Shown one piece after another: positions 1 through 64,000 of a DNA stretch of 64,000 bases. Source of the stretch: Marinobacter sp. GTDB taxonomy: Bacteria > Pseudomonadota > Gammaproteobacteria > Pseudomonadales > Oleiphilaceae. The notes under the pieces were generated by a model. That model was not told the DNA's origin, did not search any database, and worked only from the letters and a program-made list of their open reading frames with translations. The position numbers and the translations under genes were made by a program. Positions within the stretch are counted from its first letter, which is position 1. Each line of letters begins with the position of its first letter. Where the stretch lies: assembly GCA_030457765.1 (NCBI GenBank), contig JAKDUK010000007.1, positions 1-64,000 of the forward strand, in the 5' to 3' direction.

Positions 1-248
1 CCCATTCTGGCAACCAGTTGCTCCCTTGCTTTGCGCTTTTTGTGCGCGGCCTTGTCTTCAGGGCTGAGTTTGCGGGTGATAGCTGCCTGTCTGGCACGTT
101 CTTTTGGATCAGACTGGGATCCACTGCCACTGACGGGAAGATCACGAATATGCCCAACGCTAGACTTAACGATGAAGTCAGAGCCCAGGTACTTGTTAAT
201 GGTCTTCGCTTTCGCTGGTGACTCGACAATTACGAGACTTTTACCCAT
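1..248 (-). CDS. topA: DNA topoisomerase I, N-terminal part (runs off window)
   Basis: The 82 codons present encode the start of a type IA topoisomerase, which relaxes negative supercoils. The protein opens with [17 protein letters not shown], the invariant first strand of the Toprim domain; the E of VESPAKA is the catalytic/metal-binding glutamate of the family. The rest of the gene lies before the window start, so length and the zinc-binding C-terminal domains cannot be judged. It is transcribed away from fadA, which points towards it, and a candidate sigma-70 promoter lies about 100 bp upstream. Identification is from direct sequence recognition and agrees with topA next to fadAB in Pseudomonas. 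Confidence 0.95.
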
Positions 249-349
249 ATCGGAGATCTATATCCTTGGCGATAAATCGGTCAATAAACAAGAAGACCGT
301 AAACTCGCTGTAAATCAATCGGCTGGAAAAACTAAAGAAGCCGCCATTG

Positions 350-378
350 TATATAAGGACTCTGTTTTACAGTGTCAG
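350..378 (-). promoter_or_regulatory. candidate sigma-70 promoter for topA
   Basis: On the minus strand a CTGACA -35-like hexamer (373-378) and a TATATA -10-like hexamer (350-355) are separated by 17 bp. They lie about 100 bp before the topA start. The remainder of the 249-460 gap holds no open frame that looks like a gene. Confidence 0.4.
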
Positions 379-460
379 GAATAGCAAGACAACCCATTCT
401 TTGTTTCAGTCATGTTTTTTCTACCTTTCACAAAGCCGCTTTTAACGGGCCCTGAAAGCA

Positions 461-488
461 GGAAGGCCCGGCGCGTGCCGGGCCTTCC
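461..488 (-). terminator. intrinsic terminator after fadA
   Basis: A perfect 12-bp GC-rich stem (GGAAGGCCCGGC, 461-472, against its complement, 477-488) with a 4-nt loop begins 32 bp beyond the fadA stop. The downstream U-tract is poor (TGCTTT), so termination may be partial. Confidence 0.7.
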
Positions 489-519
489 ATGAAAGCGTAA
501 CTATGGCCCGCCTAGCGGA

Positions 520-1722
<1,203 letters not shown>

Positions 1723-1728
1723 TCAGGG

Positions 1729-3876
1729 TTAGCCAAAAAACTTTTCACCAGTTTTGGCCATTTCACGCAGCTTCTCGGTCGGATGGTACAAAGGACCAAG
1801 ATCTGCAAACTTGTCTGCCAGTTCAACGAACTTGTCTGCACCCATATCGTCGATATAACGCAGGGCACCACCACGGAATGGCGGGAAGCCAATACCGAAG
1901 ATCAGACCCATATCCGCATCGGCCGGGTCTTCAACAATTCCGTCTTCCAGGCAACGAACGGTTTCAAGGCACAGCGGAATCATCATGCGAGCGATGATAT
2001 CTTCGTCGCTGAATTCACCTTTACCCTGAACAACCGGCTCCAACAGCTTGTAGGTCTGTTCATCGACCACCTTCTTCTGCTTGCCCTTACGATCCAGCTC
2101 GTACTTGTAGAAGCCTTTATCGTTTTTCTGGCCGTAGCGGTCATTCTCGAACATGATTTCTACAGCAGATTTGAAGTCGGCTTTCATGCGATCCGGGAAG
2201 CCGTCAGCCATTACCTCATTCGCATGCGTGGCGGTGTCCATACCAACTACGTCGAGTAGGTAGGCAGGGCCCATAGGCCAGCCAAACTTCTCCATGACCT
2301 TGTCGATTTTCTGGAAATCGGCACCGTCACGGACCAGGCCTGAGAACCCGCCAAAGTACGGAAACAGCACACGGTTAACCAGGAAGCCCGGGCAATCGTT
2401 CACAACGATCGGTGTTTTGCCCATTGCCTTGGCATAGGCAACTGTCGTCGCAACGGCACGATCAGAGGTTTTCTCACCACGGATAACCTCAACCAGCGGC
2501 ATCATGTGCACCGGGTTGAAAAAGTGCATACCGCAGAAGTTTTCCGGACGCTTCAGGTTCTTGGCCAGAAGGTCGATGGAGATCGTAGAGGTGTTAGACG
2601 TCAGAATGGCGTCATCACGAACCATCTCTTCGGTCTCACGCAGAACCGCATCTTTCACTTTCGGGTTTTCAACAACTGCTTCAACAACCAGGTCTACGTT
2701 CTTGAAATCGCCGTAGTTCAGGGTTGGTGTAATGCTGTTAAGGACATCCGCCATTTTACCGGCGTCCATCTTGCCCTTGTTGACACGCTTGGTTAGCAGG
2801 CTCTTGGCTTCTTTCAGGCCCAGGTCGATACCGTCCTGATTTATGTCCTTCATGATGATGGGCGTGCCTTTCAGTGCCGACTGATAAGCGACACCACCAC
2901 CCATGATGCCTGCGCCCAGCACGGCAGCCAGCTTCACATCGGAAGCTTCTTTGCCCCAGGCGCTGGCCTTCTTCTTCAGTGCTTGATCATTCAAGAACAG
3001 GCCTACCAGACAGGCTGCCACGTTGGTCTTGGCCATTTTGGCGAAGCCTTTGGCCTCTACTTCGATTGCCTTGTCGCGGGTCAGGCCGGCGTGTTTCTGC
3101 ATCACCTTGATAGCTTCAACCGGCGCCGGGTAGTTCTTGCCCGCTTTACCGCCGACGAATGCCTTGGATATTTCGAACGCCATCATGCTTTCCATGGCGT
3201 TCAACTTGATTTTTCCTTTCTTCTCTTCACGCCGGGCTTCGTAATCCAGCTTGCCTTCGTTGCATTGGTTGATGATTGCAACGGCAGACTCTAACAGCTT
3301 GGCTGGCTCAACAACTGCGTCTACTGCGCCGGTTTTCAGAGCCGCGTCAGCGCGATTTTCCGTGCCACCGCAGATCCATTCAACGGCGTTGTCTACGCCA
3401 ATCAGGCGGGAAAGACGAACCGTGCCACCAAAGCCCGGGAAAATACCCAGCTTGACCTCAGGCAGACCCACTTTCGCTTTAGGTGCCATGACCCGGTAAT
3501 CGGTTGCCAGGCACATTTCAAACCCACCGCCCAGTGCCATGCCATTGATTGCCGTGACAGTAGGGAATGGAAGATCCTCTACCGCACTGAAAATAGCATT
3601 GGCCTTCAGGTTGTTGGCTACCAAATCTTCTTCGGAACCGGCAAACAGCTCAGTAAACTCTGTAATGTCGGCACCCACGATGAAACTGTCTTTAGAGCTG
3701 GTTACCACCAGCCCCTTGAGTTCCTTCTGTGCTTTAAGTGCGTCAGTCGCGGCGTTGAGCTCTTCAATTGTAAGGCGATCGAACTTGTTTACTGACTCGC
3801 CCTGCAAGTCGAAGTTCAACTGAGCGATCCCGCCTTCGATCTCTTTAACCGTGATGGCTTTACCTTCGTAAATCAT
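1729..3876 (-). CDS. fadB: fatty oxidation complex alpha subunit FadB
   Basis: A 715-residue multifunctional enzyme: enoyl-CoA hydratase/isomerase at the N-terminus and 3-hydroxyacyl-CoA dehydrogenase at the C-terminus. The crotonase half shows [10 protein letters not shown] and [15 protein letters not shown], which carry the two catalytic glutamates. The dehydrogenase half shows the NAD-binding GAGIMGGG near residue 325 and [15 protein letters not shown] with the catalytic histidine. I start at the ATG at 3876, 8 nt after GGAG; an in-frame TTG directly precedes it but has worse spacing. It heads the fadBA operon and partners FadA. The 431-bp upstream region contains a PsrA-like palindrome (4000-4019). 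Confidence 0.97.
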
Positions 3877-3999
3877 CAACTGATCTCCAGTCTGTGTTTG
3901 GAACTGCGGCCAGTGCCAGCGGCTCTGTTTAACTTGAAGAGTTGCCAGCGCTGTCTACGCAGCCAGATTTCGGTCATTGCCCGATTAATCGACTCAAAA

Positions 4000-4019
4000 A
4001 TTCATACAGTCGTTTGAAT
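4000..4019 (-). promoter_or_regulatory. PsrA/fatty-acid-regulator-like palindrome upstream of fadBA
   Basis: The 20-bp imperfect palindrome ATTCATACAGTCGTTTGAAT has matching ATTCA/TGAAT ends and AC/GT inner pairs. Read on the minus strand it contains CAAAC-N4-GTATG, one mismatch from the PsrA consensus (C/G)AAAC-N2-4-GTTT(G/C). PsrA is known to repress fadBA in Pseudomonas aeruginosa. It lies about 124 bp before the fadB start. The rest of the 431-bp gap between fadB and the divergent gene at 4308 shows no further gene or obvious site. Assignment to PsrA is inference. Confidence 0.45.
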
Positions 4020-4307
4020 CGCGAGGGCACACGATGTGAAAAAACAGCACGTTTGTCAATTCGTTTCTTTTCGAATAGGCCCACTTTACCCTTTTATTTG
4101 AAGTTTTTCGAAGCAAATGCTTTATTTTTCAAACGGCTACACGCCATCTCCGATAATAAACCTGAGCTTCATCTTGCAAATTTCAAGGATATTTACATTT
4201 ACCTGAACCAGGTCCGGCAAAATTGCTTGATTGGCCAGAGAAGTTACTTTACCTTCAATCTACGACTTTGGTACACAATAATAAACGCATTACGGAGATA
4301 CGATCCG

Positions 4308-5126
4308 ATGAAAACCAATCACCTAGGGACTCGCACCCTGGTAGCTGCGCTTTTTTTACTCATGCTTACCTGCGCAAATGTGCGAGCTCAAGAAGCTGAC
4401 AACATCCTCTCACAACTTCATACCTTCCGTGTTAGCAATTACACCTCGCTGGATGCCTACTATCGGTACATCGGCGACGGCAATACCGACACACTGAACG
4501 AAATCGTATCAGGTATTAATGCTGCCAACGACTCAATGAACCTCCTCGCAGAAAGCGATAGCGGGGCACTCACAAATCAGCAGATCGAAGAGCTGAACGG
4601 CGAGTTCGACAAATTTAAGAGCCTGATGCGTGACAACATCAACGAGGTTCGAAATACCGGTTACCCGGATTTACGCCTCGCGTCAGATATGGCAAACCAA
4701 GCCCTTACAATGAACAACCTGGCAACAGAATTTTATCAGATTGCCCAAGAGAGCTCCCAGGTAAAAACGAATACCAGAGTGGAAGCAGCCAGGATGGGCG
4801 CTGTGAAAATTGCTCAAATGAGGGCTAAATACTCGGTTCGTACTAATTCTGCTGTGTCGCAGACGTTTCAAGGCTCTTCCACTGAAACATCCCTTGACGA
4901 ACAGGCCATGGAATTCGACCAGTTGCTGAGCACCGTTGTCAAAGGTGAAAACGAAGGCGAACTGAAGGCACTTTTGGGCGATATTTCTTCTAAATGGCAA
5001 TTTATCCGTGGCTCTTATATCAATTACAACGAAAACAACGTGGGTTTTGTAATTGACAGGTACTCGAAGAGAATTCTGGAAAATCTGACAATAACTATTG
5101 AACTGTTGATTCAGCAGAATAACTAA
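4308..5126 (+). CDS. secreted protein of unknown function (272 aa)
   Basis: I do not recognise a family. The protein begins with a clear signal peptide (MKTNHLGTRT, then a hydrophobic run to a predicted cut after ANVRA), so it is probably periplasmic. The mature part is polar and helix-rich, with many Asn/Gln/Glu residues and no obvious catalytic motif or cysteine; it resembles a helical sensor- or adhesin-like domain only in composition. The frame is open upstream to 3942, but the ATG at 4308 has a GGAGAT ribosome-binding site and gives the signal peptide. It is divergent from fadBA and precedes usp. Synteny places an unknown protein at the same point in Pseudomonas. Confidence 0.8.
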   Translation: MKTNHLGTRTLVAALFLLMLTCANVRAQEADNILSQLHTFRVSNYTSLDAYYRYIGDGNTDTLNEIVSGINAANDSMNLLAESDSGALTNQQIEELNGEFDKFKSLMRDNINEVRNTGYPDLRLASDMANQALTMNNLATEFYQIAQESSQVKTNTRVEAARMGAVKIAQMRAKYSVRTNSAVSQTFQGSSTETSLDEQAMEFDQLLSTVVKGENEGELKALLGDISSKWQFIRGSYINYNENNVGFVIDRYSKRILENLTITIELLIQQNN

Positions 5127-5201
5127 GTGCGCCATCACCCCTTTCGCCGGACGGGTTTGCGTACTATGCTAGATTAAATCCGACACACTAAGGAGTTAGG
5201 G

Positions 5202-5633
5202 ATGTCTGCTTACAAGAAGATGCTTGTTGCCATAGATCTAACAGAAGAGGCACCTCAGGTTCTGGACAAAGCCAGAGCCATGAGCGACGCCCATGGTGCA
5301 GATCTCACTCTGGTGCATATTGTAGAACCTGTGGGCTATGCCTATGGTGGTGATATCCCCATGGATCTTACAGAACTGCAAGATCAGCTCGACAAAGCTG
5401 CTCGCGAGCAGCTCGCCACCTACGGAGACACTTATGGCATTGATAAATCCAATCAAATTGTAACCGTAGGTCGGCCGGAGTCTGAAATTCACCGCTTGGT
5501 AAAAGAGCATGCAGCAGACTTGGTTGTCGTTGGAAGTCACGGCAGAAAAGGTTTCCAGCTACTGCTGGGCTCAACCGCTAATGGTGTTCTGCACGGAACC
5601 GAATGTGACGTGCTGGCTATAAGAATCCGCTAA
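5202..5633 (+). CDS. universal stress protein, UspA family
   Basis: A 143-residue single-domain Usp. It starts MSAYKKMLVAIDLTEE, the first strand and loop of the fold, and carries the ATP-binding signature G-x2-G-x9-G-S as GSHGRKGFQLLLGS near residues 112-125, so it is of the nucleotide-binding type. These cytoplasmic dimers are induced by starvation, oxygen limitation or oxidative stress; the exact role here is unknown. A good ribosome-binding site (AAGGAG) precedes the start. The gene is alone, ending in a strong hairpin shared with the convergent uup gene. Confidence 0.92.
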   Translation: MSAYKKMLVAIDLTEEAPQVLDKARAMSDAHGADLTLVHIVEPVGYAYGGDIPMDLTELQDQLDKAAREQLATYGDTYGIDKSNQIVTVGRPESEIHRLVKEHAADLVVVGSHGRKGFQLLLGSTANGVLHGTECDVLAIRIR

Positions 5634-5661
5634 ACGTAAACACACTCCGTGATTACAAAGA

Positions 5662-5704
5662 AGCCCGCGGCATGCACTGCTGAACTGCCGCCGGGCTTTT
5701 TTCT
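5662..5704 (+). terminator. intrinsic terminator between usp and uup
   Basis: An AGCCCGCGGCA arm pairs with TGCCGCCGGGCT (one bulge), followed on the plus strand by a T6 tract. It serves usp and may also slow transcription arriving from uup. Confidence 0.8.
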
Positions 5705-5724
5705 AACAAAGAAGCAACCAGGGC

Positions 5725-7638
5725 TTAGCCCTCAAGCTCCATCCAGCGTTCGATCACCTTCTCTAGGTGCCCTTCTTTCTGCTCCATCTCTGCCAGCGTG
5801 GCCGCAATATCGTCGGGCGACCCCGAATAAAACTCGGCCGATGAAACACGCTCCTTAATGCTGGCGACTTCTTTTTCTAGCTCTTCAATTTGCCCAGGCA
5901 ACTGCTCAAGCTCCAGCTTCAGCTTGTAACTCAGTTTAGCCGGCTTAGGCTTGTTGGCTGAAGCGCTTTCTTGAACCTCAGGCTGAGCCTTTGTGGGTTT
6001 TGCTGCCTTATCATGCCGGTCGGGGCGCGCACCACTTGCCTCAGCTGGAAAGAAACCACCCTGGCGGCGCCAATCACTGTAACCACCCACATATTCCAGA
6101 ACACTGCCTGTGCCATCCAAAAAGACGGTCTCAGTCACAACATTATCCAAGAACTCACGGTCGTGACTGATCACAATTACCGTCCCGGCAAATTCTGAAA
6201 GTTGCTCTTCCAATAGCTCGAGCGTCTCAACATCCAGATCGTTGGTTGGCTCATCCAGGACCAATATATTGGCCGGTTTACTGAACAGCTTTGCGAGCAA
6301 GAGACGAGCGCGCTCACCCCCGGAAAACACACTAACGGGCGATCTGGCCCGCTCTGGCGTGAACAAAAACTCCTGCAAATAACCGAGCACGTGCTTGCTC
6401 TGTCCGTTAATTTCAATAAATTCTCGGCCTTCTGACAGGTTATCCAAAGCATTGCGCTCCAGGTCCAACTCACCACGAAGCTGGTCAAAGTAGGCGACTT
6501 TCAGATTGGTACCAAGGCGAATACTTCCCTCTGTTGACTCAAGATCACCCAACAGTAACCGCACCAAGGTTGTTTTGCCCGTTCCGTTTTCGCCTACAAG
6601 ACCAATCTTATCGCCCCGGAGTACGGTTAGATTCATATCACGAATGATTGGCGTTCCGCCGGGGTAAGCAAACCCTGCATCAATGGTTTCCGCAACCAAC
6701 TTGCCAGACCGGGCTGCATCCTCCACTGCAAATGTGGCTGTGCCGCCACGAACCCGGCGCTGCCGATGCTCTTCGCGCATGGCTTTAAGCGCCCTCACCC
6801 GCCCCATGTTGCGGGTGCGGCGAGCTTTGATCCCTTGGCGAATCCAGGTTTCCTCCTGCTTCAGACGCTTATCGAAAAGAGCGTTCTCGCGATCTTCCTC
6901 TTCAAGGGCCTTTTCTTTCAGTTCCAAATACCGGTCATAGGACGCTGCAAAACTAACCAGCTTACCGCGATCGAGCTCCACAACCCGCGTAGACATGCGC
7001 CTGATGAAAGCACGATCGTGACTGACGAACAGCATTGCCCCACGAAATGCACCCAGCGCCTCTTCAAGCCATGCAATGGCCGGCACATCGAGGTGGTTCG
7101 TAGGCTCATCCAGCAACAAAATGTCTGGCTCAACAACCAAGGCTCGAGCCAGTAGTACCCGTCTTTGCCAGCCACCAGAAAGGGTGTTAAGTCGTTGCTC
7201 GGGATTAATACCATACTGCGCCAGAATCGCCGTAACCTTCTGGTCAAGCCGCCAACCATCAAGTGCTTCGATGCGGTCCTGAACCTTCATCATGCGGTTT
7301 AGGCTAGCCTCATCTACCTGCTGAGTCAGCTTATGAAACTCAGCCAGAAGCTGACCCGTTTCAGGAAATGCGCCAGATACAGCCTCGTAAGCCGTTCTCG
7401 TATCGTTTTTTGGCAGGTTCTGAGGCAACACAGCCAATATGGCACCATCGTCGAGGCGAACATGTCCACCATCGGGGATCACTTCCCCACTCACAATTTT
7501 GAGCAGGGTTGACTTGCCCTCCCCGTTTCTTCCTAAAAGACACACTCGCTCACCGGCATCAATAATAAGAGACGCCTGATCCAGCAGTGGGTGCATCCCG
7601 AAGGCCAGGGATATCGAATCCAGCGTTAACAGTGGCAC
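5725..7638 (-). CDS. uup: ABC-F family ATPase Uup
   Basis: A 637-residue soluble ABC-F protein with two ATP-binding cassettes and no membrane segments. The first has Walker A GRNGEGKST, signature LSGGWQRR and Walker B LLLDEPTNHLD. The second has GENGTGKTT, FSGGERARL and LVLDEPTNDLD. A charged linker lies between them (about 240-300), and a lysine/glutamate-rich coiled-coil tail follows (about 560-637), the Uup hallmark; in E. coli that tail binds branched DNA. Uup acts at ribosomes and influences transposon precise excision. The length matches E. coli Uup. The MOSC gene lies 8 bp upstream, so the two probably share a transcript. Confidence 0.93.
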   Translation of the reverse strand: MPLLTLDSISLAFGMHPLLDQASLIIDAGERVCLLGRNGEGKSTLLKIVSGEVIPDGGHVRLDDGAILAVLPQNLPKNDTRTAYEAVSGAFPETGQLLAEFHKLTQQVDEASLNRMMKVQDRIEALDGWRLDQKVTAILAQYGINPEQRLNTLSGGWQRRVLLARALVVEPDILLLDEPTNHLDVPAIAWLEEALGAFRGAMLFVSHDRAFIRRMSTRVVELDRGKLVSFAASYDRYLELKEKALEEEDRENALFDKRLKQEETWIRQGIKARRTRNMGRVRALKAMREEHRQRRVRGGTATFAVEDAARSGKLVAETIDAGFAYPGGTPIIRDMNLTVLRGDKIGLVGENGTGKTTLVRLLLGDLESTEGSIRLGTNLKVAYFDQLRGELDLERNALDNLSEGREFIEINGQSKHVLGYLQEFLFTPERARSPVSVFSGGERARLLLAKLFSKPANILVLDEPTNDLDVETLELLEEQLSEFAGTVIVISHDREFLDNVVTETVFLDGTGSVLEYVGGYSDWRRQGGFFPAEASGARPDRHDKAAKPTKAQPEVQESASANKPKPAKLSYKLKLELEQLPGQIEELEKEVASIKERVSSAEFYSGSPDDIAATLAEMEQKEGHLEKVIERWMELEG

Positions 7639-7646
7639 GGTGCTTT

Positions 7647-8441
7647 TTACTCCAATTCAATAACAGTGGCAGGGTCATCCACGTGGATAACCCCGGGCGT
7701 TTCATGGATTGCGTTCTGGCCGAAAATAACACCCTCTGATGTTCTACGATAAGAAGAGAGCATCCTTAATGGTTGCAGGCCAGAATCTTTAATTCCGGTG
7801 TCTGGGTCAACGGTTGTTACAACACAACGGGAACAGGGCTTAACTATGCCAAAGCTCTGATCGCCCAGGTTGAGCTTGCGCCAATTGTCTTCTTGCCAGG
7901 CTGGGGCGCCCTCAATAACAATATTAGGCCGGAACCGACGCATCGCTACAGGCGCATTCAATCGCAGGTTCAGCTCATTCAAAGATGCCAGGCTGGTAAT
8001 GAGCAAAGGAAAGCCATCGGCAAATCCAACACGACGGTATTCGGTCACACGCCCGACATCAACACGCCGAAAGGAAGAGTCTGGCATGTAAACAACCTGC
8101 AACTCTTTGCCACAAAACCGGCTCAGCGCCTCGCTAACTGCGGGCTCTGCTTTCAGAGCTTTAACCCAGTCACGCCAAACCAGCACTCGCAACTCTTGAT
8201 CCGTTGCTTGCAGCGTAAAATCACCCTCCCCGGGCACATGAACGCTAACGACGCGATCAGCCAAAGAGGTGGTCACCCTGGCAAGCTCGGGAAGCGCCCT
8301 CTGAGTAACAAAGTGACGGTCTGAATCAACAATCATCCAGCGCCGATCACCTTTCGGGCCGAAATCATCCATCTCAAATGATGAAACTTCGATACCGGCA
8401 AGAGACTTGACTGGATAGATATAAAGCGAGTGGACTTTCAC
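7647..8441 (-). CDS. MOSC domain protein (YcbX-like)
   Basis: A 264-residue protein with an N-terminal beta-barrel (MOSC_N; LYIYPVKSLAG near residues 5-15) and a C-terminal MOSC domain holding the conserved cysteine motif KPCSRCVVTT. MOSC proteins bind the molybdenum cofactor; YcbX of E. coli reduces N-hydroxylated bases. There is no 2Fe-2S domain after MOSC, so it is shorter than E. coli YcbX and probably needs a separate electron donor. I use the GTG at 8441, which has a GGAGAC ribosome-binding site. The frame is open further upstream, but that would run into the tRNA-Gly gene. It lies 8 bp before uup. Confidence 0.85.
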   Translation of the reverse strand: MKVHSLYIYPVKSLAGIEVSSFEMDDFGPKGDRRWMIVDSDRHFVTQRALPELARVTTSLADRVVSVHVPGEGDFTLQATDQELRVLVWRDWVKALKAEPAVSEALSRFCGKELQVVYMPDSSFRRVDVGRVTEYRRVGFADGFPLLITSLASLNELNLRLNAPVAMRRFRPNIVIEGAPAWQEDNWRKLNLGDQSFGIVKPCSRCVVTTVDPDTGIKDSGLQPLRMLSSYRRTSEGVIFGQNAIHETPGVIHVDDPATVIELE

Positions 8442-8503
8442 AGGACGCGTCTCCGGCTCAGAGCGTATGTTTTTACGAAGCGACCAGTATAGCCAAAAAC
8501 AAA

Positions 8504-8535
8504 AAACCCGACCTCTTGCGAGATCGGGTTTTTTT
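8504..8535 (-). terminator. intrinsic terminator after tRNA-Gly
   Basis: An 11-bp stem with a GCAA loop (AACCCGATCTC against GAGGTCGGGTT) lies just beyond the tRNA 3' end on the minus strand and is followed by a T tract. It separates the tRNA from the MOSC gene. Confidence 0.85.
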
Positions 8536-8540
8536 GAATC

Positions 8541-8615
8541 TGGAGCGGGAAACGAGATTCGAACTCGCGACCCCAACCTTGGCAAGGTTGTGCTCTACCA
8601 CTGAGCTATTCCCGC
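8541..8615 (-). tRNA. tRNA-Gly (anticodon GCC)
   Basis: A 75-nt cloverleaf with GCGGGAA/TTCCCGC acceptor stem, D-arm containing AGTGGTA, anticodon loop TTGCCAA giving GCC, T-loop TTCGAAT and an encoded CCA end. It reads Gly codons GGC and GGU. It has its own promoter (8650-8677) and terminator, so it is a single-gene unit. Confidence 0.97.
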
Positions 8616-8649
8616 GGCGTCGATCGGCTTACGCCTACAACGGAAGCGC

Positions 8650-8677
8650 ATTGTACGCATTCTGCCTTTTTCGTCAA
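8650..8677 (-). promoter_or_regulatory. sigma-70 promoter of tRNA-Gly
   Basis: TTGACG (-35, 8672-8677) and TACAAT (-10, 8650-8655) are spaced 16 bp, 34 bp before the mature tRNA 5' end. The match to consensus is close. Confidence 0.8.
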
Positions 8678-8693
8678 CCTTCTTTTGGAAATC

Positions 8694-9296
8694 TCATTGC
8701 CCAAAACGCCGGGCAGAGCCCAGATACTGTTTTTCTGCATCGGTAGATGTTCGGCCGAGAGCCTGATTCCGATGGGGAAAGCGGCCAAAACGTTCGATAA
8801 TTTCCTTATGATCCAATGCCGACTGCAAAAAACTTTTCATGAAGCCCTGAAGCATTCCGGACGTTGAGGCAACCAATTGCTCATAGCACTCAACGGACAA
8901 CACCTGATCTTCAAGCCGTTCAGAATGTTCGAGCGGCATATACATGAACGCTCGCTGCACCGGGGGGAGCGACATGTCATCACCTTTTCGCATGCCTTCT
9001 TTGCAGAGGTTACTCGCCAGTTTATCCTGTTCAAAAGCCAAGGCACCGCCACGAAATATATTCCGGGAGAATTGATCAAGTAGTATGATTTCAGCAAGCC
9101 GTCCGCCGGCCGACTTGCGCCAGTGATCAAGCCCCTGCTCAGATGCAAACAAAACCATCGAGAGAAACCGGCGACGAATTTCCTGATCAAACTTTCTACT
9201 TGAGCGAAACCAGCGGTTGCGATGGTAGCTATCAGGCAAGCCGTTTTCATCAAGTTCTCCAAACCAGAAATCCAGAATCTCTTTCCAATCGAACAT
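8694..9296 (-). CDS. DUF924 family protein
   Basis: A 200-residue cytoplasmic protein matching the DUF924 family by its opening (ILDFWFGEL near residue 7), the WFRSSRKFDQEI segment and the LLDQFSRNIFRG motif near residues 72-83. The family folds as a helical TPR-like bundle and its biochemical function is not established. It is the usual length. It is divergent from the CbiX-like gene and follows no obvious operon partner; tRNA-Gly lies downstream. Confidence 0.88.
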   Translation of the reverse strand: MFDWKEILDFWFGELDENGLPDSYHRNRWFRSSRKFDQEIRRRFLSMVLFASEQGLDHWRKSAGGRLAEIILLDQFSRNIFRGGALAFEQDKLASNLCKEGMRKGDDMSLPPVQRAFMYMPLEHSERLEDQVLSVECYEQLVASTSGMLQGFMKSFLQSALDHKEIIERFGRFPHRNQALGRTSTDAEKQYLGSARRFGQ

Positions 9297-9398
9297 TAGA
9301 TGACACCCTGTTATCTTGATTGATGGGACTGGCAGAGAATACCGGCCCGCATAGGAAAATACGACAGGTACCTCTACACCAATTGGCCCGGAGCTCTA

Positions 9399-9776
9399 AT
9401 GAACAGCCCTCGCATTATTCTATTAGCACACGGCAGTAGCGATAAACGCTGGTGCGCCACGTTTGAAGCCCTTGCGGAACCAACTCTGAAGGCGGTTAGC
9501 GGCTCACGAATTGCCTACATGGAGTTGGCAGAGCCTTCCTTAAGCACTGTCATTCATGAGGGAGTTACATCAGGCGATCGTGATTTCACCATCGTGCCCT
9601 TATTTCTGGCAGCCGGTCGCCACCTGCGCAAGGACGTACCAGCTATGATACAAAGGCTTGAGGAAACCACAGGCGCCAGCATCAAACTCTCCCCTCCTGT
9701 GGGCGAAGATCCGCTTCTGGGCGATGCAATCAGAGATGTGGTGGCGCTCCAGATTGGCCAGTACAGCAACAGATAA
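9399..9776 (+). CDS. CbiX/SirB-like chelatase-family protein
   Basis: A 125-residue single-domain member of the short class II chelatase family. It shows LLAHGSSD near residues 8-15 with the metal-binding histidine, and PLFLAAGRHLRKDVP near residues 67-81 with the second histidine. Family members insert Co2+ or Fe2+ into sirohydrochlorin for cobalamin or siroheme. No siroheme or cobalamin gene is in the window, so the substrate cannot be inferred from context. The TIGR01777 gene starts 10 bp after it, suggesting co-transcription. Confidence 0.82.
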   Translation: MNSPRIILLAHGSSDKRWCATFEALAEPTLKAVSGSRIAYMELAEPSLSTVIHEGVTSGDRDFTIVPLFLAAGRHLRKDVPAMIQRLEETTGASIKLSPPVGEDPLLGDAIRDVVALQIGQYSNR

Positions 9777-9786
9777 GGAAGCCATT

Positions 9787-10689
9787 ATGAATAAACGCGC
9801 ACTAATTACTGGTGGCACCGGATTTATCGGCAGCGAGCTGTGCCCACAAATGCGACGCCGAGGTTATGAACTGACTGTTTTGAGCCGGCAACCTGCGGAT
9901 AAAGTGCGCGCGCTGTGCGGCAAAGTTGAAGTTATCAATGATCTTGAGCGCCTGAGGTCAGACAGAGGCTACGATGCCGTCATCAATCTCGCCGGAGAAG
10001 GGATAGCAGACAAACGATGGACAAACGAACGTAAGCAGGCACTACGAGACAGCCGGATAGCCCTGACCAACACCCTGACGGAAATCATCAGCAGCTGGCA
10101 CAACCCGCCAGAAGTAATGGTTTCAGGGTCTGCAGTCGGCTTTTACGGTGACCAACAAAACAACCTGGTTACAGAAGCTACTCCGCCCCATGATGAATTT
10201 TCCCACCAGTTGTGCAAAGACTGGGAAGCTGCAGCCCTTAAAGTGAACGCGCTTGGCGTGCGTGTGTGCTTATCCAGGACAGGTGTCGTGGCCGGCCCAG
10301 GTGGCGGTTTTTTGCAACGCATGATACCGCCATTTAAACTCGGATTAGGCGGGCGAATGGGAGATGGCCACCAATACATGCCTTGGGTACATCGAGATGA
10401 TGTTGTGGCGGCGCTTATATGGATGCTGGAGACCCCGGAGGCATCAGGTGCATACAACGTGGTGAGCCCAAACCCGGTTACAAACGCAGAGTTCACTCGC
10501 TGCCTGGCCAAGGCGCTGAAACGGCCAGCAATATTTCCGGCACCTGCACCGGTTCTGAAAATAGCTCTGGGGGAGATGTCACGCCTTTTATTAACCGGTC
10601 AACGGGCGGTACCCGCCAGGCTAAGCGAGTCTGGATTCGAGTTCCTCTACCCAACACTTGCGGAAGCGCTGAAACACGCTATCGATTAA
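9787..10689 (+). CDS. TIGR01777 family NAD-dependent epimerase/dehydratase-like protein (YfcH-like)
   Basis: A 300-residue extended SDR protein. The Rossmann glycine motif is TGGTGFIGSEL (about 8-18), and INLAGEGIADKRW near residue 60-72 together with a C-terminal DUF1731-like segment identify the TIGR01777/YfcH group. The catalytic Tyr region reads SGSAVGFYGD. The physiological substrate is unknown. I start at 9787 because the protein then begins MNKRALITGGTG with AAGGAAG upstream; the open frame further 5' overlaps the CbiX-like gene. It is followed by tRNA-Glu. Confidence 0.88.
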   Translation: MNKRALITGGTGFIGSELCPQMRRRGYELTVLSRQPADKVRALCGKVEVINDLERLRSDRGYDAVINLAGEGIADKRWTNERKQALRDSRIALTNTLTEIISSWHNPPEVMVSGSAVGFYGDQQNNLVTEATPPHDEFSHQLCKDWEAAALKVNALGVRVCLSRTGVVAGPGGGFLQRMIPPFKLGLGGRMGDGHQYMPWVHRDDVVAALIWMLETPEASGAYNVVSPNPVTNAEFTRCLAKALKRPAIFPAPAPVLKIALGEMSRLLLTGQRAVPARLSESGFEFLYPTLAEALKHAID

Positions 10690-10714
10690 AACACCTGTTT
10701 TTTTGATAAAACCG

Positions 10715-10743
10715 TTGACAGGCGGAGGAGGCTTACCTAATAT
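10715..10743 (+). promoter_or_regulatory. sigma-70 promoter of tRNA-Glu
   Basis: A perfect TTGACA -35 (10715-10720), exactly 17 bp of spacer, and TAATAT -10 (10738-10743), followed by a GC-rich discriminator typical of stringently controlled stable-RNA promoters. Confidence 0.88.
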
Positions 10744-10781
10744 ACGCGCCACCTCGACGAGGCAATTTTTTAAAGCGTTGC

Positions 10782-10857
10782 GTCCCCTTCGTCTAGTGGC
10801 CTAGGACTCCGCCCTTTCACGGCGGCAACAGGGGTTCGAACCCCCTAGGGGACGCCA
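10782..10857 (+). tRNA. tRNA-Glu (anticodon TTC)
   Basis: A 76-nt cloverleaf: acceptor GTCCCCT/AGGGGAC, anticodon stem CCGCC/GGCGG with loop CTTTCAC giving TTC, T-arm GGGGTTCGAACCCC and an encoded CCA end. It reads GAA/GAG codons. It is a single-gene unit under the strong promoter at 10715-10743. Confidence 0.97.
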
Positions 10858-10887
10858 TTTACTTCATACCTCTAGATCTGAAGTAAA
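10858..10887. terminator. AT-rich hairpin between convergent tRNA-Glu and ccoM-like gene
   Basis: TTTACTTCA (10858-10866) pairs perfectly with TGAAGTAAA (10879-10887) across a 12-nt loop, directly after the tRNA CCA. It could act in both directions, but there is no long T tract. Confidence 0.45.
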
Positions 10888-10919
10888 ACGCTTAACTTAC
10901 TTAGTGAAAGTCGGCCATA

Positions 10920-11075
10920 TCAGACCGCTTTTTCGCCGTCTTTCAGACTCTTCCTTTCCTGTTTTTCTCCGTGGACTTTCTGGTCACGCATAATAAACAC
11001 GCCCACACCAACAAAAAACACTACCATCAGCAGCACTGTTACAATCCCGGCAACAACAACGACATCCATATACAT
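10920..11075 (-). CDS. ccoM: small CcoM-like membrane protein (cbb3 oxidase subunit)
   Basis: This 51-residue frame has a strong ribosome-binding site (AGGAG, 8 nt before ATG). One transmembrane helix occupies about residues 5-29, followed by a charged tail of about 22 residues (RDQKVHGEKQERK...). The start MYMDVVVVAGIVTVLLMV and the helix end FVGVGVFIMRD resemble CcoM, the single-helix accessory subunit that stabilises cbb3-type cytochrome c oxidase in Pseudomonas; the resemblance is from memory, not a search. A perfect FNR/Anr box lies 66 bp upstream, as expected for a microaerobic oxidase subunit. No ccoNOQP genes are nearby. The tail is longer than I recall for Pseudomonas CcoM. Confidence 0.65.
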   Translation of the reverse strand: MYMDVVVVAGIVTVLLMVVFFVGVGVFIMRDQKVHGEKQERKSLKDGEKAV

Positions 11076-11140
11076 GATTTTTCTCCTGACCCTTATCAAA
11101 CTTGATTAAGCTCAGGTTACGTCACCGCTAAATACAGATA

Positions 11141-11154
11141 TTGATCCAAATCAA
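11141..11154 (-). promoter_or_regulatory. FNR/Anr box upstream of ccoM-like gene
   Basis: TTGATCCAAATCAA is an exact TTGAT-N4-ATCAA palindrome, the core FNR/Anr consensus. It lies 66 bp before the ccoM-like ATG. If it acts as a class II site at -41.5, the start point falls near 11106, and the minus strand carries a weak TAACCT -10 there. It is also about 150 bp upstream of the divergent GGDEF-EAL gene, so it could influence that gene. The 232-bp gap holds nothing else I can name. Confidence 0.75.
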
Positions 11155-11307
11155 TGGTGGACATCACAGTTAGGTTCGAAGACTCGGCAAACACCAAAGC
11201 AAGCACATTTTCGAGCATTTTCAGGGAATTTGCTTAGCAGTACTGCTATAGTCACCAAACAATTTGTTATTGTTTTTTATAACTAATCCGGGTGGCTTAA
11301 GTATTAC

Positions 11308-13725
11308 ATGCCCAAACTGCCGTCACGCTTCCAACGTTTTCGCTCGGGCTCTCCCCTGTCTTTCAGGCTGCTTGCCTGGATACTTCTGTTTAGCTCGGCA
11401 TTCACCCTGATCGCTTCGGCTATCCAAATCTACTCCGATTACAGCAAAGAACTTTCTCAAATTGATAGCCGCATGCAGCAGGTTGAATCCGGGTATGCTT
11501 CCAGTCTTGCCAGAAGCCTCTGGGCCCTCGACCAAAAGCTTCTTCAAACGCAAATGGAGGGCATACTCAGCCTGCCAGACATCGTTCATTTGCGACTGGG
11601 CATTGAGCCCGACTCTGAACTTGTAATGGGCAAAATTCGCCGTGGCGCTGACACCAAGTCTCACCAATTCGATGTCATCCATGAAGGCAATGACGAACTC
11701 AAACTCGGCGACCTCACTGTAACCGCCAATCTGGATCGTGTTTACCAGGATCTGAAGATAAAAATTGGCATCATTATGGCCACCCAGTTCCTGAAGACAT
11801 TTTTTGTTTCCATACTCATTATTATAATTTTTCAGCATTTTGTGACACGCCACCTGACCACCATGGCAAATTACGCAAAGGACCTTTCTCTAAAAAACCT
11901 CGGCACCCCACTTACTCTGGACCGCTCAGACACTCCCTCACACCGTAGCGATGAAATCGGGCGCGTAACTGAAGCCATCAACCAGATGCGCAAGCGGCTG
12001 AACGACGATATGATTCGCCAGGAGAAAGACGCGGCCGAGATTCACAAATTCTCCAAGGCGATCGAGCAAAGCCCCTCATCCGTTGTTATGTGTGATCGTC
12101 AGTGGCGAGTGGAGTTTGTCAATCAAAAGTTCACGCAGCTTACTGGCTTTAACCCAAAATCGATTATTGGGCGCCACCCGGGCGCCCTGAGCGATAATCA
12201 CATAGAAAATAGAGACAACCGCCACCTCTGGCAATCTATCCGTTTACAGGTTCAGCGCGTTGGTGTTTGGCAGGGCGAGGTAAACAGTGTGCGTCGAAAC
12301 GGTGAGCGGTTCTGGGAACAGCTGATCGTAACACCCATTAAAGATGCCGCCGGTCACGCCACGGGGTATATTATCCTCGGTGAAGACATCAGCATTCGAA
12401 AGCGCTATGAACAACAGTTATTGCGCCAGGCAAACTACGATATTTTAACCGGCCTCCCCAACCGCATGCTCGCACTAGACCGGTTGAAATTGGCGCTGGC
12501 ACAGGCCAGGCGTGAAAACTCCATGGTTGGGGTTATGTTTTTGGACCTTGATAACTTCAAACACATTAATGACACCTTAGGCCACGACGCAGGCGACACT
12601 CTGCTGATAGAAGCAGCTCGTAGAATTTCCAGTTGCTTGCGCGGGACCAGTACGGTCGCCCGGCTAGGGGGTGACGAATTTCTTGTAATTCTTCCGGGAC
12701 TTGCCGGGCCAGAGTCCTCCTCCCAGGTTGCAGAGCGTATTCTCACTAACTTTATCCCCGCTTACGCTCTGAATGGCCAAGAGGTATTCGTCACCACCAG
12801 CATTGGTATTGCAATCTTCCCTACGGACTCAGATAACAGTGGGACCCTGCTTCAACACGCAGACGCAGCCATGTATCAGGCCAAACATCAGGGCAAGAGC
12901 TCTTATGCACACTTTACTCCCGAGATGACCGAGGTATCTCATGAGCGCCTGCAGATGGAATCACGCATGCGCCGGGCACTGGAACTGCAGGAGTTTGAAC
13001 TCTATTTCCAACCTATCTTAGACACAGCAACGGGAGAGCTGCGAGCAGCAGAGGCACTGTTGCGCTGGAATAATCCGTCAATGGGCATGGTTATGCCAGA
13101 CCGCTTTATCCCGCTGGCCGAAGAAACAGGGTTGATTATCCCTATAGGCGAATGGGTTCTTGAACAAGCTTGCCGTGCCGCGTGGGAATGGAAAGACACC
13201 ACCGGCCAAGACATTGGCATATCGGTAAACGTATCTCCGCGACAGTTCCGCGATCCAGGCTTCACGGACGCGGTTATGAACGCGCTTTCTAATAATAACC
13301 TGGCCCCTGAACGACTGGAGCTGGAGATAACCGAGCGCCTATTGCTGGACAATTCAATCGAAACAGCAGAGATTCTTAAAGACCTGGACCGGACGGGAAT
13401 CCGTCTATCGGTAGATGACTTTGGCACAGGTTACTCCGCCCTCAGTTATCTCAAAAGCTACCCTTTTGATACCCTAAAAATAGACAAATCTTTTGTCCAA
13501 GATGTAATGAAAGAGCCAGAAGACGCCTCCCTTGTGCGTGCGATTATCAACATGGCTCACAGCTTGGGGCTGACCATCATTGCCGAAGGCGTTGAGGAAG
13601 AAGCGCAAACCTACTTCCTGAAACAGGAAGGCTGCGATTTTGCCCAAGGCTACTTCTACAGCCACCCGCTCCCAGCCGGGGAGTTTTCCGAGTGGCTGAA
13701 TACCAATCACCGTACACCAACCTGA
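11308..13725 (+). CDS. membrane PAS-GGDEF-EAL c-di-GMP signalling protein
   Basis: An 805-residue inner-membrane protein. A first helix (about 19-41), a periplasmic sensor of about 110 residues and a second helix (about 153-176) lead to a HAMP-like linker, a PAS domain (about 250-370), GGDEF (about 375-540) and EAL (about 550-800). The cyclase motif GGDEF is intact at about 454-458. The phosphodiesterase motifs are also intact: EALLRW at about 582, NVSPRQF, EITERLL, DDFGTGYSAL and EGVEEE. It could therefore make or degrade c-di-GMP; which activity dominates cannot be read from sequence. ackA starts 21 bp downstream, so they may be co-transcribed. Confidence 0.92.
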   Translation: MPKLPSRFQRFRSGSPLSFRLLAWILLFSSAFTLIASAIQIYSDYSKELSQIDSRMQQVESGYASSLARSLWALDQKLLQTQMEGILSLPDIVHLRLGIEPDSELVMGKIRRGADTKSHQFDVIHEGNDELKLGDLTVTANLDRVYQDLKIKIGIIMATQFLKTFFVSILIIIIFQHFVTRHLTTMANYAKDLSLKNLGTPLTLDRSDTPSHRSDEIGRVTEAINQMRKRLNDDMIRQEKDAAEIHKFSKAIEQSPSSVVMCDRQWRVEFVNQKFTQLTGFNPKSIIGRHPGALSDNHIENRDNRHLWQSIRLQVQRVGVWQGEVNSVRRNGERFWEQLIVTPIKDAAGHATGYIILGEDISIRKRYEQQLLRQANYDILTGLPNRMLALDRLKLALAQARRENSMVGVMFLDLDNFKHINDTLGHDAGDTLLIEAARRISSCLRGTSTVARLGGDEFLVILPGLAGPESSSQVAERILTNFIPAYALNGQEVFVTTSIGIAIFPTDSDNSGTLLQHADAAMYQAKHQGKSSYAHFTPEMTEVSHERLQMESRMRRALELQEFELYFQPILDTATGELRAAEALLRWNNPSMGMVMPDRFIPLAEETGLIIPIGEWVLEQACRAAWEWKDTTGQDIGISVNVSPRQFRDPGFTDAVMNALSNNNLAPERLELEITERLLLDNSIETAEILKDLDRTGIRLSVDDFGTGYSALSYLKSYPFDTLKIDKSFVQDVMKEPEDASLVRAIINMAHSLGLTIIAEGVEEEAQTYFLKQEGCDFAQGYFYSHPLPAGEFSEWLNTNHRTPT

Positions 13726-13746
13726 CACTCAGGGAATTGTGGGAAC

Positions 13747-14934
13747 ATGAATCAATCCATTCTTGTTGTTAACTGTGGCAGCTCCTCTTTAAAGCTCGCG
13801 CTATTCGACGAAAATGAAAAGAAAATTGCCTCAGCAATGGCCGAGCGCCTTAATCAAGCGGATTCGTTTGCACACATTGATGGCGACAACCAACCTATTG
13901 CTCTTCCAACCAACACCAATCATAAGCAAGCATTACAAGCGTTGGTTTCGGCTTTTAAGGAAGGACGGCTTATGTCTGAAGCGCCCTCATCTATTGGTCA
14001 CCGTGTTGTTCATGGTGGAGAAACGTTTCGCGAAGCCGTTCTGATTGACGACAGTGTTGTTGCTGCTATCAGCAACTGTGCCGGGCTTGCCCCTCTTCAT
14101 AATCCGGTCAATCTTGCTGGGATTGAAGCAACGCGGGAACAGTTTCCTGACACGCCACAGATTGCCGTATTTGATACTGCGTATCATCAAACCCTTGCGC
14201 CGAGAGCATTTCTTTATGCACTACCCGAGGCCTACTATCGTGATTGGGCTGTGCGGCGCTATGGGTTTCATGGCATTAGCCACTTCTTCATGGTAAATGA
14301 AGCTGCCCGCCGGCTAGGAAAAACACCCGAAACCACCTCTATCATTTCAGCTCACCTTGGCAACGGCTGCAGCATAACAGCGATCAAGGATGGTCTGAGT
14401 GTTGATACCAGTATGGGGCTAACGCCCCTCGAAGGGCTGGTTATGGGCACTCGCAGCGGCGACATCGACCCAGGTCTTTTTGAATATCTGCGCACCCGCG
14501 GTGTCGCCCTGGAGGACGTTCACAAGGTGCTTAACCACGAAAGCGGGCTGCTTGGCATTTCAGGGCAAACCAACGATATGCGCACACTGTGCGAACTGGC
14601 CAATAATGGCCACGAACCTTCCGCCCTTGCCATCGAAATTTTCTGCTTCCGTCTGGCAAAGTACGTAGGCGCTATGATGGCTTCCCTAAGCCATTTAGAT
14701 GCGCTGGTGTTCACCGGCGGTATCGGAGAAAACAGTCTGCAGGTGCGCGAAAAAACTCTGAGCCATTTAAAGCTTCTAGGGTTTAACCTTGATGCCAATA
14801 ACAATGACTGCCATGGTCGCCGCACCGAAGGCCGCATAGAGCACAGCAATTCACGCTTCCCGGTTCTGGTTATCCCAACGAACGAAGAGCTGGTGATTGC
14901 CCGCGAGGCCAAGCGCCTCGCCCAGGCATCTTAA
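13747..14934 (+). CDS. ackA: acetate kinase AckA
   Basis: A 395-residue ASKHA-fold kinase converting acetyl phosphate and ADP to acetate and ATP. It starts ILVVNCGSSSLKLAL, the first signature with the Asn and Ser of the nucleotide site. The second signature is around GHRVVHGGETF, and catalytic-region motifs include FDTAYHQ, RRYGFHGISH and HLGNGCS. TGGIGENS near residue 327 closes the ATP site. Length is standard. It is 61 bp upstream of pta, giving the acetate/acetyl-CoA pair, and only 21 bp after the GGDEF-EAL gene. The pair handles overflow acetate and can set acetyl phosphate levels. Confidence 0.97.
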   Translation: MNQSILVVNCGSSSLKLALFDENEKKIASAMAERLNQADSFAHIDGDNQPIALPTNTNHKQALQALVSAFKEGRLMSEAPSSIGHRVVHGGETFREAVLIDDSVVAAISNCAGLAPLHNPVNLAGIEATREQFPDTPQIAVFDTAYHQTLAPRAFLYALPEAYYRDWAVRRYGFHGISHFFMVNEAARRLGKTPETTSIISAHLGNGCSITAIKDGLSVDTSMGLTPLEGLVMGTRSGDIDPGLFEYLRTRGVALEDVHKVLNHESGLLGISGQTNDMRTLCELANNGHEPSALAIEIFCFRLAKYVGAMMASLSHLDALVFTGGIGENSLQVREKTLSHLKLLGFNLDANNNDCHGRRTEGRIEHSNSRFPVLVIPTNEELVIAREAKRLAQAS

Positions 14935-14995
14935 ACAACGCCGAAAGCCAAACCATTTTTAAACCAATTTTTTACTGAAACATCGGAAATTTTTT

Positions 14996-17152
14996 ATGGC
15001 AAAAAGTCTGTTTATTGCCCCAACATCCATGGGCTCGGGGCTCACATCCGTTTGTTTGGGCCTATTACGTGCCATGGAACGCGTTGGCATTAGTGTTGGA
15101 TTCTACAAACCCTTTTGCCAGTCGGTTAATCAGGGCGAATCCCAACACAACAATGGCAAAGACTCGTCCGTGACCTTTGTTCGCTCTCGAAGCCATTTGC
15201 AGCCACCAGAGCCGTATCCTCTGAAAAAGGCTCAGCACTTGTTGAACCGTGGAAAATCAGATTTTCTGATGGAAACCGTGGTCGGTGAATACCAGAAAGT
15301 AGCCAAAGATGTGGATGTTGTAATCATTGAAGGGCTGGTGCCCGATCGTAGCGAAGCATACATAGCGAGGCTTAACGTAGAAGTGGCTCGTAATCTGGGT
15401 TCCGAGGTGGTGCTGGTCAGCACGCCGGGAAGGTGCAACGCTGCCGAGCTGGATGAAGATCTGGACTTTTCTGCACGTTTGTTCTCGGATGTGTCTGCAC
15501 AAGATGTGATTGCCGTTATTCTTAACAAGCTCGGCGAACCGGAAAGATCCGGGCTCGAACCCTATAGCAACATCAGTCAAACACCCTGCGAAACCATCGA
15601 TTATGAGAGCGCTTGTAGCGTCTTTAGGGATGGACGCTTCCGGCTACTGGCAGAAATTCCCTGGCAACCGGAGCTCATGGCCCCCCGGGTGTCTGATATC
15701 GCCCGCGAGCTTGATATCCCGGTACTGCACGAAGGTCAAATGCATACCCGTAGGGTTCAGAAAGTGTCTGTGTGTGCCAGGTCAATCCGCAACATGACTC
15801 AAACCCTGGGCCCAGGCACACTTATGGTCACCCCAGGGGATCGCGAGGATATTATTGTGGCCACAGCTGTGGCTGCCCTAAATGGTGTACCTCTTGCCGG
15901 GTTAATGCTTACCGGCGGCCTTATACCAGACCAGCGCGTGATCGATCTGTGCTCACGGGCAATGAATACCGGATTGCCGGTGCTGAGTTCGCACACCAAC
16001 ACTTATGAAACCGCCCACATGTTAGCAAATCTTTCTGTTGCGATTCCAACCGACGATCCCGACAGAATTGAAAAAGCCATGGAAACCGTCGCTACAAAAA
16101 TTGATACCGACTGGCTTCAGGAACACCTGCGGGTTGCGGTTCAGAGCCGCTTATCGCCTCCGGCTTTTCGTTTCCAGTTGTCTGAGCGCGCACGGGCCGC
16201 TAACAAACGCATTGTACTTCCAGAAGGCTGCGAACCACGCACAGTACAGGCGGCCATTATCTGCCACCAACGAAAGCTCGCCCGCTGTGCGCTGATCGGC
16301 GACGAAACGGAAATCCAAAACATTGCCGCGTCACAGGGCCTCGAATTGCCTGAGGATATTGAGCTCATTAACCCTGCGAAGGTACGTAAAAGCTATATCG
16401 CCCCCATGGTTGAACTACGCCAACACAAAGGATTGGCACCAGATATGGCAGAAGCGCTGCTTGAAGATAACGTGGTTATGGGCACCATGATGGTTGCAAT
16501 GGATGAGGCCGACGGCCTGGTTTCCGGCGCTGTCCACACCACTGCCAACACCGTACGCCCTGCCCTTCAGCTGATCAAAACCCACGATCAGGCCAAGGTT
16601 GTCTCCTCCGTATTTTTCATGTTGCTGCCTCAACAGGTTTTGGTCTACGGCGACTGTGCGATTAATCCAGACCCAAACGCTGAAGAACTTGCAGATATAG
16701 CCATACAAAGTGCGGAATCAGCAGAAGCCTTTGGCGTTGAGCCTGTGGTTGCCATGATTAGTTACAGTACCGGTGAATCCGGAACTGGACACGACGTGGA
16801 GAAAGTACGCGAAGCAACCAGGATTGCTCGGGAGCGCCGCCCCGACCTGCTTATTGATGGTCCTCTGCAATACGATGCTGCCGCCATAGAAAGCGTTGCC
16901 CGAAGCAAGGCACCTAAAAGCAAAGTGGCGGGCAAGGCAACGGTATTCATTTTCCCGGACCTAAACACTGGCAACACCACCTACAAGGCAGTTCAGCGTA
17001 GTGCCAATGTCGTGAGTATTGGGCCTATGCTTCAGGGTTTAAGGAAGCCGGTTAACGATTTATCGCGGGGTGCTCTGGTAGAAGATATTGTGTTTACCAT
17101 CGCACTAACTGCAGTTCAGGCAAAACAGGTAGAGGATGCGGGGCTGGCTTGA
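14996..17152 (+). CDS. pta: phosphate acetyltransferase Pta (long form)
   Basis: A 718-residue, three-domain Pta that interconverts acetyl-CoA and acetyl phosphate. Residues 1 to about 200 form a P-loop-like ATPase-type domain starting KSLFIAPTSMGSGLTSVCLG. A DRTGG domain spans about 220-335. The catalytic PTA_PTB domain spans about 385-710, with RIVLPEGCEPRT, MVAMDEADGLVSGAVHTTANT and the C-terminal LNTGNTTYKAVQR. The length matches the E. coli and Pseudomonas class II enzymes, in which the N-terminal domains mediate allosteric control. It works with AckA. A GC-rich hairpin (17138-17162) overlaps the stop codon but has no T tract. Confidence 0.96.
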   Translation: MAKSLFIAPTSMGSGLTSVCLGLLRAMERVGISVGFYKPFCQSVNQGESQHNNGKDSSVTFVRSRSHLQPPEPYPLKKAQHLLNRGKSDFLMETVVGEYQKVAKDVDVVIIEGLVPDRSEAYIARLNVEVARNLGSEVVLVSTPGRCNAAELDEDLDFSARLFSDVSAQDVIAVILNKLGEPERSGLEPYSNISQTPCETIDYESACSVFRDGRFRLLAEIPWQPELMAPRVSDIARELDIPVLHEGQMHTRRVQKVSVCARSIRNMTQTLGPGTLMVTPGDREDIIVATAVAALNGVPLAGLMLTGGLIPDQRVIDLCSRAMNTGLPVLSSHTNTYETAHMLANLSVAIPTDDPDRIEKAMETVATKIDTDWLQEHLRVAVQSRLSPPAFRFQLSERARAANKRIVLPEGCEPRTVQAAIICHQRKLARCALIGDETEIQNIAASQGLELPEDIELINPAKVRKSYIAPMVELRQHKGLAPDMAEALLEDNVVMGTMMVAMDEADGLVSGAVHTTANTVRPALQLIKTHDQAKVVSSVFFMLLPQQVLVYGDCAINPDPNAEELADIAIQSAESAEAFGVEPVVAMISYSTGESGTGHDVEKVREATRIARERRPDLLIDGPLQYDAAAIESVARSKAPKSKVAGKATVFIFPDLNTGNTTYKAVQRSANVVSIGPMLQGLRKPVNDLSRGALVEDIVFTIALTAVQAKQVEDAGLA

Positions 17153-17178
17153 CCTGCCCCGCTCAATAACGGAACCCG

Positions 17179-18600
17179 TCAGCGTTTGGTGCTTTTCTGG
17201 CGGGTTCGTTTTGCACGGCGACCTGCTTTCAAGTCGTTATCCTGCTTCACCTTCTGGCGCGGTGTTTTCCGATCAACCTTACCGGCAAACGGATTCTCAC
17301 TGGAGCGGAACTCAAACCGAATAGGCGAACCCGTTACCCGCAGCACTTTACGAAAGGTATTTTCCAGATAACGCTTGTAAGACCCAGGCAGCGCAGCAGT
17401 TTGATTACCATGAACCACCACAACGGGAGGATTAGACCCACCCTGGTGGGCGTAGCGCAACTTGATCCTACGCCCACGAACAACCGGCGGCTGATGCTGG
17501 GAAATTGCATCTTCCAGGATGGTTGTCAGGTAGTTGGTTGGCCACTTTGCCATAGCCGATTCGTAACAGGCCTGCACAGAATCATACATAACCCCTACAC
17601 CAGACCCGTGCAGTGCGGAAATATAGTGCTTGTCAGCGTAATCAAGAAAATCCAAACGACGCTTTACCTGTTCTTTTACTTTGGCGCGGTCTTCGGGGTC
17701 CATCCCGTCCCACTTGTTTACCGCAATTACCAGTGAGCGGCCAGCGTCGAGCACAAAACCAATCAGGTGTAAGTCCTGATCGACCAGCCCCTGGCGTGCA
17801 TCAATAACAAGTATCACTACATGGGCATCATCGATGGCCTTTAGCGTCTTGATAATAGAAAACTTTTCTACAGCCTCATTAACATTTTTACGCCGCCGAA
17901 CACCTGCGGTATCAATAAGGGTGTATTGCTTATCGTGGCGCTCATAGGGAATATAGACACTGTCTCGAGTGGTACCGGGCATGTCATAAACAATCACCCG
18001 CTCTTCGCCCAGCATCCGGTTAACCAGTGTTGATTTTCCTACGTTGGGTCTACCAACAATACCTATACGAATGCCCGGGTAACGGTCAGCCTGGTCGGCT
18101 TCAACGCGGTCTTCTTCGGAAGGAAGCAGCAACTCCAACATTGAGCGGATGCCACGGTTGTGAGATGCAGCCACCATGAACGTCGAAACAAATCCAAGGC
18201 TATAAAAATCGGCCGCTGCGATATCAGGATCCTGGCCATCTGTCTTGTTGACCACCAAATGAGCTGGCTTACCGGACCGGCGCAGGTGGTCAGCTATCAA
18301 TTCGTCACCGGCTGTAAGCCCCGCGCGGCCATCAACTAAAAACAAAACAATATCTGCTTCTTCGACAGCCTGCATGGAGTGCCTGGCCATCTCCGCATCC
18401 AACCCTTGCTCAGTGCCGGTAAGACCACCGGTATCAATCACGATGAAGCGCTGCTCTTCGTATGTGCCCTCACCATATTTACGGTCCCGGGTCAGACCAG
18501 GAAAGTCTGCCACCAGAGCATCCCGGGAGCGCGTCATCTGGTTGAACAATGTTGATTTGCCAACATTTGGGCGGCCGACAAGGGCAATTACTGGGGTCAT
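17179..18600 (-). CDS. der: ribosome-assembly GTPase Der (EngA)
   Basis: A 473-residue double-GTPase needed for 50S maturation. Two G domains each carry GRPNVGKST (P-loop; residues about 8-16 and about 180-190), with DTGG/DTAG switch motifs and NKTD and NKWD base-recognition motifs. A KH-like C-terminal domain follows, ending in a lysine/arginine-rich tail ([11 protein letters not shown]...). It lies 61 bp downstream of bamB on the same strand, at the end of the hisS-yfgM-bamB-der run conserved in gammaproteobacteria. Confidence 0.97.
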
Positions 18601-18661
18601 AATGGTTCGCTATACGATCGTTTTAAGCTCAGCGTGCGGCGGAGCGTTGAAGGAATGCGGA

Positions 18662-19834
18662 TTAGTCCCGCTCCCTCAGTTTAAATACAGACAGTTTACC
18701 GCCGTTTCCGAAAACCATCAGATTTCCGTCGGCCATGCGCTGTAATGGAACCCGTAGGCCATCACTGTCATAACGTTTCTGGCCTACGAGACTTCCATCG
18801 TCAGCCGAAAGCACGTGCAGGTAACCTTCATAATCACCAACAACCACATAGCTTTCATAAACGGCTGGTTGAGTCAGTTGCCGCCAGGATAATTTATCCT
18901 GAAGCCACAACTCTCTGCGGTCAGAGCCTCGGTAGGCGATCACATCGCCGTTTGCGGCAGACAAAAATATGCTACTGCCACCAATCATCGGAGAGTGCAG
19001 ACTAGACGCTTTACGGCTCCAGATTTCCTGCCCAGTACGAATATCGACCAAAGCCAGTTTGCCTTGGTATCCAGAGACTAGCACGGCGCTATCCAGCACC
19101 AGCGGTTGACCAGCTATATCTACTAGCCTTTCGAGCTCTGTGCGACCTTGAGGCTGCCCCACTTCGTATTGCCAAAGGGGTTGACCTGCATCAGCAGACA
19201 GCGCAATGAGCTTGCCGTTAGAAAACGATGCAAGTACAACATCGCCGCCAACTAATGGTGCCGCTGCCGCCCGTAAAGAAAGCGCCGGTACCACGCCATC
19301 GTACTGCCAGAGCTTCTTACCGGTGGCCGTTTCAAAAGCGAGAACCCGACCGTCGGTAGTCTGGGTTACCACCAGCGCACCGTTTGATTGGGGCGCCGCC
19401 AAAGCTTCTGTAGGCAACGCACGACGCCACAACTCTTCGCCATCCTCACTGGAGAAAGCGACCAGATCTGCCTCACGGGTAACCAAATAGAGCTGGCTGC
19501 GATCACCGCCAACGCCAGCGAAGATTCGATCATCAAGCTTACGCTTCCAGTTCAGCTCTCCGGTTTCAGCATCCACGGAGACCAACTCACCATCGGCAGA
19601 TGCGGCATAAACGGTCTTGCCGGCATTGAGTGGCGATAAATATAAAAAGTCGTCATCGTGCCCATCACCAACCGACCTACTCCAAACTGTTTCGAACTGT
19701 ACGCTGCTGTCCACATCGGGCACGGGCGCCGGCTGTTCAAACGTATCTGTGGTGCTGCATCCGGATACGCCCATAGCGGTCACCAGAACTGAAAAAACGC
19801 CAGCCTTAACCAGCCTGTTGCCAGTCAAGCGCAT
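18662..19834 (-). CDS. bamB: outer-membrane assembly lipoprotein BamB
   Basis: A 390-residue lipoprotein of the beta-barrel assembly machinery. The signal sequence ends in a VSGC lipobox (cysteine near residue 26). The mature part is a run of PQQ-like beta-propeller blades with repeated GELNWKRKL, GEELWRRAL, GKKLWQYDG and GQPLWQYEV motifs. It anchors in the outer membrane and scaffolds BamA. The start is the ATG at 19834, sharing one base with the yfgM stop (TGATG), with GAGGAGG upstream; the TTG just before it is less likely. Translational coupling to yfgM is implied. Confidence 0.96.
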   Translation of the reverse strand: MRLTGNRLVKAGVFSVLVTAMGVSGCSTTDTFEQPAPVPDVDSSVQFETVWSRSVGDGHDDDFLYLSPLNAGKTVYAASADGELVSVDAETGELNWKRKLDDRIFAGVGGDRSQLYLVTREADLVAFSSEDGEELWRRALPTEALAAPQSNGALVVTQTTDGRVLAFETATGKKLWQYDGVVPALSLRAAAAPLVGGDVVLASFSNGKLIALSADAGQPLWQYEVGQPQGRTELERLVDIAGQPLVLDSAVLVSGYQGKLALVDIRTGQEIWSRKASSLHSPMIGGSSIFLSAANGDVIAYRGSDRRELWLQDKLSWRQLTQPAVYESYVVVGDYEGYLHVLSADDGSLVGQKRYDSDGLRVPLQRMADGNLMVFGNGGKLSVFKLRERD

Positions 19835-20499
19835 CAAGCCTCCTCTCCAATGCCAAGATCAGACAGTTTTAACTCAAGGATGCCGCTACGGCCTTGCTGG
19901 CCCTGTTCGCGTGCAGCCAGATAGGCGTCGCGGGCACCTGTCTCGTCGCCTTGGGCTAACAGAATATCGCCACGCAACTCCGAAAACATTGCTGCGAATG
20001 CGTCTGCGTTGTCCTGGCTTCCGGCGCCATCGATTGTCGCCAGTGCTTCGTCATAGCGCTCTGCAGAGAACTGCGCACGAGCAAGGCGATTACGCACAAC
20101 AAGCGATATCGCTTTGTGCTCATCGGATTTATCAAGTGCCCATTGAAGGGAATCAATAGCCGCTTCTGCATTGCTATCTTCAATCAACTGCTGACGAGCA
20201 AGAATCAGATTGCCGTATACCGCATAGGCACTGTCGGTGTAATCTTCACGCAGCGTCTTCGCTACAAAGACCACGGTTTCGCCAGAGGTGTCATCTGCTT
20301 CATTGCCAAAGGCACCCAACAGGGTCGCAAACTGGTTTGCAGCCTCTGCACGCTGTTGGTGTTGGTAGTTCTGCCAGGCTTGCCAGCCAAATACAATTAC
20401 CAAAGCGGCACCGATGCCAATGAGCAGAGAGCTGCCGTTACGCTTCCACCAGTCTTTAATTGCTTGTACCTGTTCCTCTTCGGTGTTCAGTTCCGCCAT
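19834..20499 (-). CDS. yfgM: YfgM family tetratricopeptide protein (SecYEG-associated)
   Basis: A 221-residue inner-membrane protein with a short cytoplasmic N-terminus beginning MAELNTEEEQVQ, one transmembrane helix (about 22-42) and a periplasmic TPR-like domain. YfgM of E. coli associates with PpiD and SecYEG and assists substrates leaving the translocon. The AIKDWWKRNG opening is typical of the family. It lies between hisS (42 bp upstream) and bamB (overlapping stop/start), the conserved order. Confidence 0.93.
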   Translation of the reverse strand: MAELNTEEEQVQAIKDWWKRNGSSLLIGIGAALVIVFGWQAWQNYQHQQRAEAANQFATLLGAFGNEADDTSGETVVFVAKTLREDYTDSAYAVYGNLILARQQLIEDSNAEAAIDSLQWALDKSDEHKAISLVVRNRLARAQFSAERYDEALATIDGAGSQDNADAFAAMFSELRGDILLAQGDETGARDAYLAAREQGQQGRSGILELKLSDLGIGEEA

Positions 20500-20541
20500 G
20501 TTGACTCCGGTAATGTATTTTTAATTTTGTATTGCTGCGAA

Positions 20542-21822
20542 TCAGTTCGCCAGGGCTTTCGCAAGCGTTGCAGCCAATTTATTCTGGGCAACACTGCTTT
20601 GTTCTTCGTCTGAACGCAGCGGTTTAACGCTCGCCGTTGCATTCTCCAGCTCGTTATCACCCAGGATCACCGCGTAACAGGCACCGCTTCTATCTGCTTT
20701 TTTCATCTGGCTTTTGAAGCTACCACCGCCACAATGGCTGACAATCACTTGACCCGGGAGTTCGTTACGCAACGTCTCAGCAAGTGCCAAAGCAGGAGCA
20801 ACCGCGGCCTCTCCCATGGCTGTTACATAGATATCTGCGTTACTGTTGGCCTCTTCGGGTACCAGCCCAAGAGTATCCAGCAGCAAAATGAGACGCTCTA
20901 GCCCCATGGCAAAGCCCACAGCCGTCGTCGGCTTACCGCCGAGCTGTTCTACCAGGCCATCGTATCGACCGCCCGCACAAATGGTCCCCTGTGCGCCAAG
21001 GCTATCAGTTACCCACTCGAAAACGGTTTTGCCATAGTAATCCAGCCCTCGAACCAATGCTGGGTTAACTGTGTAGGCAATGCCAGCGGCGTCCAACAGT
21101 TCTTTAAGCCGGGTAAAGTGCTCTTGTGATTCCTCATCAAGATAACTTTCCAGACGCGGCGCATCGACAAGTAGCTTGCGTGTCCCCGAATCTTTACTAT
21201 CCAGAATACGAAGCGGGTTGGTCTCAAGACGCCGCTGGCTGTCCTCATCAAGCTGGGCTTTATACTGCCCCAGGTAGTCTACCAAGGCGCCGCGAAACTC
21301 TTTTCGTGCAGCTGAGGAGCCAATAGAATTTATTTCCAGCCGTGCATGCTCAGCCAGCCCCAGCTCCTGCCACAGCCTGGCCGTCAGGATCAGCAGTTCT
21401 GCGTCAATATCCGGGCCCTGAATGCCGAAGCACTCAACACCAATTTGATGAAACTGGCGATAACGGCCTTTCTGCGGGCGCTCATGCCGAAACATGGGTC
21501 CCGTATACCAAAGCCTCCGGGTTTGATTGAACAATAACCCGTGTTCTTCTGCTGCGCGCACACACCCGGCCGTGCCCTCAGGCCGGAGAGTCAGGCTGTC
21601 ACCATTGCGATCCGCAAAGGTATACATTTCTTTTTCTACAATGTCGGTTACTTCACCGATAGAGCGCTTGAACAGATCGGTCTGCTCCACCACCGGCATA
21701 CGAATTTCCTGGTAACCGTACTGCCGCAAAACTTTGCGCGCCGCGGATTCAACAAACTGCCAAACCGGTGTTTGCTCCGGCAGGATATCGTTCATCCCAC
21801 GTATTGCTTGAATCTTAGCCAA
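20542..21822 (-). CDS. hisS: histidyl-tRNA synthetase
   Basis: A 426-residue class II synthetase. Motif 2 is around [17 protein letters not shown], the histidine-specific motif is [13 protein letters not shown] (about residue 258), and motif 3 is [10 protein letters not shown]. An anticodon-binding domain fills the last 95 residues. The start appears to be a TTG at 21822: the protein then begins [17 protein letters not shown] as in other HisS, and an AAGGG ribosome-binding site lies 6 nt before. The only nearby in-frame ATG would cut into the conserved GMNDILP. ispG lies upstream. Confidence 0.96.
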
Positions 21823-21872
21823 TGTAAGCCCTTAGTTCTCTTTGGATAGTCGTGCCTGACCGGATTAGTGAT

Positions 21873-22991
21873 TCACTTGTCTGAGCGCGCAATAATGGCG
21901 TCTTCGCGCTCTTTGCGGCGCTTAACCTCTTCTCTAACAAGTCTTTCCAGGTCGTCGGTGAGGGTGGCATTATCCAGTTTTTGGCTCGGCTTCCCATCTT
22001 TATAAAACAGATTTTTGGGGCTACCACCGGTTAGGCCCAAATCCGCCACCTTGGCCTCACCTGGGCCATTAACAATACAACCAATAATGGCAACATCCAG
22101 AGACTCATTAACATCCTCAAGCCGAACTTCAAGATCATTCATTGTCTGAATAACATCAAAATTTTGGCGCGAACAGCTCGGACAGGCCACGAAGTTAATG
22201 CCCCGGCTGCGTAACCGCAGGCTTTTAAGGATATCAAAACCGACTTTGATTTCCTGGACCGGATCGGCCGCCAGGGAAACCCGTATGGTATCGCCAATGC
22301 CGTCCATCAACAGCATGCCCAAGCCAATGGATGACTTTACCGTACCAGAGCGGAGCCCGCCGGCTTCGGTAATACCAAGGTGCAGTGGCTGATCAATCTG
22401 CGTGGCAATTTTTCGATAGGCATCCACTGTCATAAAGACTTCGGATGCTTTCAGACTTACTTTGAAGTTCTGAAAATCATGCCGATCCAGAATGTCGATA
22501 TGGCGCATGGCTGACTCAACCAGAGCGTCGGCTGTTGGCTCTCCATATTTACGCTGAAGGTCTTTTTCCAATGAACCGGCGTTGACACCGATACGCATCG
22601 GAATGTTGCGATCACGACAAGCGCTAATCACCGCGCTAACGCGGTCTTCACGGCCAATATTGCCCGGATTGATGCGCAGACAATCTACACCCAGCTCAGC
22701 CACACGTAACGCAATCTTATGATCAAAATGGATATCGGCAACCAGGGGCAAAGACACCCGCTCGCGTATCTTTCCGAACGCATCAGCGGCCTCCATTGAG
22801 GGCACCGAAACACGCACTATGTCGGCACCCGCTTCTTGCAGCGCGGTGATTTGGCCCACCGTAGCGTCTACGTCGCAGGTGTTGGTGTTTGTCATGCTCT
22901 GCACCGCGATAGGTGCGTCGCCGCCAACGGGTACGTTCCCGACCATAATTTGGCGGGATTTACGTCTTTTGATCGGGGATTCCTGTTTCAT
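21873..22991 (-). CDS. ispG: (E)-4-hydroxy-3-methylbut-2-enyl-diphosphate synthase IspG
   Basis: A 372-residue [4Fe-4S] enzyme of the MEP isoprenoid pathway that reduces MEcPP to HMBPP. The TIM-barrel part has [11 protein letters not shown]. The cluster ligands are the two cysteines of ACPSCSR (about residues 270-273), one in [10 protein letters not shown], and the following conserved glutamate. It starts with ATG ([12 protein letters not shown]). It sits between rodZ (36 bp upstream) and hisS (50 bp downstream), as in Pseudomonas. Confidence 0.96.
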
Positions 22992-23027
22992 TTGCTTATG
23001 ACCAAAATAGATAAATACAGAATGTGT

Positions 23028-24008
23028 TCAGATTCCCAGCGTGAATTCAGAGCGATTGTTCACCGTCCGGAACTCATCGATATCCACGGCTTCGCTCTGA
23101 AAGCGAATCGATTTAACTGTGTCTACCGCACCTATAACTACTTTTAAAGGCGCTTCACCTGATACCTCAAGCCGCTCACCTGCCCTCTTCATAGAGCTCG
23201 CAAGGCGATTTCCAGCCGCATCACTAACCTGTACCCAGCAGTTGCCAGTAAACACTATTTCCAGCTGGCCAGATACAGATTCGGGCTCATCACTCACGGG
23301 TGGTTGCGCCAGAACAGGCTCTGTGATTTGGGAAACAACCGGTATTTGGTCTTCCACCTGAGTGTCCGTAATTTGTTCTGGTTGCGGTTCTGCAGGCGCT
23401 TCTTCCACGGAAGGGGCACCGGTAACAGCGGGGGTGGCTTCAGGTTCACTACCCGAAACTGCGGGCACTTCTACCGCTGCGTCTGCCGCTGGTACGTCCT
23501 CACTCGCCTTTTGACTGTTTTCAGCAGGCGTTGAAAGTTCAACACCTCCGTTACCAAGTTCAAACCTAGGCATCACAAACAGGACAATAAACAAACCAAT
23601 AAGCACAATCACTGCAATTTGCAGGAATATTTTGGCAATCCGGCGTTTTTTTCGCCTGCGGCGCTCAATATCAATCAGCGGGTTGGCTTCAAGCTCCCGT
23701 GCTTTTTGTAACCGCCCCGGCTCAAGTTCACGATCCAGGTCTGCAATAATCGCGTTGCTTTCCAGACCAACCTGTTTCGCGTAGGCGCGGACATAACCCT
23801 TAAGAAAAAGCTCACTATCAATTTTATTGTAGTCGGCCTTTTCAATGGCCTGAATAATGCCACTTCTCAAATGCTGTGCATCCGCAATCTGAGAAATACT
23901 CAGCCCATGCTCTTCTCTTGCCTGCTTCAGTTGCTGGCCAACGGTTTTACTGGTCTGCTGGTCAACAGTTTCATTGGCCGCGGTATGCTGGGTATCATCA
24001 CTTGTCAT
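23028..24008 (-). CDS. rodZ: cytoskeletal protein RodZ
   Basis: A 326-residue bitopic membrane protein that links MreB to the cell-wall elongation complex. An N-terminal helix-turn-helix (about 25-90; QLKQAREEHGLSISQIA) faces the cytoplasm. A basic stretch (RRRRKKRR) precedes one transmembrane helix (about 125-147). A Pro/Glu/Ala-rich periplasmic linker leads to a beta-rich DUF4115 domain (about 245-326). Its start overlaps the pilF end by 11 nt, so translation is probably coupled. Confidence 0.94.
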   Translation of the reverse strand: MTSDDTQHTAANETVDQQTSKTVGQQLKQAREEHGLSISQIADAQHLRSGIIQAIEKADYNKIDSELFLKGYVRAYAKQVGLESNAIIADLDRELEPGRLQKARELEANPLIDIERRRRKKRRIAKIFLQIAVIVLIGLFIVLFVMPRFELGNGGVELSTPAENSQKASEDVPAADAAVEVPAVSGSEPEATPAVTGAPSVEEAPAEPQPEQITDTQVEDQIPVVSQITEPVLAQPPVSDEPESVSGQLEIVFTGNCWVQVSDAAGNRLASSMKRAGERLEVSGEAPLKVVIGAVDTVKSIRFQSEAVDIDEFRTVNNRSEFTLGI

Positions 24009-24804
24009 TAGAAATCAGCGCCTTGTATTGTTGGTACTCAACTGACTCCGGGAAATTATTCTTCAACTGCAACGCCAGACTGGCTTCCTGATTTCGGTTC
24101 CCAAAATGTCGCGCAATACGAATACCGGTAAACAGACTCTCAGGAGAATGCTGCAAACGCCTGTTCCTCTCCATCATCTGGGTTAGCCGACTGTAATGGC
24201 GCGCAGCGCCAGCAATATCGCCAGACTCCACCATAACCCGGGTAAGTGAAAGCAACGAACGAGCGTCTCCACGAGTCAGCTCGGATGCCCGTCGATACGA
24301 GGCAACGGCCTTTTTCTGAAGCCCAAGACGCTCCTGGGTCATGCCCAGGTTGTAAAAAACAGAGCCCCGTTCTTTGTAATCTGTATCCTTGGAAGCGGCC
24401 AAAAATTGGTCGCGAGATTCCTTCAGGCGCCCCTGAGAGTATAGGAAGGCACCGTAGTACACTCTTGCACGGGTGTAGCTGCCGTCACTGGAGATAGATT
24501 TTCGAAAACTCTTTTCGGCAAGCTCCGCGTCGCCATTACTATTGTAGATTAGCCCATATGCAGCAAGCGCCTGCGGGCTGTGTGGCTCAAGTTCTAGCGC
24601 GCGATCCAGGTGATGGCGCGCTCGCTCGGTATTACCCTGGCCAATATAAGCGGTCGCAAGCTGAACGTAGTTCTCGACGGCTTTTTGCTTGTCTGCCTCA
24701 CGGGAAAACCGGCTATCTGTCGTAGTGACGCAACCTGACATAAAGAAAGCAAACAGCAGAATGGCTGCCGCAGCAAAATGTCCACTTACCGATCTTATAG
24801 CCAC
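23998..24804 (-). CDS. pilF: type IV pilus biogenesis/stability lipoprotein PilF (PilW)
   Basis: A 268-residue pilotin. The signal sequence ends with an MSGC lipobox (cysteine near residue 25) and is followed by about six TPR repeats (for example QLATAYIGQGNTERARHHLDR). In Pseudomonas PilF carries the secretin PilQ to the outer membrane and supports its multimerisation, so this gene implies type IV pili elsewhere in the genome. The start is a GTG with a GAGGA ribosome-binding site 9 nt upstream. It is the usual neighbour of rlmN and rodZ. Confidence 0.93.
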   Translation of the reverse strand: MAIRSVSGHFAAAAILLFAFFMSGCVTTTDSRFSREADKQKAVENYVQLATAYIGQGNTERARHHLDRALELEPHSPQALAAYGLIYNSNGDAELAEKSFRKSISSDGSYTRARVYYGAFLYSQGRLKESRDQFLAASKDTDYKERGSVFYNLGMTQERLGLQKKAVASYRRASELTRGDARSLLSLTRVMVESGDIAGAARHYSRLTQMMERNRRLQHSPESLFTGIRIARHFGNRNQEASLALQLKNNFPESVEYQQYKALISNDK

Positions 24805-24844
24805 AGATTACATTCCTCGCGGGTTAAACAGTGCAAGCGTCCGC

Positions 24845-25957
24845 TCAGGGGTTCACCTGCTGAACATTAATGTATCGCTGGCTTCTACGAGTACGATCTT
24901 CCACCTGGCCAACCAGTTGACCACAGGCAGCATCGATATCATCACCACGGGGCGTTCTGATTGTCGCGATATAACCGGCATCGTTCAGCACAGCTTGAAA
25001 ACGCCGGGTAGCATTCATGCTAGGCCGACGAAAATCACTTTCGGGGAACGGATTAAAGGGAATAAGGTTGATTTTGCAGGGAAGATCCCGCAGCAACACA
25101 GCCAACTCCCGGGCGTGTTCTGGCTTATCGTTCATTCCCTCAATCACCGTGTATTCAATTGTTGCTTTGCGCTTTTCTGGCAAACGGCTGAAATAGCGCT
25201 TAGTTGCCGCCAGAAGTTCCGCAATCGGATACTTCTTATTAAGCGGAACCAGCTTGCTCCTCAACTCATCATTGGGGGCATGCAATGAAATGGCCAGTGA
25301 AACATCGGTAACTTCAGCAAGCTTGTCAATAGCCGGCACAACGCCTGAGGTACTCAGTGTAACCCGTCGCTTGGAGATGCCGTATGCAAGATCCTCCATC
25401 ATCAAATTCATCGCATCTACAACATTATCAAAGTTCATCAGGGGCTCTCCCATCCCCATCATGACAACATTGGTAATTGGCCGATCCGGGCCTGGCTCAA
25501 ACGGCATGAATGCCTTTCGTGCTACCCATACCTGCCCAATAACTTCTGCGGCCGTCAGGTTACGATTAAAACCCCGCTTACCAGTAGAACAGAAGGTACA
25601 ATCAAGGGTGCAACCGATTTGCGAGGACACACACAGCGTGCCCCGTTCGCCATCGGGGATTAGCACAGTCTCAACGCTGTTGCCGTTATCCATCCGCATG
25701 ACCCATTTACGAGTACCGTCTTTTGACGTTTCGTCGTAAATAACTTCCGGGCCACGGATTACAGCCACCTTCTTGAGCTTTTCCCGTAGGGACTTGCTCA
25801 CATTGGTCATTTGATCGAAATCATCCACACCGCGCTGATGCATCCATTGCAGCAACTGAGTGGCGCGAAAACGTTTTTCCCCCAAGGTGTCAAAGAAAGC
25901 CTCTAGCTTGGCTCTCGGCATCCCCAGAAGATTGGTTTTTTCAGCAGCCGCTGTCAT
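24845..25957 (-). CDS. rlmN: 23S rRNA/tRNA adenine-C2 methyltransferase RlmN
   Basis: A 370-residue radical-SAM enzyme methylating C2 of A2503 in 23S rRNA and A37 of some tRNAs. The cluster motif C-x3-C-x2-C is CTLDCTFC (about residues 117-124). The N-terminal accessory domain ([22 protein letters not shown]) and [13 protein letters not shown] are typical. A cysteine near the C-terminus (DIDAACGQL) is the methyl-carrying residue of the family. It sits between ndk and pilF, the conserved order. Confidence 0.96.
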
Positions 25958-26019
25958 TTTATAACCTCGATCAGATAACCAATGCAGGAGCTACCAGCGG
26001 CAGCCCCTGACCAACAAAA

Positions 26020-26448
26020 TCAACCGCGCGGGCAGATTTCGTTGTCATTAAAGAAATAAGCAATCTCACGCTCTGCAGATTCTGCAGAATCAGAGCCGTG
26101 TGCCGCGTTGGCGTCGATTGATGTCGCGAAATCGGCGCGGATGGTGCCAGCCTCAGCTTCCTTCGGGTTAGTAGCACCCATCAGGTCGCGGTTTTTCAGG
26201 ATAGCGCCTTCGCCTTCCAGAACCTGAACAACAACGGGACCAGATGTCATGAATGCAACCAACGCATTAAAGAACGGACGCTCTTTATGTTCAGCGTAAA
26301 AGCCTTCAGCCTGCTCTTGGGTGAGGTGCATCATGCGAGACGCTACGATGCTCAGACCAGCTTTCTCAAAACGGCTATCGATTTCACCGATTACGTTTTT
26401 TGCAACTGCATCGGGCTTGATAATGGAAAGCGTGCGTTCGTTAGCCAT
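26020..26448 (-). CDS. ndk: nucleoside diphosphate kinase
   Basis: A 142-residue housekeeping kinase that balances NTP and dNTP pools by phosphohistidine transfer. It starts [20 protein letters not shown]. The active-site histidine is in [12 protein letters not shown] (about residue 117), and the Kpn-loop region reads [13 protein letters not shown]. Length is standard. It has its own promoter (26506-26534). In Pseudomonas it follows iscX at the end of the isc operon; here it directly follows iscS after 83 bp. Confidence 0.97.
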
Positions 26449-26505
26449 GGTACTTCTCCAGTAGGGGGTTGGATTAAATAATTACAGGTAAATTTCAGGC
26501 CTGAT

Positions 26506-26534
26506 ATTATACGCAGTCAAAGGCCCGCTGCCTA
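26506..26534 (-). promoter_or_regulatory. sigma-70 promoter of ndk, overlapping the iscS stop
   Basis: A perfect TATAAT -10 (26506-26511), a 17-bp spacer and TAGGCA as -35 (26529-26534). The -35 hexamer covers the TAG stop codon of iscS. It sits exactly at the point where other genomes carry iscU to iscX. Confidence 0.55.
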
Positions 26535-27680
26535 CCGCACAGCACGAAGACGGGTAACAACATCAACAATTTGCGCACTGGCAAAAGCCATTTCTTCAGG
26601 AGTTGTGAAACGCCCTATCGAAAAACGCAGTGCCCGGTGCGCCAGCTCATCACTCAATCCAATGCCACGAAGCACATAAGACGGCTCAACCGCAGCGGAA
26701 GCACAGGCAGAGCCAGAAGACACGGCCAGACTTCTTAGGCCCAGTATCAGCGACTCGGCCTCAACACCCTCAAACGAGAGGTTAATAATTCCTGGAACGC
26801 GATGGGTTTGCGAACCGTTCAAGGTTACCCCGGACAGCTCATTCAAGCCTGCCATAAAGGAGGCGCGCAGATTTTCCAGCTGCGTTATTTCTTCTTCAAG
26901 AGAAGCCTCAGCAATTGCAAGCGCTTTGCCCATACCGGTAATTTGGTGGGTTGGCAGGGTCCCCGACCGCATACCGCGCTCATGGCCGCCGCCATGAATC
27001 TGCGCAGCTATACGCACATCTGCGGAGCGCCTCACATACAGCGCCCCCACACCCTTAGGACCATATACTTTGTGCCCGGACAGGGACATTAAATCGACCG
27101 GCATAGACGTTACGTCAATCGGGAGCTTGCCGGCAGCCTGGGCAGCATCTACGTGAAACAAAACACCACGACTACGCAACTCTGCGCCAATGCTGGCTAT
27201 ATCTGTTACGCAACCCAGCTCGTTGTTTACCAGCATCAGGCTAACCAAAACGGTCTCTGGTTTAAGTGCGCTGAACACCTGATCCGGCTCTATGCGGCCA
27301 TCGCTGCCAGGCTCTAACCAAGTAACTTCAACACCCTGCAACTCTAACCACTTGCAAGTATCAACAACCGCTTTATGCTCAATCGTCGATGTTATGAGGT
27401 GTGCATTCTCGCGCCCGGCAACTGCTCCTTTTATAGCGAGATTGTCGGATTCAGTTGCGCCAGAGGTCCAGACAATTTCACGCGGATCAGCATGAATCAG
27501 ACTTGCCACCTGACTGCGAGCGGATTCCACGGCTGCTTCTGCCTGCCAGCCAAAACCGTGAGAGCGGGAGGCCGGATTGCCAAAAAAACCATCCGGAGTC
27601 AGGTATTTGATCATTTCGTCAGCAACAGCGGGATCAACAGGCGTTGTTGCCGCGTAATCTAGGTATACGGGCTTTTTCAT
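26532..27680 (-). CDS. iscS: IscS-type cysteine desulfurase lacking the C-terminal tail
   Basis: A 382-residue PLP enzyme that removes sulfur from cysteine. It has H102 stacking on PLP ([11 protein letters not shown]), K204 as the Schiff-base lysine ([10 protein letters not shown]) and C326 as the persulfide cysteine in the mobile loop SSGSACASA. Its length and loop place it with IscS (group I) rather than SufS. It ends at VTRLRAVR, about 20 residues short of E. coli IscS, whose tail helps bind IscU. iscR lies 18 bp upstream, but iscU, iscA, hscBA, fdx and iscX are absent. A role in tRNA thiolation and general sulfur transfer is inferred. Confidence 0.93.
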
Positions 27681-27698
27681 AAAATAAAGAGACTTGAA

Positions 27699-28196
27699 TC
27701 AGGCGGGCGCCTGATCGATCAGACGCTCGGTATTAATCGTGTCAGAACCTACCTCCGACTGACGGCGGTTCTGCCGGTCCGCAACCTGGCGGATTTCATG
27801 CCTTTCCATCAGATCGCCGAGACTAATCTCGCTCAGGAACTGATGAATCTGATCACTCAAATCAGACCAAAGGTGATGCGTCAGGCACTTTTCGCCGTTC
27901 TGGCAGTCACCTTTATTGCCGCACCGAGTTGTGTCCAGAGACTCATTAACCGCATCAACTACATCTGCAATATATATATCGGCTGCACCACGACTGAGGT
28001 GATACCCACCACCCGGCCCACGGATGCTAGAGACCAGCTCTCGGCGCCTAAGACGTGAAAAAAGCTGCTCCAGATAGGAAAGCGATATTTCCTGACGGGC
28101 TGAAATGTCCGCAAGAGTGACGGGCCCTGCGCCCCCGTGGAGAGCAAGATCCAGCATTGCCGTAACAGCGTAGCGGCCTTTCGTTGTCAACTTCAT
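27699..28196 (-). CDS. iscR: Fe-S cluster regulator IscR
   Basis: A 165-residue Rrf2-family regulator. The winged helix is [18 protein letters not shown] followed by [12 protein letters not shown]. The [2Fe-2S] ligands C92, C98, C104 and H107 are all present ([18 protein letters not shown]) in the E. coli spacing, so it should sense cluster status. I start at 28196 because E. coli IscR also begins M(R/K)LT; an in-frame upstream start would add 15 non-conserved residues. It is immediately followed by iscS. Its own promoter (28241-28269) overlaps a type-1 IscR half-site, suggesting autorepression. Confidence 0.95.
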
Positions 28197-28240
28197 GGCA
28201 TCAGCCCCGTGATGGGATTGAATCTCAGTATGAGCAACCA

Positions 28241-28273
28241 ATTATGAATTGACCAAGTAATTCAGTCAAGTAT
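28241..28273 (-). promoter_or_regulatory. iscR promoter with type-1 IscR half-site
   Basis: TTGACT (-35, 28264-28269) and CATAAT (-10, 28241-28246) are spaced 17 bp. ATACTTGACTGAATT, starting at 28273 on the minus strand, matches the left half of the type-1 IscR motif (ATASYYGACTRWWWY) at every position; the right half is degraded. This is where E. coli IscR represses its own operon. Confidence 0.6.
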
Positions 28274-29047
28274 TCAGCCGCGATCCTCGCTTTCATCACG
28301 CACGCAATCAAAATCGTCCTCATCCAGCACAGGCAAGTCACCATTCTGATAGTCGCTGTTCACCTTCCGCAACGCCTGACACATGTTTTCAAGTCGCTCA
28401 TCTACCGCATGCATGTGATCGAGCAATGCACGTACGGACCGTGCAACCGGGTCTGGCATTTCTTCGGTCACGCCATAAGCATCAAACCCCATACGCTCTT
28501 CCATCAGCTTACGGCGGGCATCGTCTTCCGTTTTTTGCTTAACAATTATTCGCCCAGGGATACCTACTACGGTAGCGCCCGCGGGGACCGACTTGGTAAC
28601 CACGGAGTTAGAGCCAACCTTAGCACCCTCTCCTACTTCAAACGGCCCCAATATCTTTGCACCGGCACCTACCACAACGCCGTCGCCAATTGTGGGGTGG
28701 CGTTTTCCTTTATGCCAGCTGGTTCCTCCAAGGGTCACGCCTTGGTACAGGGTAACGTCGTCACCTATAACCGTTGTTTCACCAACAACCACTCCCATGC
28801 CGTGATCAATAAAAAACCGCCGACCAATAGTGGCTCCCGGGTGTATTTCTATGCCCGTAAACCATCGTGCAAGCGTAGAAATAGTGCGGGCGAGCCACTT
28901 AAGCCCTGCATGCCATAGCCAATGCGAGAACCGGTGAATAAGCAGGGCATGAAGCCCCGGGTAATTGGTCAGAACCTCAAAGGTATTCCTGGCCGCAGGA
29001 TCTCGATGAAAAACGCTTTTAATATCCTCTCGCAAATGCCTAAACAT
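28274..29047 (-). CDS. cysE: serine O-acetyltransferase CysE
   Basis: A 257-residue enzyme making O-acetylserine, the carbon skeleton for cysteine. An N-terminal helical domain ([20 protein letters not shown]) is followed by a left-handed beta-helix of hexapeptide repeats ([48 protein letters not shown]). The catalytic Asp-His pair is in FIDHGMG. The acidic tail (LDEDDFDC) is typical of the Pseudomonas-type protein. It lies between trmJ (overlapping by 8 nt) and iscR (77 bp), linking cysteine supply to the desulfurase downstream. Confidence 0.96.
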
Positions 29048-29900
29048 GGCCTTTTTCCTGTTCGGTGTCGGTGCCGGTGTCAGTCGGTTTTGTCTTCGCC
29101 GATGTCCCAGAAGATTTCTGCACAGCGCTCAACACGCCGCGAAGAATATTGATCTCCATCTGATCAAGTTTTGCCCGCTGAAACAGGCGGCGCAAACGCG
29201 ACATTAGCTGCCTGGGGTTATCCCGACGATGAAAATCCACATCGTGCAGGGTTTGCTCAAGATGCCCAAAAAAACCTTCAACATCCCCCACTTTGGCCGG
29301 AGGTACATCCCAACCCGCATCACCTGGTGTAGTCATAGGCGTTAGATAGGGTCTACCCTCGCCATCTTCAAGGTTGCGTAAATACAACATGCGTAACTCG
29401 TAACACATAATTTGAACCGCCATGGCCAGATTCAGCGAGCTATAATCAGGGTTCGTCGGAACATGAATATGATAATGGCAACGGTGGAGCTCATCATTAC
29501 TCAGGCCGTGGTTTTCCCGACCAAAAACCAATGCCACGGGGCCGGTCTGGCTATTTTCCGCAGCAATCGCGGCCGCCTCAGGAGGGGGTAAAACTGGCCA
29601 GGGTATCTTGCGACCCCGGGCGCTTGTGCCCAGCACCATGACGCACTCTTCCAGCGCCTCATCAAGCGTTGATACAACCTGGGCCCTATCGAGTATATCT
29701 GAGGCGCCAGCTGCACGAGCATAAGAGGCTTCGTCTGGGAAAGAATTCGGATTAACCAGCCACAAATTCGCGAGCTTCATGTTTTTCATGGCTCGGGCAA
29801 CGGCTCCAATGTTGCCTGAATGGGACGTTTCAACTAGAACAATCCGGATTTTATCGTGAAACGCGTCCGGCCCTTCCAGTGGCGGAGATGGCTTATGCAT
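29040..29900 (-). CDS. trmJ: tRNA (cytidine/uridine-2'-O-)-methyltransferase TrmJ
   Basis: A 286-residue SPOUT methyltransferase that 2'-O-methylates position 32 of tRNAs. The N-terminal domain starts [23 protein letters not shown]. The knotted SAM site is marked by [16 protein letters not shown] and [16 protein letters not shown] helical C-terminal extension containing [21 protein letters not shown] is typical of the long TrmJ form. I start at ATG 29900 ([10 protein letters not shown]); the frame is open about 38 codons further, and the ribosome-binding site is weak, so the start is moderately certain. It overlaps cysE and diverges from suhB. Confidence 0.93.
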
Positions 29901-30084
29901 TGGCGGCAGGCCCAAGGTTATAAATTTAAGGGCGCTAATGATATCAGAAAACCGCCTCTTTCTGCGCCCCCGAAAACCCGCGGTATGGTGTTGTGCGTGC
30001 TTTTCCTGAGTCAAAAAACATACAACAGGGGGTGATCTTTGCTATCATGCCCGCCCTTAACACACCCGGATAACGATCACACAG

Positions 30085-30885
30085 ATGCAACCAGCTATTA
30101 AAATGGCCCTACGCGTCGCGCGTCAGGGGTCGGATTACCTGAAAGCCCACTTCGAGCGCCAGGAACCCATCGGAAAAGACGACGAAGAACGTCGTCTCCA
30201 GTTGGACCGGGTCGAGCAATCCATTTATGACAATTTTGCCGAGCAGCTCGAAAAATCTTACAAAGACCATAGCATCGCACCGCTAAACGAGGCAGATGCC
30301 GGGACCAGCGAAAGAAGCTGGCATATTTTCCCGGTCATGGGGCGCGAAAACTTTCTCAGAGGTATTCCTGAGTTTGCCCTGGCTTTGGCGCAAAAGAAGA
30401 ATAATCGCACTGAAAACCTTCTTTTGATAAACCCGGTTACCGGTGAAGAATATTCCGCTAGCCGTGGTCGTGGTGCTGCACTGAACAGCCGCAGGGTAAG
30501 GACATCAGACATCAAACACGCGGATAAAGCGGCTTTCGCAACCAACCTGCTAGATCAGGCACGCAAAAGCGATAATCCGCTTCTCTGGGGTGAAATGGCT
30601 GCAGTATTGGCACAGAACTCGTCCATGTTCCGCTCATCTGGCTGCGTAGTATTGGATATTGCCCGAGTATCGGCAGGCCTGATGGACGCCGCGGTGGTTT
30701 TTCGCCCAGAACCAGCCGACCTTGAACTTGGCACAACTCTGGCGATGGAATCTGGCGCCTTAACTGCTGATTTCTCAGGCAACCCCTCTACAGATAAAGC
30801 CCGCCAACTGGTGGTTGCTAACCCGAAGCTGTTCCGGGAAGTTCTGAAAATCCTGCACCCGTTTCGTGGCCGCATACCTGGCTAA
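30085..30885 (+). CDS. suhB: SuhB homologue with lost inositol-monophosphatase active site
   Basis: A 266-residue IMPase-fold protein, same length, position and overall pattern as Pseudomonas SuhB (MQPAIKMALRVARQ, ASRGRGAALN, LDIARVSAGLMDA, VVANPKLF). The metal site is gone. The family motif WVIDPLDGTTNF reads WHIFPVMGRENF (79-90), so both aspartates are replaced (F82, M85). The glutamate pair of the TEES/GEE motif is replaced around residues 65-70 (APLNEAD). Only the C-terminal aspartate (D212) remains, without its tryptophan partner. It should not hydrolyse inositol phosphates. E. coli SuhB also serves in rRNA antitermination without its catalysis, and that role is the likely reason it is retained. 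It diverges from trmJ. Confidence 0.9.
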   Translation: MQPAIKMALRVARQGSDYLKAHFERQEPIGKDDEERRLQLDRVEQSIYDNFAEQLEKSYKDHSIAPLNEADAGTSERSWHIFPVMGRENFLRGIPEFALALAQKKNNRTENLLLINPVTGEEYSASRGRGAALNSRRVRTSDIKHADKAAFATNLLDQARKSDNPLLWGEMAAVLAQNSSMFRSSGCVVLDIARVSAGLMDAAVVFRPEPADLELGTTLAMESGALTADFSGNPSTDKARQLVVANPKLFREVLKILHPFRGRIPG

Positions 30886-30902
30886 AGCCAACATTCGGAC
30901 AC

Positions 30903-30937
30903 AAAAAAACCGCCAACTGAAAAGTGGCGGTTTTTTT
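30903..30937. terminator. bidirectional terminator between suhB and secF
   Basis: AAAAAAACCGCCA (30903-30915) pairs with TGGCGGTTTTTTT (30925-30937). A T7 tract follows in either direction, so it serves both convergent genes. Confidence 0.92.
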
Positions 30938-30965
30938 GTGCCTAAGGATTAACCCCGGCAAGTCA

Positions 30966-31922
30966 TCACATACGGTTGAGCCACTCAGGTGGAGCCTCTT
31001 CCTCTTCTTCTGAATCTGCTGCACCTTCTTTGGCCGGGACCATAAGATCTTCTCGGGAAACACTCATTACCATCAATAGGTTAGCTGATACATAGATAGA
31101 TGAGTAGGTACCCACCACTACACCGATAATCAACGCTAACGCAAAGTTATTAATAGCCTCGCCGCCCAGGAAATACAGGGCCAGCAAAACCACCAACGTT
31201 GTACCTGAGGTGTTTATGGTACGCGCAATGGTCTGGTGAATGGACTCGTTGATAATCGCCCAAGAGTCACCTACACGCATTTTGCGGAAATTCTCACGAA
31301 TCCGGTCTGCCACAACAATGGTATCGTTCAGCGAGTAACCGATAATCGCCAATAAAGCTGCAAGCACCGTGAGATCGAAGGTCCACTGAAACAGTGCGAA
31401 AATTCCGAGAACAATAATAACGTCGTGAGCCAAAGGCACTACCGACGCAATACCAAACTTGAACTGGAACCGCATGCCCACGTAAATGAGCACCACCGCA
31501 AGCGCGATCAAAAGCCCAAGACCACTGTCCTCTTTCAGCTCATCACCAACCTGTGACCCGACAAACTCGGAACTTATCAGCTTCAGTTCGTCGCCACTGG
31601 CAGTCAGTACGCTGACAATTTCTTGTGCCAGCTTGTCATTGCCTGCCTCAGACAAGCGCACAAGAACAATGGTGTCAGCGCCAAAGTTCTGCACCACAAA
31701 CTGCTCGTACCCTGCCTCAGTAAGAGTGGAGCGCACTTCATCCAGCTGAGGCGCTTGCGCATATTCAAGCTCTACCGACGTACCGCCGGTAAAGTCCATG
31801 CCAAAGTTAAGGCCACGAATCCCCAGAAGCGCGATAGACGCCACAATCAGAGCAATGGAAATTGCGGAAGCAATCTTCCGGAACCCCATAAAATCAAACG
31901 GTTTTTTCTGATCATCAGACAT
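30966..31922 (-). CDS. secF: protein translocase subunit SecF
   Basis: A 318-residue RND-type membrane protein that works with SecD and YajC to help export through SecYEG using the proton gradient. Six helices are visible: one near the N-terminus (about 18-36), and the five-helix block after the periplasmic domain from about residue 130. The SecF hallmark GLNFGMDFTGGTSVEL (about 34-50) and the SLNDTIVVADRIREN motif are present. I start at 31922 (MSDDQKKPFDF) with GGAGGAAAG upstream. The secD stop overlaps the start by 8 nt. The C-terminal tail is acidic (DSEEEEEAPPEW). Confidence 0.96.
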   Translation of the reverse strand: MSDDQKKPFDFMGFRKIASAISIALIVASIALLGIRGLNFGMDFTGGTSVELEYAQAPQLDEVRSTLTEAGYEQFVVQNFGADTIVLVRLSEAGNDKLAQEIVSVLTASGDELKLISSEFVGSQVGDELKEDSGLGLLIALAVVLIYVGMRFQFKFGIASVVPLAHDVIIVLGIFALFQWTFDLTVLAALLAIIGYSLNDTIVVADRIRENFRKMRVGDSWAIINESIHQTIARTINTSGTTLVVLLALYFLGGEAINNFALALIIGVVVGTYSSIYVSANLLMVMSVSREDLMVPAKEGAADSEEEEEAPPEWLNRM

Positions 31923-33789
31923 TGGCGAGCTTTCCTCCGATCGATAGTTTCTCGACCCTGCGGCCGCCATAAACCATATTGACGATACTCCGGCTAACCA
32001 TCAGACCGGAGAACATTGAGGTCAAAATCCCGATACACAGTGTTACCGCGAAACCTTTTACCGGGCCGGAGCCCATTGCAAACAGGATGACAGCCACAAG
32101 CAAGGTCGTAATATTGGCATCAAAGATGGATACAAACGCACGGGAGTAGCCGGCATTAATGGCAAGCTGTGGTGAAACGCCCCCTTTGAGCTCCTCTTTA
32201 ATACGCTCAAATATCAATACATTGGCATCCACTGCCATACCTACCGTTAACACGATACCGGCGATACCGGGCAGCGTAAGCGTGGCTGAGAGAATGGACA
32301 TGCAGGCAATAAGAAGCATCATGTTGACGGCGAGAGCGATATTCGCCACTAGCCCGAATCCGCGGTAATAAACCAACATGTATAGCAGCACGAGAATAAA
32401 GCCGAGCCCTACGGACATCATGCCAGCATCTATGTTTTTCTGGCCCAAGCTTGGCCCGATGGTGCGCTCTTGCACAAAGTACATAGGCGCTGCCAAAGCA
32501 CCTGCCCGCAAAAGCAGAGCAAGTTCCGAGGCCTCTGGAATGGAATCCAGACCGGTGATCCGAAAGCTGCTACCCAAAGCAGACTGAACGGTTGCCAGAC
32601 TGATAATGCCCTTCTCAACCACTCGCTTATCAGTCTCTACTGGCTCGCCGTCTACCATTTTCGTTTCCGTTTCGGTACGGAACTCAATAAACAGAACGCC
32701 CATGCGCCGACCAATGGCGTTGCGCGTAGCCCGGTTCATCAAGTCGCCACCCACAGAATCCATGGTAATACTGACCTGTGGCTGACCATTCTCATCGAAA
32801 GCCTGCTGTGCGTTGGCTACATTGTTACCAGTGGCAATCGTGTCCCGCTCAAGTCGGGCAGTGCGCTGGGGTTCATCGCGAAAACTGAACTGCTCTGTTT
32901 CGCTTGCCGGGTCATCCGGGCGGGCTTCCATACGGAATTCCAGGTTTGCCGTGGCACCAAGAACACGCTTTGCCTGGGCGGTATCCTGAACACCCGGAAG
33001 CTCAACAATAATCCGGTTAGCGCCTTGCTGCTGAACCAGCGGCTCTGCAACCCCTAACTCGTTAACACGGTTACGGATGGTCGTCAGGTTTTGCTCCAGA
33101 GCGTACTTGCGAATAGCAGTGACCTCTCCTTCAGACAAGGTAAGAACAATCCGGAACTCGTCCTCAACAGTGGTCTGATCCAGTAGAAACTCGCTGTACT
33201 GACGCTTGATAAGCGTAAAGGCTTCTGAGCGCGAGGCCTCATCCCGAAAACTCAGAACAATGTCGCGATCACCCTCAATGTCACCACCCCGATAACGAAT
33301 GCGCTCTTCACGGAGCTCCCGTTTGATCTGACCAGATACAGCCTCAAGCCTTTGCCCTACGGCGGTGTCCATATCCACTTCCAATAGAAAGTGAACACCA
33401 CCACGCAAGTCAAGGCCAAGTTTCATCGGCCCGGCGCCTAAGCTTTTCAGCCAATCGGGTGTGGAAGGTGCCATGTTCAGTGCAACGAGATAGTCTCTAC
33501 CCAGAACGGCCTGGACTGTCGGGCGAGCACGCAGTTGGTCATCGGAGTTGTTCAACCGTATAAGGGCATCACGATCCTCAAGCGTACTGCTTTTCACCTC
33601 AATACCATCCGATTCCAGCGCTTTAAGGGCTCTTTCGAGCACGGTCGAATCAACTTCGGTGCTACTTCGGGCGCCGGTGATTTGCACAGCGTAATCATCG
33701 GGAAACAGGTTGGGTAAAGCGTAGATAAACCCGATCACGATCGCGACCAGGATAATCAGGTTTTTCCAAAGCGGATACTTGTTCAGCAT
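31915..33789 (-). CDS. secD: protein translocase subunit SecD
   Basis: A 624-residue inner-membrane protein, partner of SecF. It has one N-terminal helix (about 9-27), a large periplasmic P1 domain with LGLDLRGGVHFLLEVD (about 125-140), and a C-terminal block of five helices (from about residue 455). The block contains the conserved GMAVDANVLIFERIKEEL, whose Asp-Arg pair lies in the proton path. The length matches E. coli SecD (615). It is preceded by yajC and overlaps secF, forming yajC-secD-secF. Confidence 0.97.
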   Translation of the reverse strand: MLNKYPLWKNLIILVAIVIGFIYALPNLFPDDYAVQITGARSSTEVDSTVLERALKALESDGIEVKSSTLEDRDALIRLNNSDDQLRARPTVQAVLGRDYLVALNMAPSTPDWLKSLGAGPMKLGLDLRGGVHFLLEVDMDTAVGQRLEAVSGQIKRELREERIRYRGGDIEGDRDIVLSFRDEASRSEAFTLIKRQYSEFLLDQTTVEDEFRIVLTLSEGEVTAIRKYALEQNLTTIRNRVNELGVAEPLVQQQGANRIIVELPGVQDTAQAKRVLGATANLEFRMEARPDDPASETEQFSFRDEPQRTARLERDTIATGNNVANAQQAFDENGQPQVSITMDSVGGDLMNRATRNAIGRRMGVLFIEFRTETETKMVDGEPVETDKRVVEKGIISLATVQSALGSSFRITGLDSIPEASELALLLRAGALAAPMYFVQERTIGPSLGQKNIDAGMMSVGLGFILVLLYMLVYYRGFGLVANIALAVNMMLLIACMSILSATLTLPGIAGIVLTVGMAVDANVLIFERIKEELKGGVSPQLAINAGYSRAFVSIFDANITTLLVAVILFAMGSGPVKGFAVTLCIGILTSMFSGLMVSRSIVNMVYGGRRVEKLSIGGKLANV

Positions 33790-33802
33790 GGGATCCCTTG
33801 TA

Positions 33803-33869
33803 GCCGGCCTAAAAGCCGGCCTTGGTGTTTCAGCCAGGAAGGTTCAGGCCGGCGGGTATCAGGGCCGGC
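33803..33869. repeat. cluster of GCCGGC inverted repeats between yajC and secD
   Basis: Within the 94-bp yajC-secD spacer, GCCGGC occurs at 33803-33808 and 33815-33820 (a hairpin with a 6-nt loop). GGCCGGC recurs at 33847-33853 and GGCCGGCC at 33863-33870. Alternative pairings among the four copies are possible. No T tract follows, so this looks like an RNA-processing or attenuation element rather than a simple terminator; function unknown. Confidence 0.5.
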
Positions 33870-33883
33870 CGTATTGTCCTTGC

Positions 33884-34246
33884 TCAGATGTCTTTGAGCG
33901 TACCTTTCGGCAGTGCGGCGGCAACAGCTACTTTCTGAACTTTTACTTCAACGTTGTCAGAAATTTCAACAATAATGAAATCGTCAGTAACTTTGGTGAT
34001 CTTTCCAACGATGCCGCCAGAAGTAACCACTTCATCGCCTTTGTTCAGGCCAGACATCAGCGATTTGTGCTCTTTTGCACGCTTGGACTGCGGCCGCCAG
34101 ATCAGAAAGTAAAAAATCAGAATAAAGCCGGCAAAGAAAATCACCTGCCCCATAACACCCATACCGCCAGCAGCACCTTCCTGAGCCATTGCCAGCGCGG
34201 GTAACATTGCCAAAAGGCCGGCCAAGAACAACTTGATTGATTTCAT
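33884..34246 (-). CDS. yajC: preprotein translocase accessory protein YajC
   Basis: A 120-residue single-pass membrane protein. One helix (about 27-48, with FFAGFILIFYFLIWRPQ) ends in the RPQ motif that defines the family, and a cytoplasmic SH3-like domain follows (LNKGDEVVTSGGIVGKI). An additional hydrophobic N-terminal stretch with an ALAMA cut site suggests a cleaved signal, unlike E. coli YajC. I start at 34246 with GGAGAG upstream. It lies between tgt (30 bp) and secD (94 bp). Confidence 0.93.
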   Translation of the reverse strand: MKSIKLFLAGLLAMLPALAMAQEGAAGGMGVMGQVIFFAGFILIFYFLIWRPQSKRAKEHKSLMSGLNKGDEVVTSGGIVGKITKVTDDFIIVEISDNVEVKVQKVAVAAALPKGTLKDI

Positions 34247-34276
34247 CAAAACTCTCCGTTGATTAAGCAAAAGGAT

Positions 34277-36525
<2,249 letters not shown>

Positions 36526-36566
36526 GGACCGGGCTGTTCACGACGCCGCATTACGCGACTTGAATA

Positions 36567-36653
36567 TGGTAGCGGCGGGCGGACTCGAACCGCCACACTA
36601 TTTCTAGTAACGGATTTTGAATCCGTCGTGTCTACCAATTTCACCACGCCGCC
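36567..36653 (-). tRNA. tRNA-Leu (anticodon CAA)
   Basis: An 87-nt class II tRNA: acceptor GGCGGCG/CGCCGCT, anticodon loop TTCAAAA giving CAA, a long variable arm (TTACTAGAAATAGTG), T-loop TTCGAGT and an encoded CCA. It reads UUG. Promoter at 36668-36695. Confidence 0.96.
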
Positions 36654-36667
36654 AACGAAGAGGGGGA

Positions 36668-36695
36668 ATTATACTGAGCCTGAACGTGAAAGCAA
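36668..36695 (-). promoter_or_regulatory. sigma-70 promoter of tRNA-Leu
   Basis: TTGCTT (-35, 36690-36695) and a perfect TATAAT (-10, 36668-36673) spaced 16 bp, 14 bp before the mature 5' end. The short distance implies a start within a few bases of the leader. Confidence 0.78.
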
Positions 36696-36732
36696 CACCA
36701 GAAGCCGCTAGTTTTTTATCAAACCCAAAAAA

Positions 36733-37953
36733 TTATAATCGATCGAATAAAGACAGCTGGGACACCTGTGCAAATGACTGCTGAGCCGCCTGCAACACAA
36801 AACTCTGGAAGCTTAGATTGCTGATGGCCTCTGCGTAATCCACATCTTGTAACTGGGAGCGGATTTCGTTTGTGTATACAGAAGAATCTGCCAGAAATTC
36901 CTTGGTGGACTCAACAGCATTCATGCGGCCGCCAAGTTCGGTTTGCTTGAGAACAATGCTCTCTTGAGCGTTATCAAGATTGGTCAGGGATTGGGCGACC
37001 ATGTCTTCGTAGGCTGCCTGGCCTTCGGGCGTCCCCTTCTCCATAGAATCCAGCCCCGCAATCAGGTTTTCTATGGTGCCAAACACTGACTGTTTTTTGT
37101 TTATATTCAACGTAAACGTATCGCCGTCACCTTCGGTCACGTCGGATATCGTCGCCTCAACACCAGCCACTACAAAGGGCTCGCCGCTTTCATAAACGGG
37201 GGGAGCTACAGGCAGGGTATTTCCATTCATATCCTGTGCTTGAATATTACCGGCGGCGTCTACTTCAATGGTGATATCGCCAGGGGGAGAGCCGTTAAAA
37301 CCGGCGTTCAAATCCGCTTCATTCACTACCTTCACACCAGAAAGGAATCCCCCGGAGGCATCATTAGTGTAGCTCCCGGTAACGGCCGCAGGTACATCCA
37401 CAAAGATACCCTTACCGTGGTCACTGATAGGCACGGTTACACCATCGTCAATTTCCAGAACCCGCTGACCTTCGTCTCCCTGATAAACGTACTGGCCTTC
37501 TTCATTTTGCTGAAACGCCTGAACCGACCCCTGAAAACCGCTGAAAATATACTCACCCGAAGCATCACGAGTATTCGCAAGATTTGCTAGCTGCCCCAAC
37601 CGCTCTTTCATTTCTGAAGAAATAGACTGGCGATCGTTGGGGGATAGCGACCCATTGCCTGCCTTCACTGTTAGCTCGCGAATACGCTGAACGACATCAA
37701 TGGCACTTGCCAGCGAATTCTCCTCCTGTTTCAGCCGGTTATCTGCGAGGCTAACGTTACGCTCATAGGTGCTTACCCGAGATAATTCCTGATCAAGCTT
37801 CAGTATGCGAGCCGCAGCCACAGGATCGTCTGACGGTTTATTCACACGCTTGCCTGAAGATATCTGCTGTTGCGTACTGTTAAGGCTACTGTTCAGCTCT
37901 TGCAGCCGGTTGATACCGCTTGCGAATACCTGTTGTGATGAAATTCTAATCAT
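36733..37953 (-). CDS. flgL: flagellar hook-filament junction protein FlgL (HAP3)
   Basis: A 406-residue secreted junction protein. The flagellin-like N-terminus (RISSQQVFASGINRLQELNSS) and C-terminus (SNLSFQSFVLQAAQQSFAQVSQLSLFDRL region) form the coiled D0/D1 helices. The middle (about 130-290) is a variable beta-rich insert, making it longer than E. coli FlgL (317) and similar to Pseudomonas-type proteins. It is the last gene of the flgFGHIJKL run, 18 bp after flgK. No clear terminator follows before tRNA-Leu. Confidence 0.94.
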   Translation of the reverse strand: MIRISSQQVFASGINRLQELNSSLNSTQQQISSGKRVNKPSDDPVAAARILKLDQELSRVSTYERNVSLADNRLKQEENSLASAIDVVQRIRELTVKAGNGSLSPNDRQSISSEMKERLGQLANLANTRDASGEYIFSGFQGSVQAFQQNEEGQYVYQGDEGQRVLEIDDGVTVPISDHGKGIFVDVPAAVTGSYTNDASGGFLSGVKVVNEADLNAGFNGSPPGDITIEVDAAGNIQAQDMNGNTLPVAPPVYESGEPFVVAGVEATISDVTEGDGDTFTLNINKKQSVFGTIENLIAGLDSMEKGTPEGQAAYEDMVAQSLTNLDNAQESIVLKQTELGGRMNAVESTKEFLADSSVYTNEIRSQLQDVDYAEAISNLSFQSFVLQAAQQSFAQVSQLSLFDRL

Positions 37954-37971
37954 GCCAAATCACCTCATCTG

Positions 37972-40011
37972 TTACCGGAACGTCTGCAACAGTGTGTTGA
38001 ACAAATCCTGAGCTACCGAAATTACCTGGGCAGAGGCGTTATAGCCGGCCTGGAACTGAATCAGCTTGCCGGCTTCCTCATCCAGGTTCACACCCGACAC
38101 CGACTCGCGCTGAGCGGACGACTGTTCCAGCAAGGTTTTTCCCGCCTCCAGATCAAACTGGCTCTGGCGGGTTTTAACGCCAACAGCTTCTACCACGCCG
38201 GCATAGCCTTCTGTGAAGCTCTGGGTTCCGCTATTCATGGTGTTAGCAGTGCCCAGCGCAGCCAACAGCTCTGCATTGCGGTTGTCTGAAATGCCATTAT
38301 CGTTGTAACCGATTTCAAAGGAATCACCTACCGCCGGCTTACCTTTGATCTTGAACTGAAACCCTTGGTAGTCATCGCCATCCGCCGGGTCGCCACTGAA
38401 CACCGTGTTGGTTTTGCCCGGGTCATAGGGCTGATTCGGCGTGCCCACAACTGTGCCACCCGGCCCGGTTACTGTGTAGGTTAAAGCGGAAGGGTCATTA
38501 GGGTCTGTATCGAACTTGATGGTCAGAGGGCCATTCGCCAACTCTCCCGAGCTCTGAAACCCAGGCAATAAAGAACCGGTAAACGGGTTACGCACGTTCA
38601 GCATAGCGCCCTGATCGATTTCTCCGGTGCCGGTATTCTGTTCACCCGTGGTGGCTCGTATCGGGCTGGCAAACGCCAGATCTTCTTCCCGGCTAACCTC
38701 CAGGTTAATCGACTCTGCTGCATTTCGGCTGGGCTGAATCAGATACTTATCGCCAGCATTGAAGGTGCCGCCTTCAATACGAATATTAAAACCGGGCATG
38801 GATATTTCCGATTCCACCGGGTCGGGCAACCGGCCCTGATTGACAACTTTTCCGGAGGCCTTGTCGATTAACTCAAAGCTACGCCCATCGCCGCCAAATT
38901 GCAGCGTCCAGCTTCCGGCCGGCAATTTGCTGCTGTCGGTAATTTCCACCGCCAGCTGTCCGTCTCTTGGCAGCTGATTGTTGGCGTTGGCCACTACCCG
39001 GCTTCTCTGAACCGCCAGATCGTTTACATCGGAAAAAAACAGCCCCCCAAGCTCGCCCTCAAGATCCATACCGATTTCGTGCTGGTGATTCATGGCGGAA
39101 GAAATGCTGATAGCAATTCGTCCCAGCTCATCAAATGCAGGCTTGAGTGCCTCGTTATCAAAACGCTTTAGACCACCCAGCCCGCCGCCGGTGATTTGCT
39201 CGTCAATATTGAGGGTGCGACCACCATTGGTTAGCGTGAACTCAAGGCGGGTAGGGTCTTCTGCGCTATTCTGGGTGCCAAGCTGCGCCGCATTACGCCC
39301 AACAACCAATGACAACCCGTTGGAAAGTGATACGTTTACCTGACTTCCCTCGGTTTCCGTGACCCGAATATTGACCAGCTCAGACAGCTTTCGTAAGGAT
39401 TCGTCCCGCTGATCCAGCAACTCGTTGGGCATTTTCCCCTGGGCCAGGCCAGGGGATTCAGAAATAGCCAGGTTAAGCTCCGCAATATTTTTCATCAGGG
39501 TGTTGGCATCTTTCACGCCCTGCTGCATTTGCGTTTTTATAGATTCACGCTGCTGGATGAACTCCTGGTTCAGTGCCTGAAAGCGATTAACCACCTGCTG
39601 GGCCTCACTCAACACTAACTGGCGCTGAGGCAAAGAGGCCGGATCTTCTGCAGCATTTTGCAAGCTTGCAAAGAAATTATTCAGGGCACCGTTAAGGCCC
39701 GTAGTCTCCCCGCCCAACAGATTGTCCAGCCGGCTGAGTTCAGTGTTGAGTGTCTGCTGCTCGCCAGTTAACGTGGAGTCTTCACGAACCTGCTGCACAA
39801 GATACTCGTTTGCCAGCCTGCGAATCTCCGAAATACTGACACCCGTACCGACGCTCCCGGCGCCGGTGCGCTGGCCCTGTTGGGTTTCGAAAACCACTTC
39901 CTGCCGGCTATAGCCGGGGGTATTCGCGTTGGTAATGTTGTTGCCTGTGGTATTCAGGGCACCCTGGTGGCCAAGGATACCTGTGAGGCCAATACCAATC
40001 AGTCCCGCCAT
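37972..40011 (-). CDS. flgK: flagellar hook-associated protein FlgK (HAP1)
   Basis: A 679-residue protein at the hook-filament junction. It starts AGLIGIGLTGILGHQGALNTTGNN (helical D0/D1 and the rod-family NITNANTPGYSRQ motif) and ends in the matching helix SGVNLDEEAGKLIQFQAGYNASAQVI. The central part from about 300 to 560 carries extra beta-rich domains with many Gly/Asp/Pro residues, giving about 130 residues more than E. coli FlgK. GGGGAG precedes the ATG. It is 5 bp after flgJ and 18 bp before flgL. Confidence 0.95.
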   Translation of the reverse strand: MAGLIGIGLTGILGHQGALNTTGNNITNANTPGYSRQEVVFETQQGQRTGAGSVGTGVSISEIRRLANEYLVQQVREDSTLTGEQQTLNTELSRLDNLLGGETTGLNGALNNFFASLQNAAEDPASLPQRQLVLSEAQQVVNRFQALNQEFIQQRESIKTQMQQGVKDANTLMKNIAELNLAISESPGLAQGKMPNELLDQRDESLRKLSELVNIRVTETEGSQVNVSLSNGLSLVVGRNAAQLGTQNSAEDPTRLEFTLTNGGRTLNIDEQITGGGLGGLKRFDNEALKPAFDELGRIAISISSAMNHQHEIGMDLEGELGGLFFSDVNDLAVQRSRVVANANNQLPRDGQLAVEITDSSKLPAGSWTLQFGGDGRSFELIDKASGKVVNQGRLPDPVESEISMPGFNIRIEGGTFNAGDKYLIQPSRNAAESINLEVSREEDLAFASPIRATTGEQNTGTGEIDQGAMLNVRNPFTGSLLPGFQSSGELANGPLTIKFDTDPNDPSALTYTVTGPGGTVVGTPNQPYDPGKTNTVFSGDPADGDDYQGFQFKIKGKPAVGDSFEIGYNDNGISDNRNAELLAALGTANTMNSGTQSFTEGYAGVVEAVGVKTRQSQFDLEAGKTLLEQSSAQRESVSGVNLDEEAGKLIQFQAGYNASAQVISVAQDLFNTLLQTFR

Positions 40012-40016
40012 AATGC

Positions 40017-41006
40017 TTACTCCCCGGCCCCGTTAGTCATTGATAGTGTCGTTAGAGATTCGCGGTTCATAATTCGATTGATCTTGTCACCATACTGTGG
40101 ATCGGTGGCGTAGCCAGCTTGCTGAAGCTTTTCAGCAAACACCTTTGGCTGATCCGCACTGGCAAGCACGTCGCGGTACCGGGGATTGGATTCTAAAAAC
40201 GAGACATAATCCCGGAAGCTGGATTCGTAATCCGGGTAAGCACGGAAGTCTGCGCGCTCTTTCATAGGCACTCCTTCACGAAACTCTGTGGTAGTGATGG
40301 ACACAGAATCGCCCTGCCAGCGGTTATCCGCTTTAATGCCGAAAAGATTGTAGCTGGGCTGGTTACCATCGCCCTTTATCATGTGGCGCCCCCAACCGGT
40401 TTCAAGGGCAGCCTGTGCAACCATAAGCTTCGGGTTAATTCCGGTGTCTGCCGCAATCTTCTCTGCAAGTGGCAAAAGCGTGCTTACAAAATGCTCCGGA
40501 GAATCGAACTCGCCAGTCGCAGGGCCAACGCCTTCTACCGCAGGCATCTGGTTTTTAGCCTCGGCAACGCCACTAACCTCTTCCACGCGCTCGGGCAGCC
40601 GGGGAGACAGCCTTGGCAAACTGCGCTCATAATCGGACAGCGTTGTTTTGTGCGAAGCCAGAGTGCCACCCTGTTTATCGACTCCGGGAACATCCTTGCC
40701 CAACTGCCGAACCAGGGCTTCCGCAAGGCCGGTGCCCTGCCCGCCAGACATGGTTAAACTCAACTGACTGTCAAACATGTCGCGGTACATTTCAGACTGA
40801 TTGGTATTCAGGTAATTACCCTCTGCAAACACATCGCCGGCTTTGCGCATGGACTTCAGCATTTCCGACACAAAAATACTCTCAAACTGGCGCGCCACTT
40901 CCTCAAGTGCGCCCTGCTTATCATCCCGAGCGCCATTTTTCAGTGCATTCAGTCCACTGAAGTCTGTATATACCCGCGCTTGCTGAAGCTGGTAGTCCTG
41001 CATCAT
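40017..41006 (-). CDS. flgJ: flagellar rod-cap/peptidoglycan hydrolase FlgJ
   Basis: A 329-residue dual-domain FlgJ. The N-terminal half (about 30-110; EEVARQFESIFVSEMLKSMRKAG) caps and nucleates the rod. The C-terminal half (about 175-310) is a GH73 glucosaminidase that opens the cell wall, with the catalytic glutamate in AALETGWGRH and SYNLFGIKAD. Two adjacent ATGs (41006 and 41003) could each be the start; spacing from AGGTGG favours the second. Flanked tightly by flgI and flgK. Confidence 0.95.
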   Translation of the reverse strand: MMQDYQLQQARVYTDFSGLNALKNGARDDKQGALEEVARQFESIFVSEMLKSMRKAGDVFAEGNYLNTNQSEMYRDMFDSQLSLTMSGGQGTGLAEALVRQLGKDVPGVDKQGGTLASHKTTLSDYERSLPRLSPRLPERVEEVSGVAEAKNQMPAVEGVGPATGEFDSPEHFVSTLLPLAEKIAADTGINPKLMVAQAALETGWGRHMIKGDGNQPSYNLFGIKADNRWQGDSVSITTTEFREGVPMKERADFRAYPDYESSFRDYVSFLESNPRYRDVLASADQPKVFAEKLQQAGYATDPQYGDKINRIMNRESLTTLSMTNGAGE

Positions 41007-41011
41007 GCCAC

Positions 41012-42109
41012 CTAAATAACAATGAGCTCGGCGCGCAGCGCACCAGCTTGTTTCAGTGCTTCCAGTACCGCCATTACATCCCCGGGGGCTGCGCCTACCT
41101 GGTTTACGGCCTGCACGATTTCATTCAATGTGATTGTCGGCCCGAACTTGAACATGCGGGCCGGTTCCTCAGTAATAGCAATCTGCGTGTCCTGCTCAAT
41201 TTCGGTAGTGCCATTCGCAAACGGGTTAGGCTGCTGCACTTCGGGATTTTCCTGAATCGTTACGGTAAGGTTGCCGTGGGTCACAGCCGCAGGGCTGACC
41301 TTCACGTTCTGCCCCACAACAATGGTGCCCGTGCGGCTGTTAATCACCACTTTTGCAGCGTCGTCTGCCGGGTCTACCTCAAGGTTTTCCAGAATAGAAA
41401 GAAAGCTCACACGTTGAGACGGGTCACGGGGGGCACGTACCGATATCGACGTTGCATCATGGGCATAGGCCATGTCTGGCCCCAGGTGCTGATTGACCAC
41501 CTCGACCACACGGCGTGCGGTTGTAAAGTCCGGGCGCATCAGATTGAAGGTAATCGTGTCACCGCGAGTAAAAGGAGATTTTATTTCCCTCTCAATAGTG
41601 GCGCCGTTCGGAATGCGGCCAACACTGGGAACGTTCACCGTAATGCGCGAACCGTCCTGCCCTTGAGCTCCAAACCCGCCAACCACAAGACTGCCCTGGG
41701 CCATGGCATAAACATTATTATCGGCACCTTTCAGGGGAGCCATCAGCAGCGTTCCGCCGCGCAAGCTGTCTGCGTTACCAATAGAAGACACAGTAATATC
41801 TATTTCCTGGCCCGCTTTAGCAAAGGGCGGCAAGGTCGCACTCACGGTAACGGCTGCCACGTTGGCAAGCTTCGGGTTTACACCGGCAGGCAAAGTAATG
41901 CCAAATTGATTCATCATGTTGCGGAAAGTCTGATTGGTAAACGGCGCTTTATCGCCGGTTCCGTCAAGACCAACCACCAGGCCGTAGCCCACAAGCTGGT
42001 TGTTACGGACCCCCTTTATCCGCGCCAGATCTTTCAGACGGTCAGCCATAACCGGTGCCGCCAAAACAGCCAGCAGCAACGAGAACACCACGCCTCGACG
42101 TAACATCAT
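41012..42109 (-). CDS. flgI: flagellar P-ring protein FlgI
   Basis: A 365-residue periplasmic protein forming the P ring in the peptidoglycan. A signal peptide (to about residue 22, cut after PVMA) precedes the conserved start [36 protein letters not shown] and the C-terminal [20 protein letters not shown] are family hallmarks. I start at the ATG at 42109, which overlaps the flgH stop by 4 nt (ATGA); an earlier in-frame GTG at 42121 is possible. Confidence 0.95.
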
Positions 42110-42807
42110 AGGGGCCACCACTCACTATTAAAGAACCGTGCAAGCCAGCCCATCTGGTTCGCCTGATCAAAATCGCCTGTGCCGCCATACGCAATGCGGG
42201 CATTTGCTATGCGGCTGGAAGCCACCATGTTACCCGGGTCGATATCCTGTGGGCGCACCAAACCAGTTAAACGTACATACTCATCACCATTGGTGAGTGA
42301 CAACCACTTTTCACCTCGAATCTTCAGTACGCCATTCGGTAGCACCTCAACAACTGTAACGGTGATATTGCCCGCAAGGCTGTTGCTCTGATCTGCCTCA
42401 GCTTTACCTTGGAAGTCCCGATCGTTCTGGATAGACGTTGCAATGCCTATATTATCCTTGCCAAGAATATTGGGCTCCGGCAAAGATATGTCGTTTTCCT
42501 TCTTGATTTTGGTTTCGGCATTTTTGCTCGCACGGGTTGATTCGTTAAGAGTCACCGTGAGTACGTCACCAATATTCAGGGCAACGGTATCGCCGTAAAA
42601 ATTGTAATTACGAGAGTTTTGATAGATAGCTCCGGATTCGGGATCACGCTGCATCATGGCTTGGGCGCGCACAGGTGCGTAGGCGGGGTCATCCGGTTCA
42701 GCACGGGGCCGGCTCATGGCGGTACATCCCTGCAATAGTACAAGCATCCATACCAGCAAGCAGGTACTGGCTGATCTGGCAAACCAGGTTGATGTCGTCA
42801 GTTTCAT
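42106..42807 (-). CDS. flgH: flagellar L-ring lipoprotein FlgH
   Basis: A 233-residue outer-membrane lipoprotein forming the L ring. The signal ends in an LLQGC lipobox (cysteine near residue 28). The conserved core includes [24 protein letters not shown] and [25 protein letters not shown]. It is coupled to flgI by stop/start overlap and lies 59 bp after flgG. Confidence 0.95.
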
Positions 42808-42866
42808 GAGTTATCCCCCACGCTTAGCCTCTCACTCTGTATCATAAAGCCAGATATCTCATGGCG

Positions 42867-43655
42867 TTAGCCGATGTTGTTAGTAATGAACTGGAGCATT
42901 TGGTCGGTTGTAGAAACCACTTTTGAGTTCATTTCATAAGCTCGCTGTGTGGTGATCATATTCACCAGCTCTTCCACAACTTCCACGTTTGAAGACTCCA
43001 CCATGCCCTGCTGCAATGACCCCAGCCCGGCCAGACCTGGTTCGCCTTCAGCAGGGTCGCCACTGGCATTGGTTTCTTTGAACAGGTTGTTGCCAATCGC
43101 CTGCAACCCCTGCGGGTTGATGAAATCAACCAACGTAATCTGGCCAAGATCTACGGGCGCGGCCTGGTCATCCGTAATAGCGGAAACAGTACCGTCTTTA
43201 CCAATAGTGACGCTGGTGGCGTTGTCCGGTATGTTGATATTGGGCTCCAGCGGGTAACCTTCAGGAGTGACCACATCACCATCAGCGTTAAGCTGGAACT
43301 GGCCGTCCCGTGTGTAAGCTGTCTGGCCATCCGGCATTGCGATCTGCAAAAAACCACGGCCGTCTATCGCCAGATCCAAAGGTTGCTCGGTAACCTCAAG
43401 ATTGCCTTGCGAGAACTGTTTGGCTGTACCAACTACTCGCACACCCGTGCCCAGCTGCAACCCTGAAGGCAGCTCCGAGTTCTGTGTATTCATACCACCG
43501 GGTTGCCTGTTAACCTGATACAACAAATCCTGAAACACCGCCCGATCACGCTTGAACCCCGTGGTGTTCACGTTTGCCAGGTTGTTAGAGATGGTCGACA
43601 TGTTGGTGTCCTGGGCGCTTAGCCCGGTCTTACTAACCCAAAGAGCCGGATGCAT
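42867..43655 (-). CDS. flgG: flagellar distal rod protein FlgG
   Basis: A 262-residue rod protein, secreted by the flagellar export apparatus. It starts MHPALWVSKTGLSAQDTNM and has the rod/hook signature SNNLANVNTTGFKRD. The C-terminal D0 helix is NVEVVEELVNMITTQRAYEMNSKVV. The start at 43655 is chosen because AGGAG lies 8 nt before it; an ATG two codons earlier is too close to the ribosome-binding site. Length equals the E. coli protein. It follows flgF. Confidence 0.96.
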   Translation of the reverse strand: MHPALWVSKTGLSAQDTNMSTISNNLANVNTTGFKRDRAVFQDLLYQVNRQPGGMNTQNSELPSGLQLGTGVRVVGTAKQFSQGNLEVTEQPLDLAIDGRGFLQIAMPDGQTAYTRDGQFQLNADGDVVTPEGYPLEPNINIPDNATSVTIGKDGTVSAITDDQAAPVDLGQITLVDFINPQGLQAIGNNLFKETNASGDPAEGEPGLAGLGSLQQGMVESSNVEVVEELVNMITTQRAYEMNSKVVSTTDQMLQFITNNIG

Positions 43656-43747
43656 AGTCATTACTCCTTGCCGGTGTCTGGCAGGCGGCTGAAATTTGCC
43701 GCTTCTGGCCTGGCCAGCCTTGTTTTTACGTTGTTTTCAAAAAACTA

Positions 43748-44500
43748 TCAGAGGTTTTGCAACAGTCGTGCCGCTGCTTCGGAATTCTCGTTTGCGGTGC
43801 GCATAACCTTCACCTGCATCTCGTACTGGCGGGACAACTGAAGGTTGGAGATCATTTCTTCCACCGCATTCACGTTAGAGCTTTCCAGAAAACCGGAAGC
43901 AACACGGAGCGCACCGTCTGCCGGCTCGCCACCCTCAACAGCCTGACCGGGCTTGGGGTGAATAAACCCATCCAGACCTTTCTCGAGCGATTCCCGGGCC
44001 GGATTGACCAGTTTTAACCGATCCACTTCAACCAGTTGATCTGGTGGGCCACCAACAGGAACGATGGACACAGTGCCATCGGCGCCAATCTGGACATTAT
44101 CGAAAGGAGGGAGTGCAACCGGGCCACCATTGCCCAGAACCATTTCGCCACTGGCAAGCCGCACTAGACCGTTTACATCGACTTGCAGGCTTCCGGAGCG
44201 GGTGAAAACTTCTTCGCCAAGGTCGTTTTGAATCGCCAGCCAGCCCTCACCTTCCAGAGCAACGTCCATTTTGCGGCCGGTTTGCATCAGAGCCCCGGCA
44301 GACAAGTCAGTACCCGGGCGCTCTGACATAGCATAGGCACGGGTAGGATGGTGCTCCCCGAACACAGGCATACTGCGCGCCTGGGCGAAGTCTTTCTTAA
44401 AGCCGGTGGTGTTTACGTTGGCCAGGTTATTGGCATGGGCACGCTGGGACAGCATATTCTGCTTGGCGCCAGACATACCGATATAAAGTGCTTTGTCCAT
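43748..44500 (-). CDS. flgF: flagellar proximal rod protein FlgF
   Basis: A 250-residue rod protein. It starts DKALYIGMSGAKQNM, has the HANNLANVNTTGFKKD signature and ends with NVNAVEEMISNLQLSRQYEMQVKVM. AGGAG precedes the start. A sigma-54 promoter lies 54-69 bp upstream (44554-44569), so this gene begins a second flagellar transcript, flgFGHIJKL, separate from flgBCDE. Confidence 0.96.
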   Translation of the reverse strand: MDKALYIGMSGAKQNMLSQRAHANNLANVNTTGFKKDFAQARSMPVFGEHHPTRAYAMSERPGTDLSAGALMQTGRKMDVALEGEGWLAIQNDLGEEVFTRSGSLQVDVNGLVRLASGEMVLGNGGPVALPPFDNVQIGADGTVSIVPVGGPPDQLVEVDRLKLVNPARESLEKGLDGFIHPKPGQAVEGGEPADGALRVASGFLESSNVNAVEEMISNLQLSRQYEMQVKVMRTANENSEAAARLLQNL

Positions 44501-44553
44501 GGGACAACTCCTGCCGGAATTTTGACTGTTTCCAGTGCTCTTTCAAACATTCC

Positions 44554-44569
44554 TGCAGGAGTCATGCCA
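44554..44569 (-). promoter_or_regulatory. sigma-54 promoter of flgFGHIJKL
   Basis: TGGCATGACTCCTGCA matches the -24/-12 consensus TGGCACG-N4-TTGCA at all but two positions, with GG and GC separated by exactly 10 bp. The predicted start is about 40 bp before flgF. Pseudomonas also expresses flgFGHIJKL from an RpoN-dependent promoter. Confidence 0.78.
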
Positions 44570-44587
44570 TATTTAATTAAAAGTCGA

Positions 44588-46471
44588 TTAGCGGAGGTTG
44601 ATGATGGTCTGGGTGACCGCATCGGAGGTTTCAATGGTCTTGGCGTTGGCCTGATAATTACGCTGGGCAATAATGAGGTTCACCAACTCACCGGAAAGAT
44701 CCACGTTGGACTCTTCCACCGAGCTGGACTTGATGCCACCCAATGTTCCGGTATCAGGCTTACCAATAACCGGCTGGCCAGACTCGAAAGTTTCAACCCA
44801 GCTGGTATCCCCCACCGGTGACAGCCCGTCAGTGTTGCTGAAAGAAGCTAGCGCAACCTGCCCAAGCGCGGTGGATTGGCCATTGGTGTAACGGGCAAAC
44901 AGAACACCCTGCCCAGACACATCGAGACCAGATAAGCGGCCGGTGGTGTAGCCATTCTGGCGCTGATCATCAACACCAAACGTTGCACCATACTGGGTAG
45001 TGTCACCCAAACTGAGCACAAAGGCTGACGTGGTGGGTGGGTCTGGAATTGGAGTAGTAACTGCGGCACCTGCAGCTGGCGGGCCGTCGGCACCATTAGG
45101 TTGACCGTTCTTATCCTTTGGAACCCAATCGGTGATAACAATCTCGCCGCTGGCGTCGCCGTTAACAGACTGTAGAGTTCCGTCTTGATCAAACCTCGCG
45201 GTATAAGGTGTAGCATCTGTGTCCGCGACCATTTCACCGTCAATTTGTAAGTAAATCGACCATTCACTCACACCCACGCCATTTCCCGGCGAAGGCTCTT
45301 TCACGAAAAACTGCGTGAGTTCGTGAGAGTTACCCAGGCTATCGAAAATTGACGTTGAGGTAGCGTGATTATAAGTACGCTGATCCTGCGGGTTAAACTC
45401 ATTGGTTATCCGAATGGGAGACTGGCCATACTCGGTCGCAAAATTATTGCCAGGACCTCCAGTGGCCGCAACACCTGCAATTGTGCGGTCGCCAGTTACA
45501 TTAATATCGCCGGTTTCCGAGACCGAGCCACCGGTGTACGTGATATCAAGGTTCTCACCCTGGTTGTGGCTAACACGCAGCACACTGGTGTTAGTACCGG
45601 TACCATCATCCACAATAGCGGCAGAGATAGCGGTATCGCTTGAGTCATTGATCGCAGCTTTGAGATCTTCAAGGCTGTTCACGTTGCTGGTGTCCAGCTG
45701 AAGCGATGCATTATTAATCTTAAGATCGAACGAGAAGCCCGTGCCTGCCGCTGCAATATCCGCGTCGGTAAGCGCCACGTTCGCGGTTGTCGTCGCTGAA
45801 GCACTCAACCCGGGTGCATCTGTTAGCTTACCGGCAATCTCGCGGGCAGTGGTCGCACCCGTTAAGTTCACCGAATAAGCGGGGGTTCCGTCGGTGTATG
45901 TCACCTCAAATTGTTCGTCCTTAACATCACCAAATGCCAACGGCCCCACATCGCGCACCCGAGACTCAAGCACCGACTCCCGGGAATCCAGGTTCAGTTC
46001 AGAGCGCAAATTGGTGGTGCGGCGTGGTGCCAGATTATCGGTCGTAATTTCCAGATCACCACGAATTCCCGAAAGATTACCATCACCATCGGCGGTGTAA
46101 CCCTGAACCCGCATGGACTGATTATTCACCACAAAACCATCTTTATCGATGGTGAATTGCCCAGCTCGGGAGTAACGGGTTTCACCACCGTTATTCAGAA
46201 CAAAGAAGCCATCGCCCTCAATGGCCATATCCAATCCATTATCAGTAAAGCTGATATTGCCCTGGCCAAATGATTGCTTTACGTCCTGAACATTTACGCC
46301 GTCGCCAATCGGGTTGCTGCCAGAGCTTAAAAAGCCACTGGCGTATAGATCGCCGAACTGCACACGGCTGCCCTTGAAGCCAACAGTACTGGCGTTGGCA
46401 ATGTTGTTGCCGGTTACGTCCAGATCTACCGCTGCCGCCCTAAGGCCACTGAGCCCTGTATTAAAAGCCAT
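44588..46471 (-). CDS. flgE: flagellar hook protein FlgE (enlarged)
   Basis: A 627-residue hook subunit, much longer than E. coli FlgE (402). The ends are canonical: AFNTGLSGLRAAAVDLDVTG and NNIANASTVGFKGSRVQF at the start, VDLSGELVNLIIAQRNYQAN at the end, and the FlgE-type inner domains (SPIRITNEFNPQDQRTYN, ATSTSIFDSLGN). The additional length lies between about residues 160 and 340 and is rich in Thr, Ala, Asp and Gly, consistent with extra surface domains on the hook. It is the last gene of flgBCDE. Confidence 0.95.
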   Translation of the reverse strand: MAFNTGLSGLRAAAVDLDVTGNNIANASTVGFKGSRVQFGDLYASGFLSSGSNPIGDGVNVQDVKQSFGQGNISFTDNGLDMAIEGDGFFVLNNGGETRYSRAGQFTIDKDGFVVNNQSMRVQGYTADGDGNLSGIRGDLEITTDNLAPRRTTNLRSELNLDSRESVLESRVRDVGPLAFGDVKDEQFEVTYTDGTPAYSVNLTGATTAREIAGKLTDAPGLSASATTTANVALTDADIAAAGTGFSFDLKINNASLQLDTSNVNSLEDLKAAINDSSDTAISAAIVDDGTGTNTSVLRVSHNQGENLDITYTGGSVSETGDINVTGDRTIAGVAATGGPGNNFATEYGQSPIRITNEFNPQDQRTYNHATSTSIFDSLGNSHELTQFFVKEPSPGNGVGVSEWSIYLQIDGEMVADTDATPYTARFDQDGTLQSVNGDASGEIVITDWVPKDKNGQPNGADGPPAAGAAVTTPIPDPPTTSAFVLSLGDTTQYGATFGVDDQRQNGYTTGRLSGLDVSGQGVLFARYTNGQSTALGQVALASFSNTDGLSPVGDTSWVETFESGQPVIGKPDTGTLGGIKSSSVEESNVDLSGELVNLIIAQRNYQANAKTIETSDAVTQTIINLR

Positions 46472-46497
46472 AACTTACCCCTGCTCTGACACCGGTA

Positions 46498-47175
46498 TTA
46501 ATTAATTTGTTTAACATCTGACAGCGCGATAGAACCCATGCCTGCCAAATTAAGAGTTACGGAGCCACCTTGGCCCAACGACACACTGTCTACATTGGCA
46601 CTAACAAGCGTTGGAAGCTGCACGCTACCCTGCGGATAAGACCCTTCGGCCACAACCTTGTAGGGACCAGGCGGCAAGCTGTTGCCGTCGCCATCTTTAC
46701 CATCCCAGCTGAAGGATTTAACACCCGCTGAGCTGCTGCCAAGGTCAATTTGGCGCACCAACTCCCCTTCTGGATTTTGAATAGATAACCGCACACCGCC
46801 CGTAGAAGCGGGCACCTGGATATTGCCGGAAATCTCGCCCTCGGCACCTAACACACCCACTTCAGACGGAGCTAAAACGGTTTTCCCAACCATTGCCGAT
46901 GCCTGAAGCGCCTGGGTAGAGCGGAACTGCCCAACAACATCGTCCACCCTGCCCGACAGTGCCTGCATTTCTTCCAATGAGCTGAACTGTGCGAGCTGAG
47001 AAATAAACTCGCCGTTATCCTGGGGCTCCAACGGATTCTGATTTTTGAGCTGCGCCAGCATCAGCTCCATAAACTCGTTTTTGCCGAGCTCGCCATTGCC
47101 ACCAGCCGCATTTTGCGTCTGGGACCTGTAATTACCCAGTACATCCGTGGCTTGTGTTGCGTTAACTGCACTCAT
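46498..47175 (-). CDS. flgD: flagellar hook-capping protein FlgD
   Basis: A 225-residue hook assembly scaffold. The conserved N-terminal motif is LGKNEFMELMLAQLKNQNPL (about 26-45), followed by EFISQLAQFSSLEEM. The C-terminal half has the FlgD Ig-like/tudor domains (FSWDGKDGDGNSLPPGPY). It removes itself when the hook is complete. It lies between flgC (18 bp) and flgE (26 bp). Confidence 0.95.
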   Translation of the reverse strand: MSAVNATQATDVLGNYRSQTQNAAGGNGELGKNEFMELMLAQLKNQNPLEPQDNGEFISQLAQFSSLEEMQALSGRVDDVVGQFRSTQALQASAMVGKTVLAPSEVGVLGAEGEISGNIQVPASTGGVRLSIQNPEGELVRQIDLGSSSAGVKSFSWDGKDGDGNSLPPGPYKVVAEGSYPQGSVQLPTLVSANVDSVSLGQGGSVTLNLAGMGSIALSDVKQIN

Positions 47176-47193
47176 GATTCGGCCCTCGCCCCG

Positions 47194-47643
47194 TTACTGC
47201 TGACCAAGTGTCAGGATGCGCTGCATCATGGATTTGGCCGTGTTCATTATGTCCACGTTCATCTGAAAGCTTCTTGAAGAAGACATCATGTCTGCCATTT
47301 CTTCCACCACATTCACATTAGGATAAAAGACATAACCGTCTTCATTAGCGGCAGGATGCTGAGGCTCATAGCGCATCTGCAACTCGGCATCGCTTTCAAT
47401 AATGCCATCCACACGAACACCAGCACCGGCATCACCTTGGACCTCAACACCAAAGCCTTGCTGGCCCGGGTTCAACATGGACTGCTGCACAGCTGAAAAA
47501 ACAGGCTTGCGTGCGCGGTAGGTGGTATCAGTGCTGGAACTTGCGGTCTCTGCGTTAGCAATGTTTGAAGCGGTTGTATTCAGCCGCAGCGATTGCGCAG
47601 TCATGCCGGAACCGGCGATGTCAAAAATACTGCCCAGTGACAT
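47194..47643 (-). CDS. flgC: flagellar proximal rod protein FlgC
   Basis: A 149-residue rod subunit starting SLGSIFDIAGSGMTAQSLRL, with the NTTASNIANAET signature and the C-terminal VNVVEEMADMMSSSRSFQMN helix. It follows flgB after 34 bp and precedes flgD. Size is slightly above E. coli FlgC (134). Confidence 0.95.
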   Translation of the reverse strand: MSLGSIFDIAGSGMTAQSLRLNTTASNIANAETASSSTDTTYRARKPVFSAVQQSMLNPGQQGFGVEVQGDAGAGVRVDGIIESDAELQMRYEPQHPAANEDGYVFYPNVNVVEEMADMMSSSRSFQMNVDIMNTAKSMMQRILTLGQQ

Positions 47644-47677
47644 GATGTCTCTCCTTCGCTAATCGTGGGGCGGCGTT

Positions 47678-48076
47678 TTACTCGCCTTTAATGGCTTTAG
47701 TCAGGCCGGTAAACTTGCTGTTAAGAAACTGAAAACTGGCTTGGTAATCCATCGCGTTGCGCATAAACCGAGTCTGCTCAGCCTGAGCGTCAACTGTATT
47801 ACCATCTACCGAAGGCTGGTTTGGCACCCGGTACAGCAAATCTGAATCTCCAGCGCCTGCCGACGTATCCATATGACCGGCGTGGGTTTTTTCCATGCCA
47901 AAGCCACTCATGTTGTCTTGAGCTTTTTGCATCATGGCCTGGAAGTCCATACCCCGCGCCTTAAAACCTGGCGTATCAGCATTGGCCATGTTGTTCGCCA
48001 AAACCTCAGCGCGCTGCACTCTGGCTTCCAGCGCGTGCTGGTGAATACCAAGAGCCTTGTCAAAAGTGATCGCCAT
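47678..48076 (-). CDS. flgB: flagellar proximal rod protein FlgB
   Basis: A 132-residue rod subunit, first gene of the cluster. It starts AITFDKALGIHQHALEAR, has the ANNMANADTPGFKARG signature and ends MDYQASFQFLNSKFTGLTKAI. A ribosome-binding site (GGAGG) lies just upstream. A sigma-54 promoter (48141-48156) is 65-80 bp before it. Confidence 0.95.
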   Translation of the reverse strand: MAITFDKALGIHQHALEARVQRAEVLANNMANADTPGFKARGMDFQAMMQKAQDNMSGFGMEKTHAGHMDTSAGAGDSDLLYRVPNQPSVDGNTVDAQAEQTRFMRNAMDYQASFQFLNSKFTGLTKAIKGE

Positions 48077-48140
48077 ATAACCTCCGAAATTCTGTCGCCG
48101 GCGCTTTAGCGTTGCCGGTTTTGTTCTATGCCAGAATTAA

Positions 48141-48156
48141 AGCAATGCTGATGCCA
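48141..48156 (-). promoter_or_regulatory. sigma-54 promoter of flgBCDE
   Basis: TGGCATCAGCATTGCT fits TGGCACG-N4-TTGCW with GG-N10-GC exact and the -12 element perfect (TTGCT). The predicted start near 48129 leaves a leader of about 50 nt before flgB. The rest of the flgB-nitroreductase gap shows only the hairpin at 48260-48291. Confidence 0.8.
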
Positions 48157-48259
48157 GCTTTTGAGAGGCCATTGATTTCGGGGGATTACAGGAGGTTGCA
48201 GGCTAAAATGAGGCGGTGGGAGGGTAAGAAAACGGCAAATAACAATGAAAGCGGCAAGC

Positions 48260-48291
48260 TGTTTCCCCCACCCGTAGCAGCGGGGGAACAG
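48260..48291 (-). terminator. hairpin after the nitroreductase gene
   Basis: CTGTTCCCCC pairs with GGGGGAAACAG (one bulge) just beyond the nitroreductase stop on the minus strand. A T tract is lacking, so it is a probable but not typical terminator separating that gene from flgB. Confidence 0.5.
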
Positions 48292-48299
48292 TGCTTTAT

Positions 48300-48854
48300 T
48301 TACGCTGGCCAGCGCGCGACAAATTCAGCCAATTCGGGCCGGGGCACCGCAGGTTTGGTGGAAGAAACCGTGCCGGCATAAAGAAACCCAATGACCGACT
48401 CTTCTTTTTCAAGACCAAGCCCTTTATGCACCACCGGGTGGTATGCCATTTTCCCTGTGCGCCACATAACTCCGTAACCTGCGTCTTGTAATGCTAACCC
48501 CAGGAAACTCATGCTCGCTCCAGCAGAAAGTAATTGCTCTACCTCAGGCACCTTGTGGTGCTTTTTTGGCGAAGCGATACCAACAATAATCATAGGAGCA
48601 CGCAGCACTTTTTTGCGTACTTTATCCAGTTTCTTGTCATCGCCACTTTGAGAATGAGCTGCTGCGAACAACTCGCCCAGAGCCTTCAACCCCTCACCTT
48701 CAATAACAAGGTAACGCCAGGGGCGCAGTAAAGCATGATCCGGTGCGCGCGCCGCGCAGGCGAATGCCTGATCAAGTGTCGAATCATCCGGAGCCGGCGC
48801 TTCCAGCCGTGGCTCAGATGCCCTGTTGAGCAAAAAGTCAGTGACTGAACTCAT
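48300..48854 (-). CDS. YdjA-type NAD(P)H nitroreductase
   Basis: A protein of about 184 residues of the FMN-dependent nitroreductase superfamily, close to E. coli YdjA: APDHALLRPWRYLVIEG, a KVRKKVLRAPMIIVG segment, KVPEVEQLLSAGAS and the C-terminal VIGFLYAGT. YdjA-type proteins have an unusually small catalytic domain and their native substrate is unclear. I start at the ATG at 48854 because the ATG three codons earlier (48863) sits only a base or two after the GGAA ribosome-binding site; either is possible. It is a single-gene unit. Confidence 0.88.
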   Translation of the reverse strand: MSSVTDFLLNRASEPRLEAPAPDDSTLDQAFACAARAPDHALLRPWRYLVIEGEGLKALGELFAAAHSQSGDDKKLDKVRKKVLRAPMIIVGIASPKKHHKVPEVEQLLSAGASMSFLGLALQDAGYGVMWRTGKMAYHPVVHKGLGLEKEESVIGFLYAGTVSSTKPAVPRPELAEFVARWPA

Positions 48855-49019
48855 ATCTTTCATATTCCGGTAGCTGAATTCTGTTCGGGCACCACTCGAG
48901 CGCGCCCTGTGAATTGTGGGTTATACGTAATACTGTTAACCTTTAGTCGTACTCGCAATAGTACCCCGCATGACATTAATAACACTAAACGGTTTCAGCG
49001 CCATGAGTGATTCGCGTAC

Positions 49020-50465
49020 ATGATGAGTGCTTCCGCAGATCTACGCAATGCCAGCAATAGCGTAGAAAAATCACTGTCATCCGAGGCTTTGAATAGCCCG
49101 GTGGCTATTCCTCCTATGCCCGATTACAATGGGCGCTTACTGGCATATACAGCCACAACCGCCATTATTATTGCAGGCGTGTTACAAGGTGCGTTTCAGC
49201 AGTGGCACCTTTGGCTGATTGGCGGCGCGCTAAGCTGGCCCCACATTGCGCACCTGCTTACCCGGCGAACGTTCCTGAAACATTCCCCTCGCATTCGCCA
49301 AAAAATGCTTATAGCCGATTGCGTCATTGGCGGTGGTTTCATTGGCTGCATTGGACTGGTTGCTATTCCATCTGCCTCTGTTGCTCTTATGCTTATATTC
49401 AGTGCGCTGATCATTGGTGGTATTCGACAATTTCTGATCGGGTGTGGCTTCATGATGGCATCCATCGTCGCCTTCTTCGCCATCAACGGCCCGGCCGAAT
49501 CGTTTCAGTCGCCACTACTCACCAGCATTCTGTCTATATTGGCCACCGGACTTTATATCTGTGTAACAGCGTTTTATTCACATCAACAAGCACGTGCTTT
49601 AATGCTGGCAAAAACCCAGATACAAAACCAGCGCGAACAATCCATTGCGCTTTCCCACAAATTATCAAAATACCTTTCCCCTCAGGTTTGGCAATCCATA
49701 TTTACGGGTGAGCGAGACGTTCGCCTTGAAACCCAACGCAAAAAACTCGCCGTTTTTTTCTCGGACATAAAAGGCTTTACAGAACTTTCGGAAGAAATGG
49801 AGCCAGAGGCGCTCACTGAACTGTTAAACCACTACTTTAACGGGATGTCTGAGGTGGCTCTCAGGTATGGCGGCACTATCGACAAGTTTGTAGGCGACTC
49901 CATCATGGTATTTTTTGGCGACCCCACAAGCCGAGGTCAACGGGAAGACGCCTTTGCCTGTGTCTCTATGGCCATCGATATGCGCAAGCACATGAAAATA
50001 ATGCGCCAAAAGTGGCGCAGCCAAGGCATTAAAACCCCACTCGAAATTCGCATGGGCATCAGTACCGGCTACACAACCGTGGGTAACTTTGGTGCTGAAA
50101 ACCGCATGGATTACACTATTATCGGTAAGGAAGTGAACCTTGCCAGCAGGCTGGAATCTCTCGCCGAGCCAGGCGAAATTCTCGTATCCTACGAAACCTT
50201 TTCATTGATCAAAGACCGGATCATGTGCCGCGACAAAGGCGAGATCACCGTAAAAGGCTTCGGCAGGCCGGTGCCTATTTATGAAGTGGTGGATTTTCGC
50301 AGAGATATGGGCCCTAACCGAAGCTTTATGGAACATGAACACAGCGGTTTTGCCATGTACCTGGATTCTGACAAAATCACAGAAAAGGAGCGCAAGAGCA
50401 TCCTGAGCGCTCTGGAAGATGCCACAGAGCGCCTACAGCGCGAAGAAGATAGCACTCGCGACTGA
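49020..50465 (+). CDS. cyaB: membrane class III adenylate cyclase with MASE2 domain (CyaB-like)
   Basis: A 481-residue enzyme. A MASE2 sensor region of about six helices (about residues 40-195; beginning NGRLLAYTATTAI, with SWPHIAHLLTRRT) precedes a class III cyclase domain (about 235-415). The metal-binding aspartates are in FFSDIKGFTELSEEM and FVGDSIMVFFGDP. The substrate/dimer segment is DYTIIGKEVNLASRLESLAEPGEILVSYE. In Pseudomonas aeruginosa CyaB supplies the cAMP for Vfr, which controls pili and virulence. No clear ribosome-binding site precedes the paired ATG start. The stop abuts the queF stop with no gap. A perfect CRP/Vfr site occurs about 5.4 kb away. Confidence 0.88.
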   Translation: MMSASADLRNASNSVEKSLSSEALNSPVAIPPMPDYNGRLLAYTATTAIIIAGVLQGAFQQWHLWLIGGALSWPHIAHLLTRRTFLKHSPRIRQKMLIADCVIGGGFIGCIGLVAIPSASVALMLIFSALIIGGIRQFLIGCGFMMASIVAFFAINGPAESFQSPLLTSILSILATGLYICVTAFYSHQQARALMLAKTQIQNQREQSIALSHKLSKYLSPQVWQSIFTGERDVRLETQRKKLAVFFSDIKGFTELSEEMEPEALTELLNHYFNGMSEVALRYGGTIDKFVGDSIMVFFGDPTSRGQREDAFACVSMAIDMRKHMKIMRQKWRSQGIKTPLEIRMGISTGYTTVGNFGAENRMDYTIIGKEVNLASRLESLAEPGEILVSYETFSLIKDRIMCRDKGEITVKGFGRPVPIYEVVDFRRDMGPNRSFMEHEHSGFAMYLDSDKITEKERKSILSALEDATERLQREEDSTRD

Positions 50466-51284
50466 TTACTGTCGCATTAACCTGGGGCCTACCTGTTCTT
50501 CTGGTTCGGTGCTACGCCATGGGTTGATATCCAGGCCACCACGGCGGGTATACCTGGCACAGACGGTTAAACTCTGAGGTTTGCAGCGATGCAGTATGTC
50601 GGTGAACACGGTTTCTACACAGTGCTCGTGAAAATCCTCTTTCTGCCGAAAACTTACGATGTACCGCAACAACCCAGCACGGTTTATGGCCGCCCCCGTG
50701 TAGCTGATTAGCACCGAGCCCCAATCTGGCTGGCCTGTTACCGGGCAGTTGCTCTTCAACAAGTGCGAGCAAAGCTTTTCAGTAACCACTGGCCCCTGGG
50801 CAGAAAGCGACTCAGGTGCGTAGCTATACACCACATCGTCAACTGCCTCGTTATCAACCAGCTCGTAACCTACCGGGCGCCCTGCTGCTGTGCCTGAATC
50901 GTCCACACTTAGAAACCGAACATTCACAGCCGCACCGCAAACACTGGATAAATCATTTTTTACGGCTTCAACTACCTGATCAGCAGACGAAAACACGGTT
51001 TGATTCAGAGAGTTCAAATAAAGTTTGAGCGACTTGGACTCTACAAGAGACGGCGAGGCTGCCGGAAAACGAATTTCGGCCCATGCCAAATCCGGAATGC
51101 CATCTGGACGCAGCCATGAGATCTCCCAGGCTTGCCAAAGATCGCCGCCAAACCAGGGCCAACGCCCGTCTTCCAGACCAATACGGCGGCGATTTTCCTC
51201 CCTGGCTACCGGGAAAAGTAAAGCAGGATCGTAGCGATCCGGGTAATCACTGCTTTTGCCAAGCGGCGCGTTATCAAGAGCCAT
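50466..51284 (-). CDS. queF: NADPH-dependent 7-cyano-7-deazaguanine reductase QueF
   Basis: A 272-residue long-form (YqfD/E. coli-type) QueF that reduces preQ0 to preQ1, the base that Tgt inserts into tRNA. The catalytic cysteine is C180 in KSNCPVTGQPDW, with D187 following. The substrate-binding glutamate region VESKSLKLYLNS and HEHCVETVFTD are present. It lies at a locus separate from tgt-queA (15 kb away). It converges on cyaB with no intergenic space and no visible terminator. Confidence 0.95.
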   Translation of the reverse strand: MALDNAPLGKSSDYPDRYDPALLFPVAREENRRRIGLEDGRWPWFGGDLWQAWEISWLRPDGIPDLAWAEIRFPAASPSLVESKSLKLYLNSLNQTVFSSADQVVEAVKNDLSSVCGAAVNVRFLSVDDSGTAAGRPVGYELVDNEAVDDVVYSYAPESLSAQGPVVTEKLCSHLLKSNCPVTGQPDWGSVLISYTGAAINRAGLLRYIVSFRQKEDFHEHCVETVFTDILHRCKPQSLTVCARYTRRGGLDINPWRSTEPEEQVGPRLMRQ

Positions 51285-51326
51285 AAAATTTCCTGAACAT
51301 CAATATATCTGAAAACAGACGTAACC

Positions 51327-52100
51327 TCAGTGCCGTATGCCCTTTCCCCGGGCCAGCAACTTAAGCGCGATAAACGAAAATACCGCAATAAACACCAAAA
51401 TCATTCCGAGGGATACAAATGGGTTTACATCCGAAACGCCGAGTATGCCAAACCGGAAACCATTCACCATATACAGGATGGGGTTAACCATAGACACGCC
51501 CTGCCAGAAATCCGGCAACAGATCGATACTGTAGAACACCCCGCCGAGGTACGTGAGGGGTGTGAGTACGAAGGTGGGCACTATGGAAACATCGTCAAAC
51601 TTGGTGGCCAGCAGCGCATTAATGAAACCACCAACCGCAAACAATGCAGAGGTTAAAAACACCGTTACCACAACCATCGGCAGATTATGGATTTGCAGTT
51701 GCGTAAACGCCAGCGATAAAACAGTGACAATAAGACCAATACCAAGGCCTCGCGCCATGCCGCCGGTTACGTAGCCGGCCAATATAATCCAGTTAGGCAC
51801 AGGCGACACCAGTAGTTCTTCCACGCTACGCTGCCACTTCATGGAAAAAAACGAAGACACCACATTGGCATAAGAACTGGTAATGACAGCCATCATAATC
51901 AACCCTGGCACAATGAAGGCCATGTAGTCGAAACCGCCCATATCGCCAATTCTTGAGCCGATCAAATTGCCAAAAATAATAAAATAGAGGGTCATGGTTA
52001 CAGCAGGTGGTAACAATGTTTGTGGCCATATACGTGTAAACCGGCGAATTTCACGCAACACAATTGTTTTATACGCCGTCAACATCGCCTGAGCGTTCAT
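51327..52100 (-). CDS. ABC-2 type transporter permease (YadH-like)
   Basis: A 257-residue inner-membrane protein with six predicted helices. It resembles YadH: KTIVLREIRRFTRIWPQTLLPP, a YFIIFGNLIG segment and TYLGGVFYSIDLLPDFWQ, with the ABC-2 signature around FVIVPGLIMMAV-like residues (FIVPGLIMMAVI). These exporters move lipids, polysaccharides or drugs; the substrate is unknown. Its start overlaps the ATPase gene by 4 nt, so the two form a single export unit. Confidence 0.9.
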   Translation of the reverse strand: MNAQAMLTAYKTIVLREIRRFTRIWPQTLLPPAVTMTLYFIIFGNLIGSRIGDMGGFDYMAFIVPGLIMMAVITSSYANVVSSFFSMKWQRSVEELLVSPVPNWIILAGYVTGGMARGLGIGLIVTVLSLAFTQLQIHNLPMVVVTVFLTSALFAVGGFINALLATKFDDVSIVPTFVLTPLTYLGGVFYSIDLLPDFWQGVSMVNPILYMVNGFRFGILGVSDVNPFVSLGMILVFIAVFSFIALKLLARGKGIRH

Positions 52101-53047
52101 GGTGTGGCCTCCGTGTCCAGCTCCGACTCGGCGGCATTGTGCTCTACCATACGGATAAACAGCTCTTCCAGCCGGTTCGCTTTGGTGCGCATACTGACCA
52201 CTTTAATCCCCTGCCGCTGTAGCTGAATGAATACCTCATTCAATGACTGGCCTTTTTCAACATCTATTTCCAGCACACCTTCATCACCCAGCCTGCTGGC
52301 AAATCCGTCCAGTTTCGGGGCTTTATCCAAAACCGTCTCGGCATCTAGCAAAAACGTCTCAAGGCTAAGCTGCTGCAGCAATTCGCGCTTGCTGGTGTTC
52401 CGGATAATACGGCCATGATCAATAATGGCGATATTCCGGCACAGGGCTTCTGCTTCTTCCAAATAGTGAGTCGTAAGAATAATGGTGGTGCCCTGGCGGT
52501 TCATTTCTTCAAGAAATGACCACATAGAGCGCCTCAGCTCTATGTCCACACCTGCCGTGGGCTCATCCAGAATCAGCAGCTTTGGTTCATGCACCAGAGC
52601 TCGCGCAATCATCAGCCTGCGCTTCATGCCGCCAGATAACATACGCGCCGGCGTGTTGCGCTTATCCCAAAGACCGAGTTTTTTTAAGTACTTCTCAGCA
52701 GACACGGCTGCTTTTTTCAGCGGAATCCCGTAGTACCCAGCCTGAATAGTGACAATATCAAACACCTTCTCAAACTGGTTAAAGTTGAACTCTTGAGGCA
52801 CAACCCCCAAATGAAGCTTGGCATCGGAAAGATGGGTGTCTATATCGTAGCCAAATACCCTCAATTTGCCGGCAGACTTGGTTACCAGGGAACATACAAT
52901 GCCCAGCGTGGTCGATTTGCCGGCCCCGTTCGGGCCCAGCAAGGCAAAGAAATCCCCCTGTGCCACGTGAAGGTCAATCCCCTTGAGGGCCTCAAAACCA
53001 CTGGCATAGGTTTTGGTGAGCCCTTCAATTTCCAAAGCATTGGTCAT
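52097..53047 (-). CDS. ABC transporter ATP-binding protein (YadG-like)
   Basis: A 316-residue ATPase: Walker A GPNGAGKST (about 38-46), signature LSGGMKRRL, Walker B LLILDEPTAGVD and switch histidine TTHYLEEAE. A C-terminal extension of about 90 residues after the cassette is typical of YadG and drug/lipid exporters. It is translationally coupled to the permease gene downstream. A candidate promoter lies in the 232-bp gap shared with the divergent lipoprotein gene, where TTATAA-type -10 sequences occur on both strands near 53195-53200. Confidence 0.92.
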   Translation of the reverse strand: MTNALEIEGLTKTYASGFEALKGIDLHVAQGDFFALLGPNGAGKSTTLGIVCSLVTKSAGKLRVFGYDIDTHLSDAKLHLGVVPQEFNFNQFEKVFDIVTIQAGYYGIPLKKAAVSAEKYLKKLGLWDKRNTPARMLSGGMKRRLMIARALVHEPKLLILDEPTAGVDIELRRSMWSFLEEMNRQGTTIILTTHYLEEAEALCRNIAIIDHGRIIRNTSKRELLQQLSLETFLLDAETVLDKAPKLDGFASRLGDEGVLEIDVEKGQSLNEVFIQLQRQGIKVVSMRTKANRLEELFIRMVEHNAAESELDTEATP

Positions 53048-53279
53048 AACAGGTTCCGGTTTGAAAAGCGTCGTTCTCAGAACAGTGATTTATTGAGGCG
53101 CTTTCGCCTTTTTCAAGGCTGACGCAAGGCAACGCCAACTCTGCGAAATTGGCAAACTGCGACAGGTATCCCGATATAGCTTGAGTCGGCTGCTTATAAT
53201 GCGATTACAACAATTTACAAACGGCCACTCATTATTATGTCTATGACACGGCCAAAACTCAGGGAATGAAAGACGAACC

Positions 53280-54428
53280 ATGGCTGCCGCTCACCTCGCT
53301 CGCCCCTCATTTACTCTGCCCCGCGCACTTATTACGGCGCTTTTTATCAGCCCGCTTCTTGCCGGATGTTTAGGCAGCGACAGTGATAATGCTGATAATG
53401 ACACAAACACCGGAACAGTTAACGGCCTGGGGGTAAGCGGCTTAACGTACCAAACCGCCAGCCAGTCAGGTAAAACGAACACCCAGGGTCACTTTCAGTA
53501 CTACCCTGGCGAAACCCTCAGCCTCTGGGTAGGCGATTTATTGATCGCAGATGGTGTACCTGCACAGGAATGGGTAACACCATTGGAGTTTTTCCCTGAT
53601 CTGCGGGCACAACTGCAGACCCCAATCGTTGATGCTGAGGGCCTTTCTACTCACACAGGTACTGAGGCAAGGCTTATTCGCAGTGTGCCACTGAGCAACC
53701 TTACTCGCTTTCTCATCAACCTGAACTGGACCGAAGGTGTGCGGGAAGGCAAAGGAATAGAGATCCGGGAGCGGGTTGTACGGCAATTAAATGCAGCGCT
53801 ACCCAAACTTACCAGCCCCATTGATTTCAACGTGAGTAAACTCTCGTTTGACGCAACCGGCGCTGACGCGTCGCCGGCTAACCAACTGCTTGCTGAAATT
53901 TGTTTCTACCCGGTTGGGGATGAGCTGTGCGAAGCACCCCCAACCGAAGCCGATATAGAAACCGCACCCGAGCGCCCGGAAAATGAAAACGACTGGAAAC
54001 CAGATATTGAATACAAGCAAGATTTACGGGCGAAAAAGCAGCGTATCATCCAGGCAGCTCGTTCCATGGACGAGGTGGATGCCGAAGATGCCGAGAATTA
54101 CCTTAAACGAGAACTAAAGAAGATTAAGACCATTATCGGTAACCGCTTCTATCTGGACAATCACATTGCCAGACACCCGGCAAGCGACAGCAGCAATAAA
54201 CAGATAAACATCCGACGCATTGGCGGTGGCATTGAGCTTTCAGGCCTGGAGGTCATCACCACCAGACCACAGGATGTGGTGGTGCATTCCTATAGCGAGC
54301 AAATGGCAGAAGTAGACTACTATGTAGATGGCCCGGCAGGCGGTGAGTCTGAGGTTGTTATGAGCTTCTCGCCCGAAAATACATACCGGTGGATAAAGAA
54401 AAATCTTCGGGTTGTTATTACCGACTGA
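53280..54428 (+). CDS. lipoprotein of unknown function (382 aa)
   Basis: I do not recognise a specific family. A signal sequence ends in an LLAGC lipobox (cysteine at about residue 30), followed by an acidic Asp/Asn linker. Next comes GLTYQTASQSGKTNTQGHFQYYPGE-type sequence (about 54-80), a pattern found in many proteobacterial surface lipoproteins with a small beta-domain. A helical middle (about 115-180) and a charged segment (about 225-300) follow. Two cysteines (ICFYPVGDELC) may form a disulfide. The ATG at 53280 is chosen by position; upstream GAATGAAAGACG gives only a weak ribosome-binding site. Its 3' end overlaps the convergent HD-GYP gene by 11 nt. Confidence 0.78.
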   Translation: MAAAHLARPSFTLPRALITALFISPLLAGCLGSDSDNADNDTNTGTVNGLGVSGLTYQTASQSGKTNTQGHFQYYPGETLSLWVGDLLIADGVPAQEWVTPLEFFPDLRAQLQTPIVDAEGLSTHTGTEARLIRSVPLSNLTRFLINLNWTEGVREGKGIEIRERVVRQLNAALPKLTSPIDFNVSKLSFDATGADASPANQLLAEICFYPVGDELCEAPPTEADIETAPERPENENDWKPDIEYKQDLRAKKQRIIQAARSMDEVDAEDAENYLKRELKKIKTIIGNRFYLDNHIARHPASDSSNKQINIRRIGGGIELSGLEVITTRPQDVVVHSYSEQMAEVDYYVDGPAGGESEVVMSFSPENTYRWIKKNLRVVITD

Positions 54429-55728
54429 CGAGCCAGCTAAGGTTCCAAAGTGAATCAGCGCCGGTTACATCGTAACTGGCCGGGTTCAACCCCTCGGTTC
54501 CATGCGCAAGACACTCCTTAATGGCGACTGTTTCTACTGTGGCGCGATTCTCGTTGTATTTTGCCAAATCGACAATCTTTGCCGCTTTCAATGGTGAGTG
54601 ATAACGGTCTGTCATCACCATCACACGTGGCCACAATCGGCGCTCAGGCGAGTGAGAAACCACAACGCCACGCTGACCGTCTGTTAACTCAACAAGACTG
54701 CCTGTGGGGTAAATGCCAATCGCACGGATAAAGCCTTCAACCAAATCGTCTTGAAATTCAATATTTCGCATATCGTAAAGCAGCGTGACGGCTTTCGCAG
54801 GTGTCATAGGCTCTGCCAAACTTTCTCTTGGCTCAATAAGCGATTCAAAGAACTCCGCAAGCCCTGCAATCTTAGCCAGCAAAGGGATTCTGTCGCCACG
54901 GATACCTTCCGGAAAACCAGAGCCGTTATGACGCTCACGGTGTCCCTGCACCACACTCAGCACCGCCCGTGAAAGCCCGCTGTCTTCCAGTAGAGCCATA
55001 CCTTTAACAACATACGTACGGTAAAGCGCATATTCTTCCGGGCCTAGCTGCCCTTCTCGGCTGAGCAAGTCTTCAGATAACTGTATTTTGCCAACCTGTG
55101 ATAACAAACACCCCAAACCAAGATGGTTCAGTAGCCCTTCATTCAGCCCCAGTTGCCGACCACACACAATGGCCCAAACCGATGTGTTCAGGGCATGCTG
55201 GTATATATGGTTATCGTGCTGTTGAGTGCGACTCAGCCATAACAATGCATCTGGTTGGCGAACAACACTACTCACCATTTTACTGATAACAGCAGCCACA
55301 GGTCGCAGGTCCCGAGCCTCTTGAGTGGAGACCGCGGCGTAAAGTTGTTCAAGTGCAACGCCCGCATCTTCAAACAGGCGCTTTGATAGCTTTAATTCCC
55401 GCTTCAGGGTCGTAACGGCTGTGTAGGTTACCGGCTCTCGTATATTAAGTGGAGGAAGGCGAAGTTCTTCCCGGCCTTCTCCTTTGTGCCGGCCCCTGGC
55501 TCCAAATGCTGGCCGAACGACTTTGGAGAGCGCAACGGCATCCCGAGTTTCCGCAATATCCACAGACACCCACTTACAGTGTGAGACAAGTGCACGGACA
55601 TCGCTCTGGGAACGAATGTGAAAACCTTGAACGGGGAATGGCGTTTGATGCCACGGTCGATCCAGGTCAGACACAAACATGCCAACCTCCAGATCGTGCA
55701 CCGCTATTTTTTTCTGACTAACGCCCAC
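54418..55728 (-). CDS. HD-GYP domain protein with degenerate active site
   Basis: A 436-residue cytoplasmic protein. An N-terminal DUF3391 domain (about 5-60; KIAVHDLEVGMFVSDLDRPW) precedes an HD-GYP-like domain (about 165-365). Key residues have drifted: the HD pair of the HDIGK motif reads SQVGK (S210, Q211). The HHE-x-DG-x-GYP motif reads HRERHNGSGFP (263-273), with GYP changed to GFP and D to N. H178 remains. It is therefore unlikely to be an active c-di-GMP phosphodiesterase. I use the GTG at 55728 with AGGAG upstream; an ATG 13 codons earlier (55767) lacks a ribosome-binding site. A perfect CRP/Vfr site lies about 145 bp upstream. Confidence 0.85.
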   Translation of the reverse strand: MGVSQKKIAVHDLEVGMFVSDLDRPWHQTPFPVQGFHIRSQSDVRALVSHCKWVSVDIAETRDAVALSKVVRPAFGARGRHKGEGREELRLPPLNIREPVTYTAVTTLKRELKLSKRLFEDAGVALEQLYAAVSTQEARDLRPVAAVISKMVSSVVRQPDALLWLSRTQQHDNHIYQHALNTSVWAIVCGRQLGLNEGLLNHLGLGCLLSQVGKIQLSEDLLSREGQLGPEEYALYRTYVVKGMALLEDSGLSRAVLSVVQGHRERHNGSGFPEGIRGDRIPLLAKIAGLAEFFESLIEPRESLAEPMTPAKAVTLLYDMRNIEFQDDLVEGFIRAIGIYPTGSLVELTDGQRGVVVSHSPERRLWPRVMVMTDRYHSPLKAAKIVDLAKYNENRATVETVAIKECLAHGTEGLNPASYDVTGADSLWNLSWLVSR

Positions 55729-55762
55729 TATTCGCTCCTGAATAGATATTTTTTTAATGGAT

Positions 55763-55778
55763 ACCATTCTTGAATGGT
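55763..55778. repeat. 16-bp inverted repeat upstream of the HD-GYP gene
   Basis: ACCATTC (55763-55769) and GAATGGT (55772-55778) form perfect arms around a 2-nt centre. The element lies in the leader or promoter of the HD-GYP gene, next to a candidate -35/-10 pair (TTGAAC at 55808-55813, TATTTC at 55784-55789). It could be an operator for an unknown dimeric regulator. Confidence 0.45.
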
Positions 55779-55872
55779 AGCCAGAAATAGTCCATTACAA
55801 TTTGGTAGTTCAACGTAACAGCAGCAAGACAAACCGTAACAACACCCTTCAGCAAGAAACAACTTGTAGCAA

Positions 55873-55888
55873 TGTGATCACCATCACA
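55873..55888. promoter_or_regulatory. perfect CRP/Vfr consensus site
   Basis: TGTGATCACCATCACA is an exact TGTGA-N6-TCACA palindrome. It sits between the stop of the lipoprotein gene at 55894 and the start of the HD-GYP gene (55728), so the latter is the only obvious target. It is about 100 bp before the candidate promoter start, farther than the classic -61.5 position. Confidence 0.7.
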
Positions 55889-55893
55889 CCTCA

Positions 55894-56505
55894 TTAGTCT
55901 GCATTACATACAGCACGGTCAAATTTTGGTGGACGAGCATTCAGACTGCCGCGCAGCGCTTTGCGGCTGTATACGGTGTAAGGCACAATTGATGCACGAA
56001 TATAATCAACATTCACCTCATCTTCGCCTTCGCCTTTAACCGCAGAAACCGGCTGGCAGGCTACCAGCAATTCCAGCCGACCCGATATATCTGCGATGCG
56101 CGCCTCAGAATCTGAGGGATTAATCATTATGCATGCATCGCTGACACTGACCGGCTGACCACTCTGGGCTAACCGGTCCGAGCCGCTTTTTCCACAGGCA
56201 CGAATACCCTCGCCGCATGCTCCCGCCTGAGCGTGGCTGCTGTCATATAATCGCCATGACCGATCACTGCATTGGGTTTCGAGAGTTAAAGGTGTGGCGC
56301 GATCGGACAAAAACCACCAGGAAGGGTATTCAGCGCTGTGCCAAGACAGCCGAATGGTTCTCGGCTCGTTTTCTGAATTCTCGGCAGGAAACATAGCGTA
56401 ATGGGAGTAGTAAGTTGCACAACCAGACAGCGCCATCAGTGTTGCAGCAACAGCCAACAGGCGTGTAACGCTCTTACAGGCTCTATAGAATCTGAAATCA
56501 GTCAT
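55894..56505 (-). CDS. lipoprotein of unknown function (203 aa)
   Basis: Not recognised. The signal sequence ends with an LSGC lipobox (cysteine near residue 29), followed by an aromatic start (ATYYSHYAMF). The mature part has a CGEGIRACG segment and three further cysteines (SDACIM, LVACQP, RAVCNAD), so disulfides are likely. The remainder is beta-rich. The start at 56505 has a GAGAG ribosome-binding site; the open frame extends 15 codons upstream without support. It lies between the PilZ gene (78 bp upstream, same strand) and the HD-GYP gene, so the three may be a loose signalling group, but nothing in the sequence shows interaction. Confidence 0.75.
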   Translation of the reverse strand: MTDFRFYRACKSVTRLLAVAATLMALSGCATYYSHYAMFPAENSENEPRTIRLSWHSAEYPSWWFLSDRATPLTLETQCSDRSWRLYDSSHAQAGACGEGIRACGKSGSDRLAQSGQPVSVSDACIMINPSDSEARIADISGRLELLVACQPVSAVKGEGEDEVNVDYIRASIVPYTVYSRKALRGSLNARPPKFDRAVCNAD

Positions 56506-56583
56506 GAGTCTCTCGTTGTTCCTTAACGACAATCTCACTGGAGGACGCATATTATCCGTGGGAAAGCGCTGAAAATATGCCTG

Positions 56584-56862
56584 TCAGTTATCACTCTCGT
56601 CAAATTGCAGACCATAACCATCATTGGTTATACGAACTACAACCATATCCAGTACTGGCGCTGGCACGGGCAAGCCCTGCACCTGAACCTTAACGGTGTC
56701 CCCCATTTCAGGGGTAAAAGGCTCATTATCTACCACAACGAACACGCCACCATCGGATATATCCCGAGTAGAGAACACAAATTCTCCCAGCTGTTCGTGA
56801 TTCACCTTTACCTTGGCACTCATCGCTGTGCGACAGTGCTCTCTGCGATCATCTACACCCAT
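56584..56862 (-). CDS. single-domain PilZ protein
   Basis: A 92-residue cytoplasmic protein consisting of a PilZ domain only. The two c-di-GMP-binding motifs are present: R-x3-R as RREHCR near residues 6-11 and D-x-S-x2-G as DISDGG near residues 34-39. The rest is an alternating beta-barrel (GDTVKVQVQG, VVVRITNDGYGLQFDE). It should therefore bind c-di-GMP and act as a small effector or adaptor. It is encoded near a degenerate HD-GYP gene and 9 kb from the flagellar cluster; its target is unknown. Confidence 0.88.
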   Translation of the reverse strand: MGVDDRREHCRTAMSAKVKVNHEQLGEFVFSTRDISDGGVFVVVDNEPFTPEMGDTVKVQVQGLPVPAPVLDMVVVRITNDGYGLQFDESDN

Positions 56863-56984
56863 CTGCGACGCCTACTGCTTTACTAAATTATATAGTAGAT
56901 TAACGTGTATGCTTGCGGATTATATCGTTTAAATCACATTAAACAGAGTAACACTATTTTAAAAGAAGTACGCCAAAGGGAATA

Positions 56985-57017
56985 TTGACTTTACGCGTAA
57001 CACAAATGAGAATGGTT
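56985..57017 (+). promoter_or_regulatory. candidate promoter with Fur-like box before the iron-binding protein gene
   Basis: TTGACT (-35, 56985-56990), 17 bp, then GAGAAT (-10, 57008-57013). AAATGAGAATGGTT (57004-57017) covers the -10 and resembles the central part of the Fur box (about 11 of 19 positions match). Location and downstream gene fit iron repression; the match itself is only moderate. Confidence 0.45.
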
Positions 57018-57109
57018 GGCGTTTTTAGGCGTTTGTGACTCTCAATCAGTGCCTAGTCAGCATCCAGTCACAGGCGCGCACCTCACCAGAATCCTCTAAG
57101 GACGGCACC

Positions 57110-58126
57110 ATGCGCATGAAACTCGCCGCAACCGCGGCTATCGCCCTCACAACTCTACCTCTTGCAGCCTCTGCAGATGGCGAAGTTAACATTTACTCAT
57201 ACCGCCAGGCATACCTTCTTGAGCCACTATTGAATGCTTTTGAACAAGAAACAGGCATTAAGAGCAATGTGGTATTCGCCAAGCAGGGCCTGGCCGAGCG
57301 TTTAGAGCGTGAAGGCCGCAACAGCCCGGCCGATGTGGTTATGACCGTAGATATCTCTCGCTTGAATGAGCTGGTTGAGCGTGATCTGGTTCAAGGCGTG
57401 GACAACGATGTGCTGAACAAAAACATCCCAGCAAGCCTGCGTCATCCCGAAGGCAAATGGATTGCTCTTACCACACGAGCGCGCCTGATCTACACATCTA
57501 AGGAGCGCGTGGAAGAAGGTGAAATCACCACCTACGAGCAGCTTGCAGATGATAAATGGGAGAACCGCATTTGTACCCGCAGTGGCAAGCACCCTTACAA
57601 CATTGCACTGATCTCATCCATGATTGCCCATCACGGCGAAGCCGAAACAGAAACCTGGCTGGAAGGGGTGAAAGACAATCTGGCACGCAAGCCTCAAGGC
57701 GGCGATCGTGATCAAATTAAGGCGATTGCAGAAGGCGTGTGCGATGTGTCTATCGGCAACAGCTATTACTACGGCAACATGCTGCAGGATGAAAACCAAC
57801 GCCCGGCTGCGGAGGCCGTTCGCCTGGTATTCCCGAATGCCGATGGCCGCGGAACCCACATTAACATCAGCGGTATTTCCCTGACCAAAAGTGCGCCAAA
57901 CCGTGAAAATGCCATTAAGCTGATGGAATTTCTCACATCTCCTGAGGCCCAGGGCATCTATGCCAAGGCAAACACCGAATACCCTGCAAACCCCAACGTT
58001 GAGCCAACCGGGTTAGTTGCTGAGTGGGGTGAAATCCAGCCAGACAGCCTTTCCCTGCACGATATCGCAGAAAACCGTAACGCGGCAGTTAAGCTAGTTG
58101 ACCGTGTAGACTACGACGGCGAGTAA
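57110..58126 (+). CDS. periplasmic ferric-iron binding protein, FbpA/FutA family
   Basis: A 338-residue ABC substrate-binding protein. A signal peptide ends at about residue 22 (LPLAASA), and the mature protein begins DGEVNIYSYRQAYLLEPLLNAF, typical of the family. Adjacent tyrosines in GNSYYYGNM (about residues 215-222) and the earlier YSYR are the expected Fe3+ ligands. It has ATG with AAGGA upstream. The permease gene follows after 150 bp and a terminator-like hairpin, a usual way to make more binding protein than permease. No ATPase gene follows. Upstream is a Fur-like site. Confidence 0.92.
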   Translation: MRMKLAATAAIALTTLPLAASADGEVNIYSYRQAYLLEPLLNAFEQETGIKSNVVFAKQGLAERLEREGRNSPADVVMTVDISRLNELVERDLVQGVDNDVLNKNIPASLRHPEGKWIALTTRARLIYTSKERVEEGEITTYEQLADDKWENRICTRSGKHPYNIALISSMIAHHGEAETETWLEGVKDNLARKPQGGDRDQIKAIAEGVCDVSIGNSYYYGNMLQDENQRPAAEAVRLVFPNADGRGTHINISGISLTKSAPNRENAIKLMEFLTSPEAQGIYAKANTEYPANPNVEPTGLVAEWGEIQPDSLSLHDIAENRNAAVKLVDRVDYDGE

Positions 58127-58133
58127 GTGCCTT

Positions 58134-58171
58134 AGCGAGGGTGGCAATGCCACCTTCGCTTTCTTGTTTTT
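58134..58171 (+). terminator. attenuating terminator between iron binding protein and permease genes
   Basis: AGCGA-GGTGGCA pairs with TGCCACC-TCGCT (each arm interrupted by a single mismatched base), followed by TTTCTTGTTTTT. Its place inside an ABC operon suggests partial read-through. Confidence 0.75.
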
Positions 58172-58276
58172 ATCTGCCCTTCAAATGATTCTGGTCATTG
58201 CAGCGGCTATTTGAGCTGATTACAATCGACACCCTTCGATACACGTCTACCAAGCAACTTCAACAACAGGAACCCT

Positions 58277-59965
58277 ATGAGCGAGGCCGCGACCAGCGTT
58301 AACCCCGGGCTCACCCAGCCCTTGCTGGCAAAGCGTACCTCCCGCCGCTGGCTGTTCAGTGCACTGCTAACCACAGCCATCGTCGCTCTACCGGTTTTAT
58401 CCGTCATTTTTTTGGCCTTCTTCCCCGAAGAAAACATCTGGCCACACCTGATAGATACAACGCTACCCCGCTATCTGGTAACCACCCTGAAACTCATGAC
58501 AGGGGTTGGCGCTATTACGTTAATAATCGGCCTTTCAACCGCTTGGGCCGTTACTATGTGCGAGTTTCCGGGACGCAAGTTTTTCGAGTGGGCCATGTTG
58601 CTGCCGTTTGCCGTGCCGGCGTATGTTATTGCCTATGTGTACACCAGCCTTTTGGATTACGCCGGCCCAATCCAAGATACATTAAGAAACTGGTTTGGCT
58701 GGAGCAATGCCGCCGATTACTGGTTCCCTGAAATCCGCAGCTTAGAGGGTGCCACGCTAATGCTTGGTCTGGTGCTCTATCCTTATGTGTATCTTCTTGC
58801 CCGTGCGGCTTTTCTAGAGCAATCCCCCTCTTTGTTTGCGGTCAGCCGTAGCCTTGGTCATTCAGCGCTGAGCACGTTTTTCAAGGTGGTTCTTCCCATC
58901 GCCCGTCCTGCCATTGCGGTTGGGCTTTCACTGGTATTGATGGAAACCCTGAACGATTTCGGCACCGTCGATTTCTTTGCCGTGCAAACACTCACCGCCG
59001 GCCTGTTTGATACCTGGATGAACCTGGGCAACCTGGGCGGTGCAGCCCAGATAGCCACAACCATGCTCATGTTTGTGGTTATTCTGGTTACTCTTGAGCG
59101 TTACTCCAGGCGGCGCCAGCAACAGTTTGCCGCTCGGGACAACCGCGAGCCCATTCGCCGCTTTACCATGTCGTACCCACGGCAACTGATCTGCGTCGCC
59201 GTTTGTGCCGTGCCAGTGGTGTTTGGTTTTGTAATTCCTGGCCTTACGCTAGGCGTATATGCCTGGGAATACTTTGACCAAAGCTGGAACCCCGAATTCA
59301 TACGCAACACTCTTAACAGCCTGTTCCTCTCTGGTGCGGCAGCACTGACCACCCTGCTCATCGGCATTACCCTCGCCTACAGCCGCAGGCTTCACAATAC
59401 ACGCGGAATGCAAGTGCTTATGCGCCTTTCAAGCCTGGGCTACGCCATGCCCGGTGCAGTACTGGCCGTGGGTGTCATTGTGCCTTTGGCAGGCTTTGAT
59501 AATTGGCTGGATAGCCTGATGAGAGATTACTTCGATGTAAGCACTGGCCTGCTGCTCAGCGGCTCAGCGTTTGCCATCGTGTTTGCTTATACAGTGAGGT
59601 TTTTGGCCGTGTCTGCCGGTAGCGTGGAGAGCGCATTGCAGAAAATCACCCCAAGCATGGATATGGCTTCTCGCTCATTGGGTAACAGCCCGGGTAAAAC
59701 ACTGGTAAAGGTTCACCTACCCATGCTTCGTGGCACATTGATTACCGCAGCACTGGTAGTGTTTGTAGACTGCATGAAAGAGCTGCCAGCCACCCTCATA
59801 CTGAGGCCATTCAACTTTGAAACCCTGGCCACCTATGTGTACCAGTTTGCTTCCGATGAGCGCCTGTACCACAGCGCTTTGCCGGCGCTCATTATTGTAT
59901 TGGCCGGCATTATTCCTATTATTCTGATGAGCCGGTCAATTTCCAGCACTCGCTCAATGGCTTAA
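58277..59965 (+). CDS. ferric iron ABC transporter permease, FbpB family
   Basis: A 562-residue fused permease with about 12 helices and two BPD_transp_1 modules. The EAA loop of each half is visible: SRSLGHSALSTFFKVVLPIARP near residues 195-215 and SRSLGNSPGKTLVKVHLPMLRG near 460-482. Together with the binding protein upstream it should move Fe3+ into the cytoplasm. The cognate FbpC ATPase is not adjacent; the next gene is on the opposite strand, so the ATPase must be encoded elsewhere. AGGA precedes the ATG. Confidence 0.93.
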   Translation: MSEAATSVNPGLTQPLLAKRTSRRWLFSALLTTAIVALPVLSVIFLAFFPEENIWPHLIDTTLPRYLVTTLKLMTGVGAITLIIGLSTAWAVTMCEFPGRKFFEWAMLLPFAVPAYVIAYVYTSLLDYAGPIQDTLRNWFGWSNAADYWFPEIRSLEGATLMLGLVLYPYVYLLARAAFLEQSPSLFAVSRSLGHSALSTFFKVVLPIARPAIAVGLSLVLMETLNDFGTVDFFAVQTLTAGLFDTWMNLGNLGGAAQIATTMLMFVVILVTLERYSRRRQQQFAARDNREPIRRFTMSYPRQLICVAVCAVPVVFGFVIPGLTLGVYAWEYFDQSWNPEFIRNTLNSLFLSGAAALTTLLIGITLAYSRRLHNTRGMQVLMRLSSLGYAMPGAVLAVGVIVPLAGFDNWLDSLMRDYFDVSTGLLLSGSAFAIVFAYTVRFLAVSAGSVESALQKITPSMDMASRSLGNSPGKTLVKVHLPMLRGTLITAALVVFVDCMKELPATLILRPFNFETLATYVYQFASDERLYHSALPALIIVLAGIIPIILMSRSISSTRSMA

Positions 59966-59973
59966 TAATAGAC

Positions 59974-60465
59974 TTAAAGCTGCGACGCTATGGTCGAGCG
60001 GGCATCCTGCACCACAAATCGCCCCTGAAATACAGCCACCGGATCAGCCTGTGGCGAGCTGTTCGGCGTTCCGCAAAATACCTCGGTAGTAAGATCCAGC
60101 CTTGCCTTGCCATGTCTTGCGAGGCCTTTTCTGAAACGTTCCGGAATCTCATTTCCTGGCAACCGGCAAATCGCGTAAAAATCCGAGTCTACCGGCTCCA
60201 GATAATCAATACTGCCAGTTTGTACGACCACATTACCCTTTAATCCCAGGTCTGCCAGCGCCAGCTCCATAAGCGCCCAAGCGGCAGTTACAGCCACCGA
60301 ATAAACACTACCTCCAAACCCCGTGCCCTGGTGATTACTGTTAAGCTCAAGCGGCGCACTAACCATCAATGCATTGCCGTCCCAGGTGTGCAATTCAATT
60401 CCCAGGGCGCGAGAAAGCGGAATTTCCGCATGAATACGCCTCTGGACTGCAGAAAGCTGAGCCAT
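59974..60465 (-). CDS. YiiD C-terminal-type thioesterase
   Basis: A 163-residue hot-dog-fold protein. IPLSRALGIELHTWDG, LNSNHQGTGFGGSVYSVAVTAAW (the central helix with the family's NHxGTGFGGS motif) and GSIDYLEPVDSDF place it in the YiiD_C thioesterase family. It probably hydrolyses acyl-CoA or acyl-ACP, but the substrate is unknown. It is convergent with the iron permease gene (8 bp apart). The acyl-CoA synthetase gene upstream on the same strand is separated by a terminator, so the two are probably not co-transcribed. Confidence 0.85.
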   Translation of the reverse strand: MAQLSAVQRRIHAEIPLSRALGIELHTWDGNALMVSAPLELNSNHQGTGFGGSVYSVAVTAAWALMELALADLGLKGNVVVQTGSIDYLEPVDSDFYAICRLPGNEIPERFRKGLARHGKARLDLTTEVFCGTPNSSPQADPVAVFQGRFVVQDARSTIASQL

Positions 60466-60545
60466 AAACCCCTCCTGATATGAGTTAATTCTATGCCCGC
60501 CATCCGCTTTTCCCTATGCGACCAATGTCGGCTCTAATACACAAA

Positions 60546-60566
60546 AGGCCCGGCATTGCCGGGCCT
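60546..60566 (-). terminator. intrinsic terminator after the acyl-CoA synthetase gene
   Basis: A 9-bp stem AGGCCCGGC/GCCGGGCCT with a 3-nt loop, followed on the minus strand by TTTTGTG, 26 bp beyond the synthetase stop. Confidence 0.85.
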
Positions 60567-60591
60567 GATCTGAATAGTTAAAGGGTGTGCA

Positions 60592-62259
60592 TTATTGCCA
60601 AATGACTTTCTGGCGCTTCGCATACCATTCATCTACTTTGTTTTCGTATGCGTCTTCAACAACATTACGCTTAAGTTTCAGTGTAGGGGTCAAGAAGCTG
60701 TTACCGATCGACCACTCATCACTCACGATGATCACAAAGGCTAACTGCTCGTGTGGGTCTACCGCCTTGTTTACACTAGTCACAAGCTCAGTGAAACTAT
60801 CTTCCAGCTCCTTCCGGAAACTCGCATCCCCTATTTTTGGCCTAATCCCCTCGGCCAACTGAATCATTGCGAATGGCTGGGTCTGATTGGCGCCAGAGAC
60901 GCACACCATCTCGATTGACTGGTGGGCCATTAAGCGATTTTCAATAGGTGCAGGTGCAATGTACTTACCCTTACTGGTTTTGAAAATCTCTTTCATTCGG
61001 CCAGTTATTTTCAAGCGCCCCATTTCATCAATTTCGCCTTTATCGCCGGTTTTCAGAAAACCATCTTCCGTAAAGGCTTCGGTCGTTTTCTCTTCGTCTT
61101 TGTAATAGCCCATCATACTGCCTGGGCTTCTTACTAAAATCTCGCCCTCCGGGCTGATTTTCGTTTCGACACCCGGCATGCTTTCACCCACATAACCGGT
61201 GCGTGAGCGGCCAAATTTATTGATGTGCGAATAGGCAAAGTTCTCTGACATGCCATAGCCTTCCAACAACTCCAGGCCAAGGTTTCGGTACCAATCGAGT
61301 ACATCACCCGCCAGGGGTGCAGAGCCGCTGCCAGCCAGCTTAACTTTATCAAGCCCGAGCCCCGCAAGAATCTTTTTCTTAATCAACTTGTTCAGAACAG
61401 GAATCTTAAGCAGCGTATTCAGCTTTTTCTGTGGCATTTTCTGCAAAACACCCTGCTGGAACTTGACCCACAGCCGGGGAACAGACAGGAACAGAGTTGG
61501 CTGCGCCCGCTTCATATCCTCAACAAACGTGTCGAGAGACTCCGCAAAGAACAAGTGAAAGCCCGCATACACAGAAGCCAATTCCACAAAAGTGCGCTCA
61601 AACACATGTGCCAGAGGCAGATAAGACAGCATGCGCTCATTAGGGCCAACCTGCAGAACCTCAAGACCACCGGTGGCAGAATGCGCCATATTCAGGAAGC
61701 TGAGCATGACGCCTTTTGGCCGACCGGTACTGCCAGAGGTATAAACAATCGTAGCCAGCTCCTCGCCATCACGCTGAACGTTTTCCTCTAAAGGCGGAAA
61801 CTTGGCAACAATGTCGTCCCAGGTTTCAAAATCGTTGGTTGGGCTCAGAGGGTAGGAAATGCAACGAACCGACTCAGGTACGCCTGGTTTCATCAGATCC
61901 CAATCGTCTAACTTGCCCACAAATAAAACGTCACACTCAGCATGGTTCAGCACGTAGTTAACTGTGTCGGCGTTTAGCGTTGGGTATAAAGGCACGGAAA
62001 CATGCCCTGCCATCCAGATCGCCCAGTCGGTCATGATCCAGTGTGCGCAGTTCTTGGAAATCAGGCCGATACGGCTCTTTTCAGCCAGATTCAGCGATTT
62101 GAGGTACGACGCCACACGGCGAGCCTCATCAACCGCCCTTCCCCACGTATACTCCACCACCTTTCCATCGCCAATGGGCTGGGTCAGGTATAGGGAGTTG
62201 GTTTTGGTGGTCTCCCAGTGATAGACCATATCCAGGGGAAGTTTGTTTGTTGTTTGCAT
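60592..62259 (-). CDS. long-chain acyl-CoA synthetase (AMP-dependent, FAA1-like)
   Basis: A 555-residue ANL-superfamily ligase that activates fatty acids to acyl-CoA. The AMP-binding P-loop is YTSGSTGRPKGVM (about 171-183). The other family motifs are EGYGMSE (A5), GFLKTGDKGEIDEMGRLKITGRMKE (A7-A8) and a C-terminal lysine in PTLKLKR (A10). The sequence around LPLAHVFERTF and the LEVLQVGPNERML lead resemble the FAA1/AAS group more than E. coli FadD. It could feed fadBA or lipid synthesis. AAGGAAG precedes the ATG. Confidence 0.92.
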   Translation of the reverse strand: MQTTNKLPLDMVYHWETTKTNSLYLTQPIGDGKVVEYTWGRAVDEARRVASYLKSLNLAEKSRIGLISKNCAHWIMTDWAIWMAGHVSVPLYPTLNADTVNYVLNHAECDVLFVGKLDDWDLMKPGVPESVRCISYPLSPTNDFETWDDIVAKFPPLEENVQRDGEELATIVYTSGSTGRPKGVMLSFLNMAHSATGGLEVLQVGPNERMLSYLPLAHVFERTFVELASVYAGFHLFFAESLDTFVEDMKRAQPTLFLSVPRLWVKFQQGVLQKMPQKKLNTLLKIPVLNKLIKKKILAGLGLDKVKLAGSGSAPLAGDVLDWYRNLGLELLEGYGMSENFAYSHINKFGRSRTGYVGESMPGVETKISPEGEILVRSPGSMMGYYKDEEKTTEAFTEDGFLKTGDKGEIDEMGRLKITGRMKEIFKTSKGKYIAPAPIENRLMAHQSIEMVCVSGANQTQPFAMIQLAEGIRPKIGDASFRKELEDSFTELVTSVNKAVDPHEQLAFVIIVSDEWSIGNSFLTPTLKLKRNVVEDAYENKVDEWYAKRQKVIWQ

Positions 62260-62493
62260 GGATCTTCCTTGCTTTCGTTATTTGATTTATCAGAGCATTA
62301 TTTAGACTTTAGTAGGGTATTTCAACATATTATGACGAGTCAAAGAGTGACTTAAGCCAAATGGGCCAAAACTCTTCTAAAAAAATGGGCGATCAAACCT
62401 TTACACGCTAACATGCTCTACCACTAAGGTGGTGGGGCTGTGGTAAACTCTCCCACCTTCAAACAAAACAGCAACAAACCTCGGAGATGACAT

Positions 62494-63468
62494 ATGGCCA
62501 ATAAAACCCTGCGCACCCTGCTGGGCGCGTCGTTACTGGCAATGGCAAGTCTTTCACAGGCTGCAGAGCCACGTGTTGTTGCCATTACGCAGATTGTTGA
62601 GCACCCGGCGCTGGATGCCGTTCATGAGGGCGTTAAGGATGAATTGGCTGAACAAGGCTTTAAAGAAGGCGACAACCTGAAGCTCATGCACGAAAGCGCT
62701 CAGGGTAACTCCGCCATTGCCGCCCAGATTGCCCGTAAGTTTGTAGGTGAAGGCCCAGACGTTATCGTGGCCATCGCAACCCCATCCGCACAAACCGTTG
62801 CCGCGGCTGCACGGAACATACCTGTGGTATTTGGTGCAGTAACCGACCCCATAGGAGCCAAACTGGTTAAAAGCGCAAAAGCACCGGGCGCCAATATTAC
62901 CGGTGTAAGTGATATGGTGCCCATCGAGCAACACCTGGATATGGTGCAGCGCATAATGCCTGATGCCAAGCGGCTTGGCACCGTATACAATCCAGGCGAA
63001 GCCAACGCTGTAGCACTGGTTGAATTGCTGGAAGAACGCGCGAAAGCCCGCGGCCTAACCCTGGAAAAAGGTGCAGCCACCAAGACGTCTGAAGTACTCG
63101 GCGCAGCCCGCTCTTTAGTAGGCAAAGTCGATGCTATTTATCTAACAACTGATAACACAGTTGTCAGTGCCGCTGAAGCGGTGATCTCCGTAGGCGAGCG
63201 CGCTAAAATTCCGGTATTCGCAGCCGACACGGCAACCGTTGCCCGGGGCGCAGTTGCGGCCATGGGCTTTGATTACTACGATCACGGGCGCCAGGCAGGC
63301 ATTATGGTCGCACGCATTCTCAAGGGTGAAAAACCTGGCGACATGCCCTTCGAAACCATGGAAAAGTCCAACCTGTTCGTGAACCCGGAAGCCGGTGAAC
63401 GCATGGGCATCACCCTGTCGGAAGACGTTATTTCCGACGCTCAAAAAGTTATTAAAAGCGATAAGTAA
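62494..63468 (+). CDS. ABC transporter substrate-binding protein (PF04392 type)
   Basis: A 324-residue periplasmic protein. A signal peptide ends near residue 23 (LSQAAEP). The mature part has the paired-lobe pattern of the ABC_sub_bind family: VVAITQIVEHPALDAVHEGVKDEL, VAIATPSAQTVAAA, IPVVFGAVTDPIGAKLV and GFDYYDHGRQAGIMVARIL. Members take up amino acids or related compounds; some are TrpX-like. The substrate is not readable from sequence. It starts with ATG after CGGAG. A terminator hairpin (63489-63523) separates it from the permease gene, as often seen in such operons. Nothing else is evident in the 234-bp gap before it. Confidence 0.9.
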   Translation: MANKTLRTLLGASLLAMASLSQAAEPRVVAITQIVEHPALDAVHEGVKDELAEQGFKEGDNLKLMHESAQGNSAIAAQIARKFVGEGPDVIVAIATPSAQTVAAAARNIPVVFGAVTDPIGAKLVKSAKAPGANITGVSDMVPIEQHLDMVQRIMPDAKRLGTVYNPGEANAVALVELLEERAKARGLTLEKGAATKTSEVLGAARSLVGKVDAIYLTTDNTVVSAAEAVISVGERAKIPVFAADTATVARGAVAAMGFDYYDHGRQAGIMVARILKGEKPGDMPFETMEKSNLFVNPEAGERMGITLSEDVISDAQKVIKSDK

Positions 63469-63488
63469 CACCAGACCTACTGACCTAC

Positions 63489-63523
63489 ACGGGCGGAACC
63501 CAAAAGGCTCCGCCCGTTTTTCT
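63489..63523 (+). terminator. attenuating terminator between binding protein and permease genes
   Basis: ACGGGCGGA (63489-63497) pairs with TCCGCCCGT (63509-63517), followed by TTTTTCTTT. It lies inside an apparent ABC operon, so read-through is expected. Confidence 0.82.
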
Positions 63524-63542
63524 TTCACAGTGAACCTTACCC

Positions 63543-64000
63543 ATGCTCAGTGAAATTGCATTTTATGGCGCAATAGAGACAGGCCTTATCTATGGCCTGG
63601 TTGCGTTTGGTATCTACATCTCGTTTCGTGTGCTCGATTTTCCGGATTTAACGGTCGATGGCAGCTTCCCGCTTGGCGCGGCTGTTGCGGCAGTTCTGAT
63701 CATGCAGGGCTGGAACCCCTGGGTGGCCACGGGTGCCGCCGTACTCGCCGGCATGGCCGCCGGTGCGGTTACGGCTATGTTGAATGTAAAACTGAAAATT
63801 CTGAACCTGCTGGCCTCCATCCTCACCATGATTGCCCTGTATTCCATCAACCTTCGCGTAATGGGCAGGCCAAACATAGCACTACTTGGCGAGGAAACCG
63901 TACTAACCCCCTGGTATTCGCTGGACCTCGCCTACCATCAGGTACCCGTGCTGCTCTTTGTGATTGTGGTATTCATTGCCCTGATTCTTTTATGGCGCTT
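63543..64000 (+). CDS. ABC transporter permease, N-terminal part (runs off window)
   Basis: The 152 codons present encode a hydrophobic protein starting MLSEIAFYGAIETGLIYGLV, with FRVLDFPDLTVDGSFPLGAAVAA and LNLLASILTMIALYSINLRVMG. This is the BPD_transp_2 (LivH-like) permease type that pairs with PF04392 binding proteins. At least four helices are visible. The gene continues beyond the window, where an ATPase gene would be expected. The ribosome-binding site is not evident. The start is assigned by family pattern. Confidence 0.88.
   Translation, partial: MLSEIAFYGAIETGLIYGLVAFGIYISFRVLDFPDLTVDGSFPLGAAVAAVLIMQGWNPWVATGAAVLAGMAAGAVTAMLNVKLKILNLLASILTMIALYSINLRVMGRPNIALLGEETVLTPWYSLDLAYHQVPVLLFVIVVFIALILLWR

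Follow-up and report, generated by a model that had tools for sequence, protein, structure and literature searches.

SuhB has long been an odd protein: E. coli seems to have no need of its phosphatase activity, yet needs the protein for ribosome making. The suhB gene of a Marinobacter sp. genome, lying in the window (the whole stretch of 64,000 nucleotides analysed here), raises the question of what work is left for such a protein when its catalytic centre is gone.

The open reading frame is suhB by position, length and profile. The predicted protein scored 62.7 bits against Pfam Inositol_P (PF00459, cut-off 27), and its best NCBIfam model was SuhB (NF008027), which spanned residues 1-257 with 109 bits, a full-length match far below the equivalog cut-off of 332 bits. 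The same model matched all 41 members of alignment A1, composed of 41 of the 81 distinct sequences, with the lowest best E-value. The closest solved structures were chains named 'Nus factor SuhB' (9j90 and 8wdq), and identity with E. coli SuhB was about 26%. Through profile scan, trmJ (PF00588), IscR (PF02082) and SecF were recognized as neighbours: suhB is divergent from trmJ and convergent with secF, and past trmJ there are a cysE-like gene, iscR and then iscS, the last assigned by position. In E. coli a divergent trmJ-suhB pair likewise adjoins iscR and iscS. Since genomic place and sequence both agree, we regard the frame as orthologous to suhB. The divergent upstream trmJ was also found at 53 of 54 loci with degenerate SuhB and 42 of 51 loci with intact SuhB in the order-wide sample described below.

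Two other features of the locus were observed. The cysE-like gene between trmJ and iscR, encoding a hexapeptide transferase (28274-29047), has no counterpart at that place in E. coli. Between the convergent suhB and secF, a hairpin was seen by eye at 30903-30937, with an A tract before it and a T tract after it; the pattern fits a two-way terminator, as expected there. The host genome (G000) is a Marinobacter-like draft, 86% complete.

Residues are numbered after E. coli SuhB, from the alignment of the window protein to it (Table 1). Among the metal ligands E67, D84, D87 and D212, only D212 is left. The substitutions were E67 to A65, D84 to F82, D87 to M85 and T89 to R87, and the active site was further changed by K34 to E, D38 to L, D44 to E, R184 to S, E205 to V and W211 to A. 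The partner of E67 shifts between alignments, and no glutamate fits. The protein lacks most of the residues that bind metal or phosphate and should therefore have no IMPase activity; judging from sequence, the window SuhB is almost certainly without catalysis. The original prediction had described a protein with the length, position and fold pattern of SuhB and an intact frame, which had lost both aspartates of the DPLDGT motif and the upstream glutamate motif and kept D212 alone. All of this agrees with the alignment, the profiles (PF00459 and NF008027 best), the divergent trmJ as in E. coli, and the open frame of 266 aa with its ATG start.

Table 1. Features of the suhB locus, in positions of the window
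Feature	Position	Strand	Basis
suhB, catalytically degenerate SuhB	30085..30885	+	open ATG-to-stop, 266 aa
trmJ (SpoU-type methylase), divergent neighbour backing orthology	29040..30014	-	PF00588
Codon A65, where metal ligand E67 would stand; adjoins 2-residue gap in EE-G motif	30277..30279	+	alignment
Codons F82-P-V-M85, for E. coli D84-P-L-D87 (DPLDGT motif)	30328..30339	+	alignment
Codons R137 and R139 (E. coli R139, R141), SuhB-specific arginines	30493..30501	+	invariant in 55 aligned degenerate SuhB
Codon S184, at the site of E. coli R184	30634..30636	+	alignment
Codon D212, sole remaining metal ligand	30718..30720	+	alignment
Codons R251 to L254 (E. coli K251/L254), NusA-AR2 binding hot spot of PMC6614801	30835..30846	+	

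The loss was common to the whole family holding the window's genome (f1). Among 136 distinct proteins of this family, 50 of which came from named, nearly all Marinobacter, records, E67 and D84 were kept in none, D87 in 3 and D212 in 97. One ligand was kept in 98 proteins, none in 37 and two in a single protein. Chance, sequencing error or a single bad genome is ruled out by the loss of E67 and D84 in 136/136.

A match was found in 57 of 58 near genomes (the own genome included), in all 121 family genomes, in 153 of 155 order genomes and in 102 of 104 class genomes. One family genome (G093, 68% complete) gave a weak match only (1e-10), and SuhB is probably missing from its assembly. A total of 86 best-match regions (20 + 60 + 6) came from families of the order other than f1; after five were dropped, 51 intact and 30 degenerate SuhB remained. 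The dropped ones were L132, which is cut by a contig end and has an intact motif, and L133, L245, L246 and L247, which are generic intact IMPases of family f15. Together with 24 representatives of f1 the degenerate set comprised 54 proteins, or 55 with the window. In this order-wide sample, degenerate SuhB occurred in eight families (f1, f6, f7, f26, f36, f37, f38 and f44) and intact SuhB in 35, of which 22 were represented by a single protein; no family was mixed. A quirk of the genus only is thus ruled out. Among the intact families, the SuhB of f20 resembles by eye the chain of the first 'Nus factor SuhB' structure, and on this resemblance f20 looks like the family of Pseudomonas. The four f15 genomes behind the dropped IMPases (G050, G187, G214 and G261) are small, and SuhB itself may be absent from them; G050 retains NusA AR repeats.

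No loss was found in other orders of the class, as DP[LI]DGT and WD were present in 40/40 fetched best matches. These were hand-picked from the 102 matching genomes, many for low similarity, with orthology by sequence match instead of place; two of them (L411 and L413) are perhaps IMPases of another kind, and two (L403 and L404) are cut, with E67 unreadable in L403.

Within the 54 degenerate proteins, no ligand was kept in 17, one in 32, two in 5 and more in none. Of 62 positions conserved in at least 95% of the 51 intact SuhB, 17 are conserved in no more than 30% of the degenerate proteins, including K34, D38, D44, E67, E68, D84, D87, T89, R184, E205 and W211. We take these 17 to be mostly active-site positions of this enzyme family. 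Arginine replaces E67 in 20/54 degenerate proteins, namely 18 of f26, f36, f37 (one row), f38 and f44, and two of f1; the arginine may be left over from the change that first inactivated the protein.

The window's genome contains a second PF00459 protein with an intact motif (G000:C10:27688-28506, named IMPase-2 here), 29% identical to the window protein over the matched part. Calling IMPase-2 at 232 bits or more to this protein, we found it in 30 of 35 genomes with degenerate SuhB and in none of 37 with intact SuhB, where the best matches did not exceed 154 bits and fell at the SuhB genes. Copies fetched from seven families other than f1 had the motif DPIDGTVN in 14/14 cases, and W211 and D212 were kept in 15/15 IMPase-2 proteins. 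Since the degenerate families possibly form a single clade, the 30 co-occurrences are not independent events. No IMPase-2 match was obtained in five of the 35 degenerate genomes (G159, G170, G181, G249 and G277), which we count against the main reading given below; their family relatives do carry IMPase-2, suggesting later loss. One of the five, G181 of family f7, is 100% complete and gave one PF00459 match in total, presumably its degenerate SuhB, and may be without any IMPase or CysQ-type enzyme of the PF00459 family. In the best reading, the enzyme job of SuhB was passed on or was dispensable.

Whether catalysis was lost once or several times was followed on trees of rpoB and SuhB. Searches recovered rpoB from 62 of 72 genomes, and the tree was built from 51 rows: E. 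coli and 50 of these genomes, 29 with degenerate and 21 with intact SuhB and none from the window's genus. On this tree the degenerate label needs two changes, with f44 parted from the rest, and among 200 bootstrap trees one change suffices in 0%. A history in which the eight families lost catalysis independently, each once IMPase-2 had relieved SuhB, would agree with this tree and with replacement residues that vary by family. Such losses are compatible with the mechanism proposed below, and we give them a real but clearly minor chance. A single rpoB clade of all degenerate rows was not rejected (p-AU 0.135), and when f44 is left out the remaining 26 degenerate rows come together, though with weak support (56/8). 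In the SuhB gene tree, made by a quick method from SuhB only and without active-site columns, the 55 degenerate rows lie on one side with SH-aLRT 99; long-branch attraction is possible in it, as the degenerate rows have the longer branches (root to tip 3.39 vs 1.78 for intact). The replacement of E67 by arginine, common to f26, f36, f38, f44 and one f37 row, also speaks for common descent. A single loss is favoured over several, without proof; the species tree does not settle it.

While the pocket was lost, other parts of the protein were kept. In total 19 of the 62 conserved positions stay at 80% or more in the degenerate set. Compared with 15 IMPase-2 proteins, the 62 positions split into 44 of generic IMPase, 11 of SuhB only and 7 between; mean retention was 0.65 for the SuhB-only and 0.52 for the generic positions, a modest gap that we count against a role as Nus factor. 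Retention is selective at the level of single residues, and R139, R141 and position 251 are the telling ones. Both arginines were kept in 55/55 degenerate proteins, window included, in 136/136 f1 proteins, and in 50 and 49 of 51 intact SuhB, against 2 and 1 of 15 IMPase-2. A basic residue, K or R, stands at position 251 in 55/55 degenerate, 48/51 intact and 1/15 IMPase-2 proteins. K251 and L254 of E. coli SuhB form the contact to NusA-AR2 (PMC6614801), and the window protein has R251, basic though not K, and L254, so the residues of this contact are present.

Two residues count against the Nus-factor role. Position 254 is L in 25 and V or I in 23 of the 55 degenerate proteins, and R184 is absent from 55/55, the window having S184. 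Wang et al. reportedly found in 2007 that E. coli SuhB R184I lost RNA polymerase sensitivity and complementation. The loss of R184 speaks against an unchanged E. coli-like mode, and the contact to RNA polymerase or within the dimer was probably rebuilt. According to PMC6614801, SuhB variants without RNA polymerase binding did not complement.

E. coli SuhB binds rRNA signal RNA and NusA-AR2 and recruits NusB-NusE, and it aids rRNA synthesis and maturation with no need of the phosphatase (PMC6614801, PMC4807359). We consider it likely that the protein of the window is a true SuhB orthologue turned pseudoenzyme, working only as a transcription (Nus) factor. By analogy with the E. coli literature we infer the same job minus the chemistry, because both the NusA contact position and the partner domain of NusA are kept. 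Degenerate SuhB would bind rRNA leader or spacer RNA and NusA, would help to load NusB-NusE at boxA and, like its E. coli counterpart, would support the transcription and maturation of rRNA.

The partners of this proposed role were searched in the genomes. The C-terminal AR repeats of NusA (TIGR01954) numbered two in the window's genome and at least two in 27/27 genomes searched. In AR2 the window's genome shares 64% identity with E. coli, and identity of AR2 to E. coli ranged 0.42-0.64 in degenerate and 0.48-0.59 in intact lineages, with three of the 27 NusA rows (L198, L200 and L223) set aside as misread. The exact boxA string was found in 10/15 genomes, with 28 matches against 3 for the reversed control; in 7 of 10 inspected f1 loci, 4 of these from the same genus, it lay between the genes for 16S and 23S rRNA. 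The other three inspected loci, one in each of three g29 genomes, were without rRNA, and the exact string was absent in 5/15 genomes (the window's own draft, G067, G075, G085 and G041). Both observations are counted against the Nus-factor role; the latter genomes may have a variant boxA or a gap in the assembly.

The old pocket might instead have taken a new catalytic or ligand-binding job unrelated to Nus factors. H80, F82, C187 and R194 near the pocket are fixed in the 41 sequences of A1 and could form a new site. However, position 84 varies by family (F, S, N, D, E, Q, C, L and others) and so does position 87 (L, H, D, S, I, Q, V and others); no new site is common across the clade, whereas R139, R141 and basic 251 are. 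We hold this explanation improbable.

Slightly less credible still is a degenerate SuhB that mainly regulates IMPase-2, for example as pseudoenzyme partner in a mixed dimer. It would fit the co-occurrence of both genes in most degenerate genomes and the dimerisation of E. coli SuhB (PMC6614801). Against it, five genomes have degenerate SuhB and no IMPase-2 match, the kept SuhB-specific positions include the NusA contact, and the two genes are on different contigs in the draft of the window's genome.

The gene has been held by selection. Over 653 pairs with dS 0.1-1.2 (Nei-Gojobori, 81 sequences including the window), the dN/dS of suhB had a median of 0.103, quartiles of 0.055-0.138 and a highest value of 0.323. 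In the same 51 pairs, a small sample limited by 23 readable trmJ sequences, the medians were 0.052 for suhB, 0.052 for trmJ, 0.053 for secF, 0.046 for iscR and 0.021 for cysE. Thus suhB is under strong purifying selection, level with trmJ and secF. The frame was broken in one of 82 same-genus genomes, own included: in G155 (L175, G155:C1:1559726-1560519) suhB is split between two frames into pieces that overlap, beside matches to trmJ and secF, and the break could be either real or a read error. The original prediction had held the protein to be retained, and this is borne out by dN/dS across relatives, among which neither frequent disruption nor relaxed selection was found. Its further proposal, a non-enzymatic SuhB kept for another job, gains support from the selection, the basic residue 251 and a NusA with two AR repeats. 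The scale of eight families, the IMPase-2 that follows the loss and the absence of R184 were not part of that prediction.

Purifying selection did not hold the rate at that of intact SuhB. With active-site columns excluded, the SuhB/rpoB distance ratio had a median of 3.83 in degenerate (396 pairs) vs 1.37 in intact lineages (163 pairs), that is, degenerate SuhB evolved about 2.8 times faster relative to rpoB, which is counted against the Nus-factor role. The rpoB gene itself had no speed-up (root to tip 1.52 vs 1.53). This faster evolution and the broken copy in G155 are what a drifting, decaying leftover, dispensable beside IMPase-2, would leave, but with dN/dS of about 0.05-0.10 equal to trmJ and secF, a single broken copy in the genus, and retention in eight families beside trmJ, decay is very improbable.

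The history of this pseudoenzyme may be read as follows. One ancient event, or very few, would lie in the ancestry of the eight families; IMPase-2 would have been present or acquired in that ancestry, leaving SuhB free to lose catalysis, and after the loss the dead pocket would have drifted separately in each family. A fuller form of this proposal, which we hold no more probable than its contrary, is a single ancient split in which the second phosphatase took over the chemistry or made it needless. SuhB would then have become a dedicated Nus factor, without a metal site or control by Mg, Li or substrate, and the kept residues (R139, R141, basic 251 and an N-terminal M-x-P) against the lost ones (R184 and the pocket) would mark the transcription surface.

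That a gene dropped its chemistry and yet stayed under selection points to the transcription role as the one kept by natural selection, and the eight families offer a map, drawn by nature, of residues with a possible part in that role. Regulation of SuhB through its metal site in rRNA transcription also becomes testable, for these families must manage without it. Labels of 'inositol monophosphatase' on degenerate suhB genes are probably wrong. Among titles and abstract starts of the open-licence literature, outside which most subscription papers lie, we found no catalytically dead SuhB or SuhB pseudoenzyme, which is weak evidence for novelty. One apparent paper on SuhB and Marinobacter (PMC4503921) was rejected, because the letters were a pronunciation guide.

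Compared with known systems, the window protein is like SuhB of E. coli and Pseudomonas in its length, fold family, basic 251, R139 and R141, and in its place adjoining trmJ as in E. coli. It is unlike them in lacking E67, D84, D87, T89, R184, E205 and W211, so that catalysis is not expected. With IMPase-2 of the same genomes it shares the PF00459 fold family, while IMPase-2 has the intact active-site motif and nearly all of its 15 copies miss R139/R141 and basic 251. In general it is like other pseudoenzymes, in which an enzyme fold serves a non-catalytic role (PMC5106787, PMC10211241). A further parallel is with the IMPase-defective SuhB mutants of E. coli, in which catalysis is also gone and which are without the growth defect of the suhB deletion (PMC4807359); unlike in those laboratory mutants, the pocket was here lost naturally, in eight families.
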